Shown in pieces: positions 1-64,000 of a DNA stretch of 64,000 bases. The stretch is taken from assembly GCF_026222555.1 (NCBI RefSeq), contig NZ_CP098511.1:62001-126000 (forward strand). Reading direction: 5' to 3'. The notes beneath the pieces are model-generated. The model searched no databases. It saw only the letters and a program-made list of their open reading frames with translations, and had not been told where the DNA came from. The DNA is from Aquimarina sp. ERC-38. GTDB taxonomy: Bacteria > Bacteroidota > Bacteroidia > Flavobacteriales > Flavobacteriaceae. The stretch's first letter is position 1. Each line of letters opens with the position of its first letter. Both the position numbers and the translations under genes were made by a program.

Positions 1-240
1 TAACTCTTCCCACTTTTCATCAGTCATAAGGAATCCCCATTCAGCATCTTCAGAATCTGCATGTGGGTAGGCAGACCATTGCACGCCGTGACCTAAGAAC
101 TGAGTATTAATGGTATTTTCTTTAAGGAATGATAGAGAGATTCCCGCTTTCGCGAAAGCAGACTCTCCCACCTTCTCATTACAATTTACGGTAAGTAAAA
201 GAACAACAAAAACTAAAAATAATAGGGTAGATCTCATCAT
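1..240 (-). CDS. Glycoside hydrolase-like lipoprotein, N-terminal part (runs off the window)
   Basis: The first 80 codons of a gene that continues beyond base 1. The product begins with a hydrophobic signal segment ending in a lipobox-like LTVNC, so Cys20 is the probable lipidation site and the protein is probably surface or periplasmic. Residues about 47-60 (NTQFLGHGVQWSAYP) align with the IGNGVQWDPYP start of the hydrolase at 1379-2899, so this is probably a second clan GH-A-like enzyme of the same group. Its ATG shares an A with the stop of the GH130 gene (TAATG), which implies translational coupling as the last visible gene of the SusC/SusD operon. The catalytic region lies outside the window, so the enzyme class is inferred from the paralogue. 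Confidence 0.7.
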   Translation of the reverse strand, partial: MMRSTLLFLVFVVLLLTVNCNEKVGESAFAKAGISLSFLKENTINTQFLGHGVQWSAYPHADSEDAEWGFLMTDEKWEEL

Positions 241-1331
241 TATAAACTTACTTTGAGTTGATTAAGTAATTCTATCACATTGCACGTTGCAAGACCTACA
301 TACTTATCAGCGGCGCCATAATAAACATATAATGTATCATCTATGATCATATTTCCAGTAGGGAAAACGCAACCTTTGTAATAACCTTCGATTTCATAAT
401 CATGCTCTGGTTCCATAATATGCTCCTCCAGACGCCCTATTACTTTAGTTGGGTCATTTAAATCTAGTAAGGCAGCGCCTACGCGGTAATACCCTAAGCC
501 GCCTTTTTCTACACCGTGGTAAATTACTAACCAACCATCCTTTGTCTTGAGCGGGGGTGTACTACCACCTATTTTTTCTTCCCAAGAGTCTTTTCTACCC
601 GTAAGAAGTAGCTTACTTTCTTCTTCCCAAACCATAAGGTCATCTGTAAAACGAATCCAGATGGAAGGTTCGGTGCAACCATATCCCTCACCTATCCACT
701 CTTTAGGGCGGTGAAGCATAGCAAACTTGCCGTTTATTTTTTCTGGAAAAAGTATTACATCACGATCATCAAGATTTGATGTAGTGATTCTTCCTAAACG
801 CTTAAATGTTTTTAAATCTTTAGAAATTGCCATTCCGGAGTTGGCAATATTATTTTTATAAACCTGTGGTGTATCTTCTCCGGATTCCGGAAGTAAAATT
901 ACGTCGTGTTCAAATTTCCAGTATTGCCCCGGAGGAAATGGTCTGTAAGCATACGTTATATAAAACTCATCATCAAACTTTACGATACGAGGATCTTCTA
1001 CGCCGCCCATATCTGGCCCATCAATACTTGGGGAAAATACCGGATCATTGCTTACTCTGTTAAAATTTATACCATCTGTACTTTCTGCTAGTCCAAAATG
1101 AATATAGTGTTCTTCATCATTTCCAGCAGCTCGATAAAGCATAGAAAATTTACCATTTTCATACCATACGCCTGGGTTACAAACTACAAGGTTTTCCCAA
1201 TCATTATCTGGGTTGGGACTGAGTACAGGATTATTCTCGTACTTTTTGAGTTGGATCGTTTTTGTAGTTGTTTTTGAGGCTCTAGTGTCTAACATTTGTC
1301 GGTTTTTAGTCAATAATAGTATAGGTTTCAC
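240..1331 (-). CDS. GH130 family beta-mannoside hydrolase/phosphorylase
   Basis: A 363-residue protein with features of the GH130 five-bladed propeller: NNPVLSPNP near residue 34, a CNPGVWYENGKF blade start near 51, and GVEDPRI at about 110-116, which carries the conserved acidic catalytic residue of the family. GH130 enzymes cleave beta-1,4- or beta-1,2-linked mannosides by phosphorolysis or hydrolysis; the sequence alone does not separate these. There is no signal peptide, so the enzyme is probably cytoplasmic or periplasmic and acts on oligosaccharides imported by the SusC/SusD pair of the same operon. It lies 47 bp downstream of a clan A hydrolase and overlaps the next gene by one base. 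The family call is strong and the substrate is an inference. Confidence 0.85.
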   Translation of the reverse strand: MKPILLLTKNRQMLDTRASKTTTKTIQLKKYENNPVLSPNPDNDWENLVVCNPGVWYENGKFSMLYRAAGNDEEHYIHFGLAESTDGINFNRVSNDPVFSPSIDGPDMGGVEDPRIVKFDDEFYITYAYRPFPPGQYWKFEHDVILLPESGEDTPQVYKNNIANSGMAISKDLKTFKRLGRITTSNLDDRDVILFPEKINGKFAMLHRPKEWIGEGYGCTEPSIWIRFTDDLMVWEEESKLLLTGRKDSWEEKIGGSTPPLKTKDGWLVIYHGVEKGGLGYYRVGAALLDLNDPTKVIGRLEEHIMEPEHDYEIEGYYKGCVFPTGNMIIDDTLYVYYGAADKYVGLATCNVIELLNQLKVSL

Positions 1332-1378
1332 GCTTAAGTAAACCCCAGACTAGTAGTTATATAGTTGGCAATAAGTTC

Positions 1379-2899
1379 TTAATAATCAAAATTTGTAATT
1401 ACTGTAAGTGTCGTTCCAGGGACAGATAGTGTTTCACCCGCTGAGAAGTCATAGCTTAAGTTTTCTTCTTCTGGCGTAGGATATCCATTTACATCTACCG
1501 TGCGGTCATTTTCTTTATATACAAATTTCTTAGCTCCTGAAAGTGATAGTCCTATTGCTTTCACATTGATCTCATAATCTTCTGAAAAGATGTTGTTGAT
1601 AGCAATCATATACTTTCCATCGTTTTCTACTGCAATTGCGTCTACACCTACTAATCTTGGTATATTTACTTTAAAGACTTTAGTACCATTCTGCATATAT
1701 CTACTTATCAAAGAGAAAGAATAAAAGTGAGGTCTAACTTCTTCTTTTTGAGGATTGCCAAGTATTTCTACTCCGAGAATATTCCAGAATCCCCATACTT
1801 TTAAGTCTTGTCCGGAATTAGATCCACTATGCATTGCATCATCGAGGTTCCAGTTTATAGCTCCGGAATATCCTGCATTTACAATTTTCATGGTTGCAGC
1901 TATAAGATCTACCCCGTGGAAATATTCATCTACAAGTGTGTTAGAGTCTAATGCAATATTTGCAGAGCTATTGATATTCTCAAGATTTGCATTATAAAGA
2001 TTCTGATCTATTTGCGATGTACCAGTTTCATATTTAAAACCGTACTCACCAATAACTATAGGTGTACCAGCCGGAGCAGCATTTTTATAGGCTGCTAGTG
2101 TTCTCTCATAAACACCATTATACATAGCTTCTTTAGGTGGATAGGTATGTATATCATAGAGCTTTACCTTATCCCCAAGATCTGCGGTCATATCTGTGAC
2201 CCAATTTGTTAGATTGTCTGAAAAAGGTGCGATATCCGGACCGGCAAGTTTAACCTTACTAGAGACACCGAGTGAATCTAACTTTCTGTAAAATGCTTCT
2301 GTAGTCCTCTTCCAAAGGTCGTAATCTCCCTCTGTTGCAGAACCTTCAAGATTAGGCTCATTTACTGTTGTATAATATTTAATACACGTAAACCCTTTTT
2401 CTTCTACAAGGAATTTAACATATTTTGCAGCATTTGTGATTCTGTTTTCAAAAATACGATTTTGGTTTACATCCATCTGATTGTAACCCCAATCTCCTAA
2501 CATTACAGTAATGTTGTTATCCTGACAGTATTGGAGAATACGCTCCATACCTTCTAGGAATATAATAGGGTTATAATTATCTGCCCCTAGGTGCGCATAT
2601 TTATCATAAGATCCAAAAACAACTCTTAAAAATGATGGCTTCATATAATCGAGACGATCGTACATTTTTTGCCAGTCTACATCTTGAATGGGTAAATCCC
2701 AAAATTTATAAGCTTGCGGATAAGGATCCCACTGTACACCATTACCTATATAAGAATCATTGATAACCGTACCTAATTCAATTACCAGTTCTGTAGAAAT
2801 TGGCTCTTCTGCTGGCGCTTCAAAATCATCTGAACAGGAAATTCCGGTCACAAGAAATGCAAGTAAGAGCACGTATTTATAGTTTATATTTTTTAGCAT
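1379..2899 (-). CDS. Clan GH-A-like glycoside hydrolase lipoprotein
   Basis: A 506-residue secreted enzyme. The signal peptide ends in a lipobox at Cys22 (VTGISCSDD). The body looks like a TIM barrel: MKPSFLRVVFG (about 86-96), VMLGDWGYN (132-140), YYTTVNEPN (175-183) with Glu181 as probable acid/base, and IVIGEYGF (281-288) with Glu285 as probable nucleophile. An NEP motif plus a later GEYG is typical of clan GH-A retaining glycosidases. The C-terminal 120 residues look like a beta-sandwich domain. The exact GH family was not recognised (GH5/GH30/GH39-like are all possible). Its place between a surface-binding lipoprotein and GH130 suggests that it cuts the polymer before import. Confidence 0.75.
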   Translation of the reverse strand: MLKNINYKYVLLLAFLVTGISCSDDFEAPAEEPISTELVIELGTVINDSYIGNGVQWDPYPQAYKFWDLPIQDVDWQKMYDRLDYMKPSFLRVVFGSYDKYAHLGADNYNPIIFLEGMERILQYCQDNNITVMLGDWGYNQMDVNQNRIFENRITNAAKYVKFLVEEKGFTCIKYYTTVNEPNLEGSATEGDYDLWKRTTEAFYRKLDSLGVSSKVKLAGPDIAPFSDNLTNWVTDMTADLGDKVKLYDIHTYPPKEAMYNGVYERTLAAYKNAAPAGTPIVIGEYGFKYETGTSQIDQNLYNANLENINSSANIALDSNTLVDEYFHGVDLIAATMKIVNAGYSGAINWNLDDAMHSGSNSGQDLKVWGFWNILGVEILGNPQKEEVRPHFYSFSLISRYMQNGTKVFKVNIPRLVGVDAIAVENDGKYMIAINNIFSEDYEINVKAIGLSLSGAKKFVYKENDRTVDVNGYPTPEEENLSYDFSAGETLSVPGTTLTVITNFDY

Positions 2900-2930
2900 T
2901 TATATAATTTCTTTTTGTAGTAAATTAATG

Positions 2931-3881
2931 TTACTCTTGTGGCTCTAGGTTTATATAAAGGTTAAAACCATTTATGATTTGAGCTTCTGCTTCAAAGTGA
3001 TCCCAAGTATATTCATTTACAAAATTTTCAAATCTTAATGAAATAGAACCATCTGCATTAGTTGTGAGTTCTCCTACTGAAGTTTCTCCAAACTCGTTTC
3101 CAGCCTGCAGTGTTAGTAAGTTAGCTCCTTCGTTAAACTCCCACACTCCATTCTCGTGTGGTATCTTTTTATATCTAGCTGAATAATCTGTGGAACCACC
3201 TTTATAGTCAGGCTCAAAAATGTAAGAACCAAATTCTCTGTCTTTACCAGCGGTAACTGTAAACGTACCTTCAGGATTTCCAGCTTCATTAATTCCAGTT
3301 GTGGTAAAGGAGATTGTATTATCTGTATCTGGTACTGTTGCAGGAAAATCTCCACTTAACACAGCAGGAGCATAATCTTCTGGTGGATAAGTATCAGTTA
3401 CAGGATCATAATTAGGGCCAAAAACCCCCCAACCCCAAGTCTCACCGATACCAATATGCCAGTCAAAAAGGATATTTTGTGTTTTCCAGTTGCCATCAAG
3501 TTGTGATTCATAAGGCCGGACTTCTACAGTCCAAGTACGTGACTTACCTGATTCAGATACTACTTTAAAGTCAAACATAAAATCTGAGGAAAAGCTTATC
3601 ACCTCACCAGCTTCTGGTTGTACTGTTGCAAGCTCAGAAATCTGAAAACTAGGCTGCACCGCATTGATATCTATATTATTAAGTACCGCATTTACAATTA
3701 TTTTACCTTCACTTTCTCCTTGCGAGATGATGTTTGCAGCCCCCACTTGACCAGGAATAGTAAAGTTTAAAAATTGCCTATCGTCACTTGTAAAATCTTC
3801 AATAGGGTTTTCTGTACATCTAATAGCAATGAATGACATAACTAACACCATAATCGCGTAAAATTTTTCCATTATTTTCAT
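2931..3881 (-). CDS. Surface glycan-binding-type lipoprotein (SusE/F position)
   Basis: A 316-residue lipoprotein with signal peptide and Cys22 (FIAIRCTEN). Residues about 35-125 look like the short beta-sandwich domain found in DUF5018-type SGBPs: FLNFTIPGQVG, then an ending SGKSRTWTVEVRPY. The C-terminal half has many aromatic and Gly residues (WHIGIGETWGWGVFGPNY), as expected of a carbohydrate-binding face. It sits 11 bp after SusD in the position where SusE/SusF-like proteins occur. It probably binds the target glycan at the cell surface. No catalytic motif is visible. The start is MKIM at 3881; an alternative ATG three codons later fits equally well. Confidence 0.6.
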   Translation of the reverse strand: MKIMEKFYAIMVLVMSFIAIRCTENPIEDFTSDDRQFLNFTIPGQVGAANIISQGESEGKIIVNAVLNNIDINAVQPSFQISELATVQPEAGEVISFSSDFMFDFKVVSESGKSRTWTVEVRPYESQLDGNWKTQNILFDWHIGIGETWGWGVFGPNYDPVTDTYPPEDYAPAVLSGDFPATVPDTDNTISFTTTGINEAGNPEGTFTVTAGKDREFGSYIFEPDYKGGSTDYSARYKKIPHENGVWEFNEGANLLTLQAGNEFGETSVGELTTNADGSISLRFENFVNEYTWDHFEAEAQIINGFNLYINLEPQE

Positions 3882-3892
3882 AATAATTAATT

Positions 3893-5374
3893 TTAATTGT
3901 TCAAATTGCCTTCTATGGCAGGGATTGGAAAAAAGTAGGCACTATTTGTAATTGGTTTTCTATAAATCCCCTGGATAACATTTTCTACGTTATTTGTTCT
4001 TCTTAAATCGTATAATCTGTTTGCTTCAAAGGCAAGTTCATACGAACGCTCTTCGAGAATAGCATCTCTAAAATCTTGTACAGACAATCCTGGGGCAAGT
4101 GGAGCAAGACCAGCACGCATTCTTACCTTATTTACTGCTGCATATCCTTCTCCCGTAGGTCCAACCGCTTCCGCCAGCACTAACAAAATATCCGTGTACC
4201 GTATCACAAATGGATGCGTACTCGTATTATCTCCTATAAAATTGGGATCCATATATTTTCTGGTAAATGGTTGTGATTCCCCGCCATTAGGCGTCCACAC
4301 CTGCTCACCTTGCTCGTTAAAAAGTTCTTCTACTATAAGATCTGCACGTCTTCTATCTCCGGCTGGAAAAGAGGATAGAAATTGAAGTTCAGACACATAA
4401 ACTCCAAAACCTCCGTGAGTTACTGTTCCATCTTCTAGGAATGATTCTGAAGGCGTGTCTGCCGCGATAAAGAACTTAGATAGTTTAGAAAACTCCCCTT
4501 CTACCAGACCATTACGATCTTGAGGAATAAAGAATATATGTTCTGGTCCATTAAAACTCTCAGCATCAGAGACATCGTAAACATTCAATAAATCGTTATC
4601 AAAGGTAAAAACACTTTGACCATTTACAACATCAGACGCAAAACCAGCTGCACGTGAATACATTTCATTAGGATCAGAAACCCAATCATATCCTGGACTT
4701 CCTGTACTTCTTGCAGAAGCCATGGTTAGATACACCTTAGAAAGTAATGCTTGTGCTGCAACCCTATCTGCACGACCTCCCTCTCTTTGGACAGGCAATT
4801 GAGCAATGGCATTTTCTAAGTCAGAGACAATAGAAGCGTACATATCTTGCAGAGGGGCGTTTGTAGCTCCCAAAACCTCATCGAGTTGATCTATCGCAGA
4901 AAGCCGTAGTGGCGCAGACCCAAAGATCCTCGCTATCATAAAATGATGAAATGCACGAAGAAAATAACCTTCTCCTTGGAATTTAGCTGCTAAATCCGGC
5001 TCATAACTTACATTTTTCGTTTTTTCAATTACCGTGTTTGCTCGATTTAATGACACGTAACTCAATCTAAAAAACTGTTCCAGGTTCTGATTTCTATCGT
5101 CTACATTAAATACATCAAACTGATCAATATTAAGACCTTCTCCTTCTTTTGCAAAAGCTTCTTCAGATGCGGTGGTAGGGATATTCATATATGGCCGGAT
5201 ATAATCTAACAAAGTCATAGCCTGATATGCATGCAATACCGCAGAGTTTGTTTCTTCCGGAGTATTAAAAAAGTTAGAATCGGTTAAAAACGTAGTTGGC
5301 TCCGGATCTAATGAACAAGAAATTACTGTCAATACTAGAAACGCTTTTGTAAAAGTGTAATTAAGTTTTTTCAT
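3893..5374 (-). CDS. SusD/RagB family nutrient-binding lipoprotein
   Basis: The product is about 493 residues with MKKLNYTF at the start and a lipobox at Cys20 (LTVISCSLD). An upstream in-frame extension is ignored because it would overlap the SusC stop and lacks a signal peptide. Family features are the N-terminal TLLDYIRPY region, TPR-like helices (GEGYFLRAFHHFMIARIFG), the LLVLAEAVG segment and the C-terminal ELAFEANRLYDLRR followed by FFPIP. SusD proteins form the lid over the SusC channel and bind oligosaccharides. The start lies 7 bp after the SusC stop, as is normal for the pair. Confidence 0.93.
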   Translation of the reverse strand: MKKLNYTFTKAFLVLTVISCSLDPEPTTFLTDSNFFNTPEETNSAVLHAYQAMTLLDYIRPYMNIPTTASEEAFAKEGEGLNIDQFDVFNVDDRNQNLEQFFRLSYVSLNRANTVIEKTKNVSYEPDLAAKFQGEGYFLRAFHHFMIARIFGSAPLRLSAIDQLDEVLGATNAPLQDMYASIVSDLENAIAQLPVQREGGRADRVAAQALLSKVYLTMASARSTGSPGYDWVSDPNEMYSRAAGFASDVVNGQSVFTFDNDLLNVYDVSDAESFNGPEHIFFIPQDRNGLVEGEFSKLSKFFIAADTPSESFLEDGTVTHGGFGVYVSELQFLSSFPAGDRRRADLIVEELFNEQGEQVWTPNGGESQPFTRKYMDPNFIGDNTSTHPFVIRYTDILLVLAEAVGPTGEGYAAVNKVRMRAGLAPLAPGLSVQDFRDAILEERSYELAFEANRLYDLRRTNNVENVIQGIYRKPITNSAYFFPIPAIEGNLNN

Positions 5375-5381
5375 TGCCTTA

Positions 5382-8300
5382 TTATATAGAAACATTAATA
5401 CCCAGTGCATATCTTCTTAATCGCGGAACTCTCGTGCCACCTATTCCAGTAGGACCTACCTCCGGATCTGTTCCCTCATAGCCTGTAAATGTGTGTAAAT
5501 TGTCTCCACTGAAATAGATCTTTAACCTATTAACGTAATTAATTCTACTAACATCAATATTGTAGCCCACTCTTAAATTTTGTAACCTCACAAATGTACC
5601 GTCCTCTAACCAAAAGTCAGAAAATGCAACATTTCTCGTTTCTCGCAATGACGGAAACTCATTACTTCTATTATCCGGAGTATAACGTTGCAATAAATTA
5701 CTTACTTGTCCTCCCCCGGCTTGCGTACTAAAACGATTTATGTTTGCTACATCTCCCCCGAAGGATCCATTAAACAATACGGTAAGTTCCCAGTTCTTAT
5801 AAGATGCGTCAAAGGTGAAACTCGCTGTGAAATCCGGATTAGGATCTCCTATAATTGTTCTATCTTTTCCAAAAGGATCAATCACTCCATCCCCATTAAG
5901 GTCATCATATAAGAATTCTCCTGGAAATGCTCCAGCTCCTGACAAACCGTTAAATAGACCTTCTTCCTCGGATTGTACAATACCCGTTACACGCGCACCA
6001 TAAAATGCATTGATAGGTTGATCAATCGCTAGTATATTGATGCGTGATCTAAATTGATCTCTAAAATTAAAACCTGTAAATCTAAAGTTATTACCAAATT
6101 CATCTGTCTGTACAGAATTAAGTGCCACTGGACCTAGACTCAATACTTTGTTTTTGTTTTTATTAAATATAACTCCGGCAGATAATGTAAAGTTATCATT
6201 TCTTATAAAGTCATAATTAACGGCTACCTCAATTCCTTCATTTTCTATTTTTCCTGCATTTATTCTTATAAAATCAAATCCGGAAGTAGGTGGTAAACTG
6301 CTGTCTACCAGAAGGTCGTCTGTCGTTTTATTATAATAATCTACTACAAAGTCAAGTCTTCTGTCAAAGGCAGAAAAATCAAGCCCTACATCAAAAATTG
6401 TAGTGGTTTCCCACTTAAGATCAGGGTTACCAAGACCTCTAAACTCCGAGAAGATTCCATTGTTAGATCCTATACCTGGTCCTACCGTAGTTACAAAATC
6501 TCCATTTACAAAGAAATTACCTTGTCCTAGTCTATTAAGCGTCTCAAAAGGGCTAATCGCTTGGTTACCTACAACACCCCAACTTATTCTTGGCTTAAGT
6601 TCATTTACAAATGTCAAACTTTCTTGAATAAAATTCTCATTTTGCATTTTCCAACTTACAGCGCCAGAGGGGAAAAATGCAAATCTGTTATTTGCACCAA
6701 AGTTGGAAGACCCATCTAGTCTTCCTGTATAGGTAAATAAGTATTTATCTTTGTAGGCATAGTTTATACGTGAGATGACTGATGATAATGCAGACTCTAT
6801 AAAATTATTTGAAGTTCTTTGCTCGTTACCTAGACTAAGATTTCCAGCACCTAGCGATTGATTTGGAAAGTCTTGAGAACGCAATTGCGACGTACGCACC
6901 TCAAAATACTCAGATGAATAACCCCCTAATAAAGTAATCTTATGATCTTCTCTTAAAAACTTATCATAGTTAAGATATGCATCTACTACAACTCTTTGAT
7001 TCTGGAAGTTATCCTGAAAAGCTACACCATTACCCTCAAAACCTAACTGCGTGAACTGTGTAGGGAAGAAGCGCTCTTGGTAAGAGCTACCAAGGCTGTA
7101 GTTAAATTGTGATTTAAACTGCAATGCATCTGTAAGTTCCCATCTAAATATGGAAGAGGAAATTAAGTCAATTGTTGTAGACTCATTAGATCTTAACTCT
7201 GTAAGGGCGGCAGGGTTTCCAAAATCATTCTCGTTTGCTTGAAAAAAGCTACCATCTTCATTAAGGAGTGGGAATGTAATATTACGATCAAATTGCAAAC
7301 CTAGATTCTCATTTCTAGATCCCCTTGAAAAATTGAGATTAGTAGATAAATTAATCTTACCACTGAGTTTCTGATCTATACCTATGCTTACGGTTACCTT
7401 GCTTAACTCATCTTCTCTATAAATACCATTTTGAGTGTTATAATTAAGTCCAAAATTATATTTTGTTTGTTCATTACCACCTATAATACTTATGTTGCTA
7501 TTCGTATTTATAGGGTTATTAAAAACGTAATCTATATAATTAGTTATAGGATAGTCATTTCTAATTTGCTCTATAGAAGGGAAGAAAGTACCATTTACAT
7601 CTTCTGCTCCTATATATAGAGGTGTAAATCCGGAATTGGCTCTACTTTCATCCGTGAGAACGGCAAGATTAACTGGGTTTCTAAAGATATCAAACTCTCT
7701 AGAAAAAGAGCTTGTACTTGCGATATGTGAGAAGGTTACCTCCATTGTACCTTCTTGACCTCTCTTAGTTGTAACAAGGATTACACCGTTTGCACCACGA
7801 GAACCATATATCGAGGCAGACGATGCGTCCTTAAGAACTTCTACAGAAACAATATCAGCAGGGTTAATCTGCTTAAGATTTCCGGCATCACCTAACGGGA
7901 AACCATCTACTACAATTAAGGGAGTCGTAGCTGTAAAAGAACTTGCTCCACGTATTCTTACATTTACGCCAGCTCCAGGATCGTCAGAAGTATTATTTAC
8001 CACAAGTCCCGGAACTCTGCCTACAAGTGTTTCCTCAATAGAATTAGAGGGGATTTCAGCGAGTTGTTCGGTTTTAATTTTACTTACCGCACCAGTAACA
8101 TCGCTCTTTTTTACAGTTTGATATCCTATAACAACCACCTCATCAAGTACGGCTTGATCTTCTTCAAGATTTATATTAAGATTTGTTTCACTACTTATCG
8201 CAATGCGTTGCGTTTTAAAACCCACATAAGAAACTTCTATAGTGGCCCCTATTTGAGTTACTGTAATGGAAAAATTCCCATCGAAATCTGTAAGAACACC

Positions 8301-8456
8301 ATTAGAAGTTTCCGTTTCTACTATATTAACCCCTGGTAGTGGAATTCCAGTTGAATTACTTACTGTTCCATTGACCGTAACTTGTGAAAAACAAGCTGAG
8401 GAAATAGAAAAAAAAATAATATAGGTTATGTACTTGATCACTGTAGTTAGAGTCAT
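5382..8456 (-). CDS. SusC/RagA family TonB-dependent transporter
   Basis: A 1024-residue outer-membrane receptor. After a signal peptide (to about FSQ25) it has a carboxypeptidase-regulatory-like domain (GTVSNSTGIPLPGVNIVE), a TonB box region (DEVVVIGYQTVKKSDVTGAV), a plug domain with VVDGFPLGD and VEVLKDASSASIYGSRGANG, and a 22-strand-type barrel ending in an aromatic/Ile strand. It imports glycan fragments with TonB energy. It is the first gene of the leftward operon and is divergent from the AraC regulator. A single promoter in the 227-bp divergent region probably drives the whole operon; no convincing TAnnTTTG box could be fixed there. Confidence 0.96.
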   Translation of the reverse strand: MTLTTVIKYITYIIFFSISSACFSQVTVNGTVSNSTGIPLPGVNIVETETSNGVLTDFDGNFSITVTQIGATIEVSYVGFKTQRIAISSETNLNINLEEDQAVLDEVVVIGYQTVKKSDVTGAVSKIKTEQLAEIPSNSIEETLVGRVPGLVVNNTSDDPGAGVNVRIRGASSFTATTPLIVVDGFPLGDAGNLKQINPADIVSVEVLKDASSASIYGSRGANGVILVTTKRGQEGTMEVTFSHIASTSSFSREFDIFRNPVNLAVLTDESRANSGFTPLYIGAEDVNGTFFPSIEQIRNDYPITNYIDYVFNNPINTNSNISIIGGNEQTKYNFGLNYNTQNGIYREDELSKVTVSIGIDQKLSGKINLSTNLNFSRGSRNENLGLQFDRNITFPLLNEDGSFFQANENDFGNPAALTELRSNESTTIDLISSSIFRWELTDALQFKSQFNYSLGSSYQERFFPTQFTQLGFEGNGVAFQDNFQNQRVVVDAYLNYDKFLREDHKITLLGGYSSEYFEVRTSQLRSQDFPNQSLGAGNLSLGNEQRTSNNFIESALSSVISRINYAYKDKYLFTYTGRLDGSSNFGANNRFAFFPSGAVSWKMQNENFIQESLTFVNELKPRISWGVVGNQAISPFETLNRLGQGNFFVNGDFVTTVGPGIGSNNGIFSEFRGLGNPDLKWETTTIFDVGLDFSAFDRRLDFVVDYYNKTTDDLLVDSSLPPTSGFDFIRINAGKIENEGIEVAVNYDFIRNDNFTLSAGVIFNKNKNKVLSLGPVALNSVQTDEFGNNFRFTGFNFRDQFRSRINILAIDQPINAFYGARVTGIVQSEEEGLFNGLSGAGAFPGEFLYDDLNGDGVIDPFGKDRTIIGDPNPDFTASFTFDASYKNWELTVLFNGSFGGDVANINRFSTQAGGGQVSNLLQRYTPDNRSNEFPSLRETRNVAFSDFWLEDGTFVRLQNLRVGYNIDVSRINYVNRLKIYFSGDNLHTFTGYEGTDPEVGPTGIGGTRVPRLRRYALGINVSI

Positions 8457-8683
8457 TGTTTGTTTTCACTTAATATTATTTTGCAATAAAAATAGGTAGA
8501 TGAAGCGCGTCATTGTAAGAAAATAAAGTCAAAAACTATGCGTATTATGAATTGATCGAGGTTATTCGTAATATTAAGCTCTAAAAAAATGGAATTTCTA
8601 ACGTATAACTACTATAATAGCCAATTTAAAAACTCCTATTTTACTTGTATAATCATTACTAATAGTTAAATTATAATACTTTC

Positions 8684-9535
8684 GTGAAAATTATTAAGGA
8701 AATAACACCACTTAATTTAACTGCACCTTTTGTACTCCAAAGGCACGAGAATGCTCAATTTGATTATCCCCTTCATTATCATTCAGAATATGAAATAAAT
8801 TATATCACAAATTTTTACGGAAAACGGATAGCCGGTGACAGTATAGAGCGCTGTGATACTGAAGAACTAGCACTACTTGGCCCCGGACTACAACACATCT
8901 GGACATCAGATACTCCTGAGACTAATGCCACAGTAATTACGCTTCAATTTTCTGAAGGATTTTTAGGCAATATCGATAAGGAATATAGAATCTTTCATAA
9001 GATAAAAGAGCTTCTCAATTTATCAAAGAAGGGCATACATTTTTCTAAACCCACAAGAGATAAAGTAGGAAAAAAATTAGAAAAATTGGTGACCTTAGAA
9101 GACCTACCTTCTTTCTTTCTGTTTATAGAAATCCTACAAGACCTTGCCGTTTCTAAAGATAAGTATATATTATCATCGTCTGTACCTAAAGGAAGTTCAC
9201 AGCAGGTAAAAAGTAGAAGAATTAACAAGGTAATTCAGCACATATACGACCATTACCAAAAAGATTTAAAACTAGATGACCTGGCACATATTGCAAATAT
9301 GTCACCTTCGGCATTTAGTCACTTTTTTAAAAAGAGGACTAATATCAACTTCACACAATTTCTACTGAATTATAGATTGAGTATGGCATCAAAACTTCTT
9401 GTAGAAACCGAGTTAGCCATAAACGAGATTTCGTTTAAAGTGGGCTTTAAAACATTATCAAATTTCAACAGATCTTTTAAGCGTAAATATAATGTTTCAC
9501 CTCGACAGTTTAAGCGAGTGTTTGAAAAAATATAA
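8684..9535 (+). CDS. AraC family transcriptional regulator
   Basis: A 283-residue protein starting at GTG. The N-terminal half is a cupin-like effector domain (HENAQFDYPLHYHSEYEINYI). The C-terminal 100 residues form the double helix-turn-helix of AraC/XylS proteins: LKLDDLAHIANMSPSAFSHFFK, then AINEISFKVGFKTLSNFNRSFKR and NVSPRQFKR. It is transcribed away from the SusC operon and is most likely its local activator, responding to a sugar released from the glycan. Many Bacteroidota loci use hybrid two-component or SusR-like sensors; a one-component AraC is a common alternative. Confidence 0.9.
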   Translation: MKIIKEITPLNLTAPFVLQRHENAQFDYPLHYHSEYEINYITNFYGKRIAGDSIERCDTEELALLGPGLQHIWTSDTPETNATVITLQFSEGFLGNIDKEYRIFHKIKELLNLSKKGIHFSKPTRDKVGKKLEKLVTLEDLPSFFLFIEILQDLAVSKDKYILSSSVPKGSSQQVKSRRINKVIQHIYDHYQKDLKLDDLAHIANMSPSAFSHFFKKRTNINFTQFLLNYRLSMASKLLVETELAINEISFKVGFKTLSNFNRSFKRKYNVSPRQFKRVFEKI

Positions 9536-10224
9536 TTTGATAGTTATTTGATTACCAAATTTTTACGTTTTAATCTATAGAAAATTTTCCGTAGCATAGA
9601 TATCTCATGCGATCCATAGTATCGATGTCTTAGCGGGTTGCAGGATTTGATATATGCTTTTGTAAAGACGTAAAAATATCATGATACCTCTTTTATCAGT
9701 TTATTGTATCGATTCACTTATACGTACATCAATCTGAGCTTGAGATTCTCTATTTCCGGATCTATTTATCGTTTAAATTTTTATTTTTTCCTTACTATCT
9801 TACATTATACACCTATACTTTATAATGCCTAATACTCTTGATAAATCTTTAATAGATTCACTTCGTTCATTGTTTTTTAAAATTTTGATAATTAAGCTAT
9901 TGCTGAATTTACTATTTTATAATGTCAGCTTTAATTCAAAACTAGTAAATTCAAATTGTTGGGTAAAGAAGTTAATTTAAGCTGCCTTTTTAAGTTTACC
10001 CATAGAAATGATTGTTATAAATCTGAGTCTGCGATAAACTTTTAGTAAAAGAGCGCTAACTGATTAGGAGGGACGTAAAGGATGTATGGTTTCTTAAAAA
10101 AATTAACTTAATTGATTCTTAAAGAAATTTTTAGTGTAAAAGCTATCCAGCTAATTTAGAACGAATTACCCTGAAATCTTCAAGAAAAAAGTTCGAACTA
10201 ATTCGCGAGTAGTCCACGATAGTT
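9536..10224. other. Non-coding stretch after the AraC gene
   Basis: About 690 AT-rich bases with stops in all frames and no recognisable gene. It contains a loose inverted pair GGGTAAA / TTTACCC (about 9961-10000) and a short GTTCGAAC near 10191. The strong terminator that follows at 10225 implies that something transcribed rightward ends here, possibly a small RNA, but no promoter of the TAnnTTTG type was found. Confidence 0.4.
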
Positions 10225-10252
10225 AAACCGCACTTTTAGTGCGGTTTTTTTT
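10225..10252 (+). terminator. Strong rho-independent terminator with no gene upstream
   Basis: A ten-base-pair perfect stem AAACCGCACT / AGTGCGGTTT with a three-base loop is followed by a run of eight T. The nearest rightward gene, the AraC regulator, ends 690 bases earlier, so this may end an unannotated transcript or belong to a decayed gene. Confidence 0.85.
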
Positions 10253-10690
10253 GTTAAAATCAAATTTGTTATTTTGAGGGTTTAACGAGACGTGGGATTA
10301 CATTGATACTGGGAGACCGTTGCAAATTGATTTCTGTTGGGATAATTTTATACATTATTAATAATAGTAAACCGTGTTGCATTTTGAGAAAAAAGAGTCG
10401 ATATAAGTGTTTTTTCGTAATTACATGAAGAAAGAATTATCGAGAATAGCTTTTTAACTAGAACCCTTGTTCTCGATAGTTCTGCTGAGATTGTCGAAGT
10501 ACACTTCTCCTTCCGGTCGAAACACTCTAACCTGCCCGTGCCATTCAGGCGGGCTGACGGATCTTGTAATGATTTGTATCCAAATGCACCACGGGTTAAT
10601 AGTATCCTTCTTTCCTCTTTTTTTGATAACACTTATTAAAAAAGATAATTTTACCTTTATATTATCATAAAAAATCTAATGGGCTTGAAT
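10253..10690. other. Non-coding stretch before the first cassette-like palindrome
   Basis: No supportable gene. It holds a hairpin TATCGAGAA ... TTCTCGATA (about 10438-10480) and, on the minus strand, GTACTTCGACAATCTCAGC. The latter resembles the degenerate TCGACAAACTCAGTG motif of the 174-bp repeat array near 32.5 kb, suggesting the same dispersed intergenic repeat. Confidence 0.4.
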
Positions 10691-10850
10691 GTGCGGGCGG
10701 CTACGCCACCAGTTGCCCGTCACTGCCGAGAGCGGAGAACGGGCAAGAACTGGCTGCTACTTGTCCAGCCATAGGCAGGATAACATATTCCCACTCCGCT
10801 AAGATATTTCATATCTTGTTCCGTGAAAACATGCCATAGCCGCCCGCGCA
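10691..10850. repeat. Long imperfect palindrome (cassette-spacer-like)
   Basis: The outer arms GTGCGGGCGGCTA (10691-10703) and TAGCCGCCCGCGCA (10837-10850) are complementary. The interior is unusually GC-rich for this window and contains a second inverted pair around CCCGT/ACGGG. It ends 12 bases before the start of a small orphan gene. The same layout recurs at 11457, 13991 and 14471, so these are read as spacers of a cassette-type array. Confidence 0.6.
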
Positions 10851-10862
10851 TTACCCAACATT

Positions 10863-11450
10863 GTGAAGATAGACGGAGAAAATATAATTGTAGGATATAA
10901 AATAGAAGATTTAATTGGTGGACTAATTAGTCTTGGATTATCTATTTTTCTAATTGTTCAAATGGATGATACTGAAAAATGGACTGCTTGGTTAATGGCA
11001 TTATTTTTAGGTCTTGGTTCAATAGTTGTATTGTGGAAATTTGTTAATCCAAAAAATAAATTTGTAAGTCCTAAAAGTGAAATAGCAAAAAAAATACGCC
11101 AAGAAGAACTAAAAGCTAATTTTAATACTGACGGAATATTTGTTTATCGAGAAAATGGATTTGAACTCTTGATTGACAAAAAGCTGACAAAAATTAATTG
11201 GGATGAAATATTGCAATTAATCGGATACAAAATTGATGCACTAACTACTGATGAAATATGTTTGTACGTTTTGTGTAAAAATGGTAAATCGTTTGAAATC
11301 AGTGAAAGTTCAAAAGGCTGGTTTGAATTTAACAAACGATTGAAAGATAATATTTCTAGTCTTAATAAAAACTGGGAAATTGAAATTGCCCATCCGCCAT
11401 TTGAAAGAAATCAAACGGAATTATATAACGCAAAGAAAAACGTTGAGTAA
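10863..11450 (+). CDS. Hypothetical membrane protein in a cassette-like module
   Basis: A 195-residue protein beginning at GTG directly after the palindrome. Two adjacent transmembrane segments near the N-terminus (LIGGLISLGLSIFLIVQM and WLMALFLGLGSIVVLWKF) are followed by a soluble Lys- and Glu-rich domain of about 130 residues (IFVYRENGFELLIDKKLTKINWDEI), resembling the general layout of small PH-like membrane proteins. No family was recognised with confidence. It stands alone between two palindromes, with no operon partner. Its AT-rich composition contrasts with the GC-rich spacers on both sides. Confidence 0.6.
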   Translation: MKIDGENIIVGYKIEDLIGGLISLGLSIFLIVQMDDTEKWTAWLMALFLGLGSIVVLWKFVNPKNKFVSPKSEIAKKIRQEELKANFNTDGIFVYRENGFELLIDKKLTKINWDEILQLIGYKIDALTTDEICLYVLCKNGKSFEISESSKGWFEFNKRLKDNISSLNKNWEIEIAHPPFERNQTELYNAKKNVE

Positions 11451-11456
11451 CAACAC

Positions 11457-11622
11457 CTATGCGATAATGCGGAGTTTGGGTTTAATCGAAAAGTCATTAC
11501 CTATTTGGATTGTCGCCAAAGTATTAAATTTAGTATTTTAGAAAAAGATAAAAACAAAATATAAACTTTGGCTAAGTGCTGGATCGAAAGTCAGTGATTT
11601 TTTACTCCCGCACTACGCATAG
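11457..11622. repeat. Long imperfect palindrome between two orphan genes
   Basis: The left arm CTATGCGATAATGCGGAG pairs with the right arm CTCCCGCACTACGCATAG over about 18 bases with few mismatches. Just outside the arms are GTAACAAC on the left and AACGTTGCC on the right, a mirrored pair reminiscent of the R'' and R' boxes of attC sites, although neither fits the RYYYAAC/GTTRRRY consensus fully. It begins just after the stop of one orphan gene and ends shortly before the next. Confidence 0.6.
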
Positions 11623-11688
11623 CTAAACGTTGCCACACATTTGAGAAATCGTGCTAACCGAAAAACATATAGACTGAAAAACAAAAAT

Positions 11689-12237
11689 ATGATTAAGAAA
11701 TTACACCTAATTTTACTGTTGATTTTGCCGATTACAATGTTCGGTCAATTATCTGAAGCACTTGACGAAATAAGAGCTGATAAAAATGCTGAATATGAAA
11801 AATATGAACCTTTATTATTTGAAGCGACGGAATATATTTTTGATAATCCTGTAAACGTAAAATCAAAAGAATTTATTTCTGCTACACAGATTGTCGGATT
11901 TTGGATGAATAAAGATACTGGAATGGGAATTCCAACATTTGGAAATTTTTTCACTTCTCTGACAAATGAAAATAAACAACAATTTCTATACACAGTTGCG
12001 ATGATTAATTATGGCTTAGATCAAAAAATCAATCGCAAACGAATTTTAACTTGTAAAAAAATTGACGGACAGAAATTCAGCGAACAAGAAGATGTTAGAG
12101 AAGTCCAACTTGGTGGAGCAAAAATTTTACTGGAATATATCATAAATAAAAAGAACAACGTTCCTATAAATTCAAAGACAAAAAAGTATGTAAAAGCATA
12201 CAAAAAAGGAAATTTGGACAAAATATTTTTTGAATAA
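11689..12237 (+). CDS. Hypothetical secreted protein in a cassette-like module
   Basis: A 182-residue product. The ATG giving MIKKLHLILLLILPITMFGQ is chosen because it starts a clear signal peptide; an upstream TTG in the same frame would add 16 charged residues. The mature part (LSEALDEIRADKNAEYEKYEPLLFEATEYIF...) is alpha-helical in character with no recognised domain. The gene is bracketed by complementary TTGCCACAC before it and GTGTGGCAA after it, and then by the IS1182 element. No partner gene is present and the function is unknown. Confidence 0.6.
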   Translation: MIKKLHLILLLILPITMFGQLSEALDEIRADKNAEYEKYEPLLFEATEYIFDNPVNVKSKEFISATQIVGFWMNKDTGMGIPTFGNFFTSLTNENKQQFLYTVAMINYGLDQKINRKRILTCKKIDGQKFSEQEDVREVQLGGAKILLEYIINKKNNVPINSKTKKYVKAYKKGNLDKIFFE

Positions 12238-12276
12238 TAAATCAGAATTAAAAACGTGTGGCAATAACGGTAACCG

Positions 12277-13983
12277 TTGCACAAGCCCCTAAAAAGTCAA
12301 AGGACAATCAATAATCTTGAGTTTAAGCCCTGATTTTCTAGAGGGATATATTCATAACTACCTCAATACAACTAGCGCTAAATTGCTTATTTTACGCCTT
12401 AAAAGGTATTTTAATCGAAAAATTATGGGCTAAACAGACTCCCACTTTACTTATTGGGTTTTTCTTGGTGAATTTCAGGTATTTCTTCAAGTTATAAGCA
12501 ATAGCCGCCAAGTGCATAATCTTGTTTGCTTGCTGGATTCCAATAGTATTAATTTTTCGTAGTCCCATAAATTGGGTAAGAGTCCCAAATACCGGCTCCA
12601 CAGTACTCTGCCGTTTGGCTTTCATATAGCGCCCCTGTTTACTGTTTACTCTAGCTATGTTACGCTCATATTCCGCCCGGTAATAAGTAACCGTTATTCG
12701 TTTCTCCTGACTGCTCTTTAGGCATTCTTTACGCAGTGGACAACCGGTACATATCTTTTTACTGGCTCTGTATTCCTTCTTTCTTGTTTTGGTTCTATAA
12801 TCTAAAAACTCTTTGGTAAATGGGATTACGTTTCCTTTGGGACACAGATAATGATCTTCTGTTTCTATATACTGAAAACCATCCGGACCACCCTTATAGG
12901 TGCCGTGAGGCGGTATAAAACTTTTTATACCTTGACTTTCCAAAAATGCATAGTTCTCTCCACTACTATAACCAGTATCAGCTACACAATTTTCCCAAAA
13001 CATACCTTGCTTCCATAACCGCCTTTGTAAGCGCTTTACAATATCAGGTAGTTGCTGGTTATCCTTGCCGTCTGCATGGTAAGCTTTTATATCGGTAATG
13101 ACGTGGTTGTTTGTATCTACACTGAGTTGGCTTAAATAGTTCAGTTTTCTGGCCTTACCTGGCTTAACACTGATCCTTGCATCCGGATCTGTGGGACTGT
13201 AATGAGTTTTATTACTCGTATAACGACTTCCTTTGTTTCCAGCTCCCGGGCGCTGATCCTGATCTTTTGACCATCTTTTGTTCCTGGAAGTGATTCCTTG
13301 CAGTTCTTTCTCATTAGCAGTAATGATTCTTTGGTCTTTACTGGATTTATCCTGCTTGGCTTTTCTGAAGGTTTGTTTATCTCTTTTACTGATATGGCGT
13401 ACTTCTGCCAGGTGGGCATCCAGATCTTGGCTTGGGACTTTAAGCTCTAAACTATCCATGGATGCATTGGCTTTTACAGGGGCGCTGTCAATAGCCTGGG
13501 TGTGACCACTGACCATACCTTTTTCCACACACAACTCAAGTACTTTTGTAAAGACCTCTTCAAATATGGACTCCGGAAATAACTGACGTGTTCTCGAGAT
13601 AGTCGAATGCCAAGGAAGTTCTTCATCAATATCATACCCTAAGAAATAAAGAATATCCAGTCGCATACTACAGTGTTCAATAAGCTTGCGGTCACTTATG
13701 ATATTCTCCAGATAACCTACCAAACAGAGTTTGAAGAAAACCACTGGATCAATACTTTTTTGACCGCTAGAACCATAAAACTTTGAAGTAAGATTGTATA
13801 AATAGTCCAGGTCCAAAGCCTCTTTAAGCCTGCGGTAGAAATTACCTTTGCCAACACGGTCACTAAGCTGGAAACTATTGAACAACTTCTCCTGATATAT
13901 CTTCTTGCCTTGCATACTTCAAGATAGTAAATCAATGAACTAAACATATTAACCCAATGTTAGCTTTTTACTATCTTGTGCAA
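12277..13983. mobile_element. IS1182-family insertion sequence
   Basis: It carries one full transposase. The ends are proposed from inverted TTGCACAAG (12277-12285) and CTTGTGCAA (13975-13983), each followed inward by a spaced TAAAAAG. No convincing target duplication was found, which fits a family known to enter palindromic targets; the right junction abuts a cassette-spacer palindrome. The ends may be off by several bases. Confidence 0.65.
12392..13915 (-). CDS. IS1182 family transposase
   Basis: A 507-residue DDE transposase. The N-terminal half has the family pattern SIDPVVFFKLCLVGYLENI...SDRKLIEHC, then LPWHSTISRTRQ and a first catalytic Asp in AIDSAPVKANASMD (about 164-175). The later DTGYSSGENY and the Cys cluster CTGCPLRKEC are typical of this group, and the C-terminal QSTVEPVFGTLTQFMGLRK supplies the Glu. 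It is full length and uninterrupted, so it is probably functional. A hairpin of the type AAGATAGTAAA / TTTACTATCTT lies in its leader and may limit read-in transcription. Confidence 0.92.
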   Translation of the reverse strand: MQGKKIYQEKLFNSFQLSDRVGKGNFYRRLKEALDLDYLYNLTSKFYGSSGQKSIDPVVFFKLCLVGYLENIISDRKLIEHCSMRLDILYFLGYDIDEELPWHSTISRTRQLFPESIFEEVFTKVLELCVEKGMVSGHTQAIDSAPVKANASMDSLELKVPSQDLDAHLAEVRHISKRDKQTFRKAKQDKSSKDQRIITANEKELQGITSRNKRWSKDQDQRPGAGNKGSRYTSNKTHYSPTDPDARISVKPGKARKLNYLSQLSVDTNNHVITDIKAYHADGKDNQQLPDIVKRLQRRLWKQGMFWENCVADTGYSSGENYAFLESQGIKSFIPPHGTYKGGPDGFQYIETEDHYLCPKGNVIPFTKEFLDYRTKTRKKEYRASKKICTGCPLRKECLKSSQEKRITVTYYRAEYERNIARVNSKQGRYMKAKRQSTVEPVFGTLTQFMGLRKINTIGIQQANKIMHLAAIAYNLKKYLKFTKKNPISKVGVCLAHNFSIKIPFKA

Positions 13984-13990
13984 CAAGCAC

Positions 13991-14110
13991 AATGGCTATA
14001 AGAAATTGCTTGTTTTCGCCTACTTCTGAAAATCCTCGCGGATTTTCAGCTTAGTGTGTACTTGCAAAGTTAAGTGCTAACCCCTGCAACTACTTATAGC
14101 CGAGACCGTT
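13991..14110. repeat. Long imperfect palindrome next to IS1182
   Basis: GGCTATAAG (13994-14002) pairs with CTTATAGCC (14093-14101). The loop contains a perfect hairpin CTGAAAATCC-TCGC-GGATTTTCAG (14027-14050). It ends in GAGACCGTT, similar to the CCGTTG found at the other cassette-like boundaries. IS1182 sits immediately against its left end. Confidence 0.6.
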
Positions 14111-14470
14111 CGAACCCATACTCTAGATGTGAAAAACAATACGAAATCAAAACGCAACGGCGGACGGAAGCCAGATCGAGTGGTCTATAAAAATTTGGAG
14201 TGGTTCGTACCGAATCCCAAGAAAAAAACGGTAGAAAAATCCTAAATTCAGGAGGTTAACGGAGCAGTAACGTGCATAAAAACGCTTTTTAGGCTGACCA
14301 CGATAAAATTGACGGAATAAAAGGTCTGTGATTTTTTGGTTTGGCTAAGGTCGAATCCAGTGGTAACAAGGCGATCGAAGAGAAAATACAACAATAACGG
14401 AGCAATACGTAAGCAACCATCGCCTTGCTGCGACATATTTACCAAGTACAGGCTTGTAAGATTGGTACGC
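14111..14470. other. Spacer without a convincing gene between two palindromes
   Basis: About 360 bases with no open frame carrying a credible start, signal peptide or family motif. Short frames on both strands overlap each other and look accidental. It may be the remains of a cassette whose gene has decayed. Confidence 0.4.
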
Positions 14471-14644
14471 GCCATAACACTATGTATGAAATCAGGGCAG
14501 TTTTCGCTTATCCAATGTTGGTTTTGTGTTTGTGATGGCGCTGATTTTTAATAGGTTTGTAAAAGAAATTAAAAACAAGCGCAGTTGGATCGATAGGTCA
14601 AAGCATTTTTGCAAGCCCCGATTCATACATCAAGCGTTAGGGCA
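14471..14644. repeat. Long imperfect palindrome upstream of the PQQ-like gene
   Basis: GCCATAAC on the left mirrors GTTAGGGC on the right, and CTATGTATGAAATCAGGGC is complementary to GCCCCGATTCATACATC with a few mismatches. The final GCGTTAGGGC is the closest match in this window to an attC R' box (GTTRRRY). It ends 12 bases before the ATG of the interrupted PQQ-like gene. Confidence 0.6.
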
Positions 14645-15169
14645 TATTGAAAAAAATGAGAAAAATTACATCAATTCTATTCTTACTAAGCTTAGCAACT
14701 TCTTTCGCTCAAAAACTACCTATAAAAGTTAATGTTGCTGTTTCCAAAATGGGGGACAATAAAATAAGTAACTCTGATATAAAAGGAACCGAATATATTT
14801 TTCATGAAAGAATTGAAAATTTGTATTTAGATGTCATTAATCAAACAATTACAGTCCAAACACGAGGCGTAAGTAAAAATGGCAAATGGCTAAACAATAA
14901 AGGTCAGTTAATTCAATATGACATTAATAAAAACAACTTACTCTGGTCAAAAAAGTTTTTATATAATATGAGTTCTCTAAAACAAGAGAATGGAACTTTA
15001 CTTATCTCTAGACCTGACAAAACGTTTAAAATTAATCCTGAAAACGGTCGAGAACTACTAAAAATAAAGGATTACATATACTACTTAATTGGAGATAAAG
15101 ACATTGCTTTGAGCTATAAAATTAAGACCTCAGGAATAAGTAAAGATGAATTAAAAGCTATTCCTACAT

Positions 15170-16150
15170 TCAAGTTATAAATGCAACAGTTTGCGTTTTG
15201 TTGATAAAAGTTGCGTATACCTCATTGGGTGTTTTATACCCGAACCTTTTCCTAGGCCTATTGTTTAAAATGTTTTCTACTTTCTCTACCGCTTCCTTAG
15301 TTATCTCTGCAAAGCTACTACCTTTTGGGAAATACTGCCTTATCAGCCCGTTGAGGTTTTCATTGGCACCCCTTTGCCAGCTATGGTAGGGTTTTGCAAA
15401 GTAGAAATCAATGTCAAGCTCCTCTGCTATTTCCTGATGGTTTGCAAACTCCTTCCCGTTGTCACTGGTAATAGTTTTAATAAAGGGCTTCCAATCTTCC
15501 AGTAGTTCTTCCGTTTTCACCTGGACTTCCCGGGCTGATTTGTTTTCTATATGTCCCATCCTTAGCATCCCTGTAGCCCTATCGTTTATAGTGACAAGGG
15601 CACCTCTATGGTCTTTACCTATCACCAGGTCAATCTCAAGGTCACCTATCCTTTCTTTTTTGTCTACTACCCGGGGGCGTTCTGTTATGTCCCTTCTATT
15701 AGGGATGCACCCCCTACCTGCTTGCTTACCGCCTCTTTTCTGGTACTTCCTTCCCTTATTACGCAAACAAAGGTATGTTCTCCCGCCTGCTTTCTTATCC
15801 TGCCATATAAACTGGTAAATACGTTCATGCGATACACAAGGGGTCCCCTCTAGCATAGCCCTTCCTTTGATCTGTTCCGGGCTAAGGTGGTCTTGAAGCC
15901 CATCACAAACAAGCTTCTCCATGGAAGGGGTAAAAACCTTATGCTTTGTTTTATCCTTATGGCGTTTTTGGGCTTTTCTTTGGGCTAGCTCAGCATTGTA
16001 CTTCCCACTTCGGTGATCAGCATTGCGTCCTACTTCCCTATATATAGTAGAGCGATCCCGACCCAACTGTTCTGCTATTTCCTTTTTAGGGGTTTTAAGT
16101 TCTAAAAGCGCTGATATTTTGTACCTTTCCTCCAGCGTTAAATGTTCCAT
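15170..16150 (-). CDS. IS30 family transposase
   Basis: A product of about 326 residues starting at MEHLTLEERYKISALLE, the usual start of this family; a TTG six codons upstream is less likely. The N-terminal helix-turn-helix region includes KKEIAEQLGRDRSTIYREVGRN. The DDE core has DLEIDLVIGKDHRGALVTINDR, TITSDNGKEFANH and the Glu in RGANENLNGLIRQYFPKG. The stop codon lies a few bases outside the element, so the last residues are encoded by the host gene in which it landed. Otherwise the gene is intact and probably active. Confidence 0.93.
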   Translation of the reverse strand: MEHLTLEERYKISALLELKTPKKEIAEQLGRDRSTIYREVGRNADHRSGKYNAELAQRKAQKRHKDKTKHKVFTPSMEKLVCDGLQDHLSPEQIKGRAMLEGTPCVSHERIYQFIWQDKKAGGRTYLCLRNKGRKYQKRGGKQAGRGCIPNRRDITERPRVVDKKERIGDLEIDLVIGKDHRGALVTINDRATGMLRMGHIENKSAREVQVKTEELLEDWKPFIKTITSDNGKEFANHQEIAEELDIDFYFAKPYHSWQRGANENLNGLIRQYFPKGSSFAEITKEAVEKVENILNNRPRKRFGYKTPNEVYATFINKTQTVAFIT

Positions 16151-16267
16151 ATTCTTTAAGTTTTCCAACCCAAAGGTATGAGATTTTTCGCCGCCCCCAC
16201 CATAGTTTTAGCCCTAGGGCTAAAACTATGGTGGGGGCTTTTTATCAACAGATAAACTGTTGCATTT
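15179..16267. mobile_element. IS30-family insertion sequence
   Basis: The terminal inverted repeats begin AAATGCAACAGTTT at the left and, on the opposite strand, AAATGCAACAGTTT at the right, each continuing to TGTTGATAAAA. A two-base AT duplication fits IS30-type targets, and precise removal restores the reading frame of the host gene (FKL-CVESKID). The element is 1089 bp and carries one transposase plus a perfect 46-base palindrome near its promoter end. Confidence 0.85.
16193..16238. terminator. Perfect 46-base palindrome in the IS30 leader
   Basis: Each 23-base arm (GCCCCCACCATAGTTTTAGC plus CCT) is the exact complement of the other, centred between 16215 and 16216. On the plus strand it is followed by CTTTTT. 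It lies just upstream of the transposase start, so it would stop transcription entering from the host gene and may also shield the transposase from read-in. Confidence 0.75.
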
Positions 16268-16842
16268 ATGTGTTGAATCTAAGATTGATTTAAAAACAGG
16301 TGATTTAAAATGGCAAAGAGAAGTTAACAATGAATTTGGTTGGAACGATCTAATTCATTTAAATGATTCTACAATTGTAATTTCGTCAAATGGACTTCAT
16401 AAAATAAATCTAAAAAATGGAGATGGTTGGGATTACAAAACAAAAACTGGAAAAAAAGACTACACTGCAGCTGTTGTTGAAAATACCCTTGGTACAATAG
16501 CTGGTGTATTAACTGGTACCTTTGTAAGTACAAGCGCACATAATATTGTACGAAATGTAGTATCAAATGTTGAAACTGAAGACTCTAATTTCTACCTTTC
16601 ATCAGAGGAACAAATTGCAAAACTTGATGGTAAGACAGGAGAAGTTATTTGGAAAAATGTTTTTGACAAAAACACTTCTAGTCGGTCTAATATTTTCCTT
16701 GATGACGAAAAAGTTTACCTGCTGAATTTTGGATTCGCCAATATGGGAAATCGGACTATTAGTTTTGGAAAACCTTTTTTTGCTGCCTACAATAAAATAA
16801 CTGGGGAAAAGATTTTTCAAAAAATAATAGATGGTAAGAAAA

Positions 16843-18148
16843 TACTAGTGATGCGTTAACTTTTTAATTTTTTCAATAACCCCTTTAATGATAAGGGTTA
16901 ATATACGTTCTTTGATTTTTTGATTTGAAATGGCTTTTAGTTTAGCAGTTTAAAAACTGTTATGAACTCTGGAAAATATGTCTTTGCACAACTTTTACAA
17001 TTTATAAACAAGTATGAGTTTGAAAAATGCGTAAAGAGGTACAACGGAGATTACAGATTCAGAAATTTTAATTGCTGGAATCAATTCATCCAATTGTTCT
17101 TTGGTCAATTGACTTCTCGTAATTCTTTGAGAGATATAGCTACTTGTTTAAAAGCACATAGAAGCAAATTATATCATCTTGGATTCAGTGGGTATGTAAA
17201 CCAATCTTCTTTATCTCGTGCAAATGAGCGTAGAGATTGGCGGATTTTTGGAGATTTTGGACAATATCTTATTGATCAGGTCCGACCTCTTTATAATTCA
17301 TCTCCAATACCAAATGTCAACTTAGACAATGAAGTCTTTGCCCTAGATTCCACTACAATTTCTCTGAGTCTTATGTTATTTAATTGGGCTCCTGGAAAAT
17401 ATTCTAAAGGGGCTATAAAGATTCATACATTACTGGATCTCAGAGGTAGTATACCTTCATTTATACTAGTAAGTGATGGAAAATATCATGACAGTAACAT
17501 ATTGGATTTGTTAATTCCTGTGCCTCATGCTATTTACCTGATGGATAAAGCTTATGTCGATTTCCAAGCGCTCTATCGTATTAATACTTGTGAAGCTTTT
17601 TTTGTCACAAGAGCTAAGTCAAACATAAGTTATGACATCGTAGAGGAAAACTTTAATATCGATAAGACAACTGGTCTTAGAAGCGACAAAATAATAGTTC
17701 TAAATGGTATAAGTCTAAAAAACTATATCCAGAACCTCTCAGATTAGTAGAATACTATGATAAGAAAAACGATACGACACTACTATTTCTGACCAACAAT
17801 ATAGAGGTGTCAGCACTTGAAGTGGCAAAACTCTACCGTAATCGCTGGCAAATAGAAACCTTCTTTAAGTGGATAAAGCAAAACTTAACTATAAAAAAGC
17901 TTTTGGGGACATACTGAAAATGCAGTTAACACTCACGTATGGGTGGCTATATGCACATACTTGATAATAGCTCGTGTCAAACACTCTATAAAGAGTGAAT
18001 TATCCATTTATCAAATTATACAAATCTTAGGCATATCCTCAATGGATAAAACACCAATAAAAGAATTGCTTACCAAAACAATTTCAAAACAAAATGTCAA
18101 TGAACAAATAAAATTATTCGATTAATAAATCTTAACGCATCAGTACTA
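16843..18148. mobile_element. IS4-family (DUF4372-type) insertion sequence
   Basis: It is flanked by a perfect nine-base duplication GTAAGAAAA (16834-16842 and 18149-18157). The ends are inverted repeats TACTAGTGATGCGTTAA and TAGTACTGATGCGTTAA with two mismatches. Removing the 1306-bp element plus one duplication restores the host frame (IDGKK-RIITDYK). Despite the intact ends, the transposase has frameshifts. Confidence 0.9.
16962..18125 (+). pseudogene. IS4 family (DUF4372) transposase with two frameshifts
   Basis: The N-terminal part, MNSGKYVFAQLLQFINKYEF, is the DUF4372 module. It is followed by the DDE core with FALDSTTISLSL and YLMDKAYVDFQALY. The frame breaks near 17722: the next segment (PEPLRLVEYYD ... 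LEVAKLYRNRWQIETFFKWIKQ) is in another frame. It breaks again near 17904, where the final part (TENAVNTHVWVAICTYL ... NEQIKLFD) resumes. YRNRWQIETFFKWIK carries the catalytic Glu of the YREK motif. Two separate shifts make programmed frameshifting unlikely, so the copy is probably dead in cis. Confidence 0.85.
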
Positions 18149-18496
18149 GTAAGAAAAGAATAATAACTGATTACAAAGTCACAAATGATGGTGTAATATT
18201 ATTGAGTATTAACGAATTATTTCTACTATCAAAAAATTCTGGAGATATTACGACTAAAGTAAAAATTGATGCTCAAAAAGATGGTATATTAAAATACTTT
18301 GTTGACAATAAAATCCTCATAATAGAAGATTCAGATGATACAATTAGCTTTAAAAATCCTAATAAAAACAAATCTTACTTCCTAACAACTAATGGAGATA
18401 TACTATCCATCAATAACCAAGACCTATCAAAAGATATCTCTTTAGGTTTTGATGAAATTTTTATCGACAATAGATCTTACGAAAAGAATAGATTAA

Positions 18497-19944
18497 TCCT
18501 ACTTTGTCATCTTATGTTTTATAGTTTTTATTTTGATCTCTTAGAAGTTGGTTGATGTATCTTTTATGCTGTTTTAGAATAATGTTTATAGCTACTTGAG
18601 GTTTTTCTATTTTTGTTTTTATACATAGGCACACGATTTTTCTTAGGGTTGGTGCTGTATACTTTTGATCTTTAGTTTCTATTTTTAGTTTAGCAATCAA
18701 CAGCATTGCCATCATACAAATTGCCATGTGGTTATGAAAACCATGCCATCCCCTAATTTGATAGTCTCCCATTCCCACTAGGTTTTTCCCTTCTTTAAAA
18801 ATTTGCTCGATAAATATTCTTTGTCCTTGCTTTTGCGCTAGCTCTTTGATGTGGTCGTTTTCCATATTTGTCAAGGAATATTTAGTTTTTCCATCGGTAT
18901 CTTTTCGAACCAGTAGTACCAAATCTAACCACTTGTTTTCACGGGTAAGAATTTGCACTTTGGCATAGTGGAACTTTGCTTTGAGAGTTCCTTTGGTTGA
19001 TTCTCGAATTGTGATGTGTTCAAAATCATCTTCCAATAAGTTGGCGGTGTATTTGTCTACCCTGCATTTTTCATTTGGATCGTAATTGAAATAGATCAAA
19101 TGGTCACTGCGGATATCCCCTATAAAATCAATACGGGCACCTATCAAATAGTCTAACAAAAAAGTAGCATTGCCATACAACGCATCGAAGTTCACGTAAT
19201 CGAAGGCAACCCCTTTGATCTTTGCCTGTTCTATGATCTGCCATGCTATCTCTGGCTTGCTACAATGTTTTTGATCCTTAGGGATATTGCATTTGTCTCT
19301 TCTCAAACTATCACAATCCCATTCCTTTGGCATAAATAGGCGCATATCAATAGGGGCGTAATTTATGCCTTGCGAAAGGCCTGCTGCGACGGCTACTTGT
19401 CCATTATCTGTCTTACCAATACAGCCTAAATATTGTCTAGAAACACAAGCTGACATTTTACCTTTTTTACGAAAACCTACCTCGTCTATCAGTAGCGCAG
19501 TTGGTTGTTTGCCCTTGGCAAAGAGCTGTGAGGCCTCCATAGCTACTTGATCCATTAAGCCCTCATACGACCAATGACCACTATTGATAAAATGATTGAT
19601 ACTTTGCTGATCCAAACACGACAAGTGGTCTGCAATATTCTGACAGTTAGCTGTCTTCTTCTCTAATTTAAAAAGTGATTGAAAATAATCGAATGCATGT
19701 TGCCCGTAAGAGAACTTGACAATCTTAAAATGGGTGCTGAAATTTAAAAAGAAGGAGTTAAGGTTCGATTCAATAAACCCCAGAAATTCTGAATTCCTGG
19801 AATCATTTTTTTTGGTGGATACTATCTATTGTAGCCCACTTTTGTTTACTTTGTGAAACATAAATTTTTGCAGGGGCAAAATAATGTGTTTATTATCATT
19901 CACAAAATGTTTTGCCCCTTTTTTTCTAAGATGACAAAGTAGAA
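18497..19944. mobile_element. IS701-family insertion sequence
   Basis: The ends read TCCTACTTTGTCATCTTA at the left and, on the opposite strand, TTCTACTTTGTCATCTTA at the right. The duplicated target is TTAA (18493-18496 and 19945-19948). Precise removal restores the host frame (KNRL-ISRGETTY). The element is 1448 bp with one transposase, and a long hairpin built on GGGGCAAAA ... TTTTGCCCC lies between the transposase start and the right end. Confidence 0.85.
18512..19825 (-). CDS. IS701 family transposase (start uncertain)
   Basis: The open frame runs without a stop from 19825. It includes an N-terminal region (FLGFIESNLNSFFLNFSTHFKIVKF in two blocks, then SYGQHAFDYFQSLFKLEKK) that belongs to the family, but no ATG lies in frame before LSCLDQQSINHF. 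The conserved start of a TTG-initiated version would be at 19624 and would lack about 65 residues. The core has LLIDEVGFRKKGKMS with the first catalytic Asp, FDYVNFDALYGN with the second, and FIEQIFKEGKNLVGMGDYQIRGW with the Glu. The missing start may mean a lost ATG and an inactive copy. Confidence 0.78.
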   Translation of the reverse strand: MVSTKKNDSRNSEFLGFIESNLNSFFLNFSTHFKIVKFSYGQHAFDYFQSLFKLEKKTANCQNIADHLSCLDQQSINHFINSGHWSYEGLMDQVAMEASQLFAKGKQPTALLIDEVGFRKKGKMSACVSRQYLGCIGKTDNGQVAVAAGLSQGINYAPIDMRLFMPKEWDCDSLRRDKCNIPKDQKHCSKPEIAWQIIEQAKIKGVAFDYVNFDALYGNATFLLDYLIGARIDFIGDIRSDHLIYFNYDPNEKCRVDKYTANLLEDDFEHITIRESTKGTLKAKFHYAKVQILTRENKWLDLVLLVRKDTDGKTKYSLTNMENDHIKELAQKQGQRIFIEQIFKEGKNLVGMGDYQIRGWHGFHNHMAICMMAMLLIAKLKIETKDQKYTAPTLRKIVCLCIKTKIEKPQVAINIILKQHKRYINQLLRDQNKNYKT

Positions 19945-20067
19945 TTAATATCTAGAGGAGAAACAACATACTTGATTGATAGTAAAAATGATATTATTTC
20001 CGAAGGCTCTAGTTTATAATTGCGTTGATATTAGTTTTTGATATTGTGCTTCAATATTTCTGTAATA

Positions 20068-21177
20068 CAATTTACGAGATAATATTTCGTATATTTGTAT
20101 ATGGGAAAACACATATCATTTGAAGTATTAGAGACTTCTTCACAACTACGTTCTATGATTCGTAAAGCATCACATTCTAAGAATGTTTTGCGGTTACAAT
20201 CCTTGCTTTATATAAAAGAAAAGACTTTTAAAAAGCAATCTGATTTAGCAAAGCATTTGGGTTATAATGTCCGTACAATGGAGTTGTGGTTAAAAACATA
20301 CAAAGAAGAAGGTATTGAAGCTATGTTAATTGGTTCAAAGCCTAGGAAGGCTAAAGAGCGTAAAGTTACCAAAGCTGTTCACACTGGTTTATCCAAAAGG
20401 TTGAATGATAGCTATCAAGGTTTTGAGAGTTACGTTCAGGCAGTAAATTGGGTCAAGGAGCAATACGGGATTAGCTACCCATACAATACCCTACGCGAAT
20501 ATATGATTGATGTTTTTGGTTCTAAGATCAAACAACCAAGAAAATCCCATATTAAAAAGGATCCGGAAGCTCAGGCTGATTTTTTAAAACTTACCAAATC
20601 TAATTTCTGAATTAAGATTAAGTCTAAATAAAGATACTTACGGTTCTATAAACCTTTACTTTCAAGATGAAGCTCGTTTTGGCTTAAAAACCCAGGTAGG
20701 TACAGTTATTACAGCTAAGTCTGTTGCCCCTAAAGTTAAGTTTCAACATAAATTTAAAAACACCTACCTCTATGGAGCGTACTCCCCAATAAATGGGGAC
20801 AGTATAGTCTTAGAGGTAGAAAATGTAAACAAAGAAATTTTCCATAACTATTTAAAGCAACTATCAGAGCATAAACCTTGTGAATTAAAGATAGTAGTAA
20901 TAGATAATGCAGGGTTTCATTCAACAAAAGATATGCTAATACCTGATAATATCAAACTCCTTAGGATACCACCATATACCCCTGAATTAAACCCTTGTGA
21001 GCAAGTCTGGGCTTATATAAAAAAGAGGTTTAAAAATAAAACGTATGAAAATTTAGAAGACCTGAAAGATTGGCTGAAGCAATTCGTTGAAAGTATGAGC
21101 CAAGAAACAATAAAATCTATTGTTGGGAACCATCACTATTTAAACGCCTTTTATACGAAATAAATAACCGTAAATCG
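20068..21177. mobile_element. IS630-family insertion sequence nested in IS1595
   Basis: The ends are related inverted repeats CAATTTACGAGATAATATTTCGTATA and CGATTTACGGTTATTTATTTCGTATA, shown here only to mark their similarity. The TA target dinucleotide is duplicated on both sides (20066-20067 and 21178-21179), as expected for IS630/Tc1 elements. Removing it fuses the IS1595 transposase tail in frame to a new C-terminus ending in QYQKLISTQL. The element is 1110 bp. Confidence 0.82.
20101..21163 (+). pseudogene. IS630 family transposase with a frameshift
   Basis: The first frame (MGKHISFEVLETSSQLRSM ... DFLKLTKSNF) carries the helix-turn-helix region (QSDLAKHLGYNVRTMELWLKTY) and stops at 20610. 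The DDE part continues in the +1 frame from about 20594: LPNLISELRLSLNKD, YFQDEARFGLK, VVIDNAGFHS and IPPYTPELNPCEQVW with the third acidic residue. The shift falls at a T5A4 tract. A T TTA AAA heptamer is present, but a -1 slip would meet a stop at once, so an indel in the tract is the simpler reading. Confidence 0.82.
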
Positions 21178-22165
21178 TATAATTCTTTATAGCGTTAACA
21201 TTTAAGACGGTTTTTTGCACAAATAGCAACGCTTTATCCTTATTGTTTTTGAGCTGCTCTTTGAGCTTAAACCAATTTAGGTACTGTTGCAGGTATTTAG
21301 CGGCTACGCCCCAAAAAGCATTATCAATCCATTTTTTTATTCTGTTGTGGGTAGAATTAACATGTTGTATATGGTATATTTTATCTTTTACCCGTTGTTT
21401 TATACTCCCTTTTAATGGATGGTGTTCTATGTTTTGGTCTATAGCAAAGCCTTTATAACTCACATGGGCATCACTACAAAGAATCGTCTGGTTCTTGTTA
21501 ATTCGGTCTCCGATAGCTTTTTGTATATCACTTTTCTTGATACGCCCCATAGTTGCAACTGTCAAATCCAAACCTGACCTCCTGTCTTGTGTAACAATGA
21601 CCGCTACATGATCTTTGTTAACACCTCTTTTACTAGAGGTGCCACCACGTTTCCTAGATTCACGCCCTTCAGGAGTTTTTCCTTTTTCCGAGTTTAAAAA
21701 GAAGGTTTCATCACTTTCAGTAATTCCAGTAAAATCATCCCGATTTGTATCCGTTAAGGAAGCTAATATTTTATGACGCCAATCAAATGCAGTCTTTTTA
21801 TTGATTTTCAAAGATTCCTTGATCTTATCCAAACTCTTTTCTTCTAACATTAAGGCTAAATAGGCATCTACTTTATCTTTCTTATGTAAACCAGCCATCC
21901 AAGTGCCTGTATATTCTGTAAAGCTCCTGCGACAAGACTTACATTTGTAGCGCTGTGCTCCTCTATCCATACCAAAACGAACATATTTGGGGTGATCACA
22001 ATGAGGGCAACACCCTTGTTTATTGTCCAAAATATGACGACGAGATGCTTGCACTTGAATTGAAGAGCTTTCCTTAGTGATGAGCTTCTCTAACTCTACA
22101 GCCAATAAAGCCTGATCTTCAACAGATAACTTACTTATCCCAACTTTTATCTTTTCTAAATCCAT
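21140..22165 (-). CDS. IS1595 family transposase with an exchanged C-terminus
   Basis: A 341-residue protein with the ISXO2-like layout: an N-terminal zinc ribbon (CCPHCDHPKYVRFG ... YKCKSCRRSF), a helix-turn-helix region and a DDE core (ITESDETFF, ILCSDAHVSYKGF, NSTHNRIKKWI). The last dozen residues (TIYGYLFRIKGV) come from the terminal repeat of the IS630 element that has landed in its 3' end. Without it the frame would continue as YYRNIEAQYQKLISTQL. The catalytic core is untouched, so activity cannot be ruled out. Confidence 0.88.
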   Translation of the reverse strand: MDLEKIKVGISKLSVEDQALLAVELEKLITKESSSIQVQASRRHILDNKQGCCPHCDHPKYVRFGMDRGAQRYKCKSCRRSFTEYTGTWMAGLHKKDKVDAYLALMLEEKSLDKIKESLKINKKTAFDWRHKILASLTDTNRDDFTGITESDETFFLNSEKGKTPEGRESRKRGGTSSKRGVNKDHVAVIVTQDRRSGLDLTVATMGRIKKSDIQKAIGDRINKNQTILCSDAHVSYKGFAIDQNIEHHPLKGSIKQRVKDKIYHIQHVNSTHNRIKKWIDNAFWGVAAKYLQQYLNWFKLKEQLKNNKDKALLFVQKTVLNVNAIKNYTIYGYLFRIKGV

Positions 22166-22283
22166 AAATTAAAAATACAAATAATAGCAATTATAAACTA
22201 GAGCGAAGAATTATTCTGACGAAATTAAGATTAAAAAAGACGGGGATAAAACTTTCAGAAGTTAAACGATGTATTAATAAAAG

Positions 22284-23673
22284 TTAGCCATCCCCGTTTT
22301 TTCTAAGTGAAAGGTAAATAAAGTTGTCCATTTTGGTTTGTTCTTTGGGTGTTCATTACCTTCCACCTCAATCTAACTGGCATTAAGAGTATAGAGACTA
22401 CTTTACTTATTTTGTAGTAAATAAAGTTGGTAAGTTCCCTGGGTATATTTTTATTAAGGTAATTATATCCGGCATCCAGTAGGAGTACGAGATGCATTGC
22501 CTTTACTTTTTTGTAGATAATATATATGGCTACCGTTAGGGTTGCTAACATAGATTGCAATCCTGTAAAGGTTTTGACCTGGATATCTTCTAATTTGTAT
22601 TCTTGTTTTATATCCCTGTAGTATTCTTCTATCTTCCATCGCATCCCATATACTTTGAATGCCCACTGGGCTACTTCAATAGGTGTTTTCAAATGGGGTT
22701 TGACAAGTAAGTATGTAAGCCCCCATGCTTTTTGTTCCTGGAGATAACCAACCAGAGTTGATGTTTTTTTCTCTTTACAAAATACGAGACTTCTAGAGCT
22801 GCCAGTGTATAGGTTTGTACCTGTGTTTTGTTTTTTTGATCTTAACCACACGCTGCTCGATAATAAAGTTTACCCTTTTAACTATCTGTCTTACCTTGAG
22901 CGCTTCCCCTTTGTAATGGAGTTGGGTATTGCGCTTCAAGCGTAAAATAAAGCTAGGTACCCCAGTGGTCAAAAAACCTTTTAGGATACTATTGTCCCCT
23001 CCACGGTCAATTACCCAGCACCCTTTGCCATCGAGCTTATCTGCTACATCCCTTATAGCTTTTTTTATCTTATTGTTACTGCTAAAGGTACCCATCTGAT
23101 AGCTGTAAGCTTTACTAAAGACCGGTGTGATCTCCTTATGGGTATTTATTGCATTTATACTAATTAAGTTGTAGCCCAGTCCAACACCTCCATCTTTTAT
23201 GCGCATGACTTGATAATATAACTACCGTCCAACAAAAGGAAGTCATCCTTATTGATCGAAGGGGCAATGCTTTGCAAATGGTTATTAAGTACCTTATCAG
23301 CGTAATTATCTTTTAGGTACTGGGCAGAAAGCCGTTTGGTAACAAACTTTAACGTTAAAGGCTCCTTAAGGCTAGCAGCTATCTAGTTTACAAAGATACT
23401 TTTGGATTTTAATATCCCAACGACCATATCCCGTAAAGACCGAAGTTCGGGCTTTGTCATAGAGGTAGTTGAAGAAAAATAACCGCTTAGCTGGATTTGT
23501 AATTTTTTTGTTAGTATCTTGCTCATAGAACTGTTTTTAAAGTGGGTATTTGTGTTTTTTGTCAATTACAAAATACAATTTTTTAAACAGTTTTTCATTT
23601 CTAAAACCCCTCAAATAACCAGTAAAACCAATATATAAACAAATTCAATATATAATTTTCAGGGGAAGGCTAA
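22284..23673. mobile_element. Decayed DDE (IS4-type) insertion sequence
   Basis: Short inverted ends TTAGCCATCCCCG (left) and the complement of GGGGAAGGCTAA (right) frame a broken transposase gene. No target duplication was seen, and the right end cuts directly into an IS4 fragment. A further inverted copy of ACGGGGAT with an A-run lies at about 22236-22248, making a large hairpin with the left end that could serve as a terminator. The ends are tentative. Confidence 0.5.
22303..23526 (-). pseudogene. IS4-type DDE transposase, multiply broken
   Basis: The N-terminus MSKILTKKLQIQLSGYFSS runs to an in-frame TAG after SIFVN. The same frame goes on with LKEPLTLKFVTKRLSAQYLKD and LLLDGSYIIKSCA up to a TAA. 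The next part (DGGVGLGYNLISINAIN, WVIDRGGDNSILKGF) is in another frame. A further shift near 22830 leads to the last part (TYLLVKPHLKTPIEVAQWAF, YGMRWKIEEYYRDIKQEYKLE) with the catalytic Glu. At least three lesions make it non-functional. Confidence 0.75.
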
Positions 23674-24488
23674 ATATAGATGAGATTGCTTATGCTTTGG
23701 ATAGTAGTACTATTGATCTATGTCTCTCTTTATTTTCTTGGGCAAAATTTAGAAAAAATAAAGGTGCGATCAAGATGCATACCCAATTAGATCTGAGAGG
23801 ATCTATACCTGCTTTTATAGAAATAACAGATGGGAAGGTACATGATGTAAATATTTTAGATAATTTAATTCTAGAGCCAGGTGTTTTTTAAATTATGGAT
23901 AGGGCTTATTTGGATTTTGATAGGTCGTATCACATGGATCAATGCCTGAGTTTCTTTGTGATTAGAGAGAAACGCAATTTTAATTATAGAAGAATCTATT
24001 CGAATAAAGTAGATAAGAAACTCGGTTTTAAGTGCGATCAAACCATAAAGTTGACAGGGTTTTATACATCACAGAAATACCCAAAAATGCTTCGTAGGAT
24101 CAAGTACTTCGATAAAGAAACGGGAAAGGACCTCGTATTTTTAACTTACAATTTTACATATGGGGCGGAAGTCATTACAAAGCTCTATAAAGAACGATGG
24201 AAAATCGAATTATTTTTCAAATGGATAAAACAACACCTTAGAATTAAAAAATTCTTTGGAACAAGTTTAAATGCGGTGTATACACAAATATGGATAGCGG
24301 TAAGCGTGTACCTATTGATTGCAATTATGAAAAAGAGATTGAAATTAGACCAAGGACTTTACACTATTTTACAGGTTTTGAGTATTAGTCTATTTGAAAA
24401 AACAACTATAAATCAATTGTTTAACAACAAGAAATACAAAAACCAAACTACTGCCAGTTATAATCAACTAAAAATGTTCGACTTATAA
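23674..24488 (+). pseudogene. IS4 family transposase fragment
   Basis: It is 5'-truncated at the right end of the previous element. It begins within the DDE core (NIDEIAYALDSSTIDLCLSL) and runs through IKMHTQLDLRGSIPAFIE. An in-frame TAA follows VF at 23889, where relatives have Tyr (VFYIMDRAYLDF). The frame then continues through ITKLYKERWKIELFFKWIKQHLRIKKFFG to KMFDL. It is a relative of the element at 16843-18148 but clearly diverged from it. Truncation plus a nonsense codon make it a remnant. Confidence 0.82.
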
Positions 24489-25184
24489 CCGGACAGTAGT
24501 GTAAACAATATTAAAGTAAATTCAAAGTGTAAATGGTATTAGAAGTAAAATAAATCAATTAAACAATGTGGCTTGAAAATAGTACCAAATTTAGTAGGTA
24601 TTCAATTTGTTATTTTCATATTTCTATAGAACAAATCTAAAGGTCATAGCTAAAACGAGGCTTTTTTATGCAAAGATTCAATTTTTTTAAATGAAGATTC
24701 ATGTTATTCTATATCGATATAACTATGACATAATTCTCTCCATAGATGCGGAGTACATAAAGCAAAGACTAGAAGGTCTTTGATTAAAAAGGTAAGGTTT
24801 CCTAAATGAGTAAAGAGACCAAGAATAAAATGATGTACCATATGGTTATCCAACTAGGTTTTAATATGTACTAGTAATAGTCAGTTTGCTTCCGATTATG
24901 TTATGGAGTATATTCTACAAGAGTGCGAATTTAATTTTACAACCGCTATCCAACTCAACCTGGTGGCCTCCTATTAAAAACAGAATTAGACTAAACATAT
25001 AATAATATTAATCTGAAGTAAAACAACTTCAAAAATGCTATTATACAACTAAAATCATAAAAGTCTGTATTAAAGATAACAAACATTAGTTATTATTCTT
25101 TAATAAACCAATTTACATAGATTAAACAACGGTATTCCCATATAAAAGTATTACTTTAGGGTTGGCTAATTCAAATTTTTAAAA
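24489..25184. other. Long leader region before the second SusC gene
   Basis: About 700 AT-rich bases without a full gene. A short frame at 24861-24977 reads SNSQFASDYVMEYILQE, which faintly resembles the SQYAS segment of IS3 integrase cores and may be a fossil. A TACTTTAG at 25152-25159 is a near match to the Bacteroidota -7 box and could start transcription of susC. No terminator was found between the transposon remnant and susC. Confidence 0.4.
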
Positions 25185-28100
25185 ATGAAAAGAAAATTAT
25201 TAGGGAAATTAACGTTTTTATTAACGTTAGTAATGCATATTACTATATATGCTCAACAATCTACAATCAGCGGTACGGTTACCGACAACACAGGTTTACC
25301 CCTGCCTGGTGTTAATATTGTAGTAAAAGGCACCAATAACGGTACACAAACAGACTTTGATGGTAAATACAGTATTACTGCTAATCAAGGGGATGTTTTA
25401 CTATTTTCTTATGTAGGGTTTGCAGATCAAAGTATAACGGTTGGAGCTAATACTTCTATAAATGTACAATTGGAAGCTTCCGCCGCTGAGCTGGAAGAAG
25501 TAGTTGTAGTAGCTTATGGTGATAGGATTACTAAAACTAAACTGACGACATCAGTAGTAGAGGTATCCAATGATTTTATAGAAAATAGGCCTAATGCTAA
25601 TGTTCTTAATTCACTACAAGGTCAAGCAGCAGGTGTAAATATTGCTGTGGCATCGGGTCAACCAGGAACTAATAAAAACAATGTTTTTATTCGAGGAGTT
25701 TCATCATTAGGTTCATCTACAGAACCACTCTATGTTATAGATGGGGTACCGTTATCTCAAGGTTTTTTAAGAAATTTTAATCAGAATGAAATTGCATCAG
25801 TAACAGTTTTAAAAGATGCGGCAGCAACGTCTATATATGGTAACCGTGGAACAAATGGGGTAATAGTAATTACAACTAAAACTGGAAAGTTTGAAGAGAA
25901 CTTAAGCATTGGTTATTCATCATCTTACGGTTTCACTGACTTCATAGATGACGACTACAATCTTGGTTCTGCCTTAGATCAATTACGAATACAACAGAAA
26001 GGCTTTAATGAAGGGGTTTCAGTTCTAGCTTCTGCATTTGGCGTAGATGGTACTTATTTTGATGGAACAGCAAATGAGATTACTTTAGATCCAAATAATT
26101 TAGAAGCTTATTCAGTAAATACAGATTGGCAGGACTTATTTTTTAGAACAGGAACAACCTTATCACATGATATAAATGTAGGTGTGGGAGGAAAAAATTT
26201 TTCAAACTATACCAATGCAGGCTATTTCGAACAAGAAGGGATTGTGCCTACATCTACTTTCCAACGTTTTACAGTTCGAAATAATTTTACTGGAAGAAGT
26301 CCTAATGAAAAATTTAATTATTCTGTAAAAGTTTTTTCTGCCTTTTCTAAGAGAAGACAATTAGAACAGGAAACTAGAGCGGGAATCGATAATAATGTAT
26401 TGCAAAATCCATTAACTGGATACTTAGGTTCCTCAAGATTCTTACCAGCTAATCTTTATGAAAACGGTACGCAACTATTAAATGATTTTGGTAATCCATC
26501 GCTATCGTTGATTCCATATATGCTATTAGATCTGTTACCTGGAAATAATCAGTTTAATCAATTTCAGGAATTTAAAACTTTATTGACCTTTGATGCCTCT
26601 TATAAAATTACAGATGATATTTCGTTTGGCATTACCACCTCTGGAGATTTTACTGATGATAGGCGTATATTTGCTATAGGACCAGAGTCCTATTTATCCG
26701 TAGTTCGTGCATCAGGCGCAGGTCAACCTTCTCACGGAATAGAAACAATAGCAGATACTAGGAATTTTACTTTTGTTCATGTAAATAATCTTTCCTACAA
26801 CAAATTATTCACAGATAAGCATGATATTTCCTTAAGTTTAAGTACGGAATATACAAAAGCACACTATAGATTTAATTCACAAACACAAGTAGGTTTAAAT
26901 CCTTTAACATGGTCACCCGGGGCAGGTACAGGATATATAGCTTTTAATCCCGATGAACAACCAGTGAGTTATAGACCTACTGTTAATGCAAATGATATAG
27001 ATGCCGGTCTGTTTTCTTATTTTGCTACAAGTAGTTATGATTATGATTCAAAATATGGTTTTACAACAACTATAAGGAGAGATGGTTCTTTTAGATTTAC
27101 CGAAGACAACAGGTGGGGAACTTTTTGGGCTGTATCAGGAAGATGGAATCTTGACAAAGAAACCTTTTTAGAAAACAATTCATTTATAAATTCATTAAAA
27201 CTGAGAGCCTCTTATGGTACCACGGGTAATCAATTTGTTGTTGGAAGAGGTTTAGACTCTCAAATACCGGATATTTTTCAAGGAAATGATTTAGTACGTG
27301 ATCTAAATGCTTCCGGAACCGGCGCAAATAATAGACCTTCATTCTTTGTTTCCAATATTGCTAATCCTAATTTAGTATGGGAAACTACCGGGCAGTTTAA
27401 TGTAGGTATAGATTTTGGATTATTGGAAAATAGATTTACCGGTGCGATAGATTATTATAATCGTCTAACAACCGACTTATTTCAAGCAGTACCTGTCTCT
27501 TTTGGAACCGGAGTAGAAACAATACGTGCGAATGATGGAGCTTTAAGAAATGAAGGACTTGAATTTCAAGGGAGATTTTCTGTATTGAGAGATGGAAAAT
27601 TTAATTTAGATATTTTCGGAAATATCGGTTACAATGATGATAAATTTACGAAATTAGGAGCAGCAGATTCTGATAGTGATGGATCTTTAAGAATAGGAAC
27701 CTCGGTAATCCGAAACATTGGTGGTCAGGTAAGGGAATGGTTTTTAGTTCCTTATGAAGGTGTAAATCCTGATAATGGTAATTTGTTATTTACTGATATA
27801 GATGGAAATTCTACAGAAAGCCCAACTGATGGAGATAGAGTAGCGACAGGAAAATCTCTTTTTCCAACCTACCAAGGGGGCTTTGGTTTTGAAGCATCTT
27901 ATGAAGGCTTTTTCCTAAATACTTTGTTTGTTTTTGCAGCAGATCAATGGAGAGTAGATGGTAACTTACAATCTGTATTAGATGCTAGAAGGGCAGGAGA
28001 TTTTCCTGTATCTAATGATTTATTTGATGCTTGGACAGAACCCGGGCAAATAGCTGATATTCCCGCACTTGCCGCTACCAATATTGATGCAGGAAATAAC

Positions 28101-28361
28101 TTATCTGACCGCTTTCTGCGTGATGCCTCCTACTTACGATTGAGAAATATAACCCTTGGTTATAGTCTACCTTCACGTTTTCTTAGAGATATATTTATAA
28201 AACAATTATCAGTTAGAGTTGTTGCTGAAAACTATTTAACCTTTACAAAATGGAGAGGATTAGACCCCGAACGTATCCCTTCCGTTTCAGGCGCTTCTGA
28301 AGGTTCTGGTATTTTTCCAAGTCCTAAAATATTAACTGTTGGATTAGATATTAAATTTTAA
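25185..28361 (+). CDS. SusC/RagA family TonB-dependent transporter (second pair)
   Basis: A 1058-residue outer-membrane receptor with a signal peptide (to about YAQ24) and a regulatory-like domain (ISGTVTDNTGLPLPGVNIVV). The TonB-box region is ELEEVVVVAYGDR. The plug domain has LYVIDGVPLSQG and VTVLKDAAATSIYGNRGTNG, and the barrel ends in TVGLDIKF. Its partner SusD follows after 10 bp. No hydrolase, sensor or sigma/anti-sigma gene is nearby: the IS island is upstream and rlmB downstream. The substrate therefore cannot be guessed and may be a peptide or glycan degraded by enzymes encoded elsewhere. Confidence 0.95.
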   Translation: MKRKLLGKLTFLLTLVMHITIYAQQSTISGTVTDNTGLPLPGVNIVVKGTNNGTQTDFDGKYSITANQGDVLLFSYVGFADQSITVGANTSINVQLEASAAELEEVVVVAYGDRITKTKLTTSVVEVSNDFIENRPNANVLNSLQGQAAGVNIAVASGQPGTNKNNVFIRGVSSLGSSTEPLYVIDGVPLSQGFLRNFNQNEIASVTVLKDAAATSIYGNRGTNGVIVITTKTGKFEENLSIGYSSSYGFTDFIDDDYNLGSALDQLRIQQKGFNEGVSVLASAFGVDGTYFDGTANEITLDPNNLEAYSVNTDWQDLFFRTGTTLSHDINVGVGGKNFSNYTNAGYFEQEGIVPTSTFQRFTVRNNFTGRSPNEKFNYSVKVFSAFSKRRQLEQETRAGIDNNVLQNPLTGYLGSSRFLPANLYENGTQLLNDFGNPSLSLIPYMLLDLLPGNNQFNQFQEFKTLLTFDASYKITDDISFGITTSGDFTDDRRIFAIGPESYLSVVRASGAGQPSHGIETIADTRNFTFVHVNNLSYNKLFTDKHDISLSLSTEYTKAHYRFNSQTQVGLNPLTWSPGAGTGYIAFNPDEQPVSYRPTVNANDIDAGLFSYFATSSYDYDSKYGFTTTIRRDGSFRFTEDNRWGTFWAVSGRWNLDKETFLENNSFINSLKLRASYGTTGNQFVVGRGLDSQIPDIFQGNDLVRDLNASGTGANNRPSFFVSNIANPNLVWETTGQFNVGIDFGLLENRFTGAIDYYNRLTTDLFQAVPVSFGTGVETIRANDGALRNEGLEFQGRFSVLRDGKFNLDIFGNIGYNDDKFTKLGAADSDSDGSLRIGTSVIRNIGGQVREWFLVPYEGVNPDNGNLLFTDIDGNSTESPTDGDRVATGKSLFPTYQGGFGFEASYEGFFLNTLFVFAADQWRVDGNLQSVLDARRAGDFPVSNDLFDAWTEPGQIADIPALAATNIDAGNNLSDRFLRDASYLRLRNITLGYSLPSRFLRDIFIKQLSVRVVAENYLTFTKWRGLDPERIPSVSGASEGSGIFPSPKILTVGLDIKF

Positions 28362-28371
28362 AATCATTAAA

Positions 28372-30018
28372 ATGAAAAGATTACTTATATATAGTTTATT
28401 TTTACTTATGCTAAGCTCATGCGAAGATGCACTGGATATCATACAAGATGGTGAGCTAAACGATCAAGCATTATTTACTTCTGTAGATAATATGCAATTG
28501 GTATTAAATGAAGTTTATGATCAAATGACAGTTGTAAACGAACAGATAGTGGGTTCACAACTAACTGATGAAGTAGCGCTAGGTGATGCTGGATTTCCTG
28601 GAAATACACACAGCTTCCAAATTTTCTCTACTAATGGATTCGCTGAAAATATTTGGTCTCAAAAATATTTAGTGATTGACAGAGCTAATCGATTGATAAG
28701 AGGTTCAGAATTTTTCACACCTATTGATGAAGATCTTCCTCGATACAATAATATTTTAGCTCAGGCTAGAGCAATAAGAGCTTTTGCTCATTTTCAACTG
28801 TTAGTTTATTTTTCTACAGATATAACTAATGATTCTGCACTAGGCGTAATGTTATCGGATCAGGTTCAAAATATAGATACTGACCTTCCAAGATCAACTG
28901 TTGGGGAAGTTTTTACTTTCATTGAAGAAGATTTGGCTTTTGCTTCAACAAATTTGACCAACCCAACTACCGGTGAAGGAAGTTATAATTTTTTCAACAC
29001 TAACATTATAGATGCTATGCGAGCTCGTATGTATCTTTATAGAGAGAATTACGAATTAGCAGAACAGTTTGCTGATAATATAATAAATAACTCAGGTATT
29101 AATTTAGCACAAAGCACAGGTAACCTCCCAAATAATTTTCCTCAATCTACTAGTGAAACTGCACAAATTGGCGCGGAAGGTCAGAGTTCTTTTGACACTG
29201 CGCCACCTGAAACAAGTCCTATACAATTAGCTCTTTTTGAAATGGATCGTTCTGCAGCCGGAACTCCTATTGCACCGGATTATAGGTTGATGTGGATTGA
29301 TGCAATTCAAGGTGAAATTATATTTTCAATGCCAAGACCTAATAATGCTAATAATTACGGATCTATATATAACACTAATCAATCTTATACTGGTGGGGCT
29401 CCTCTTTGGGATATGGGTCGTAATCTTTATACTCTATATACACAACCTCTTGGAAACGGAGCTCAGGATTTTAGAAGATGGTGTTTCGTAGATCGTTCTG
29501 CAACTATTTCACCAAATCCTACGGAAGCAACCCGTACTTCAGAGGTTATTGTAATTGATAAATATCCAGGGAAAGCTGGAAGTCATAATTCAAATGATGT
29601 CAAAATTTTTAGAATGTCTGAAATGTATTTTATTAAAGCAGAATGTAGAGTTGAGGCAGGTGATTTAATTAGTGCCGCTAATTTAATTCAAGAAGTAAGA
29701 CAAGCAAGAAATTATATTAATGGTGCTATAGTACCTACACCTTCTTATGCTAATTCTACAGAGGCTTATGCAGATATTTTACTTGAACGTAATAAGGAAT
29801 TATGTTTTGAAGGTCATCGATATATTGATCTTAAAAGGATTGGTCTGGATGCCGGTGTTAACGAGACAAATAGGTTTATAACAGATTCTGAAAATTCTTC
29901 CGCTACCAGTCCATTTAATATATCGGTGAATGATTTTCGTTTTACATTACCCATTCCACAAGACGAAATAAATGTTAACGATAATATGGTTCAAAATCCA
30001 GGAGAAACATATCAGTAA
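28372..30018 (+). CDS. SusD/RagB family nutrient-binding lipoprotein (second pair)
   Basis: A 548-residue lipoprotein with lipobox LLMLSSC at Cys17. Family features are the helix ARAIRAFAHFQLLVYFS (TPR-like), MSEMYFIKAECRVEAGDL, the C-terminal ERNKELCFEGHRYIDLKRIG, and the terminal RFTLPIPQDEINVN. It is the lid/binding partner of the SusC protein encoded 10 bp upstream. It is cotranscribed, and the unit ends at the terminator near 30170-30203. Confidence 0.93.
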   Translation: MKRLLIYSLFLLMLSSCEDALDIIQDGELNDQALFTSVDNMQLVLNEVYDQMTVVNEQIVGSQLTDEVALGDAGFPGNTHSFQIFSTNGFAENIWSQKYLVIDRANRLIRGSEFFTPIDEDLPRYNNILAQARAIRAFAHFQLLVYFSTDITNDSALGVMLSDQVQNIDTDLPRSTVGEVFTFIEEDLAFASTNLTNPTTGEGSYNFFNTNIIDAMRARMYLYRENYELAEQFADNIINNSGINLAQSTGNLPNNFPQSTSETAQIGAEGQSSFDTAPPETSPIQLALFEMDRSAAGTPIAPDYRLMWIDAIQGEIIFSMPRPNNANNYGSIYNTNQSYTGGAPLWDMGRNLYTLYTQPLGNGAQDFRRWCFVDRSATISPNPTEATRTSEVIVIDKYPGKAGSHNSNDVKIFRMSEMYFIKAECRVEAGDLISAANLIQEVRQARNYINGAIVPTPSYANSTEAYADILLERNKELCFEGHRYIDLKRIGLDAGVNETNRFITDSENSSATSPFNISVNDFRFTLPIPQDEINVNDNMVQNPGETYQ

Positions 30019-30169
30019 AATTGATTTTTAAATTCAACATTTATAATTTAGGCTATCAAGATTGAACGGATAGTTTAAATTTTAATTAAAGCTATCAATT
30101 ACAAGCATAATTTTTGGAGCTATAGCATTCAATATATGTTCAAAAATTTTGTCTAAAAAGAAATTTACG

Positions 30170-30203
30170 AACCCTCTATTTAACCGTAGAGGGTTTTATT
30201 TTT
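30170..30203 (+). terminator. Terminator of the second SusC/SusD pair
   Basis: The nine-base-pair stem AACCCTCTA / TAGAGGGTT with an eight-base loop is followed by TTATTTTTTAT. It lies inside an upstream in-frame extension of rlmB, which argues that the extension is not translated. Confidence 0.8.
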
Positions 30204-30209
30204 TATCCC

Positions 30210-30217
30210 TACTTTTG
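30210..30217 (+). promoter_or_regulatory. -7 box of the rlmB promoter
   Basis: TACTTTTG is an exact TAnnTTTG match, only six bases before the rlmB ATG. Transcription would start at or very near the start codon, giving a leaderless or nearly leaderless mRNA. No clear TTG -33 box is seen. Confidence 0.6.
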
Positions 30218-30223
30218 CCCTCA

Positions 30224-30973
30224 ATGAAAAAACACCTACAAATCTACGGTCGAAGAGCTATAATGGAAGCTGTTCAAGCTGGCAAACCTCTGGAAAAAGT
30301 TTTTATCCAAAAAGGATTACAAGGAGAACTGGCGAAGGAACTATTAAGCTTATTTAAAAAGGAAGGGATTCATACATCCATGGTTCCAATTGAAAAGTTA
30401 AATCGCTTAACGGATGGAAATCATCAGGGTGTGGTAGCTAACATTTCTCCTATTACTTTTGCTGAGTTTGAACCTCTTGTTGATACCGTTATTGCAGAAA
30501 AAGAAAAACCGGTTTTTTTAATCTTAGATCAGTTATCGGATGTCCGTAATTTTGGGGCTATTATCCGTACAGCCTCGTGTACCGGAGTAGATGCTATTAT
30601 TGTTCAAAAGAAAGGCGGGGCTCCGGTTAATGAAGATACGATCAAAACATCGGCAGGTGCTGTTTTTCAAATTCCAATTTGCAAAGTAGATCATATTAAG
30701 GATGCTGTTTTCTATCTTCAGGGTTCGGGTGTTCAGGTAGTTGCTGCAACTGAAAAAGCGTCATCATCGTTGTATGAAGCTAAACTTGATACGGCATTAG
30801 CAATTGTTATGGGTAGTGAAGGTCGAGGTATTAATCCTTCGGTTTTAAAAATAACCGATCATAATTTAAAACTTCATATGATGGGGGAGATTGGTTCATT
30901 GAATGTTTCGGTTGCTTGTGGGGTGTTTTTGTATGAAGTGGTTCGGCAACGATTTACAAACTCAGAATTATAA
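30224..30973 (+). CDS. rlmB: 23S rRNA (guanosine-2'-O-)-methyltransferase RlmB
   Basis: A 249-residue SpoU/TrmH-type methyltransferase. Known members methylate the ribose of G2251 in 23S rRNA using S-adenosylmethionine. The start MKKHLQIYGRRAI is chosen because a terminator and promoter occupy the longer frame. An N-terminal substrate-binding domain (GKPLEKVFIQKGLQ) precedes the knotted domain with its three motifs: RNFGAIIRTASCTG, IVMGSEGRGI and LNVSVACGVFLYEV. It is a monocistronic housekeeping gene. Confidence 0.92.
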   Translation: MKKHLQIYGRRAIMEAVQAGKPLEKVFIQKGLQGELAKELLSLFKKEGIHTSMVPIEKLNRLTDGNHQGVVANISPITFAEFEPLVDTVIAEKEKPVFLILDQLSDVRNFGAIIRTASCTGVDAIIVQKKGGAPVNEDTIKTSAGAVFQIPICKVDHIKDAVFYLQGSGVQVVAATEKASSSLYEAKLDTALAIVMGSEGRGINPSVLKITDHNLKLHMMGEIGSLNVSVACGVFLYEVVRQRFTNSEL

Positions 30974-31050
30974 ATTCTGAATTCAGAATTACCTACTCTA
31001 TTTGAATTGCTCATAGACATATGTAGTCAAATATCATTTTTAAGGTACTA

Positions 31051-31863
31051 TTAGTTATCTTCCGGACTATTCTTCGGTTTGTATGTATATCTAATTTCTA
31101 AATAATGATCTGATGGAGTGTTTTTAAAAAAAGGACTGTTTTCTGATAGTAGGTTTTCCAGATTTTCTTCTTCTATTATTTTCAACTCTGGTTCTTCAGG
31201 TAGGTGTTCGATAAAATTTCCATTTTCGTCAAAATGCTTTAAAAATTCATCTTCTTCTTCATTATAATCCGGTTGTTCCCAAATGTATTTCTTTGGTTTT
31301 TCAATACCTTTTTTTACAATTAACGCCAGAGAAATTCCTATTAAAAAACCAGCAGAATGTCCTTCCCAACTGATTTTTGGGTCGATGGGTGCTAAGTACC
31401 AAACCATACTTCCGTAAATAAAAATCACCAAAAAAGATAATGCCATTAAACGATAATGACGTGCAAAAATTCCTTTAAAAAATAAAAATCCAAAAAGCAT
31501 ATAAATTACCCCACTAGCTCCAATGTGATAGGAAGGCCTCCCTATCATCCAGGTTAATAATCCTGTTCCTAATACCCCCCACCCTAGTACAAACCAAACA
31601 TTTTTTGGATAGAAAAAGAAAAGAGCTGCGGTCAGAATTAATAGAGGAAGCGTATTATGCCATAGATGCGATAAATCACCGTGTACAAATGGTGAAAAAA
31701 CAATACCACGTAATCCTAACCAGGTCCTGGGGTCAACGCCTAAATAGTTAAAATCAAAATCAAAACGAATCTCAAACCAGTATACCACCCAAATTAAAAG
31801 TGTAAAAAGCAAGGGGAAACCTATAACCTTTGGATCTACCGAAAAATGTGCTTTCTCTTTCAT
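31051..31863 (-). CDS. Rhomboid family intramembrane serine protease
   Basis: A 270-residue membrane protein with about six transmembrane segments. The catalytic Ser lies in GASGVIYML and the catalytic His in GHSAGFLIG; the conserved HLWHNTLPLLIL loop/helix is also present. A cytosolic acidic tail of about 80 residues (EEDEFLKHFDENGNFIEHLPEEPELKI) is typical of flavobacterial members and not part of the active site. The substrate is unknown. It is convergent with rlmB and has its own upstream region of degenerate repeats. Confidence 0.9.
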   Translation of the reverse strand: MKEKAHFSVDPKVIGFPLLFTLLIWVVYWFEIRFDFDFNYLGVDPRTWLGLRGIVFSPFVHGDLSHLWHNTLPLLILTAALFFFYPKNVWFVLGWGVLGTGLLTWMIGRPSYHIGASGVIYMLFGFLFFKGIFARHYRLMALSFLVIFIYGSMVWYLAPIDPKISWEGHSAGFLIGISLALIVKKGIEKPKKYIWEQPDYNEEEDEFLKHFDENGNFIEHLPEEPELKIIEEENLENLLSENSPFFKNTPSDHYLEIRYTYKPKNSPEDN

Positions 31864-31916
31864 CTACCTCTAATTTATCAAAAAAACATCCAATTATAGG
31901 ATTTCGGTTAAATTGT

Positions 31917-32066
31917 CAGGGTTCGAGTGGCCTCACCCTTCTGTGTAGTACTCTTTTTTTACATAATTACGTTTGAGTAACCTCACCCCGCAACGTATTA
32001 CTTTTAAATAACCTACTTACGAGGACAGAGGTGAACATTGAAATTATCGAAATGCTCTCGAAGTCC
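31917..32066. repeat. Diverged copy of the 174-bp repeat
   Basis: It begins GGGTTCGAGTGGCCTCACCC and ends CTCTCGAAGTCCG, like the units at 32409-32994, but with many substitutions and indels in between. It ends directly at the stop codon of the GIY-YIG gene, so repeats sit on both sides of that gene. Confidence 0.65.
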
Positions 32067-32068
32067 GC

Positions 32069-32368
32069 TTACGTATTGTCTTTCCTATCTCTATATGCTT
32101 TGGCTAAACCGGGTAGTGCTTCGAGATTTCCATTTATTAATGCTTCTTTTTTAGCTCTACTCCAACCTTGTACCTGTTTTTCTCTATAAAAAGCAGTGTC
32201 AATTCGGTTGTACAACTCGTAATATAATAGTTTAACGGGTAATCTACTTTTAGTATGTCTGGCTCCTTCCCCGTTTTGATGTTGCTCTAACCTTCTTTCT
32301 AAGTATTTAGTACTTCCTGTATAGTAAGAACCATCACTACACTCTAATATGTACATATAGCCTTTCAT
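32069..32368 (-). CDS. GIY-YIG domain protein
   Basis: A 99-residue single-domain protein of the YhbQ/UPF0213-like type. The motif appears as GYMYILECSDGSYYTGSTKYLERRLEQHQNG, in shorter pieces MYILECSDGSYYTG (about 5-18) and RRLEQH (25-30), with a conserved Glu in YREKQVQGWSRAKKEAL. Such proteins are predicted nucleases, but their cellular role is usually unknown. It is flanked on both sides by copies of the 174-bp repeat and stands alone, with a terminal Arg/Asp-rich tail. Confidence 0.88.
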   Translation of the reverse strand: MKGYMYILECSDGSYYTGSTKYLERRLEQHQNGEGARHTKSRLPVKLLYYELYNRIDTAFYREKQVQGWSRAKKEALINGNLEALPGLAKAYRDRKDNT

Positions 32369-32408
32369 CGTAATACAAATTTATAAAAACTATGTATAAA
32401 TTACCAGG

Positions 32409-32994
32409 GTTCGAGTGGCCTCACCCTTCTATGTAGTACTTTTTTTCATATAACTATACTTGAGGACTGGGGTTCGAGAACCTCACCCCCTCTTTGTAGT
32501 ACTTCTTTTTCATATAACTGTACCCAAGGGCTGAGGTGATACACTGAGTTTGTCGAGGTACTTTCGAAGTCCGGTTACATTGGTTCGAGTGGCCTCACCC
32601 TTCTATGTAGTACTTTTTTTCATATAACTATACTTGAGGACTGGGGTTCGAGAACCTCACCCCCTCTTTGTAGTACTTCTTTTTCATATAACTGTACCCA
32701 AGGGCTGAGGTGATACACTGAGTTTGTCGAGGTACTTTCGAAGTCCGGTTACATTGGTTCGAGTGGCCTCACCCTTCTATGTAGTACTTTTTTTTCATAT
32801 AACTATACTCGAGGACTGAGGCTCTCGAAGTCCGGTTTCATTGGTTCGAGAACTTCACCCTTCCATGTAGCATTCTTTTTCATATAACTATACTCGAGGA
32901 CTGAAGTGATACACTGAGTTTGTCAAAGTACTCTCGAAGTCCGGGGTTCGAATTACCTCACCCCTCTTCCATATAGTACTCTTCTTAGTATGAT
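32409..32994. repeat. Tandem array of a 174-bp intergenic repeat
   Basis: Two nearly identical units start at 32409 and 32583 (GTTCGAGTGGCCTCACCC). A third starting at 32757 has an internal deletion. Two further degenerate partial units follow, beginning at about 32843 and 32945. Within each unit the phrase 'TTCGAG - CCTCACCC - TAGTACT - CATATAACT' occurs twice, so the unit is itself a diverged dimer. The second half holds a TCGACAAACTCAGTG-type motif on the minus strand. No frame is open through it. Confidence 0.85.
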
Positions 32995-33074
32995 AATACC
33001 TGTAAATAAGGGTTTACTACATATAAAATTATATAGATACGCTATCTAGTTTTGGATAACTATTACAAATTATA

Positions 33075-33419
33075 TTAATTATTATTTTCCATTAATATAA
33101 CAACCTGTTTACGTAAAAATGGAAGATCTTCTATAGTAGTTTGCCAAACTGCCTCCAGATCTACTTTGAAATATTCATGTATTTAAATATTTCTCATGCC
33201 TTTAATCTGCTTCCAGGGGATTTGATCATAACTCTCTTTAAAGTGTATATCAATAGCATTTGCAGCTTCCCCTATAATTTCCAAATTTCTAATAATAGCA
33301 TCTTGTTTTATCCAATCTGCTTTAAATTCTTTAATAGAAATCTCGCTACTAATTGACAAAATTTTATCTATACATTCTACCATATGCTTAAGCCGATAAA
33401 CATTTTTGTTAAGTTCCAT
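33075..33419 (-). pseudogene. hepT: HepT-like toxin with an in-frame stop in its active-site motif
   Basis: The frame encodes MELNKNVYRLKHMVECIDKI ... IIRNLEIIGEAANAID ... GMRNI, then TAA (33183-33185). It continues in the same frame as IHEYFKVDLEAVWQTTIEDLPFLRKQ to a second stop at 33075. HepT (DUF86, HEPN fold) proteins are about 110-140 residues and carry an RX4-6HXY RNase motif. Here it would be R-N-I-stop-I-H-E-Y, so the nonsense codon falls between the Arg and the catalytic His. A TTA-to-TAA change would explain it. The start overlaps the end of the MntA-like gene by 11 bases. Unless read through, the toxin is inactive. Confidence 0.88.
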
Positions 33420-33696
33420 AAATGGTAATCAAATCCTTCAATATGGATCGCTCTATTCCAGGATGTAGCGCACTTTTAGCGATAAAATCCACCTTTTTAT
33501 TCAACCTCTCCATTAATTTCTCGTTAATATCAGTTAATGCAAATAAAGAAATAGGCTTGTTGAAATCATATAATAAATCAATATCACTTTCACTACTTTC
33601 TTCATTTCTAGCAAAAGAACCAAACACTCCGATATATCTAGGCTGATAAGGCTTTAAGATTTTAATTATGATATCTTTTTGTTTCTCAGAAAGCAT
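33409..33696 (-). CDS. mntA: MntA-like minimal nucleotidyltransferase antitoxin
   Basis: A 95-residue protein with the GSX10DXD nucleotidyltransferase motif (GSFARNEESSESDIDLLYDF, about residues 26-45) and a third acidic position in KVDFIA. In studied HepT-MntA modules the antitoxin adds AMP to the Tyr of the HepT RX4HXY motif. It lies upstream of and overlaps the HepT-like gene, the usual order. The antitoxin itself looks intact although its toxin partner is truncated. Confidence 0.9.
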   Translation of the reverse strand: MLSEKQKDIIIKILKPYQPRYIGVFGSFARNEESSESDIDLLYDFNKPISLFALTDINEKLMERLNKKVDFIAKSALHPGIERSILKDLITIYGT

Positions 33697-33845
33697 TTTG
33701 TAAAACTACTTATTTAATTTAATTCATACAAAATCAATAAAATAAAAAGTACTTATTAATTTCTTCTCACTTTATAAACTAAAATTTTATTATGAGAGCT
33801 GAGACTCCGGAAACCTGAAATTTACTATTATTTCCAAAATTCAAC

Positions 33846-33853
33846 TACTTTTG
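33846..33853 (+). promoter_or_regulatory. -7 box of the rarA promoter
   Basis: TACTTTTG, an exact TAnnTTTG match, lies four bases before the ATG. The stretch TACTTTTGCCCT is identical to that in front of rlmB, again pointing to a leaderless or nearly leaderless transcript. Confidence 0.6.
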
Positions 33854-33857
33854 CCCT

Positions 33858-35138
33858 ATGACAACTCCTCTTGCGGAACGAATTCGACCTAAAACCTTGG
33901 AAGCTTATCTAAGCCAGGAGCATCTGGTGGGTCCCAAAGGTTCGCTGACGCAACAGGTAAAAAGAGGAATTATTCCTTCTTTAATTTTATGGGGACCTCC
34001 AGGCGTTGGTAAAACTACCCTGGCTACCATTATAGCCAAAGAATCCGGAAGACCTTTTTATACCTTAAGTGCTATTAATAGCGGAGTAAAAGAGGTTCGG
34101 GAAGTCATTGAAAAAGCGAAACAAAGTGGTGGGCTTTTTACTGTTAAAAACCCTATTTTATTTATTGACGAAATACACAGGTTTAGTAAATCTCAACAAG
34201 ATTCGTTGCTAGGTGCCGTAGAAAAGGGTTGGGTTACTTTAATTGGCGCTACTACGGAGAATCCAAGTTTTGAAGTGATACCCGCCCTACTATCCCGTTG
34301 TCAGGTGTATATTCTGGAGCCTTTTAGTAAAAATCATCTCGAACAATTGTTGAAAAGAGCAGTAACAGAAGATGAATTACTTAAAACACTTACTATTGAC
34401 ATTAAAGAGTCCGAAGCTCTCTTTAAACTAAGTGGTGGTGATGCGAGAAAACTTTTAAATATCTTTGAATTAGTAGTGAATAGTCAGGATCCTGAAGATA
34501 CCATTACTATTACGAATGAATTAGTAGAACAACTCATCCAGCAGAAAACAGTTCGCTATGATAAAACGGGAGAGCAACATTATGACATTATTTCGGCTTT
34601 TATTAAATCGATCAGAGGTAGTGACCCTAATGCTGCGGTATATTGGCTAGCAAGAATGATTGAAGGGGGTGAATCTTTAACTTTTATTGCCCGGCGAATG
34701 ATCATCTCCGCTTCAGAAGATATTGGAAATGCAAATCCTACTGCATTGATCATGGCAACTAATACTTTTCAGGCCGCAACTACCGTAGGATATCCGGAAG
34801 CTCGAATTATTCTAAGTCAATGTGCGGTTTACCTGGCAACTTCGGCAAAAAGTAATGCTTCTTATGTAGCGATTAATAAGGCGCAACAAACGGTAAAACA
34901 AACTGGTGATCTTGCCGTGCCCTTATCCTTGCGCAATGCTCCTACTAAACTTATGAAAGAATTAGGATATGGGGATGAGTATCAATATGCTCACGATTTT
35001 ACTCATAATTTTGTAGCCCATGAATTTTTACCGGATGAACTACAAAACACTACTTTCTACGAACCTGGTAAGAACACCCGTGAAAATGCGTTACGGGAAT
35101 TTTTAAAAACACGTTGGAAGGATAAATATGGGTATTAA
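33858..35138 (+). CDS. rarA: Replication-associated recombination protein A (RarA/MgsA)
   Basis: A 426-residue AAA+ ATPase. Walker A is GPPGVGKTT (about 46-54) and Walker B is LFIDEIHRF (about 101-109). Sensor regions are ATTENPSFEV and the arginine-finger-type LLSRCQVY, and the C-terminal clamp-loader-like domain has GSDPNAAVYWLARMIEGGE. RarA proteins act at stalled replication forks and interact with SSB and the clamp loader. The length is typical. It is monocistronic with its own promoter. Confidence 0.95.
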   Translation: MTTPLAERIRPKTLEAYLSQEHLVGPKGSLTQQVKRGIIPSLILWGPPGVGKTTLATIIAKESGRPFYTLSAINSGVKEVREVIEKAKQSGGLFTVKNPILFIDEIHRFSKSQQDSLLGAVEKGWVTLIGATTENPSFEVIPALLSRCQVYILEPFSKNHLEQLLKRAVTEDELLKTLTIDIKESEALFKLSGGDARKLLNIFELVVNSQDPEDTITITNELVEQLIQQKTVRYDKTGEQHYDIISAFIKSIRGSDPNAAVYWLARMIEGGESLTFIARRMIISASEDIGNANPTALIMATNTFQAATTVGYPEARIILSQCAVYLATSAKSNASYVAINKAQQTVKQTGDLAVPLSLRNAPTKLMKELGYGDEYQYAHDFTHNFVAHEFLPDELQNTTFYEPGKNTRENALREFLKTRWKDKYGY

Positions 35139-35313
35139 ATAATAAATTCAGAATTATGAAGGATTAATCGATGATATAAAGTGATAAACTAAGATGGGTT
35201 AGATTTGAAATGTCAGATTTTTTAAAACCTAGACGCTAGACCGCTCCTCAAATTATAAAATTACAAAACGATAAAATTCGCAAGTAACTAATAACAAAAA
35301 CTTAAATAACTTT

Positions 35314-35380
35314 TGGCTTTTAGCTAGTGACTAGTGGCTTTTGGCTAGTAGCTAATGGCTAGTAGCTAATGGCTAGTAAA
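35314..35380. repeat. Short direct repeats of GGCTAGTAGCTAAT
   Basis: The 14-base unit GGCTAGTAGCTAAT occurs twice in tandem (35343 onward) and is preceded by related TAGCTAGTGACTAGTGGC. It lies at the junction of two convergent genes. It is probably a replication-slippage product with no evident role. Confidence 0.7.
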
Positions 35381-35388
35381 CTACAGAA

Positions 35389-36348
35389 TTACTGACGGGC
35401 AAAGGTATCTTTAATTAATTGATTAGTTGCCGGATTGACCCTTTCTAATATTAAGTTACCAAAAGCATCAAAATAGGCAACACCACTATAATCCCCGGCA
35501 TTTACCAGGTAGGTAGTATCACGACTAGACTTTACCAAAGTTCCTAATTGCTTTTTTTCTGAATCGAGTATTTGAATAAAAATATATCCGGAAGGTGTAG
35601 GCTGTAGTTGAAATTGAAAGTCACGTAAGATAAAGTTAAGTTTCTTTGAATTGTACTTATTTTCAACCACTTCTTTTTTGAGAGCAATCGCTTCGTTAGT
35701 ATCTGACTCCGCATGTTCTTCGGAGTCCTTTTTTAATATTTCTTTATTATCTGAAGCAACCGAATTTTGAGTAGCTTGAACTGTTTTGTTTAAGCTTAAA
35801 TTTGCGCTTTCTTTAGGCTTCTTATTTTCTATGTCTTTCTTAGAAATACTTAGATTTTCAGACGATTGTGGTATTGATGGCACCGTGACCACTTCCGCCT
35901 TTTCTTTGTTAGAAACCGGTTGATAGGAATAATTAAGCTTTTCAATATCTTTAAATGCATTGCGAAGTGCTTCCTGATATGCTTTTTTAAATTCTTTTTC
36001 CCTACTTTTTCCTGGTCCTGAAGTAAAAATAACTGTTCCGAAACAATCTTTCAAACTGATTACCAACTTAGTCACGAACATTCCCGGTTGTTTTGTAACA
36101 TCCGCTGATAAAGCATTACATTTATCATCCTTAAGATCATCCGGTAGTTGCGAACCAATTACAAAAGCCGTAAAACCATATTTCTCAAATAAAAACTGAG
36201 TCAGCGAATTTAACTGATAAGCATCTTTTCCTTTGGTAAATTCATAGCTTTCCGGAACTAATACGTATTTATAGGTATTTACCTTTTTCTGCGAAAAAGT
36301 AGTAGTGCAACATAAAGTAAAAAACAGAAAAAACAGAAAAAAACGCAT
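35389..36348 (-). CDS. Conserved secreted protein of unknown function
   Basis: A 319-residue protein with a signal peptide (FFLFFLFFTLCCTTTFSQ). The N-terminal 140 residues form one compact domain (YKYVLVPESYEFTKGKDAYQLN, FGTVIFTSGPGKSREKEFKKAYQEAL). A low-complexity Lys/Ser/Glu linker (about 165-235) then leads to a small C-terminal beta-domain (FILRDFQFQLQPTPSGYIFIQI). It was not recognised as a named family. It is the last gene of an operon with a DUF5723-like beta-barrel and a lipoprotein, which suggests a cell-envelope role. Confidence 0.7.
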   Translation of the reverse strand: MRFFLFFLFFTLCCTTTFSQKKVNTYKYVLVPESYEFTKGKDAYQLNSLTQFLFEKYGFTAFVIGSQLPDDLKDDKCNALSADVTKQPGMFVTKLVISLKDCFGTVIFTSGPGKSREKEFKKAYQEALRNAFKDIEKLNYSYQPVSNKEKAEVVTVPSIPQSSENLSISKKDIENKKPKESANLSLNKTVQATQNSVASDNKEILKKDSEEHAESDTNEAIALKKEVVENKYNSKKLNFILRDFQFQLQPTPSGYIFIQILDSEKKQLGTLVKSSRDTTYLVNAGDYSGVAYFDAFGNLILERVNPATNQLIKDTFARQ

Positions 36349-36358
36349 TTTTAAATAA

Positions 36359-37765
36359 TTAAAGGATAATATTAAAGCCTACCTGTACGGATGCTGCATT
36401 AGCATTAGCTAAATTACGATATTCTAACAGATGGTTTCCAGCCAGATAAAAATTAAAACCGAATAGATTCATTGAAAATAATAAACCTAGGTTAGAGAAA
36501 GAATAATCATCTACCGTATAAGTTCCCTTTAGATGAAAAAGATTGGAAATTCTTTTTGAATAGAATAAAGAAGCCGCAAATATGGGCCTTCTTGGGCGAA
36601 ATTGAGAAAATAGTTGTATCCCGACTTCATCTTTATATAAAACTTCCTCTCCCCTTTTACACGAATAACACTCTGTATTTTTCCGATTAAATGCATAGGA
36701 CAGGGAAGTATTTAGTTTCAACGGACGCAGACTAATATATTTTTGACTTAAAGTGTCAATAGGTACTGCTTCTTCTAACTCTTCTAACACATTTTGACCT
36801 CTTAAAGGATTTATAGGCGCTTCAAACCCAATAAATGTATAATTCCCTTTTGCCTTATAATTTTCCGTATCCTTAGTATAATAGATAAGTCCTAGGTCGA
36901 GCAAGCTTCCGGTTAAAGTCCATTGAGTATCTAACTTATAGGTAGCCCCTAAATCCAAGCCAATACCTAAGTTACCTCCAAATAATGATCGCTTTAAAAA
37001 TAATTTTGCCAGATCCCTGACATTATTGTCCAACGTTCCATCCTCACCAAACTCGGCAACCGTAGCGTAGCCCGCTGTCTTAATAGTTACATCTACATTT
37101 CGTAATTGATGTGAAAAGAAATTATTACCATCAGGAGTATCTATGGTCGTAAAAGTACCCCTATTATTTGTACTTCGTATGCTAAAAATACTGGAATATA
37201 ATTTACCTCTTGCCCCTACGCTTAAACGGTTACTTACATTTTTAGAGATTCCTACATGATATACTGCTAATAATTCTGCGGTAAGACTAAGATCAGATAA
37301 TTTAAAAGCCTGGTTTACAAAACCCCGGTTTCCTTCAATAAAAAAGGTTGCAATATCTTTAGGTATATAGGTAATTAAGTCAAGTTCGAGGTAGGCACCT
37401 GCAGAAATATATAAATTATCAGTACGCTTATTAGTAGGACGCCATCCTATAAATCCTAATTCCAATTGTTGCGTAGTCGTAATAAAATCGTTTCGGTTTG
37501 CAATATTTAATGCATTCCTTACTTTATCATTAAAAAGAATAGAATTATCCGCAAATAAGTCTGATAATGTTATTTCCGTAGTACCAGCATTCGCATGAAT
37601 CTGAGAAAACAACGGAATTCCGGCATGTTTATTAAAGGTAACTTTTGAACCCGGATTTTGCAGCAAACTTTGCGGAATATCCGTAAAATTATATAGAAGT
37701 TCTTTATTCTGGCCAAAGCATAATAATCCGGTCAACCCAATATAGAAATAAAGATAAATTTTCAT
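36359..37765 (-). CDS. DUF5723-like outer-membrane beta-barrel protein
   Basis: A 468-residue protein with a signal peptide (GLLCFGQ). Many alternating hydrophobic strands are present (LYISAGAYLELDLITYI, VSNRLSVGARGKLYSSIFSI, LGIGLDLGATYKLDTQWTLTGS), and it ends with an aromatic/hydrophobic strand (VQVGFNIIL), all typical of PorP/DUF5723 barrels. Two Cys (ECYSCKRGEE) lie in one loop. Its start overlaps the preceding lipoprotein by 4 bases. The function is unknown, and the family assignment rests on general similarity. Confidence 0.65.
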   Translation of the reverse strand: MKIYLYFYIGLTGLLCFGQNKELLYNFTDIPQSLLQNPGSKVTFNKHAGIPLFSQIHANAGTTEITLSDLFADNSILFNDKVRNALNIANRNDFITTTQQLELGFIGWRPTNKRTDNLYISAGAYLELDLITYIPKDIATFFIEGNRGFVNQAFKLSDLSLTAELLAVYHVGISKNVSNRLSVGARGKLYSSIFSIRSTNNRGTFTTIDTPDGNNFFSHQLRNVDVTIKTAGYATVAEFGEDGTLDNNVRDLAKLFLKRSLFGGNLGIGLDLGATYKLDTQWTLTGSLLDLGLIYYTKDTENYKAKGNYTFIGFEAPINPLRGQNVLEELEEAVPIDTLSQKYISLRPLKLNTSLSYAFNRKNTECYSCKRGEEVLYKDEVGIQLFSQFRPRRPIFAASLFYSKRISNLFHLKGTYTVDDYSFSNLGLLFSMNLFGFNFYLAGNHLLEYRNLANANAASVQVGFNIIL

Positions 37766-38352
37766 CTATCTTCTGTATTGATAAAATAAGTAGCTTTAGA
37801 TCGTAGATTTAGTTTTCCCCTTAGATCAGAATTAAGTTCTGGCACAAAGAGTTCAGAAGCTACTTTATTAGCATCTTGCAACTGTTCCAAATCGGCTTTA
37901 GTTAGTACTATAGGGTCAGGTACGGAAAATGACAAGACAGGTTCCTGATCTTCACCATTTCCGGAGCGTATGGGTATTCTATAGGATTGTCCCAGCGGTT
38001 GATTATCATCGTCCAAAAATTGAAATTGAAGCTCAAAGTCCCGTTCAATCTGATTACTTATTTCAAAAGTAAATTCGATTCGCTCCAAATTATTAATCGC
38101 AAATTCCGAACTGGTAAGGTCATAATTGATAGTATCCTGTAAAGGCTGGTTGATGAAAAAATCTACATTAGGTGGTACATTTTCCGGGATAAATTCTTCA
38201 GTGTCAAAATTACTAAAGATAAAGTCAAGTTCTAATACCGGTTTAAAAGCAAAATCTTCTGATTGCTCAAAGTCTACATTTTTTACACAGGAACAGATAC
38301 TAAGTACTATTACAAAAACAACAGTTTTAAATAAGATTCTTTTCCTAATCAT
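37762..38352 (-). CDS. Hypothetical lipoprotein
   Basis: A 196-residue protein with lipobox LSICSC at about Cys22. The mature part is acidic and beta-rich (FEQSEDFAFKPVLELDFIF, RIEFTFEISNQIERDFELQFQF, SYRIPIRSG) and ends with LRGKLNLRSKATYFI. It is the first gene of the three-gene unit and is coupled by a 4-base overlap to the beta-barrel gene. Similar lipoprotein/barrel pairs are common in Flavobacteriia, but their role is not known. Confidence 0.65.
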   Translation of the reverse strand: MIRKRILFKTVVFVIVLSICSCVKNVDFEQSEDFAFKPVLELDFIFSNFDTEEFIPENVPPNVDFFINQPLQDTINYDLTSSEFAINNLERIEFTFEISNQIERDFELQFQFLDDDNQPLGQSYRIPIRSGNGEDQEPVLSFSVPDPIVLTKADLEQLQDANKVASELFVPELNSDLRGKLNLRSKATYFINTEDR

Positions 38353-38454
38353 AAAGTTATATCTATCAGCATAGCCACATCATGTACATCTTCCATACCA
38401 TAAAATAGTAATTCAGCTATGCTATATATAACGAGAAGATACTAAATTTTATTT

Positions 38455-39138
38455 TTATAGTTGATTTTTAATCAATAACAAATCAGAAACTGTGTTCTCA
38501 ACAGGAGAAACTTCAATCTGATGATAGTTAAAAAATAGGGTTTGCAAACCATAGTCTCTTGCCCCTAGAATATCCGCTTCATAATTATCACCAATCATCA
38601 GGCTTTGCTCCACAGTAGCCTCTGCTTGATGCAAGGCGTACTCAAAGATTTTCGGATTAGGCTTTTTTACTCCCGCATCTTCACTATTGGTAATAGAAGT
38701 AAAATAATGTTCAATTTTTGAACCCTTTAATTTTTTATGTTGAATTTCACGAAATCCGTTAGTAATAATATGTAGACTATAACTAGGGTGCAGGTGAGAA
38801 AGCAGTTCAGCTGCCCCTGTGATCAAGAAATTGTTTTTAGGTAAATATTTAATATATCCCTCCGATAATTGTTCTATAAGTTCAGCCTTTACAAAGTATT
38901 GACAAGCTGTAAAAGTATCTTGAAGCCTTCCCCTTCTTAATGCGGGTTGCGTTATTTTTCCTTCTCTATACAATTTCCAATAACGTAAATTGATAGGTTT
39001 GTAAGCTTCCAGGAAATCTTCTATGTATAAGGTAATCCTATATTTTTCAAATAATGTTTTAAAAGCCAGTTTAGAATTACGGTCAAAATCCCATAAGGTA
39101 TGATCCAGATCAAAAAAGATATGTTTTATATTATTCAT
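38455..39138 (-). CDS. YjjG-like HAD family nucleotidase/phosphatase
   Basis: A product of about 227 residues starting MNNIKHIFFDLDHTLWDFD; the ATG is preferred to a TTG eight codons upstream. HAD motif I is DLDHTLWD, motif II is HIITNGF (about 107-113), and motif III/IV is KKPNPKIFEYAL ... MIGDNYEADILGA. The YjjG/YfnB group removes phosphate from non-canonical pyrimidine nucleotides; this specificity is inferred from overall resemblance. It overlaps the upstream deacetylase-like gene by 8 bases. Confidence 0.85.
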   Translation of the reverse strand: MNNIKHIFFDLDHTLWDFDRNSKLAFKTLFEKYRITLYIEDFLEAYKPINLRYWKLYREGKITQPALRRGRLQDTFTACQYFVKAELIEQLSEGYIKYLPKNNFLITGAAELLSHLHPSYSLHIITNGFREIQHKKLKGSKIEHYFTSITNSEDAGVKKPNPKIFEYALHQAEATVEQSLMIGDNYEADILGARDYGLQTLFFNYHQIEVSPVENTVSDLLLIKNQL

Positions 39139-40429
39139 TGAGGTTCCAGATATAGGTTGCAATTTGTTTCCAATCCCGATTAGGGTTTTGTCCGTTTAAT
39201 AACCCATTTGACAAAACTGGGATAAAGGTTCCTTCTACGGATTTTATATGATGAACCATGGTATCTATTTTAGCCATGATGTCTTTACTCGTTACTTCAC
39301 CCTTAAAATTTTTGGGTGTTAGTGAAAACGGATAAATCTTTAAAGGAGTCTGTATTTCATAATCCAAATCGTAAAATAAAAAAGGCGTACAGGTACCTGC
39401 CCTAAAACCCATATGTTTTGCATAACCCATGGAAAAATCTTCAAAAACTTCTAACTCGATAAACATCCGATAAACATCCGGTAAATTGATTTTAAAATAA
39501 GAACAAATCACTTCCTGAACCGGGCGGTGAATAATACTTTCCAGACGACGTTTTTCTTTTTTTATAAGAGCAAGTTCGGTAATCGCATCCATAGAAACTT
39601 TAGAACCTACCTGAAGATAGTCCGAAACGTGTTTGATTAAATTTTTATGTTTTTCATTATTAAACAAAATGTTCTTTTCATAATTTGAATAATCTCCCAA
39701 ACTAAAAAAAATCGTTGCTTGTTTTTTCTTTATTTTTTGAAGTTCTATCAGAAAATTAAAAGTATCATAAGGATCTTCTTTTAAATTTAATAACACCTGG
39801 AACCTGCTTAAGATATTACGAATCCGACCTTTAAATAAATCTTTTCCCACCCCGCCTAAGGTCCTGATTATTCCTTTTTGAGCATAAGCAAAAGTTTGCG
39901 AAACTATAATGCTGGGTTTGATTGAAAATCGGTTGTGATGAAACTGAAGCTTTGGAAAATATTCTTTTAGAATTTCTTTAAATTTTTGCACCCAAAAATC
40001 TACAATGGGTATTTCCAAAAAATGGTAAGTGTAGGCGAGACTTTCTTCAGCTATAAATCGACCGTAAGCATCTTTTCTATGCGGAAAGTACTCCTCATAC
40101 CTGGATAATAAATAAAAGGTGCCGGCAAAAATATCAAAAGGTACCGCAGCGTCTTTATGAACTACCGGAAAGATACCTTTTATATGATCCCAATCCTTTA
40201 CGTCAACTTCAATCTCATTAAATCCCCGGTCAAACAATAAAGGGATACTTTGAAAATATAATTCTTTACCTAAAGGATGCTTTCCATAAGAAAACTTTGC
40301 CCCTTCAAAAGCTATAAACTCTTCAATCCTGGAGGTAAAACTAACAGGTATACCTAGCATTCTCTTACAAATATGCTTAAAAGTATATAAAATGCGAGGA
40401 GTTATTTTTTGAGTATGAACCAGGATCAT
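39131..40429 (-). CDS. Polysaccharide deacetylase-like protein (DUF7033-type)
   Basis: A 432-residue cytoplasmic-looking protein of a kind common in Bacteroidota. The N-terminal region (MLGIPVSFTSRIEEFIAFEGAKFSYG) precedes PFDIFAGTFYLLSRYEEY. A carbohydrate-esterase-4-like segment follows, with FFSLGDYSNYEKN and the C-terminal GFRAGTCTPFLFYDLDYEIQTPLKIYPFSLT. The canonical metal-binding motifs of NodB enzymes are not clearly present, so catalytic activity is doubtful. It lies between radC and a HAD phosphatase. Confidence 0.7.
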   Translation of the reverse strand: MILVHTQKITPRILYTFKHICKRMLGIPVSFTSRIEEFIAFEGAKFSYGKHPLGKELYFQSIPLLFDRGFNEIEVDVKDWDHIKGIFPVVHKDAAVPFDIFAGTFYLLSRYEEYFPHRKDAYGRFIAEESLAYTYHFLEIPIVDFWVQKFKEILKEYFPKLQFHHNRFSIKPSIIVSQTFAYAQKGIIRTLGGVGKDLFKGRIRNILSRFQVLLNLKEDPYDTFNFLIELQKIKKKQATIFFSLGDYSNYEKNILFNNEKHKNLIKHVSDYLQVGSKVSMDAITELALIKKEKRRLESIIHRPVQEVICSYFKINLPDVYRMFIELEVFEDFSMGYAKHMGFRAGTCTPFLFYDLDYEIQTPLKIYPFSLTPKNFKGEVTSKDIMAKIDTMVHHIKSVEGTFIPVLSNGLLNGQNPNRDWKQIATYIWNLNE

Positions 40430-40450
40430 AAAGTATAAAAAACCGAAAGC

Positions 40451-41155
40451 TTATAAGAGTTGACCATCTGCAAAGCTAAAATACGTTTTTTCAGTAACTA
40501 TCAAGTGATCCAGTAGTTTAATATCCAGATGTTGCCCCGCTGCTTTTATACGCTTGGTAAGCTCCTGATCAGACTGACTGGGTTTTAGAGATCCGCTGGG
40601 ATGGTTGTGTGCTAGCAGGATGGCCGTAGCGTCAAATTCCAGAGCTGCTTTAAAAACAACTTTAGGATCTACCAGGGTACCGGTTTTACCACCTATACTA
40701 ATTTGTTTCTTCTTCAGTACTTTATGGCTATTATTTAAATAGAGAATCCAAAACTCCTCATGTTCTAAGTCTGCAATTAAAGGTTGCATAATACGATAAG
40801 CGTCTTTACTACTAGATATCTTTTCAACCACCTCACTATGATCGTTATTTCTTCTTCTACCTAGTTCAAGGCCTGCAACAATAGTTATTGCTTTTGCTTC
40901 TCCGATGCCTCTAAAACCGGTTAATTGTTTTACTGATAGCTTTCCTAACTGATGTAATTTATTATCTACTGATAATAGAATACGCTGACTTAAACTTACC
41001 GCACTTTCTGTTTTTGAACCCGAGCCGATTAAAATAGCGACAAGCTCAGCATCTGTTAAAGCATTTTTACCTTTAACCAATAATTTTTCTCTTGGTCGAT
41101 CATTTTCATTCCACTCTCTTATTGAGAAAGATACTTTTTTAGTGTTATTTTCCAT
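40451..41155 (-). CDS. radC: RadC family JAB-domain protein
   Basis: A 234-residue protein. An N-terminal helix-hairpin-helix region (LGKLSVKQLTGFRGIGEAKAITIVAGLELGRR in pieces LTGFRGIGEAKA) precedes a JAB/MPN metalloprotease-like domain with ILLAHNHPSGSLKPSQSD (about residues 180-197), holding the HxHx7-10D zinc motif. RadC was once linked to DNA repair, but its activity is unproven. It has the usual length. Confidence 0.92.
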   Translation of the reverse strand: MENNTKKVSFSIREWNENDRPREKLLVKGKNALTDAELVAILIGSGSKTESAVSLSQRILLSVDNKLHQLGKLSVKQLTGFRGIGEAKAITIVAGLELGRRRNNDHSEVVEKISSSKDAYRIMQPLIADLEHEEFWILYLNNSHKVLKKKQISIGGKTGTLVDPKVVFKAALEFDATAILLAHNHPSGSLKPSQSDQELTKRIKAAGQHLDIKLLDHLIVTEKTYFSFADGQLL

Positions 41156-41290
41156 TACTACTTCTAATTATTTCCCGTAACCGGTTTGCATAATTACAAA
41201 CTATTTTACTCAAAACCAATATTTTATTATTTTCACTAAATCAAATGGTATTAGGAAAATCCTTAACCCATCTCTGAATTTAATTTATAT

Positions 41291-41321
41291 TTGTTTGAAA
41301 ATGAAAGTTTTACTATATTTG
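41291..41321 (+). promoter_or_regulatory. Bacteroidota-type promoter of the 41372 gene
   Basis: TATATTTG (41314-41321) matches TAnnTTTG exactly and has TTG at 41291-41293, 20 bases upstream, a good -33/-7 pair. The transcript would have a leader of about 45 bases. Confidence 0.65.
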
Positions 41322-41371
41322 TCAAACCCAAATTAATATTTACAACTAATTAACTTATAAAAACACTATTT

Positions 41372-41818
41372 ATGAAAAGTATTCTTACCTGTGCACTTTT
41401 ACTTTTTTCAATGTATTTTTATGGACAAGATCAAAAGCGGATTGGCTTTTTAGACTTAGTAGGAAATCACATACAAGTTCCTAGAGGATGTGAGGCTTTA
41501 TCAGAATATGAACTACAAGCATGCGATGGCACCTCCATTAAGTGGGATTATTATAGTGAAGATATGCTGTCTGCTGTCTTTGATGCTACGATAAGTGCAT
41601 ACGGAGAAAGTGCAAAAACTAAAACCGAAGTGACCTTAACCTCTTTCGGCTCTCAGTTTACCGGATATAAATTTCAAACCGGTGAGACTTTTCAATACTT
41701 TCTAAAAGGAAAAATTGGTGATAGAGCCCTAATGTTTAATTTAGGTACTCCTATTAATATCAGTAGTAATAATGACTTAAACGGAATTTTAAGTATGGTG
41801 TTTGAAAAGGTAGGATAA
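41372..41818 (+). CDS. Small secreted hypothetical protein
   Basis: A 148-residue protein with a signal peptide (ILTCALLLFSMYFYGQ). The mature 130 residues carry two Cys (RGCEALSEYELQACDG) that could form a disulfide, and beta-rich segments (TEVTLTSFGSQFTGYKFQTG). No family was recognised. It is monocistronic behind a clear promoter. Confidence 0.65.
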   Translation: MKSILTCALLLFSMYFYGQDQKRIGFLDLVGNHIQVPRGCEALSEYELQACDGTSIKWDYYSEDMLSAVFDATISAYGESAKTKTEVTLTSFGSQFTGYKFQTGETFQYFLKGKIGDRALMFNLGTPINISSNNDLNGILSMVFEKVG

Positions 41819-41972
41819 AAAGTAGTTGTTACCTACCATACTACTCTTTAATATAAAGTAACCATATTAGGTTCAAGGCGATATTTTGAATGAAATACTA
41901 TTGTCTTGACCAAGTTAATTCCGGTTAAACTTTGAAATTGTTGTATTTTTGATTTCATAAATGTAATATCTT

Positions 41973-42416
41973 ATGGAAACTTTATTTGATACTACTACCA
42001 AAGATACAATACAAAACCGCTTAGCAAATTTACATTCGGGTTCTCAAGCAAAATGGGGAAAGATGAGTGTAGGACAAATGTTGTTCCATTGCCAGCTCCC
42101 CTTAGAAATTGCTACCAGCGATAAGCATAGTAAATTAAAACCAAACTTTATTGCAAGATTACTCTTTAAAAAATCATTGTATAATGATCGGCTATGGCCG
42201 AAGAATTTACCTACCGCTCCCTCTTTAAAAGTAACTTCAGAGAAAGATTTTAAAACGGAAAGTACCAAGTTAGCTGAAAAAATAGCTGATTTTTACAGTA
42301 TGAAAGATCAGGATTCTTTTAAACCGCATCCGGTATTTGGAAAATTTACTCCTGAACAATGGGGTAAAATGCAATACAAGCACCTGGATCATCATTTTAG
42401 ACAATTCGGGGTTTAA
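41973..42416 (+). CDS. DUF1569 / DinB-like four-helix protein
   Basis: A 147-residue protein. The pattern KWGKMSVGQMLFHCQLPLEIA near residue 30, KSLYNDRLWPKNLPTAP in the middle and FGKFTPEQWGKMQYKHLDHHFRQFG at the end is that of DUF1569 proteins. They belong to the DinB/YfiT superfamily of putative metal-binding helical bundles; His residues in FHC and HLDHHFRQF are the likely ligands. Some relatives act as thiol transferases, but here the role is unknown. Confidence 0.8.
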   Translation: METLFDTTTKDTIQNRLANLHSGSQAKWGKMSVGQMLFHCQLPLEIATSDKHSKLKPNFIARLLFKKSLYNDRLWPKNLPTAPSLKVTSEKDFKTESTKLAEKIADFYSMKDQDSFKPHPVFGKFTPEQWGKMQYKHLDHHFRQFGV

Positions 42417-42450
42417 ATCATATTGCGCAATTCGTAAACTAGGATCAAAA

Positions 42451-42487
42451 AATAAGGGGTTATTCTGTTTTAAGAATACCCCTTATT
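42451..42487. terminator. Bidirectional terminator-like hairpin
   Basis: AATAAGGGG / CCCCTTATT forms the outer stem and is continued inward by ATTCT/AGAAT. The AT-rich ends give short U-runs on both strands. It lies between two convergent genes. Confidence 0.7.
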
Positions 42488-42514
42488 ATTTAAATAAATT
42501 GTTTAAAACCTTAT

Positions 42515-43399
42515 TTATCTCCCACGATAAATCCTTCTCAGACCTCTTCGCTCATCATCCGTAAAATTAATAGGAGTAAATCTAGAATCACCGCAAGCCC
42601 TCATAACCGCGTTTAGTACACGTCCGGAACCGTTAGTACCAGGAACAGCAATTGCCCCAAGGAATCCAGGCCTTTCCGGTACATTAAATGGACGCGGACA
42701 ACCTTGTCTTAATCTCCAATCTGAATGCCTTAATCCTACGGCATGTCCTAGTTCATGGGTCATTAATCTTTCTAAATTTCGCGCAGTTCTAAATCCGACA
42801 TCTGGCCCAAAATTAATAAATGCACCTGGATTTCCGCTTCTAGGAAATGACGATATAGCAGCCGCACCTCGCGCTCCTGCTAGACCAGACGGATTATATA
42901 TGATATTAATATCAGCATTACCTGGCCCAGTAAAAAGCTGCATTCTAAAACCAAGGTTTAATTGGTTAAAATTTTGTACTGCTCTACGTAGTCCTTCTTG
43001 ATAAACAGGTGGTAAATTAAGCGGTCCTCCTCGTTGAAAATTAATCCTAAGGACACGCTGTCCTCTGGCAGGAATTCGTACTAGATTATTAGTTCGTACC
43101 ACTTTTTCTGAATTTGGGTCACTTTCTAGGGGGAGTACCGGCATATTCTTAAAATCATCTGTAGATAAAAATATATCTCCTGCTAACCAACCACTTTCAG
43201 ATTTACCATTTCCTCTGTCCAAAGTGATAGCTTCAATTCCACTGGAGGGGTTTACACCTAAATCCGCAAATTTTTGTTCAACCGCCTTTAAAGTTTCTGC
43301 ATTTTCAGCTACAGTTTCATTTCCTACTTCCTCTTCTTGACAAGAGTGAAATAATCCCATGACTATCATAGTCATGGTTACTAGTTTTAGAGTTTTCAT
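42515..43399 (-). CDS. M57-like (HEIGH-type) zinc metalloprotease lipoprotein
   Basis: A 294-residue secreted protein with lipobox LFHSCQEEE at about Cys20. The zinc-binding motif HELGHAVGLRHSD (about residues 213-225) has the HExxH and a third His. It is followed by a C-terminal region with a Met/Ile turn candidate and the ending FTDDERRGLRRIYRGR. The pattern matches the dual-action HEIGH metallopeptidases of Bacteroidota. The substrate is unknown. It is monocistronic and convergent with the DUF1569 gene. Confidence 0.85.
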   Translation of the reverse strand: MKTLKLVTMTMIVMGLFHSCQEEEVGNETVAENAETLKAVEQKFADLGVNPSSGIEAITLDRGNGKSESGWLAGDIFLSTDDFKNMPVLPLESDPNSEKVVRTNNLVRIPARGQRVLRINFQRGGPLNLPPVYQEGLRRAVQNFNQLNLGFRMQLFTGPGNADINIIYNPSGLAGARGAAAISSFPRSGNPGAFINFGPDVGFRTARNLERLMTHELGHAVGLRHSDWRLRQGCPRPFNVPERPGFLGAIAVPGTNGSGRVLNAVMRACGDSRFTPINFTDDERRGLRRIYRGR

Positions 43400-43520
43400 A
43401 TTAAAATAATTTATGTTATCTCAACAAACTAGTTAATAAATTGACATAAACCTAATATATTTTAGTTAAAACTATAGTATTCATAATAAATAATTTATTA
43501 ACCTTACTATAACAACTGTT

Positions 43521-44876
43521 TTACCTTAACCATTTTTCAATTTCATTAAAATTCAATCCTCCGTAATTACCACTACTCATTAGGAGCAATACGCAGTTGT
43601 GGTATGCATTTGTACTGACATAGGTCTTAAACAAAAAAGGGTCTGTATAAACTGATAAATCTTCTTTTTGAAAAGCTTTTCTAATATCATCTTCTGCGAT
43701 GGCATCTAACTGTTTAATCTTAACCGCTTCCGGAGAATAAAAAACTACCGCTTTATCCGCAGCATCTAAAGCCCCACGATATTCTTTTAAAAATTGAGGG
43801 GTTAAACTACTATAGGTATGAAGTTCCAAACAAGCAAGTAAGGTTTTATCCTTAAACTGTTCTTTTACCGCCTGAGTGGTTGCTTTTACTTTTGAAGGAC
43901 TATGGGCAAAATCTTTAAAAGCAATGGAATGTTCATTTTCTGCAATTTTTTCCAGGCGTTTGGAAGCACCTTTAAAACTACTGATGGCTTCATAGAATTC
44001 ATCTTCATTAATTCCCATATGCTGACAAATCCATTGAGCCCCCGAAAGGTTATTTAAATTATGTTTGCCAAAAATCTCAATAGGCATAGGCCCATCTGGT
44101 GTTTCTAGAAGAGTAGTTCCGTTTTCTATACGATATTTATGAGTTTGATATGGGAATTTACGAATAGGTTTTTCTAAGACTTCTACCATATTTTTAACCA
44201 CGGGATCTTCTTCATTATATACTAAAGCACCTCCGTTAACTATAGATTCCCCAAAGATTTTAAATTGTTCTACATAATTATCAAAAGTTGGAAAAACATT
44301 GATATGATCCCAGGCTATACCGCTAATCAAAGCTATATTAGGTTGGTAAAGATGAAATTTAGGTCTGCGGTCAATCGGAGAAGATAGATATTCATCTCCT
44401 TCCAGGATCATAAAATCATTTTCCTCGGTCAACTTTACCATTACTTCAAAACCTTCCAGTTGTGCCCCTACCATATAGTCCACATCTTTATGATGATATT
44501 GTAGTACATGAAGGATCATGCTGGTAATACTGGTTTTTCCATGAGACCCACCGATGACCACTCGGGTTTTGTTCTTCGACTGCTCGTATAAAAATTCCGG
44601 GTACGAATAGATGGTAAGGCCTAACTGTTGCGCTTTTACTAATTCCGGATTGTTTGCTTTGGCATGCATTCCCAGAATAACGGCATCTATATCACCCGTA
44701 ATCTTACTTTCAAACCATCCGAATTCTTGGGGTAATAAATGATAACGCTCCAACCTGGATTTTGAAGGTTCAAATATGGTATCATCGCTTCCGGTAACCT
44801 GATCTCCCTTTAAATGTAAAGCAATGGCGAGGTTGTGCATTGCACTACCTCCTATAGCTATAAAGTGTAATCTCAT
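43521..44876 (-). CDS. mpl: UDP-N-acetylmuramate:L-Ala-gamma-D-Glu-mDap ligase
   Basis: A 451-residue Mur ligase of the Mpl type, which recycles the murein tripeptide by joining it to UDP-MurNAc in the cytoplasm. The N-terminal Rossmann motif is GGSAMHNLAIAL. The ATP P-loop is GGSHGKTSITSM (about 106-117), followed by LEGDEYLSSPID and IAWDHINVF. The C-terminal domain has AFKDFAHSPSKVKATTQA, as in Mpl and unlike MurC. It is downstream of rsgA in the same direction. Confidence 0.92.
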   Translation of the reverse strand: MRLHFIAIGGSAMHNLAIALHLKGDQVTGSDDTIFEPSKSRLERYHLLPQEFGWFESKITGDIDAVILGMHAKANNPELVKAQQLGLTIYSYPEFLYEQSKNKTRVVIGGSHGKTSITSMILHVLQYHHKDVDYMVGAQLEGFEVMVKLTEENDFMILEGDEYLSSPIDRRPKFHLYQPNIALISGIAWDHINVFPTFDNYVEQFKIFGESIVNGGALVYNEEDPVVKNMVEVLEKPIRKFPYQTHKYRIENGTTLLETPDGPMPIEIFGKHNLNNLSGAQWICQHMGINEDEFYEAISSFKGASKRLEKIAENEHSIAFKDFAHSPSKVKATTQAVKEQFKDKTLLACLELHTYSSLTPQFLKEYRGALDAADKAVVFYSPEAVKIKQLDAIAEDDIRKAFQKEDLSVYTDPFLFKTYVSTNAYHNCVLLLMSSGNYGGLNFNEIEKWLR

Positions 44877-44919
44877 AGATGTAAATTGTAATTATAAAAC
44901 TTTATACTAGGAGAAAGTT

Positions 44920-45870
44920 TTATTCTATTTCATAATTGTTTTTTCGGTACGTATCTTCCTCTCCATCCAGAATTTGCAGGTAACTTTTATAACGGGATGC
45001 TGCTACCTGACCATTTTTTAACGCATCTTTTACCGCACACTTAGGTTCGTTTACATGCAGGCAATTATTAAACTTACAAGTCGATTTAAGGGCAAAAAAT
45101 TCCGGAAAATAGTCTCCGATTTCTTCTTTTTCCATATCCACTACCCCAAAACCTTTAATTCCGGGAGTATCAATAATCCGCGCGTTAAATGACAGGTCAT
45201 ACATCTCTGCAAACGTAGTAGTATGCTGTCCTTGCTGATGCTGATTGCTTATCTCGGCTGTTTTTATAGATAGTTCAGGAGCCAGGGTATTTACTAAAGT
45301 TGATTTTCCTACTCCGCTATGCCCGGAAAACATACAAACTTTTCCTTCCATTAGTGCAATTACCTGATCAATACCTACTTTATGTTTTGCCGAAATCTGT
45401 AAACAGGTATATCCGATGTTCTCGTATAACTTAATTAAATCTGTAATGGTATTCATTTCTTCTGAAGTATACGTATCTATTTTATTAAAAAGCAACACGG
45501 TTTTGATATCATAAGCTTCTGCAGTTACCAGAAACCGATCAATAAAAGAAGCAAAGGTAGGAGGGTTATTTAAGGTAATTACTAAAAAACAAATATCAAT
45601 ATTAGCAGCGATGATATGGGTCTGCTTGGATAAATTTACCGATTTACGGATAATATAGTTTTTACGGTCTTTAATTTCAGAAATTACCCCGGTTACTTTA
45701 TCGCTTTCTGTTTCTAATTCAAAAACCACCTTATCACCTACCGCCACCGGGTTAGTACTTTTAATACCTTGAAGCCGAAATTTACCTTTAATCCGGCATT
45801 CATACAGCATATGGTCTTCTCCTTTTACCAGGTACCAACTACCAGTAGATTTATACACGGTACCTATCAT
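44920..45870 (-). CDS. rsgA: Ribosome biogenesis GTPase RsgA
   Basis: A 316-residue circularly permuted GTPase. It has an OB-fold N-terminus (GTVYKSTGSWYLVKGED), G4 NKID (about 125-128), P-loop GHSGVGKSTLVN (about 181-192), G3 DTPGIKGFG, and a C-terminal zinc knuckle with C-X5-C-X-H-X5-C spacing (CKFNNCLHVNEPKC). It helps late 30S subunit maturation. It is divergent from the gene at 45948. Confidence 0.95.
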   Translation of the reverse strand: MIGTVYKSTGSWYLVKGEDHMLYECRIKGKFRLQGIKSTNPVAVGDKVVFELETESDKVTGVISEIKDRKNYIIRKSVNLSKQTHIIAANIDICFLVITLNNPPTFASFIDRFLVTAEAYDIKTVLLFNKIDTYTSEEMNTITDLIKLYENIGYTCLQISAKHKVGIDQVIALMEGKVCMFSGHSGVGKSTLVNTLAPELSIKTAEISNQHQQGQHTTTFAEMYDLSFNARIIDTPGIKGFGVVDMEKEEIGDYFPEFFALKSTCKFNNCLHVNEPKCAVKDALKNGQVAASRYKSYLQILDGEEDTYRKNNYEIE

Positions 45871-45913
45871 ATACGGAATTTCAATTTTTTAACATTTTTT
45901 TAATAATTATTTT

Positions 45914-45921
45914 TATCTTTG
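45914..45921 (+). promoter_or_regulatory. -7 box upstream of the 45948 gene
   Basis: TATCTTTG, an exact TAnnTTTG match, lies 26 bases before the ATG in the short divergent region shared with rsgA. No TTG -33 box is evident. Confidence 0.55.
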
Positions 45922-45947
45922 CCCTTCATTTAAATAATTACTTACTT

Positions 45948-46601
45948 ATGAAGAGAATATTACTACTCGTTACATTTTATTTTGGAATTTTTACCTCTAT
46001 TATTGCCCAAACAAGTCTTTATGAAAATCCTGACTTTGATCAGATTGCTAAAGATCATAAAATTATTGCAATTTTACCATTTTCTACTACGGTAAAGTTG
46101 CGACCTAAACAAATGAAAAGTATGACTCCTGAACAGTTGAAAGATCTGGAACGAGGAGAAGCTGCTTCCATCCAACAAGCTATGTATTCTTGGTTTTTAA
46201 AAAGAAAAAAAAGAGGAAAACTTCAAAATCTTGAAATTCAACCTCCTAAAACAACTATGGCACTCTTATCAAAGAAAAGCATTGACTATAATTCTTTAAA
46301 AGAATATACCCCTCAGGAGATAGCTAATATATTAGAAGTAGATGCCGTGATAACTGGCGATTACAGAACTGATAAACCTATGTCTGAAGGAGCTTCTGTT
46401 GCTTTAGGCTTATTAATAGGATTCTGGGGAAGCACTAATAATGCTGTAATTAATATGAGTGTTCACAACGCAGCAGATGGTGTTTTACTATGGAATTATA
46501 ATAAAAAAGTTAGAGGAAGCCTTGGAAGTACCCCTGATGACCTTATTAATATTTTAATGAGAAAAGCATCCCGAAGATTAAGTTATACTAAAAACTCTTA
46601 A
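45948..46601 (+). CDS. Secreted protein with a CsgG-like N-domain
   Basis: A 217-residue protein with a signal peptide (FGIFTSIIAQ). The order IIAILPFSTTVKLRPK, then a helical part, IANILEVDAVITGDYRT, and AVINMSVHNAADGVLLWNYNK resembles the nucleotide-binding-like fold of CsgG/TolB-N lipoproteins that report 'bring-to-surface' proteins. However, there is no lipobox and no pore region. The role is unknown. It ends at a strong bidirectional terminator. Confidence 0.6.
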   Translation: MKRILLLVTFYFGIFTSIIAQTSLYENPDFDQIAKDHKIIAILPFSTTVKLRPKQMKSMTPEQLKDLERGEAASIQQAMYSWFLKRKKRGKLQNLEIQPPKTTMALLSKKSIDYNSLKEYTPQEIANILEVDAVITGDYRTDKPMSEGASVALGLLIGFWGSTNNAVINMSVHNAADGVLLWNYNKKVRGSLGSTPDDLINILMRKASRRLSYTKNS

Positions 46602-46618
46602 TAGAGGTTGCTCAGACT

Positions 46619-46656
46619 AAAAAAGCCGTTTCAATAAAATTTGAAACGGCTTTTTA
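46619..46656. terminator. Strong bidirectional rho-independent terminator
   Basis: A 15-base-pair stem AAAAAGCCGTTTCAA / TTGAAACGGCTTTTT with a short A-rich loop has T/A runs on both sides. It ends both the 45948 gene and the leftward aromatic amino-acid operon. Confidence 0.92.
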
Positions 46657-46672
46657 CGTCTTTTTTTTCTTA

Positions 46673-47761
46673 TTAAGCTTTAGCTACACTTACACTCTTC
46701 TGATGGTTGATAGATTCCTGATGGATAGCTTTATAAATCCTTAAAATAAATTCTTCGCTTAATCCATTTTCTTCTCCTTCCAGGATCATCCTGCCTAAAA
46801 TCTCGTTCCATCGCTTGGATTGCAAAATAGCCACATTTTGACTGGCTTTGATTTTACCAATCTCATCCGAAATTCGCATACGTTTTGCTAAAACTTCTAA
46901 TAGCTGATTATCAGCAATATCAATTTTTGCTCGTGATTCAGTTAAAGCACTTTGATAAGCTTCATCCTCTCCGACTTCTTTACGGATTTTCAAATCTTTC
47001 ATGATTTGCACCAATCGCTCCGGGGTAATTTGCTGTTTAGCATCACTCCAGGCATTATCCGGATCATAATGAGTTTCTACAATCAATCCGTCAAAATTAA
47101 GGTCTAATGCAGTTTGAGATAAATCAAATATCAATTCCCGGTTTCCGGCAATATGAGACGGGTCTAAGATTAAAGGCAAGTCCGGAAAACGGTTTTGCAA
47201 GTCTATCGGTATTTGCCATTCCGGTATATTTCTATATTTTGTTTTTTCATAGGTAGAAAAACCTCTGTGTATAACGCCCAGATTTTTTACATCACAAGTA
47301 TAAAAACGCTCTACCGCACCTAACCATAGGGATAAATCCGGATTGATTGGGTTTTTAATAAGTACCGGGTTATCAATACCTCGACAAGCTTCGGCGATAT
47401 CCTGAACGATAAATGGAGAAACGGTACTCCTGGCTCCAATCCACAATACATCCACTCCGTGTTTTAATGCTAATTCCACGTGATGCGGATTTGCAACTTC
47501 AGTAGCGATTTTTAGACCTGTTTCTTCTTTTGCTCGTTGTAACCATTTTAATCCTAAAGCTCCTACTCCTTCAAAGTTTCCCGGGCGGGTTCTGGGTTTC
47601 CAGATTCCTGCTCTTAATACGGTGGCGTCCGTATCTTTTAACTGATGTGCAATAGTGACTACCTGATCTTCGGTTTCTGCACTACAAGGTCCTGCTATTA
47701 CCAGCGGATGATCGAGGTTATAGGTATCCAGCCAGGTTCTTAGTTCTTTCTTATTTTCCAT
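46673..47761 (-). CDS. Bifunctional DAHP synthase / chorismate mutase (type II)
   Basis: A 362-residue fusion. Residues 1-260 form the KDO8P/DAHP synthase-like barrel (VIAGPCSAETEDQ, RAGIWKPRTRPGNFEG, ILDPSHIAGNRE). Residues about 275-350 form an AroQ-type chorismate mutase (ESRAKIDIADNQLLEVLAKR, IGKIKASQNVAI). It condenses phosphoenolpyruvate with erythrose-4-phosphate and converts chorismate to prephenate, so it feeds both Phe and Tyr branches. It is the last gene of the four-gene operon, 36 bp after tyrA. Confidence 0.94.
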   Translation of the reverse strand: MENKKELRTWLDTYNLDHPLVIAGPCSAETEDQVVTIAHQLKDTDATVLRAGIWKPRTRPGNFEGVGALGLKWLQRAKEETGLKIATEVANPHHVELALKHGVDVLWIGARSTVSPFIVQDIAEACRGIDNPVLIKNPINPDLSLWLGAVERFYTCDVKNLGVIHRGFSTYEKTKYRNIPEWQIPIDLQNRFPDLPLILDPSHIAGNRELIFDLSQTALDLNFDGLIVETHYDPDNAWSDAKQQITPERLVQIMKDLKIRKEVGEDEAYQSALTESRAKIDIADNQLLEVLAKRMRISDEIGKIKASQNVAILQSKRWNEILGRMILEGEENGLSEEFILRIYKAIHQESINHQKSVSVAKA

Positions 47762-47797
47762 TTTTATTGATTATCCTAAGTTTTATATTTTCGTTTT

Positions 47798-48649
47798 TTA
47801 TCTATCAATTCCGTTTAAAATCGATTTAATTCTATTCGCTGCTTCCATTTCAGCATATACTTTTTCAAAATCGTCTTCTTCCAGTAACTTCTGAAACCAG
47901 GATAGGTTTGAAATATATTCTTTTAAAGTTTCCAACACATTTTCTTTATTATGTTCAAAAATAGGTGTCCACATCGCCGGCGAACTTTTTGCCAACCGAA
48001 CGGTTGAGGCAAAACCGCTTCCTGCCATATCAAAGATATCTTTTTCATTCTTTTCCTTTTCAATTACCGTCTTCCCTAACATAAATGAACTTATATGTGA
48101 TAGGTGAGAAACGTAGGCAATATGCTTATCGTGAGAAGCCGGATCCATATATCGAATTCGCATCCCTAATTTAGAAAAGATTTCCAATCCTTTTTCCTGT
48201 AACTTAAATGCTGTTTTTTCTACTTCGCATATGATATTAGTCTTATTTCTATACAGATTTGCTATCGCCGCTTTAGGCCCGGAAAATTCTGTTCCGGCTA
48301 TAGGATGTGCTGCTAAATAATTTCGACGCTTTTTATGATCATTTACTTTAGCACATAATTTTTGCTTGGTCGAACCTGCGTCAATAACCAGGCAGTCATC
48401 CGGAACCAAATCCAATACTCTAGGTAGAATGGTTAAGGTACTATTGACCGGAATGGTTATAATGACCACTTCGGCTTTATTAATATCTTCAAGAATAGCT
48501 TTATGATCAATAATTCCCAGTTCTAAAGCTTGTTGCAAATGAGAATTGTTCTGATCAATACCAAAGATTTCTGACTCTTTGAATGCTGACTTTATATCAA
48601 TAGCAAAGGAGCCGCCTATCAAACCTATTCCGATTATATAAACTTTCAT
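47798..48649 (-). CDS. tyrA: Prephenate dehydrogenase
   Basis: A 283-residue NAD(P)-dependent enzyme that oxidatively decarboxylates prephenate to 4-hydroxyphenylpyruvate. The Rossmann fold is GIGLIGGSFAID (residues 7-18). The substrate pocket includes DAGSTKQKLC, HPIAGTEFSGPKAA and YVSHLSHISSF with its conserved His. There is no chorismate mutase domain here because it is fused to the DAHP synthase encoded next. The start overlaps the aminotransferase stop by 4 bases. Confidence 0.94.
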   Translation of the reverse strand: MKVYIIGIGLIGGSFAIDIKSAFKESEIFGIDQNNSHLQQALELGIIDHKAILEDINKAEVVIITIPVNSTLTILPRVLDLVPDDCLVIDAGSTKQKLCAKVNDHKKRRNYLAAHPIAGTEFSGPKAAIANLYRNKTNIICEVEKTAFKLQEKGLEIFSKLGMRIRYMDPASHDKHIAYVSHLSHISSFMLGKTVIEKEKNEKDIFDMAGSGFASTVRLAKSSPAMWTPIFEHNKENVLETLKEYISNLSWFQKLLEEDDFEKVYAEMEAANRIKSILNGIDR

Positions 48650-49815
48650 AAACTAACTTTATGATGTTGCAAGCGTTCTATTGCTTCTGCTATTTTTTCT
48701 TTAGAAACACATAAAGAAAACCGAATATATCCTTTTCCATTACTTCCAAAAATGGAACCCGGGGTAATAAATACATCATTTCTGTACAAGATGTTGTCGA
48801 TGAAAGAAACATCATCCGCATTATTTCCGGGTAATTTAGCCCAAACAAACATCCCCGTAGCATTTTTATCATAGCTGCAATTGAGTTGATCCGCGAGGTT
48901 CCATATATAGTTTCTACGCTCCTGATAGATAGTATTTATCTTATTGTACCAGGAAGCTGAACTTTGTAACGCAACAATTGCTCCTTTTTGCAAACCGTAA
49001 AACATACCGCTATCCATATTACTTTTTACCTTAAGTACTGCTTCAATTTTATCAGCACTTCCGGCTAACATCCCTACTCTCCATCCAGCCATATTAAAGG
49101 TTTTACTTAAGGAGTTTAGTTCAAGAGCTACCTTTTTTGCGTCGGGAATACTTAATATGCTTAAAGGCTGTTCGTTTAATACAAAACTGTATGGATTGTC
49201 ATGAACTAATAATATATGATGCTTAGTAGCAAAGTCAATTAATTGCTGAAACAATCCTTTAGAAGCCGGAGCTCCGGTGGGCATATTGGGATAATTTACC
49301 CACATTAACTTCACTCCGGATAAATCTTGCTTTTCTAAGGTTTTAAAATCCGGGTACCAGTTATTTTCTGCTTTTAGATCATAAAAAAGCGGTGAAGCCC
49401 CTACAAGATTAGTGATAGCTGCATAGGTCGGATATCCGGGATTCGGGATTAACACCTGGTCTCCTTCATTAAGATATGCCATAGAGATATGCATAATTCC
49501 CTCTTTGGAACCTATTAAAGGCAAAATCTCATTTACAGGATTTAAAGAGACTTCATATCTCTCCTGGTAAAAAGTAGCAAATGCTTCTCTAAGTTCCGGT
49601 AATCCCTGGTAACTCTGGTATTTATGTGCGCCAGGCATGGTAGCAGCCTGCTGGATTTCTTTAATTACCTGCACGGGTGGTTCTAAGTCCGGGCTACCGA
49701 TCGCCATATTGATAATCGATTTACCGGAAGCAGCCAGTTCTCGCACCTCCCGTAATTTTCTAGAGAAATAATATTCCTGGACGGTTTCTAATCTTTTAGC
49801 GGTTTGTACACTCAT
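48646..49815 (-). CDS. Class I/II PLP-dependent aminotransferase (aromatic)
   Basis: A 389-residue fold-type I aminotransferase. The Schiff-base lysine is in NSLSKTFNMAGWRVG (about residues 235-249). It also has the N-terminal MAIGSPDLEPP and the NPGYPTY and NYPNMPTGAPA loops. Its place between prephenate dehydratase and dehydrogenase makes it the likely enzyme that aminates phenylpyruvate and 4-hydroxyphenylpyruvate. It is tightly coupled, with 4-base overlaps on both sides. Confidence 0.9.
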   Translation of the reverse strand: MSVQTAKRLETVQEYYFSRKLREVRELAASGKSIINMAIGSPDLEPPVQVIKEIQQAATMPGAHKYQSYQGLPELREAFATFYQERYEVSLNPVNEILPLIGSKEGIMHISMAYLNEGDQVLIPNPGYPTYAAITNLVGASPLFYDLKAENNWYPDFKTLEKQDLSGVKLMWVNYPNMPTGAPASKGLFQQLIDFATKHHILLVHDNPYSFVLNEQPLSILSIPDAKKVALELNSLSKTFNMAGWRVGMLAGSADKIEAVLKVKSNMDSGMFYGLQKGAIVALQSSASWYNKINTIYQERRNYIWNLADQLNCSYDKNATGMFVWAKLPGNNADDVSFIDNILYRNDVFITPGSIFGSNGKGYIRFSLCVSKEKIAEAIERLQHHKVSL

Positions 49816-50720
49816 CCGTTTTGATTTTTATATTCTCCTAAAATTTTTACGTCGTACGCCATAATATTGAGAATAGACATTGCTTTGCTAAACCCTTCGT
49901 AAGAATCAAAGGTGGTATCTATAAAAAAAGAATAGCGCCAGGGTTCATCGATAATGGGCAGGGATTGAATTTTAGTTAAATTTAAATTACAATCACTCAT
50001 CACATTAAGTACAGATGCCAGACTACCGCGTTTATGATCCGTATAAAATTTTATAGAAGCTTTATTTACTTCTGACTTAGGAATTTTTTTTGCGTTTTTT
50101 CCTTTTAAAATAAAAAAACGGGTGGCATTTGACTTAATAGTCTGAATTTCTTCAGCCAAAATGGAAAGGCCATAGATTCCGGCTGCACCTGCACCAGCTA
50201 CAGCGGCTATATTTCTTAATTGCTTTTCTTGTATTCGTTTTGCGACTTCTGCCGTATCCACATCTTCTACCAGTTTGATATGATCGTAATGGTTAAAAAA
50301 GTCTTTACATTGCAATAGTGCCATAGGGTGGGAATATACCTCTTTGATATCAGCAATTTTCTGATTGCCGAGAGCCATCAAACAATGGTGGATTGGTAGA
50401 AAATATTCGCCTACAATCTCTAGGTTATGTTCGTCAATATAAGCATAATTAGGTATGATGGAACCAGCAATGGAGTTCTCAATCGCCATGACTGCATCTG
50501 TACTTTTACCGGATTCCAGGCTCTTTACCAATTCCTGAAAAGACAGGCATTCATCAACCATTACCTCTTCTCCGAAGTATGCTTGAGCTACCTGATGATG
50601 GTAAGATCCTTTAATTCCCTGTATAGCTACGATAGTATCTATCACGTTACTTTGTTTAGAAGGCTTACTGCTTTTATAACTATATTCTTTTTTATCAATT
50701 ATGTTTGGTACTGTCTTCAT
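49812..50720 (-). CDS. pheA: Prephenate dehydratase
   Basis: A product of about 302 residues that converts prephenate to phenylpyruvate. The start MKTVPNIIDKKEY is chosen because it has a Shine-Dalgarno-like GGAAGG four bases upstream, rare in this window; a TTG four codons earlier would cover that site. The catalytic domain has IQGIKGSYHHQVAQAYF, ENSIAGSI and SNATRFFIL with the conserved Thr-Arg-Phe. The C-terminal ACT domain is FYTDHKRGSLASVLNVM ... LTKIQSLPI, so Phe feedback is likely. It is the first structural gene behind the attenuator. Confidence 0.94.
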   Translation of the reverse strand: MKTVPNIIDKKEYSYKSSKPSKQSNVIDTIVAIQGIKGSYHHQVAQAYFGEEVMVDECLSFQELVKSLESGKSTDAVMAIENSIAGSIIPNYAYIDEHNLEIVGEYFLPIHHCLMALGNQKIADIKEVYSHPMALLQCKDFFNHYDHIKLVEDVDTAEVAKRIQEKQLRNIAAVAGAGAAGIYGLSILAEEIQTIKSNATRFFILKGKNAKKIPKSEVNKASIKFYTDHKRGSLASVLNVMSDCNLNLTKIQSLPIIDEPWRYSFFIDTTFDSYEGFSKAMSILNIMAYDVKILGEYKNQNG

Positions 50721-50744
50721 AAAGCCTTCCAAAATTCATGGTAT

Positions 50745-50830
50745 AAAAAAATCCCGATGTTTATCGGGATTTTTATGTATCATATTATAAGTATTACATA
50801 CTGACCCCGCTTTTACCTTTGTGGTAAAAG
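50745..50830 (-). promoter_or_regulatory. Transcription attenuator of the Phe/Tyr operon
   Basis: It is read on the minus strand. Segment 1, CUUUUACC (50830-50823), pairs with GGUAAAAG (50817-50810). An antiterminator can form from CGGGGU (50809-50804) with AUCCCG (50770-50765) and UAUGUA (50800-50795) with UACAUA (50779-50774). The competing terminator is AAAAAUCCCGAU (50774-50763) with AUCGGGAUUUUU (50758-50747) and a U-run to 50745. A ribosome stalled on the Phe codons of the leader peptide would leave the antiterminator free. One that reaches the stop codon would cover UAUGUA and let the terminator form. Confidence 0.88.
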
Positions 50831-50871
50831 AAGAAAAAATAAAATCGGTTCCAGAATACAATACTTTTCAT
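50794..50871 (-). CDS. Phenylalanine/tyrosine operon leader peptide
   Basis: A 25-codon frame beginning MKSIVF and containing FWNRFYFFFFY (residues 6-16): six Phe, two Tyr and one Trp among 25 residues. It ends SGVSM with TAA at 50796-50794. The Phe cluster precedes and partly overlaps segment 1 of the attenuator, and the stop codon lies in the 5' arm of the antiterminator, exactly the geometry of pheL-type leaders. It has a weak Shine-Dalgarno-like GAAG. The peptide is a sensor and probably has no other role. Confidence 0.87.
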   Translation of the reverse strand: MKSIVFWNRFYFFFFYHKGKSGVSM

Positions 50872-51060
50872 TACTTCAATTTTCTGATGCTAAATTAGAA
50901 AAATAAATAGAAAGAAAGATACGAATTTAAAATAATCAGTCTACATCAAATATTATCATTAATAATCATGTCATTTTTAAAAATTATTAAAAAAATTGAT
51001 CAAATAGTTTTAAAATTATAAAGATATTTCAATACCACTATTACTAACAAACATTCGTAT

Positions 51061-52248
51061 TCAGATGATTTTTAAAGATTTACCTACGTTTATAAAAGCT
51101 TTTACTGCAAAATCAATTTGTTCCGGACTATGGGCGGCTGAAAGTTGCACTCTGATACGCGCTTTACCTTTAGGAACCACCGGATAAAAGAAGCCTATGA
51201 CATAAATACCTTCTGAGACTAATTTTGCAGCAAATTCCTGTGCCAGTTTGGCATCGTACAACATAATGGGTACGATAGGATGCTCCCCTGGGATGATATC
51301 AAAACCGGCTTCAGTCATCTTATTTCTAAATTGTTTGGTATTTGCTTCTAGTTTATCACGCAATTCCGTAGAACCGGATAAAATATTCAGTACTTTGATA
51401 GAAGCTCCTACAATGGAAGGGGCTAGCGTATTTGAAAATAGATAAGGCCTGGACTTTTGCCTTAGTATCTCCACTATTTCCTTTCGAGCAGCGGTAAATC
51501 CTCCGGAAGCTCCTCCCAAAGCTTTTCCATAGGTACCCGTTATAATATCCACTCTTCCCATTACATTACAATGCTCATGGGTACCCCGACCGGTTATACC
51601 CAAGAACCCGGTAGAATGGCAATCATCAACCATTACCATTGCTCCATAAGCGTCAGCCAGATCACAAATTTTATCCAGTTGAGCAATGGTGCCGTCCATA
51701 GAAAAGGAACCGTCAGTTACAATTAAGATACGCCGGGAGCCTTTTGCTGCAATTAATTGCTTTTCCAGATCAGCCATATTATTATGCTCGTAACGAAAAC
51801 GTTGCGCTTTACATAAACGAATTCCATCAATAATAGAAGCATGATTTAAAGCATCTGAAATAATAGCGTCTTCACTGGTAAGCAAAGGTTCAAAAACACC
51901 ACCGTTTGCATCAAAAGCCGCCGCATATAAGATACAATCTTCCATCCCAAGAAAATCTGCTGTCTTTTGCTCTAATTCCTTGTGTATATCCTGGGTACCA
52001 CAAATAAAGCGAACAGAGGACAACCCAAATCCATGACTGTCAATAGTGGCTTTGCTTGCCTGAATTACAGATGGGTCTGAAGAAAGCCCTAAGTAATTAT
52101 TTGCACAAAAATTAAGAAGGTTTTTAGTAGCCTCCGTATCAATTTCAGCTCCTTGTGGCGAAGTAATTTTTCTTTCTTTTTTATAAAGTCCTGCTTCTTT
52201 AATCGTATCCAACTCCTGGATTAATTGTTTTTTAACGCCGGTATACAT
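51061..52248 (-). CDS. kbl: Glycine C-acetyltransferase (2-amino-3-ketobutyrate CoA ligase)
   Basis: A 395-residue PLP enzyme of the alpha-oxoamine synthase family. The PLP-binding lysine is in [13 protein letters not shown] (about residues 238-250). It also has [26 protein letters not shown] and [10 protein letters not shown]. It converts 2-amino-3-oxobutyrate plus CoA to glycine and acetyl-CoA, the second step of threonine breakdown. It follows the tdh-like gene by 33 bp. Confidence 0.93.
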
Positions 52249-52281
52249 ACAATTTGAATTTTTTATAAGTTGATATTAGTG

Positions 52282-53247
52282 CTAATCTAAGGTAGTTTTT
52301 GAAGTAAATTCTTTCTGTAACTCGGATAACATTACCGCTACCATTCTAGGTAAGTCATAGGCTGGTTTCCAATTCCAGTCCTCTTGGGCTTTTTTATCGT
52401 TAATGACCTGAGGCCACTGATCTGCAATTTGCTGACGGAAATCAGGCTGATAATTTATGTTGAAGTCAGGAATTTCCTTTTGAATAGCGGTTGCTAATGT
52501 TGCAGGCGTAAAACTAATGCCCGCCAGATTATAAGAGGTTCTTCGGGTTATTTTATCTTGAGGTGCTTCCATAATTTCTACAGTAGCTCGGATGGCATCA
52601 TCAATAAAAATCATGGGTAGTTTTGTATCTTCTGAAAGGTAACAGGTATACGCTCTATCCACTAATGCCCGATGAAAGATTTCTACTGCATAGTCCGTAG
52701 TACCACCGCTAGGCATCGATTGATATCCGATAACTCCCGGGTACCGTAAAGACCGTACATCCAGATTATATTTTTGATAATAATAATTGGCCCAGTTTTC
52801 ACCTGCTACTTTACTAATACCATAAACCGTGGAAGGAGTTAACGGAGTATCATTATCTGTATTTGTCCTATCGTATTCTCCACCATAAACCGCTATGGAA
52901 CTTGGATAGAACACCCGTTTCACCTTACTAATCCGGGCTACTTCCAGGATGTTTATAAGTGTTTTCATATTAAGTTCCCAGGCAACAATTGGTTTCTCTT
53001 CTCCTTTTGCTGACAGTATCGCTGCCATATGATATATATGAGTAATACCATGTTTTACGACTACCTCCAGAACGGCATGTTGATCGGTAGCATCTAATTT
53101 TTCATACTTACTTTCAATAAGAAACGGAGTCTCATGTAAATCCGAAGCGATTACCTGATCAAACCCATATCTATCTTGTAAATAACGTGTTAATACAACT
53201 CCCAACTGCCCTTTTGCTCCTACAATTAAAACCTTTGGTCTTTTCAT
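52282..53247 (-). CDS. L-threonine 3-dehydrogenase (SDR/epimerase type)
   Basis: A 321-residue NAD-dependent enzyme of the extended SDR type. It has the Rossmann GAKGQLGVVLTRYL motif, the catalytic YGISK (Tyr-X3-Lys at about 143-147) with SSIAVYGG, and LRYPGVIGYQSMPSGG. In this family it oxidises threonine to 2-amino-3-oxobutyrate, the substrate of the kbl product encoded next in the same operon. It is divergent from an Lrp-type regulator. Confidence 0.9.
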   Translation of the reverse strand: MKRPKVLIVGAKGQLGVVLTRYLQDRYGFDQVIASDLHETPFLIESKYEKLDATDQHAVLEVVVKHGITHIYHMAAILSAKGEEKPIVAWELNMKTLINILEVARISKVKRVFYPSSIAVYGGEYDRTNTDNDTPLTPSTVYGISKVAGENWANYYYQKYNLDVRSLRYPGVIGYQSMPSGGTTDYAVEIFHRALVDRAYTCYLSEDTKLPMIFIDDAIRATVEIMEAPQDKITRRTSYNLAGISFTPATLATAIQKEIPDFNINYQPDFRQQIADQWPQVINDKKAQEDWNWKPAYDLPRMVAVMLSELQKEFTSKTTLD

Positions 53248-53401
53248 TTTATTTCCGTAATTATTACTTATAAAAGTAATAATTTATAGAATTATATATG
53301 CATAATCTTTGAAATGAGATAAAAATTACGGTTTTTTAAACCATACACCTTAAAAATTACTATTTTTATACTAATTAAGTGTTAAGAAGTATTACTCTTT
53401 T

Positions 53402-53863
53402 ATGGAAACCTTAGACGCTACTGACCTGGCTATTTTAAGAATTTTACAGGATAACTCAAAGATCACGACTAAAGAGATTGCCCGGGACATGAATTTGAGC
53501 ACCTCTCCTATTTACGATCGTATTCGAAGATTAGAAAAGTTAGGCTATATTGAAAAGTATGTAGCTATTTTAAACAAAAAATTGATTGACAGATCTGTCA
53601 CTACTATTTGCCAGGTTTCTATGAGATATCATAATGAAGCATTTATTGAAAAATTTGAAAAGCAAATAAAACAATTACAGGAAGTACAGGAATGTTATCA
53701 TATGGCCGGACAAGTAGATTTTATTCTAAAAATTCATACTAAAAACCTGGAAGAGTATCATGATTTTATAAAGTATAAATTGTCTACTATTGAAAATATA
53801 GGTGTTTTAAATAGTACTTTTGTACTAAAAGAAATAAAGCAAAGTTCTGCTTTTTATATTTAA
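53402..53863 (+). CDS. Lrp/AsnC family transcriptional regulator
   Basis: A 153-residue protein with an N-terminal winged helix (LDATDLAILRILQDNSKITTKEIARDMNLSTSPIYDRIRRLE, in which residues 3-43 form the HTH) and a C-terminal RAM/ACT ligand domain (CYHMAGQVDFILKIHTKNLEEYHDF). It is divergent from the tdh-kbl operon and is its likely regulator, with threonine, leucine or another amino acid as effector. gldA follows after 22 bp but its role is unrelated. Confidence 0.92.
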   Translation: METLDATDLAILRILQDNSKITTKEIARDMNLSTSPIYDRIRRLEKLGYIEKYVAILNKKLIDRSVTTICQVSMRYHNEAFIEKFEKQIKQLQEVQECYHMAGQVDFILKIHTKNLEEYHDFIKYKLSTIENIGVLNSTFVLKEIKQSSAFYI

Positions 53864-53884
53864 CTAATCTTCATTAAAATATCC

Positions 53885-54784
53885 ATGTCTATTTCCGTAC
53901 AGAATCTTAGCAAACATTATGGCGAGCAAAAAGCATTAGATGATGTTTCTTTTGAAATAAAAAAAGGAGAAATTGTTGGGTTTTTAGGTCCTAACGGAGC
54001 AGGTAAATCCACTCTAATGAAAATACTAACTACGTACCTGTTGCCGGATGAAGGAGTTGCAATGGTCAATGGCTTTAATGTTTTAGAAGATGAAAAAAGA
54101 GTACAACAGAGTGTAGGCTATTTACCGGAACATAATCCATTGTATGACGATATGTATGTAAAAGAATACTTGAGGTTTAACGCGGATCTACATAGTGTTA
54201 GTAAAGACAGTATTAATAATGTCATTAAAATTACCGGCTTAGCTCCGGAAGTCCATAAAAAAATAAAACAGTTGTCAAAAGGATATAAACAACGTGTCGG
54301 GCTTGCCTGTGCCTTAATACACGATCCTGAAGTCTTAATATTAGATGAACCTACGACCGGATTGGACCCTAATCAAATTATGGAAATACGAGAATTGATT
54401 AGAACGATCTCTACTTCAAAAACCATTTTTCTATCGACGCATATTATGCAGGAGGTAGAAGCCATTTGTGATCGGGTTATTATTATCAGTAAAGGAAACA
54501 TTGTGGTTGACCAGGAATTGGATGAATTACTAAACCAGGCAGAACAAATCGTATTGGTCGAATTTGATTACCGGGTAGATGAAGCTTTTCTTTTACAGTT
54601 ACCTCACGCAAAAAAGGCAACGAACACCTTTGGGTTTGCCTATGAAATCCATTTTAATACTACAAAAGACATGAGGTCGTTTGTATTTGATTTTGCTCAT
54701 GATAACCAACTTAAAATTGTTAACCTATCTCGAAAAAACAAAAACCTAGAAAGCTTGTTTCATGAAGTTACCGAAAACGCTTAA
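53885..54784 (+). CDS. gldA: Gliding motility ABC transporter ATPase GldA
   Basis: A 299-residue ATPase. Walker A is GPNGAGKST (about 35-43), the signature is LSKGYKQRVGLA (about 135-146), Walker B is VLILDEPTTGLDP, and the H-loop is LSTHIMQEVEAI. The sequence QNLSKHYGEQKALDDVSFEI and VGYLPEHNPLYDDMYVKEYL closely matches GldA of flavobacterial gliding systems. It works with the GldF and GldG membrane proteins, which are not in this window and are often encoded elsewhere. Confidence 0.92.
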   Translation: MSISVQNLSKHYGEQKALDDVSFEIKKGEIVGFLGPNGAGKSTLMKILTTYLLPDEGVAMVNGFNVLEDEKRVQQSVGYLPEHNPLYDDMYVKEYLRFNADLHSVSKDSINNVIKITGLAPEVHKKIKQLSKGYKQRVGLACALIHDPEVLILDEPTTGLDPNQIMEIRELIRTISTSKTIFLSTHIMQEVEAICDRVIIISKGNIVVDQELDELLNQAEQIVLVEFDYRVDEAFLLQLPHAKKATNTFGFAYEIHFNTTKDMRSFVFDFAHDNQLKIVNLSRKNKNLESLFHEVTENA

Positions 54785-54797
54785 GGCTACGTATTAT

Positions 54798-55202
54798 TTA
54801 ACCTACTTGTTTAAAATCGTTAAGTACCGTTGTTAATTTTTCAATAGATATGGGTTTTACAATATAATCACTAACAATTTCGTAAGATTTTGCTTTTAAG
54901 GTATCAGCCGGATCTACTGAGGACGAAGCAATATACAGTACAATCTTCTTTTTACAAGGTATCTTAACGAACTGATCTAAAAATTGCCATCCGTCCAGTA
55001 CTGGCATATTAAGGTCTAATATAATCACATCTGGTAATGCATCTTCAGACATGATGATAGCTTTTAAATTGTCCAGGGCTTCCTGCCCGTTCCTAAACAC
55101 CATAATACTATCACAGAAATTAATAATTTCCATTACTTTTTTAACTCCGTATACAAAAATCGGATCATCATCAATAATACATGCTATATTAATCATCTTC
55201 AT
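54798..55202 (-). CDS. Single-domain response regulator
   Basis: A 134-residue receiver domain with no output domain. The acidic pocket is IIDDDPIF (Asp10-12), the phosphorylated Asp is in VIILDLNMPVLDGWQF, and the Lys is in YIVKPIS. It ends after that domain, as in CheY-like or phosphorelay proteins. It lies downstream of the multi-PAS kinase, which is its probable phosphodonor, after a 344-base gap. Confidence 0.9.
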   Translation of the reverse strand: MKMINIACIIDDDPIFVYGVKKVMEIINFCDSIMVFRNGQEALDNLKAIIMSEDALPDVIILDLNMPVLDGWQFLDQFVKIPCKKKIVLYIASSSVDPADTLKAKSYEIVSDYIVKPISIEKLTTVLNDFKQVG

Positions 55203-55546
55203 TCAATTACATTTAACTTTTTAGCTCTGGTGCATATGGCGAAAAATTGTCAATTCGAGTATTTCTTCGTTATAAAATGAAGAATACAGGGCTTGCCCTC
55301 AACTTAATTTAGAAGATAAAGTCCTTCGGTTTATCTCATCATAACATAGCTTTTTCGACTCAAATCTTTATCATATTCAGTTCTGTCAAAAGACTTAATA
55401 ATTCCACTAAGCATAGACGAGGTACACTTCTTCTTTTATTCGAAGTACTCGAACTTACGGATTTTATCGTATGTCTATCTACATGCACCATTATCGTTTT
55501 TTATCTAATTACCATAAGGTAATGACTTCTTGAAGCTTTTTCTAAA
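55203..55546. other. Gap between the response regulator and the PAS kinase
   Basis: About 340 bases without an open frame, terminator or good TAnnTTTG box on either strand. The stretch has short self-complementary pieces, including CGAAGTACTCG, but nothing that can be named. It may hold the promoter of the response-regulator gene. Confidence 0.4.
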
Positions 55547-58500
55547 TTATTCTATTAATTTTTTACTATTTTCATAACTCAACTTTACTTTAAAGATAGT
55601 TCCCTGACCGTAAATACTTTCTACTGCGATGGAACCACCCATTGCTTCCACCTGGTTTTTAGATATAAATAATCCAATTCCCCTGGCATCTTTATTATTA
55701 TGAAAGGTTTTATACATCCCAAAAATTCTTTGATGATGCATGTCCAAATCAATTCCAATCCCATTATCTTCCACTAAAATTTCTATTTGGTCTTTGTAAC
55801 AAACCGAACTTATATTAATGTAACTATTTCTTTCAGTTGACCTATATTTGATTCCATTTGTAATTAAATTTAAAAGAATACTATCCAGGTAAGCTGGTAC
55901 CCCAAGAATTCTAATATCTGCATCAATATCATACTTTATGGTTACCTGACCCTCCTGGGCTAGTGCCACTACGCTTCGCAATACCTTTTTAATTGTGTTC
56001 TGGAGATTAATACCTTCTAAATTATCTTTGATAGAAGTATTGATAAGCACTACTTCATTAAGATGTTTAATGGTTTCCGCCAGGTTTGAAGAAGCTTTCT
56101 TTAACATCTGGATAGGTTCACTTTTCGAAATTCCCATATTCTCCTGGATAAAAATATCCAATAGCATCTCAAAGTTACCGGAATGTGATTTTAGGTTATG
56201 AGAAACAATATGGGCAAAATTGCGTAAACGTTTGTTTTGGTCACTAGTTACACACAAAAGGGATTTTAATTCGGTTTCTGTTTCTTTTAGTTGAGAAATA
56301 TTAGTAATCACCGCTAGGTATCCGCTTACAATTTCATTTCTCTTCACTGAGGTTATGGTAAGCTGTACGTTAAGGTGTGTACCATCTTTAGTCACACATA
56401 TCCATTCACGGGTATCGTGGTCCAACTCCTTAGCCAGCGTGGTAAAGACTTCAAAATCTTTAATTGGATAGCCGAAACGTTCGGAAAGCTCACAACCCCT
56501 TTTCTCAATTTCTTCTGGTTTATAAAAATCAGGTAGAGATTTTAAATGAAGTACTTCTTCCTTAGCATATCCTAAAAGATTCTCCGCACCTTTATTAAAC
56601 ATAGTCACTTTACCATCATAATTGGTTTCTATAATACCTACCCTGCTACTTGCCTGTAAAACGCTTTCTAATCGCTGAACGGTTTGTTTTAGATCTTTTC
56701 TGGCAATAATCCTCGGGGTTACATCTACCACCTGTGCAATTAGTTTCAACGGAAAATTAAATTTATCACGAATTAAAGACATGGATAAAATCACGTGAAC
56801 CACCTGTCCTTTTTTATGCATAAATCGTTTCTCCATACTAAAGTAAGAGCGACGGCCGGTTAATAGCTCCTGTAATAGTAGTTGGTCTTCTTCATGATCA
56901 TCCGGATGTGTTAGATTTTTTAAGGTTAAGGTGTTAAGCTCCTGTATGGTATATCCAATGATACTACTTAGTGCCATATTAATCTCAAGCCATTTTCCTT
57001 TAATATCCAGGATAGCCATACCGATGGCTGCATGTTCAAAATTACCTCTGAAGGATTCTTCGCTAACCCTGAGTTGTTCAATTACTTCATTTTTTTCTGT
57101 AATATCATGTAACGCTACTACGGCTCCGGTTACTTTTCCTTCGGCATCAACAAGCTGTGCACCATTGGTACTTACTAACCTTTTCTTTCCGTTATTAGGA
57201 GTAAGTATAATTTCGTAATCTTTGAATTTACCTTTATGCAAAGCTTTTAATAGAGGAATTTCTTCTTCTTGTAAGGGGGTAACACCATCTTTTTGAAACA
57301 ATCCGTAATAATTAGGCCATTCTTCAACAGGTATGGTATTATTAGGTAGTCCAAACCAATTCTGGGTTACTGCGTTGAACATAGTCAGTTCTCCATGCTC
57401 GTTACAGGAAGCTAAACCTACGTTTATGGAATTTAGGATGGTTTCCTGGAACACTTGTTTTTCATAATTCTGTAGTTCCGTAATTTTACGATAGGTGATA
57501 TCTTCTGTTTGCATAATTAAACCACCTATCTCTTTTTGATCAGTATACCAGGGCCTGAGCTCCCATGATATCCATTGGTGACTACCATCTTTCCGAATAA
57601 ATTTATCTTCATCCTTCTTAAAACATTCTCCTTGTAATGCTCTACGATGATCTTCTTTCCAGCGATCCGGAATTTCCGGAAAAATTTCGTAATGTGTTTT
57701 ACCTAAAATTTCGGGTTCTTTGATTTTATAATCGTCTATCCATTTTTTAGAAACTGCCAGGTACCGCATATTTTTATCTAACAAAGCAATGGCACTGGGA
57801 GCTTGTTCAATAAAAGCCTTATTTTCTTCAATGGTTTTTTTACTTTCGGTTATTTCAAGAATAGACCCGATCATCCATTCCGGATTACCCGCTTCGTCCC
57901 AACTTATAATTTTACCTTTTTCGGCAACCCATATCCAGTCTCCGTTTTTATGACGCATTCGGATTTCACATTCGTAATGATCCGTAAATCCCTTGATATG
58001 CTGACTTTTTAAAATTCTGGTATATTCCAGATCTTTAGGGTGTAAAGCTTTATCTCTTATATTTTTATGAAAAGGTTGCAGTTCTAATAGGGTATATCCT
58101 AAAATATCCGCCCAATTCTCATTAATTATTAATTCCTGGGTTTTACAATTGATCTCCCAAATACCTAAATTTGTACTATCAATAACATGTTTATAGCGTT
58201 CGTTTTGCTTTTTCAGACTTAACTTCACCTTTTCAAAACTTGTAATATCCGTATGTGCTCCTATCATCCTGATTGGTTTTCCTTTTGAATTACGAATAGC
58301 AAGCCCTCTGCAACGGATCCAAACTGTATGTCCTAATCTATGTGTGTACCTTACGATCTGGTCATAAGGGTAGGTTGGATCTTGACAGTGTTTTACGAAA
58401 TTTTGAATAGCATTTTTAAGATCTTCATGGTTGATGATATTTTGCCAGGAAGAAGATTTATGTGGCATTTGATCGGGATCGTATCCTAATACCGTCCAAA

Positions 58501-58690
58501 AACGGGAACTCATCCATTCGTTTTCAGGATTGTCTAGGTCCCAAAACCATAATCCATCTAAAACAGCACCTTGGATAAAATCAAATATATTAGCATCTTT
58601 TTTGATTAAATCATAAAGCTCTTCTTTTAGATAATTATGCTCTTTAGCATCATGACTTAAAATATGAGTAGTTTTTTTCCTATAGATCAT
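55547..58690 (-). CDS. Multi-PAS sensor histidine kinase
   Basis: A 1047-residue kinase with no transmembrane segment, hence cytoplasmic sensing. At least six PAS/PAC repeats fill residues about 35-820; examples are WMSSRFWTVLGYDPDQM, RMIGAHTDITSFEK and TGAVVALHDITEKNE. The kinase core follows with the H-box FAHIVSHNLKSH, N-box LLNLITNGIKYR, G1 VEDNGIGIDL and G2 RGIGLFISKNQVEAMGG. The Leu after the phospho-acceptor, SHNLKS, is usual in light- or redox-sensing HWE/HisKA-like groups. The ligand is unknown. It pairs with the single-domain response regulator downstream. Confidence 0.9.
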   Translation of the reverse strand: MIYRKKTTHILSHDAKEHNYLKEELYDLIKKDANIFDFIQGAVLDGLWFWDLDNPENEWMSSRFWTVLGYDPDQMPHKSSSWQNIINHEDLKNAIQNFVKHCQDPTYPYDQIVRYTHRLGHTVWIRCRGLAIRNSKGKPIRMIGAHTDITSFEKVKLSLKKQNERYKHVIDSTNLGIWEINCKTQELIINENWADILGYTLLELQPFHKNIRDKALHPKDLEYTRILKSQHIKGFTDHYECEIRMRHKNGDWIWVAEKGKIISWDEAGNPEWMIGSILEITESKKTIEENKAFIEQAPSAIALLDKNMRYLAVSKKWIDDYKIKEPEILGKTHYEIFPEIPDRWKEDHRRALQGECFKKDEDKFIRKDGSHQWISWELRPWYTDQKEIGGLIMQTEDITYRKITELQNYEKQVFQETILNSINVGLASCNEHGELTMFNAVTQNWFGLPNNTIPVEEWPNYYGLFQKDGVTPLQEEEIPLLKALHKGKFKDYEIILTPNNGKKRLVSTNGAQLVDAEGKVTGAVVALHDITEKNEVIEQLRVSEESFRGNFEHAAIGMAILDIKGKWLEINMALSSIIGYTIQELNTLTLKNLTHPDDHEEDQLLLQELLTGRRSYFSMEKRFMHKKGQVVHVILSMSLIRDKFNFPLKLIAQVVDVTPRIIARKDLKQTVQRLESVLQASSRVGIIETNYDGKVTMFNKGAENLLGYAKEEVLHLKSLPDFYKPEEIEKRGCELSERFGYPIKDFEVFTTLAKELDHDTREWICVTKDGTHLNVQLTITSVKRNEIVSGYLAVITNISQLKETETELKSLLCVTSDQNKRLRNFAHIVSHNLKSHSGNFEMLLDIFIQENMGISKSEPIQMLKKASSNLAETIKHLNEVVLINTSIKDNLEGINLQNTIKKVLRSVVALAQEGQVTIKYDIDADIRILGVPAYLDSILLNLITNGIKYRSTERNSYINISSVCYKDQIEILVEDNGIGIDLDMHHQRIFGMYKTFHNNKDARGIGLFISKNQVEAMGGSIAVESIYGQGTIFKVKLSYENSKKLIE

Positions 58691-58947
58691 CTTTTAGTTA
58701 CTAGGTTAGAGGCTGTCAAATTTAACTTAAAATTAAGCATTTATAACTAAAACCTAGTTTATATAAAACATGATAAAATTACGTTCTAACCGTATGTCCT
58801 AAAATAAAATAATTAAATATAATTAACTTATTATCAACGTTTTATATTAATATAAAATCTTAAAAGGAATATATTTTAATATAATATTAACTAAAATAAA
58901 TTTTAAATAAAATGGGAAAACTCCCATTGTTTACTTAAAAAATTTAA

Positions 58948-59694
58948 CTATCTGAAGATAAGTCGACCTTTAAATGGGGTAGAAACCTTGATTACTTCTG
59001 GTCGATTAAGTGCAATAACATCACCTGTACTTAGAATTGCTCCGGTAACTAATTTCTGGGGATTAATAAAAAGTTTATTGGAACCTCTATGAAAGATTAC
59101 AACATCCTCTGCTACAAAATCTGAGGCATCTACCCTACCCGATCCTGAAGCTATATTTATTTTAAGGGTATTCGTTGTTCCTTTTATAAAGAAGGATCCA
59201 ATATTATTACCTGTGATCGTAGTTTGATTATTTTCTATGTTTAATATAAATTGACCCGTGATGTTCCCTTCTGTATTTTCAAAGAAATCTTCTGATAATA
59301 AATCCAAGTTCGCAAAGCGCAAAACTCCCTCTGATATAATATCGAATTGGGTTGCGCTCCTGATTTCTGAAATATTCACAGCAGTAACTGTAATTTTAGT
59401 CTGATTAAAAGCTCTTACCAGGTTACAATCATTATTGTTAGTCAGTATAAGTTGATCTCCTTCTACTACCGCACTAATTTCATTCAGTAGGTTATCCCCG
59501 GTTTCAATTAGTACAGAGGGTTCAACTCCTGGTTTTATAACCACTTCAATATTAGGGTTTACTAAAATTTTTTTAAAGTCACTAACTACTAATTCTTTTG
59601 AAACTTTTGATCCGGTCCTTTGTAAACAGTCGATTGTATTTTCTGTATCACAACTAATTACCATCACAACAAATAAAACAATTAATAGTCTCAT
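58948..59694 (-). CDS. DUF2807 (GIN domain) lipoprotein
   Basis: A 248-residue protein with a lipobox at about Cys15 (VVMVISCDTE). The beta-helical DUF2807 region has LVVSDFKKILVNPNIEVVIKPG, QFILNIENNQTTITGNN and INIASGSGRVDASDF. These putative adhesin-like lipoproteins are common in Bacteroidota, with no proven function. It overlaps the PagL-like gene by 4 bases and is transcribed with it. Confidence 0.85.
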   Translation of the reverse strand: MRLLIVLFVVMVISCDTENTIDCLQRTGSKVSKELVVSDFKKILVNPNIEVVIKPGVEPSVLIETGDNLLNEISAVVEGDQLILTNNNDCNLVRAFNQTKITVTAVNISEIRSATQFDIISEGVLRFANLDLLSEDFFENTEGNITGQFILNIENNQTTITGNNIGSFFIKGTTNTLKINIASGSGRVDASDFVAEDVVIFHRGSNKLFINPQKLVTGAILSTGDVIALNRPEVIKVSTPFKGRLIFR

Positions 59695-60785
59695 AACTTA
59701 TATCCTATAGTAAATTCTACGGCCTCGGCTTTTGCGGCGTGAGATCGTACGGTAACAGAAGCATACCAATTATTACTAAAGTAATATCTTGCTCCTAACC
59801 TGTTATAAAACCGACCTTCAAAGTCAAATGGATAATATGCATAAAAACCCAATTGTGAAATTAACGACACCCGGTTTACCGTAAGTTCATGTCCTAAAAA
59901 TATACCTACTCTTTTTGAATCTTCATCTCCTGTTCCACTATCTGCAAACTCTGCATTTGCCCTAAACTCAATAAATCTTTTTAGGGCCTCGGATATAAAA
60001 AGCTCTGTTCCTGCAACTAGCGTGCTTTTTTTATTTATCTTTTTATCTACAAACCCTCCTATGGTATGGAATACGTATTGTCCGGAACCTATTACATCAG
60101 TTTCATTAACCCCTCCCCTATAAAAAAAACCAAATTTTAAAGGTTTGTTACTTTTTACTTCTCCTTTCTCTTTAGCTACATAATCCGGAAAATCTTCTTG
60201 AAAGGAATAGGTAACCCCCGTCTGAAAGGTAAGTGTGTTTGTACTCTTGTTAGGAGCTTTTACATTTGCATTAGAATAATGAATAATACCCAACCCGGCT
60301 TTCACTCCAAGGTTTTTCAAAATGTTTTTCTTTTCAAAATTTAAGAAAGCGATTGTAGAACTTAATAGGTGAGATCCATAAGCTACATTTCTAAAGTTGT
60401 TATCAATATCAAAAGGATTAGTTGTATAAGCGATACCTTGTCCTATTTTTAGGGTAAGATGCCTTTTCAAAAAATAGAAATTCCAATGAGCGTACAAACT
60501 ATAATTAGTTCCTAAACTTTGGTTCTTTAAATCCTGGTAGATCAAAGTAAAACCATAATCCGGGTAATTGTACAAACGTTGCCACTCTTTATTACCGAAA
60601 GTCCTTTGCTGTAAGGACAACATCATTCCTTCGGGATGATTTGTAATTAGATGAGATATATCCGGGTTATGTTTTAATATAGTCCCTTGAAAATAAGTGA
60701 TATCTGCATCAAAGTATTTTTTTTCATTTTGCGCGTGTAAACAAAATGAAAAACCTATCCATACAATAACTACCCACTTTTTCAT
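59691..60785 (-). CDS. PagL-like lipid A deacylase (acyloxyacyl hydrolase family)
   Basis: A product of about 364 residues starting at MKKWVVIVWIGF, with a signal peptide ending at LHAQ; a TTG 14 codons earlier lies in the upstream leader and lacks a signal sequence. The barrel strands (TLKIGQGIAYTTNPFD, LGARYYFSNNWYASVTVRS) and the motif GIIHYSNANVKAPN, with the family's catalytic His-Ser, fit PagL 3-O-deacylases. It probably trims lipid A in the outer membrane. It is cotranscribed with the DUF2807 gene. Confidence 0.8.
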   Translation of the reverse strand: MKKWVVIVWIGFSFCLHAQNEKKYFDADITYFQGTILKHNPDISHLITNHPEGMMLSLQQRTFGNKEWQRLYNYPDYGFTLIYQDLKNQSLGTNYSLYAHWNFYFLKRHLTLKIGQGIAYTTNPFDIDNNFRNVAYGSHLLSSTIAFLNFEKKNILKNLGVKAGLGIIHYSNANVKAPNKSTNTLTFQTGVTYSFQEDFPDYVAKEKGEVKSNKPLKFGFFYRGGVNETDVIGSGQYVFHTIGGFVDKKINKKSTLVAGTELFISEALKRFIEFRANAEFADSGTGDEDSKRVGIFLGHELTVNRVSLISQLGFYAYYPFDFEGRFYNRLGARYYFSNNWYASVTVRSHAAKAEAVEFTIGYKL

Positions 60786-60845
60786 TCCGGCAAATGTAGC
60801 ATAGTCCTTTGGGCTATCCAAGGGCAAAACGGCAAATTGCCAAAG

Positions 60846-61799
60846 CTAAAAAACTGCTTCTGCTATTTTTCTAATATTATCTGATTTACCCATGGAATAA
60901 TAGTGTAGAACCGGAACCCCGTATTCCATCAACTCTTTGGATTGTTGAATAGCAAATTCGATACCTACTTCACGCACTGCTGCATTATTATCACATTTTT
61001 CTACAGCATTAACCAATTCGTCCGGAATATCCAGGCGAAATACCTGAGGTAACAACTGAAGATGCTTTTTAACCGCAACGGGTTTGATTCCGGGTATAAT
61101 CGGAACGGTAATCCCTGCTTTTTTTGCAGCTTCTACAAAGGCAATATACTTTTGATTATCAAAAAACATTTGCGTAACTACATAGTCTGCACCCGCCTCT
61201 ACTTTATCTTTTAATTTCCTGATATCTGCATCCATTGATGGTGCTTCGAGGTGTTTTTCAGGATATCCGGCTACACCAATACAAAAATTTGATTTGTTGT
61301 CCGTTTCAATTACTTCATGCAGGTATTGTCCTTTATTCATATTTGCAATCTGTGCTACTAATTCATTTGCATAACAATGTCCCCCTTTAGTAGGTTTAAA
61401 GTATTTTTCTTCTTTCATAGCATCTCCTCGCAATGCCATTACGTTATCGATTCCCAGGTAATGGCAATCTACTAATAGATATTCAGTTTCTTCTTTAGTG
61501 AAACCACCACAAAGCACGTGAGGTATGGTATCTACGTCATATTTATGTTTGATAGAAGCGCAAATCCCAACCGTTCCCGGACGCATTCGGGTTAATTTTT
61601 TATCAAGTAACCCATCTTTATCTATATATATAAATTCTTCTCTTGACGTGGTCACATCAATAAAAGGAGGATTGAACTCCATTAACGGATCAATGTTGTT
61701 GTACAACTCTTGTATGCTTTTCCCTTTTTGAGGTGGAATTAATTCAAAAGAAAATAAAGTTTTTCCTTTTGCCTGTTCTATATGTTCTGTTACTTTCAT
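60846..61799 (-). CDS. metF: Methylenetetrahydrofolate reductase
   Basis: A 317-residue flavoprotein that reduces 5,10-methylene-THF to 5-methyl-THF, the methyl donor of MetH. It has FSFELIPPQKGKS with the catalytic Glu, FIDVTTSREEF, the cofactor loop VMALRGDAMKEE, and GADYVVTQMFFDNQKY. It is the third gene of the metH-dinB-metF set, separated by 41 bases from the DinB-like gene. Confidence 0.95.
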   Translation of the reverse strand: MKVTEHIEQAKGKTLFSFELIPPQKGKSIQELYNNIDPLMEFNPPFIDVTTSREEFIYIDKDGLLDKKLTRMRPGTVGICASIKHKYDVDTIPHVLCGGFTKEETEYLLVDCHYLGIDNVMALRGDAMKEEKYFKPTKGGHCYANELVAQIANMNKGQYLHEVIETDNKSNFCIGVAGYPEKHLEAPSMDADIRKLKDKVEAGADYVVTQMFFDNQKYIAFVEAAKKAGITVPIIPGIKPVAVKKHLQLLPQVFRLDIPDELVNAVEKCDNNAAVREVGIEFAIQQSKELMEYGVPVLHYYSMGKSDNIRKIAEAVF

Positions 61800-61840
61800 A
61801 AACTCCTTAAATACAGTACTTTTTAATTATTTGATTTGAG

Positions 61841-62320
61841 CTATAACGAAACTTTCGCTTGTTTATATATTAAGTTAATTTGTCCTAAATGATAAATATC
61901 ATGAGGAACAATACCTTGAATCATATATTCATTAGAATAGTTCTCCCCACTAGCTTCTTCTGAAAGCCATAAATATGTTTTATCTTGTAATAACTCACAA
62001 AGCTGTTTTTGAGATTCCATAAGTTCACTCATAACCAATTGCTTGTCATCATCTGTATTGACAACTACCCCTTTAAGCCAATCCTGCTCCGAATTCATTT
62101 CAATACTGAATGCCTCGTTGCCTTGTAATTTTTCGATAACAAAACCCCGCCAATCTATCATATGTAGGACCAGTTCTAAAATGGAATGAGAAATATTGTT
62201 CAATTTAACATTCCAAAAACTATATGGAATATTTTCTAATGAACTCCATACGGAGGTTCCAAACCAGGGTTTTCCGTTAAAATGTTCTTCTAATTGTTTG
62301 ATATAACTTTCTATATTCAT
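61841..62320 (-). CDS. DinB family protein
   Basis: A 159-residue four-helix protein. The N-terminal region IESYIKQLEEHFNGKPWFG with the metal-ligand-type His, SILELVLHMIDWRGFVIEKL and the C-terminal MIQGIVPHDIYHLGQINLIYKQ match DinB/YfiT-type proteins. Their metal-dependent thiol transferase or unknown roles are not specific. It lies between metH and metF. A short palindrome GGACTTAAAGTCC lies 12 bases upstream of the start. Confidence 0.85.
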   Translation of the reverse strand: MNIESYIKQLEEHFNGKPWFGTSVWSSLENIPYSFWNVKLNNISHSILELVLHMIDWRGFVIEKLQGNEAFSIEMNSEQDWLKGVVVNTDDDKQLVMSELMESQKQLCELLQDKTYLWLSEEASGENYSNEYMIQGIVPHDIYHLGQINLIYKQAKVSL

Positions 62321-62448
62321 TTTTCTATCCCGGACTTAAAGTCCCAGTTTTTAGTCCATTTATGATATCCTTTCTAGAGATCTTTTTCTTTAACACTAAC
62401 CTTATTAAATCTTAAAAGCTGTATTTAACTATTTAAACTTTATAAAGT

Positions 62449-64000
62449 TTAATCCAAAATATTAGGGTTTAACCATTTCCGAGCGTATTCAAATTCGATT
62501 TCTTTCCGTTTTGCAAAATCAGCTACCTGGTCTTCTTTAATTTTACCCAGTCCAAAATACCTTGCTTCCGGATTGGCAAAATAATACCCAGAAACAGATG
62601 CAGCCGGCCACATAGCCAGGCTTTCTGTTAATTCTACCCCGATATTTTCTTTCACCTTTAGTAATTCCCAAATAGTTAATTTCTCTAAATGATCAGGACA
62701 AGCAGGATATCCAGGGGCAGGTCGAATTCCTTTATAAGATTCTTTAATTAAATCATCGTTACTCAAATCTTCATTATTGGCATAACCCCAATCTTCTTTT
62801 CGAACCCTTTTATGTAAATATTCAGCAAAAGCTTCGGCTAAACGGTCTGCTAATGCTTTTATCATAATGGAGTTATAGTCATCCAGGTCTTTTTCAAACT
62901 GCTCTGCAAGTTCTTTAGTACCAAAACCTGTAGTTACACAAAAACAGCCTATGTAATCTTGAATTCCACTTTCTTTAGGAGCGACAAAATCGGCTAATGC
63001 GAAATTGGGTTTACCTGCATGCTTTTTTAATTGTTGCCGAAGCGTTCTGAAAATAAAAGTATCATTTTGTGCTTCGTCTTTACTTTGTTGTTTTGTATCC
63101 GAAGTACCACTTGAATGTATTACTTCAATATCGTCATCATCAATAGTATTGGCTTCAAATAATCCAAAAATAGCTTTGGCTCCCAATAGTTGTTCATCCA
63201 GTACTTTCTTTAATAATTCTTGTGCATCCTTAAATAACGAAGTTGCTTGTTCCCCAACTACTTCATCCGTTAAAATGGCAGGATACTTTCCATGTAAATC
63301 CCAGGATCGGAAAAAAGGTGTCCAGTCGATAAATGGAGCTAACTTTTTTAAATCAAAATCTTCTAGTATTTGAATACCCAAAGTATTTGGTTTTGAAATT
63401 TCTGAAGATTGCCAATCAATCTGGTATTTATTAGTACGAGCGGCCGCTATACTCAGATATTCTTTCTTTTTAGTTCGCTTTAAGAAACCTTCTCTAAAAA
63501 CGGAATAATCTGCTTTAAGATCCCCAACGTATTTTTCATTTATCTTTTTATTTAGCAGGTCTCCAACTACGGTCACAGCCCTTGAAGCATCGTTTACATG
63601 AACCACTGCATTTTTATATTGCGGGTCGATTTTAACTGCGGTATGTGCTTTGGATGTAGTGGCCCCTCCGATTAGCAACGGAACTTTAAAGTTTTTACGT
63701 TCCATTTCTTTAGCTAAATACACCATTTCATCTAAAGATGGAGTAATTAAACCACTTAATCCGATAATATCAACCTGTTCGTCAATAGCGGTTTGGATAA
63801 TTTTTTCGGGAGGTACCATGACCCCTAAGTCCACAATTTCATAATTATTACATCCCAACACAACGGAAACGATATTTTTCCCAATATCATGCACGTCTCC
63901 TTTTACCGTTGCCATAAGAACTTTTCCAGCCCCCTTTCCTTCTTCTTCACCAATCGGAAGGGGATTTTTCAATTTCTCTTCTTCTATATAAGGTAATAAG
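62449..64000 (-). CDS. metH: Cobalamin-dependent methionine synthase, C-terminal part
   Basis: The last 517 codons of a gene whose start is beyond the window; the frame stays open to base 64000, with [21 protein letters not shown] at the edge. The B12 domain has the axial-ligand motif [12 protein letters not shown] and then GLSGLI. The C-terminal activation domain has [14 protein letters not shown], with which S-adenosylmethionine is bound for reductive reactivation. It transfers the methyl of 5-methyl-THF to homocysteine. In Flavobacteriia the homocysteine-binding half is often encoded by a separate gene upstream. Downstream are a DinB-like gene and metF. Confidence 0.95.

Follow-up and report, generated by a model that had tools for sequence, protein, structure and literature searches.

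The window analysed here, a stretch of 64,000 nucleotides from the genome of Aquimarina sp. ERC-38 (one contig of 4.43 Mb), carries on its minus strand a candidate regulatory element at 50871–50745, placed by direct reading of the sequence 12–24 nt upstream of pheA. This gene (49812–50732, minus strand) encodes prephenate dehydratase (PDT; Pfam PF00800, 188 bits) and begins either with a TTG at 50732 or with an ATG at 50720. The true start of PheA (49812–50732) is uncertain; approximately 33 N-terminal residues precede the part that aligns with relatives, and most matches begin at residue 27–35. Downstream on the same strand lie a class I/II aminotransferase (48646–49815; Aminotran_1_2, PF00155), tyrA, encoding prephenate dehydrogenase (47798–48649; PDH_N/PDH_C, PF02153 and PF20463, with NCBIfam NF006307 over its cut-off), and a DAHP synthase fused to a type II chorismate mutase (46673–47761; DAHP_synth_1 and CM_2, PF00793 and PF01817), so that Pfam agrees with the gene order named in an earlier, sequence-only reading of this DNA. 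The upstream neighbour, kbl, is on the same strand and ends at 51061, and the leader and hairpin described below occupy the gap between kbl and pheA. Loci assigned to the same genus share their leaders with loci on Aquimarina contigs (L004 with L031, L003 with L032, L006 with L033), which places the host in Aquimarina or very near it. Throughout, 'family' (Flavobacteriaceae) and 'class' (Bacteroidia) denote ranks of kinship, their names being inferred.

The leader and its alternative hairpins

The element opens with a leader peptide ORF of 25 sense codons (50794–50871, minus strand), MKSIVFWNRFYFFFFYHKGKSGVSM, which starts with an ATG at 50871 and ends with a TAA stop at 50796–50794; the aromatic-rich leader claimed by the sequence-only reading is exact to the base, and its frame is conserved. 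Codons 10–16 form an aromatic run, F10–Y16 (FYFFFFY, 50824–50844), which is preceded by W7 and contains the putative control codons, as sequence and the conservation of run positions in 130 leaders suggest. Downstream, a terminator hairpin (3:4) has arms at 50774–50763 and 50758–50747, forming 12 bp around a loop of 4, with a U-run extending to 50745; segment 3, the 5' arm, thus spans 50763–50774, and segment 4, the 3' arm together with the U-run, spans 50745–50758. An automated terminator scan of 50300–51300 returned no terminators, although the fold and a separate hairpin scan both recover this 12-bp hairpin with its U-run, as first proposed. The entire 127-nt stretch folds at −37.3 kcal/mol, compared with −18.7 ± 3.2 for shuffles (z −5.76), and in this unbound RNA the terminator coexists with a second hairpin (1:2) that joins the start of the leader to its stop region, an element absent from the list in the sequence-only reading. 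Segment 1, the 5' strand of this protector hairpin, lies within leader codons 2–7 (50851–50866 in the minimum free energy structure), and the part of segment 2 that pairs with it (50789–50804), identified by folding and by permutation and swap tests, holds the leader stop codon; the helix consists of 11 bp (nt 6–16 with 73–83), followed by 4 and 3 bp.

When a ribosome occupies codon 16, the transcript left free before the 3' arm exists (nt 59–112) folds instead into an antiterminator (2:3) of −12.0 kcal/mol. Its first helix pairs CGGGGU (50809–50804), the core of segment 2 within leader codons 21–23, with AUCCCG (50770–50765), which doubles as part of the terminator 5' arm; its second pairs UAUGUA (50795–50800) with UACAUA (50774–50779). 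Both helices had been proposed before and both return in the fold of the window, and the leader stop does indeed sit within the antiterminator's 5' arm, for 50796–50794 overlaps the UAUGUA strand. With the stop codon occupied, the window folds into 3:4 alone (−14.3 kcal/mol), while full-length RNA with codon 16 occupied prefers 3:4 (−17.1 kcal/mol). Antitermination must accordingly be kinetic, as it also is in classical attenuators.

Conservation and covariation across the family

We searched one genome for each of 149 genera in the family and found pheA in 136, retrieved the 135 loci besides our own, and applied a single rule to the upstream sequences: an ORF of 8–60 codons with at least five aromatic residues in eight and, beginning no more than 90 nt from its stop, a hairpin of 6 bp or longer that carries a T-run. 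Leader and terminator occur together upstream of pheA in 130 of the 136 family genera, whereas none of 680 dinucleotide shuffles and a single one of 136 reverse complements passes the rule; they also occur together in all 30 fetched loci of the same genus, our own included, a count which excludes three pheA matches that have no locus (G020, G025 and G027). Conservation of the leader frame, proposed with the sequence-only reading as a check, therefore extends from the genus to the family, and in these 130 genera a predicted intrinsic terminator stands between the leader and the first gene. The gene order pheA, aminotransferase, tyrA, DAHP synthase/chorismate mutase is visible at 121 of the 136 family loci, or 122 counting the window, our own fetched locus being too short to display it; because 121 loci share one gene order, there is little contrast in operon content to set against leader composition.

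Six of the 136 loci were dropped before the elements were counted (L045, L110, L114, L142, L156 and L162). L045 (g21) has the leader MATNRFYFSNNFYFFFSRS when inspected by eye, its terminator having been excluded by the gene boundary used; the other five genera lack the attenuator by our scan. Four of these five keep the same order of four genes. As natural losses, they could reveal what replaces the attenuator. Beyond the family, we picked 23 loci from the same class and 21 from the phylum by hand to spread over families. An aromatic leader is present at 17 of the 23 class loci and a terminator as well at 13, each of the 13 with an antiterminator match of 5–9 bp, for which there was no separate control; one locus of the same order in another family (L175) has no leader. 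None of the 21 loci outside the class passes the same rule, which is no proof of absence because base composition and gene order differ there.

These counts bear on the simplest alternative, that the hairpin is an ordinary terminator of the upstream kbl and the aromatic ORF an accident of T-rich DNA. The window does have a kbl-like gene upstream on that strand, the DNA there is AT-rich, and shuffling of upstream DNA is enough to yield five aromatic residues in eight in 103 of 680 cases. Against this, a kbl match is found upstream at just 2 of 136 family loci (the view mostly reaching about 1.2 kb) while leader and terminator persist in 130, the two never occur jointly among the 680 shuffles, and the leader end covaries with the terminator arm, as described below. 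A plain kbl terminator was consequently rejected, kbl being rarely upstream where the element persists, and we consider this explanation extremely improbable.

Evidence of pairing was sought in each helix. Alignment A1 contains 56 loci (8 of 29 from the same genus, all 27 of a second leader-ending type and 21 of 50 of a first type), and alignment A2 was built from one leader-ending type, taking in 46 of its 50 loci, with L048, L136, L143 and L157 omitted by hand. For the terminator, the covariation score in the 56-sequence alignment exceeds all 500 shuffles, while further pair types do not beat them (438 of 500 reach the count); 98.6% of its cells are paired, partly by construction because loci were retained for having a hairpin. 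We sorted the terminator 5' arms into 11 classes (GTCTCG 73, GTCCCG 25, GTCCTG 9, CCCGG 9, ATCCCG 4, and others), with at least 29 changes of class on the PheA tree.

For the antiterminator, 128 of the 130 family loci allow five or more contiguous pairs, G-U included, between the leader end and the 5' arm of the terminator. The pairing score averages 17.0 with a locus's own arms, compared with 13.7 ± 0.22 for permuted arms (maximum 14.3 of 200 permutations) and 10.3 for shuffled segments. A swap of arms between nearest relatives of different class, designed to allow for kinship, favoured the own arm in 38 of 48 disjoint pairs and the cross in 2, with 8 ties. Six of the eight arm classes with at least two members pair best with their own class's arms; the two exceptions, GTTCCG (3 loci) and GTCCC (2 loci), find better partners in GTCCCG arms than in their own. 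Counted over fixed alignment columns, 2:3 gives no significant signal: its covariation score is reached by 33 of 500 shuffles in A2 and by 80 of 500 in A1, and we do not rely on the A1 figure because MAFFT appears to have offset the two main clades by one column. When a single 2:3 position was followed on the tree, three supported independent pairs were available (two-state test, 108 of the 130 loci). The permutation and swap results point to a mutually exclusive antiterminator that would draw on the terminator 5' arm. The second antiterminator helix does not share this support: across the family, UAUGUA/UACAUA is no better than permuted partners (−2.54 versus −2.60 ± 0.13), and it was rejected as a general feature. 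The proposal of two helices consequently holds within the window, while family-wide support exists for the first only. A different second helix, AAUUUA/UAAAUU, is 79.3% paired in clade A2, without clear covariation.

For the protector, the mean duplex energy across 130 loci is −11.55 kcal/mol, compared with −8.01 ± 0.22 when partners are permuted, and in a nearest-pair swap the own partner was better in 43 of 65 pairs and the cross in 15, with 7 ties. In the 46-locus alignment, which represents one clade, a 9-bp 1:2 helix, its model drawn from one row of that alignment, is 92.8% paired, and none of 500 shuffles attains its covariation score; the count of further pair types is reached by 94 of the 500 and so does not stand out. 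Pairing of 1 with 2 is therefore what we find, and its effect on termination is predicted. In sum, the expectation that the stems would covary is supported by the 3:4 score, the 2:3 swap and the 1:2 score and swap, and is not supported by the fixed-column counts for 2:3.

Start signals were compared across the same loci. A predicted −7 promoter-like element of the Bacteroidota type, TAATTTAG, lies at 50890–50897 (minus strand), one mismatch from TANNTTTG, and the spacing of transcription start sites given in PMC6847099 would place initiation near 50885. The Bacteroidetes promoter consensus, as given there, is TTTG/TANNTTTG; the window has no −33 TTTG at the expected spacing, and the −7 element is present in a widened form. 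In the 80 nt that precede the leader, the strict pattern TAnnTTTG occurs at 21 of 130 loci (8.5 in base shuffles), and the pattern TAnnTT[TA]G, widened only after inspecting the sequences, at 123 of 130 (shuffle mean 16), with a TTTG 18–22 nt further up from the widened element at 76 of 130 (shuffles 0.3). Elements of the −7 kind before leaders mostly read TAnnTTAG rather than TANNTTTG. Position −3 relative to the start codon of the leader is an A in 105 of 130 loci, and a Shine-Dalgarno-like string is present in 1 of 130, a scarcity to be expected because Bacteroidota lack Shine-Dalgarno sequences, according to PMC6847099.

Ribosome spacing and a proposed mechanism

Measured from the first base of the last aromatic codon, the antiterminator strand begins 13.3 ± 1.9 nt downstream across the 130 loci, and in 114 of them it begins 9–12 nt past that codon. 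Its position relative to the stop is far more variable (−12.4 ± 5.9 nt): it falls within −19 to +12 of the stop in 124 of 130 loci, and the strand starts ahead of the stop in 121 loci and level with it or beyond in the other 9. The RNA element is retained with stops as far as 25 nt downstream and 8 nt upstream of the start of the arm, and in L028 and L058 it precedes the antiterminator strand with the ribosome-scale spacing kept. Since the spacing varies far less from the last aromatic codon than from the stop, the aromatic codons, and not the end of the peptide, appear to be the reference point. A ribosome covers approximately 12 nt ahead of the first base of its A-site codon and approximately 18 behind. 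With this footprint, a ribosome waiting at the last aromatic codon would just free segment 2, and one at the stop would cover it.

Such spacing is difficult to reconcile with a terminator run by a T-box that senses uncharged tRNA-Phe, by a metabolite riboswitch or by an RNA-binding protein, the ORF being incidental. Genes of the same kinds are controlled in these ways in other phyla. However, over the whole window every Rfam family, the T-box, Trp and His leaders included, stays below its gathering score; the conserved distance counts from aromatic codons rather than from the stop; and the antiterminator strand starts before the leader stop in 121 of 130 loci, with a run ending in F in 109 of 130. 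We regard control without a ribosome as highly unlikely. We give hardly any credence to a third possibility, that the ORF encodes a peptide with a function of its own, as a membrane peptide, toxin or signal, and lies close to pheA by chance. The peptide is indeed hydrophobic and conserved, yet its C-terminal codons (...ETLYV, ...GLL/GLF, ...GIAM, ...RVVM) change together with the terminator arm, its end shifts relative to the arm over the range given above, and none of four leaders searched matches NCBIfam.

The locus is very probably, therefore, what the sequence-only reading proposed: a transcription attenuator of the pheL/trpL type, worked by a translating ribosome, for an operon of Phe and Tyr synthesis, a reading that family-wide conservation, swap tests, covariation and spacing all support. 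The sequence elements, their thermodynamic options, conservation, covariation and ribosome-scale spacing are what the analysis shows, and from them we infer termination, stalling, an amino acid response and a start site, as follows. Transcription would start approximately 14 nt upstream of the leader ATG, with a ribosome following the polymerase. Where charged tRNA-Phe, and probably also tRNA-Tyr, is scarce, the ribosome would wait in the FYFFFFY run with its front edge just short of segment 2 (CGGGGU) and with segment 1 covered or melted; segment 2 could then pair with the terminator 5' arm before the 3' arm exists, and transcription would continue. Where the codons are read fast, the ribosome would reach the stop and cover segment 2, allowing terminator 3:4 to form. 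Where no ribosome is loaded, the 1:2 hairpin would sequester segment 2 and the terminator would form again.

Which amino acids are sensed is a question of leader composition. F occupies the last three positions of the aromatic run in 106–109 of 130 leaders, ending the run in 109, and Y stands directly before these three, at −3 from the last aromatic residue, in 91. F and Y are both present in all 130 leaders and W in 92, at positions which differ between loci and with at least 23 changes of presence on the PheA tree. Among the residues after Met in the 130 family leaders, F accounts for 23.5%, Y for 15.6% and W for 3.2%. One version of the attenuator would have Phe codons alone matter, with Tyr and Trp codons as passengers. 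The F residues at the end of the run favour this version, and E. coli pheL uses Phe codons; on the other side stand the universal presence of Y and its preferred position, an operon that makes Tyr too, and W, which occurs in most leaders and comes and goes at changing places. We consider it possible, if somewhat doubtful. Phe is the safest call as an amino acid sensed by the leader, Tyr is likely, and Trp is possible; sensing of Tyr and Trp beyond Phe is plausible.

The placement of TTT and TTC keeps T-runs in the leaders short, the mean longest run being 5.9, compared with 7.05 ± 0.12 when Phe codons are shuffled (130 leaders), perhaps through selection against slippage or early termination.

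Other amino-acid operons and known systems

Similar arrangements are seen elsewhere in this genome. Upstream of hisG, near 3643500 of the genome contig (L220, L283), a leader MNFIFLHHHHFYGIVQAR (HHHH) is followed by the terminator AAAACCCGTTTGAGCTATCAAACGGGTTTT, and a His-rich leader with a terminator was observed at 26 of 26 hisG loci in a search of 36 genomes (own, same-genus and other-family), both strands being scanned with no shuffle control. Upstream of trpE, near 2405000 (L221, L284), are a leader MKNTLQNIWWWSFEIQNS (WWW) and a terminator AAAAAGGCTTGTC..GACAAGCCTTTTT. A Trp-rich leader with a terminator was observed at 24 of 25 trpE-like loci examined, again with no shuffle control; this count leaves out weak PF04715 matches that are probably other enzymes (L222, L275–L279). 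By eye, no leader with terminator was seen before two thrA-like genes (L280, L281) and ilvD (L282) of this genome, and the few terminator-like hairpins upstream of thrA-like and ilvD genes have no leader ORF in front. Attenuation may not cover every amino-acid operon of this genome.

A broader and more tentative proposal is that one leader pools the charging of tRNA-Phe, tRNA-Tyr and tRNA-Trp, and that it is ancestral to Bacteroidia together with the His and Trp leaders, as an attenuation regulon working without Shine-Dalgarno sites; we put this forward as a conjecture that may well prove wrong. If true, the persistence of a three-in-one attenuator would imply that ribosomes closely trail RNA polymerase in Bacteroidia. 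Attenuation of this kind works only if a ribosome trails the polymerase closely, so conservation of the element throughout the family is itself indirect evidence for coupling of transcription and translation in Bacteroidota. Because the geometry is shared across the family and the leader carries several kinds of aromatic codon, the mechanism can be tested directly. With a covariance model of the element, a regulator and a small ORF could be annotated upstream of pheA in 130 of the 136 genera sampled from the family.

Attenuation of pheA in flavobacteria is already in print as strong clues. For F. psychrophilum, a 2021 paper (PMC9723704) describes, in its section on these elements, strong clues that leader peptides attenuate amino-acid operons, together with 5' elements preceding pheA and hisG which are conserved in other genera and have no Rfam hits. 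These structured 5' regions concern the same gene in the same bacterial family as our element; that section contains neither a leader sequence nor a model of the pairing nor a test of covariation. For B. thetaiotaomicron, PMC7366714 notes short ORFs that resemble leader peptides. Experimental proof of leader-peptide attenuation in Bacteroidota was not found in the open-access literature searched, and the present work offers a precise, testable model of amino-acid control for a phylum in which the literature we found reports such attenuation just as clues. A survey by Lopatovskaya et al. in 2010 may anticipate part of the finding.

Among Rfam models, RF01859 (Phe_leader) is the top sub-threshold match on this stretch and strand, at 25 bits (E 0.059) against a gathering score of 55. 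Among 10 relatives it matched the leader in two, L194 with 39.3 bits and L132 with 29.2 bits (below a MicC match there), and it scored 28.1–33.4 bits at three stretches away from leaders; because the leader is matched in just two of ten relatives and scores are similar elsewhere, the likeness is largely generic. Membership of RF01859 was rejected, the score here and the best score for a relative's leader both falling below the gathering score.

In T-box riboswitches, too, a terminator ahead of biosynthesis genes responds to the supply of an amino acid; here, in contrast, the predicted sensor is a translated ORF, and there is no T-box match in the window. With the trpL and hisL attenuators the element appears to share its logic, the amino acids and operons being other ones. 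The closest architecture is that of pheL, in which an aromatic-rich leader, a 1:2 protector, a 2:3 antiterminator and a 3:4 terminator lie upstream of pheA. Our element follows the same plan of leader and 1:2, 2:3 and 3:4 pairings before pheA as this gammaproteobacterial Phe leader; unlike pheL, its leader would read Phe together with Tyr and, in many loci, Trp, and tyrA and the DAHP synthase/chorismate mutase belong to the operon which it precedes.
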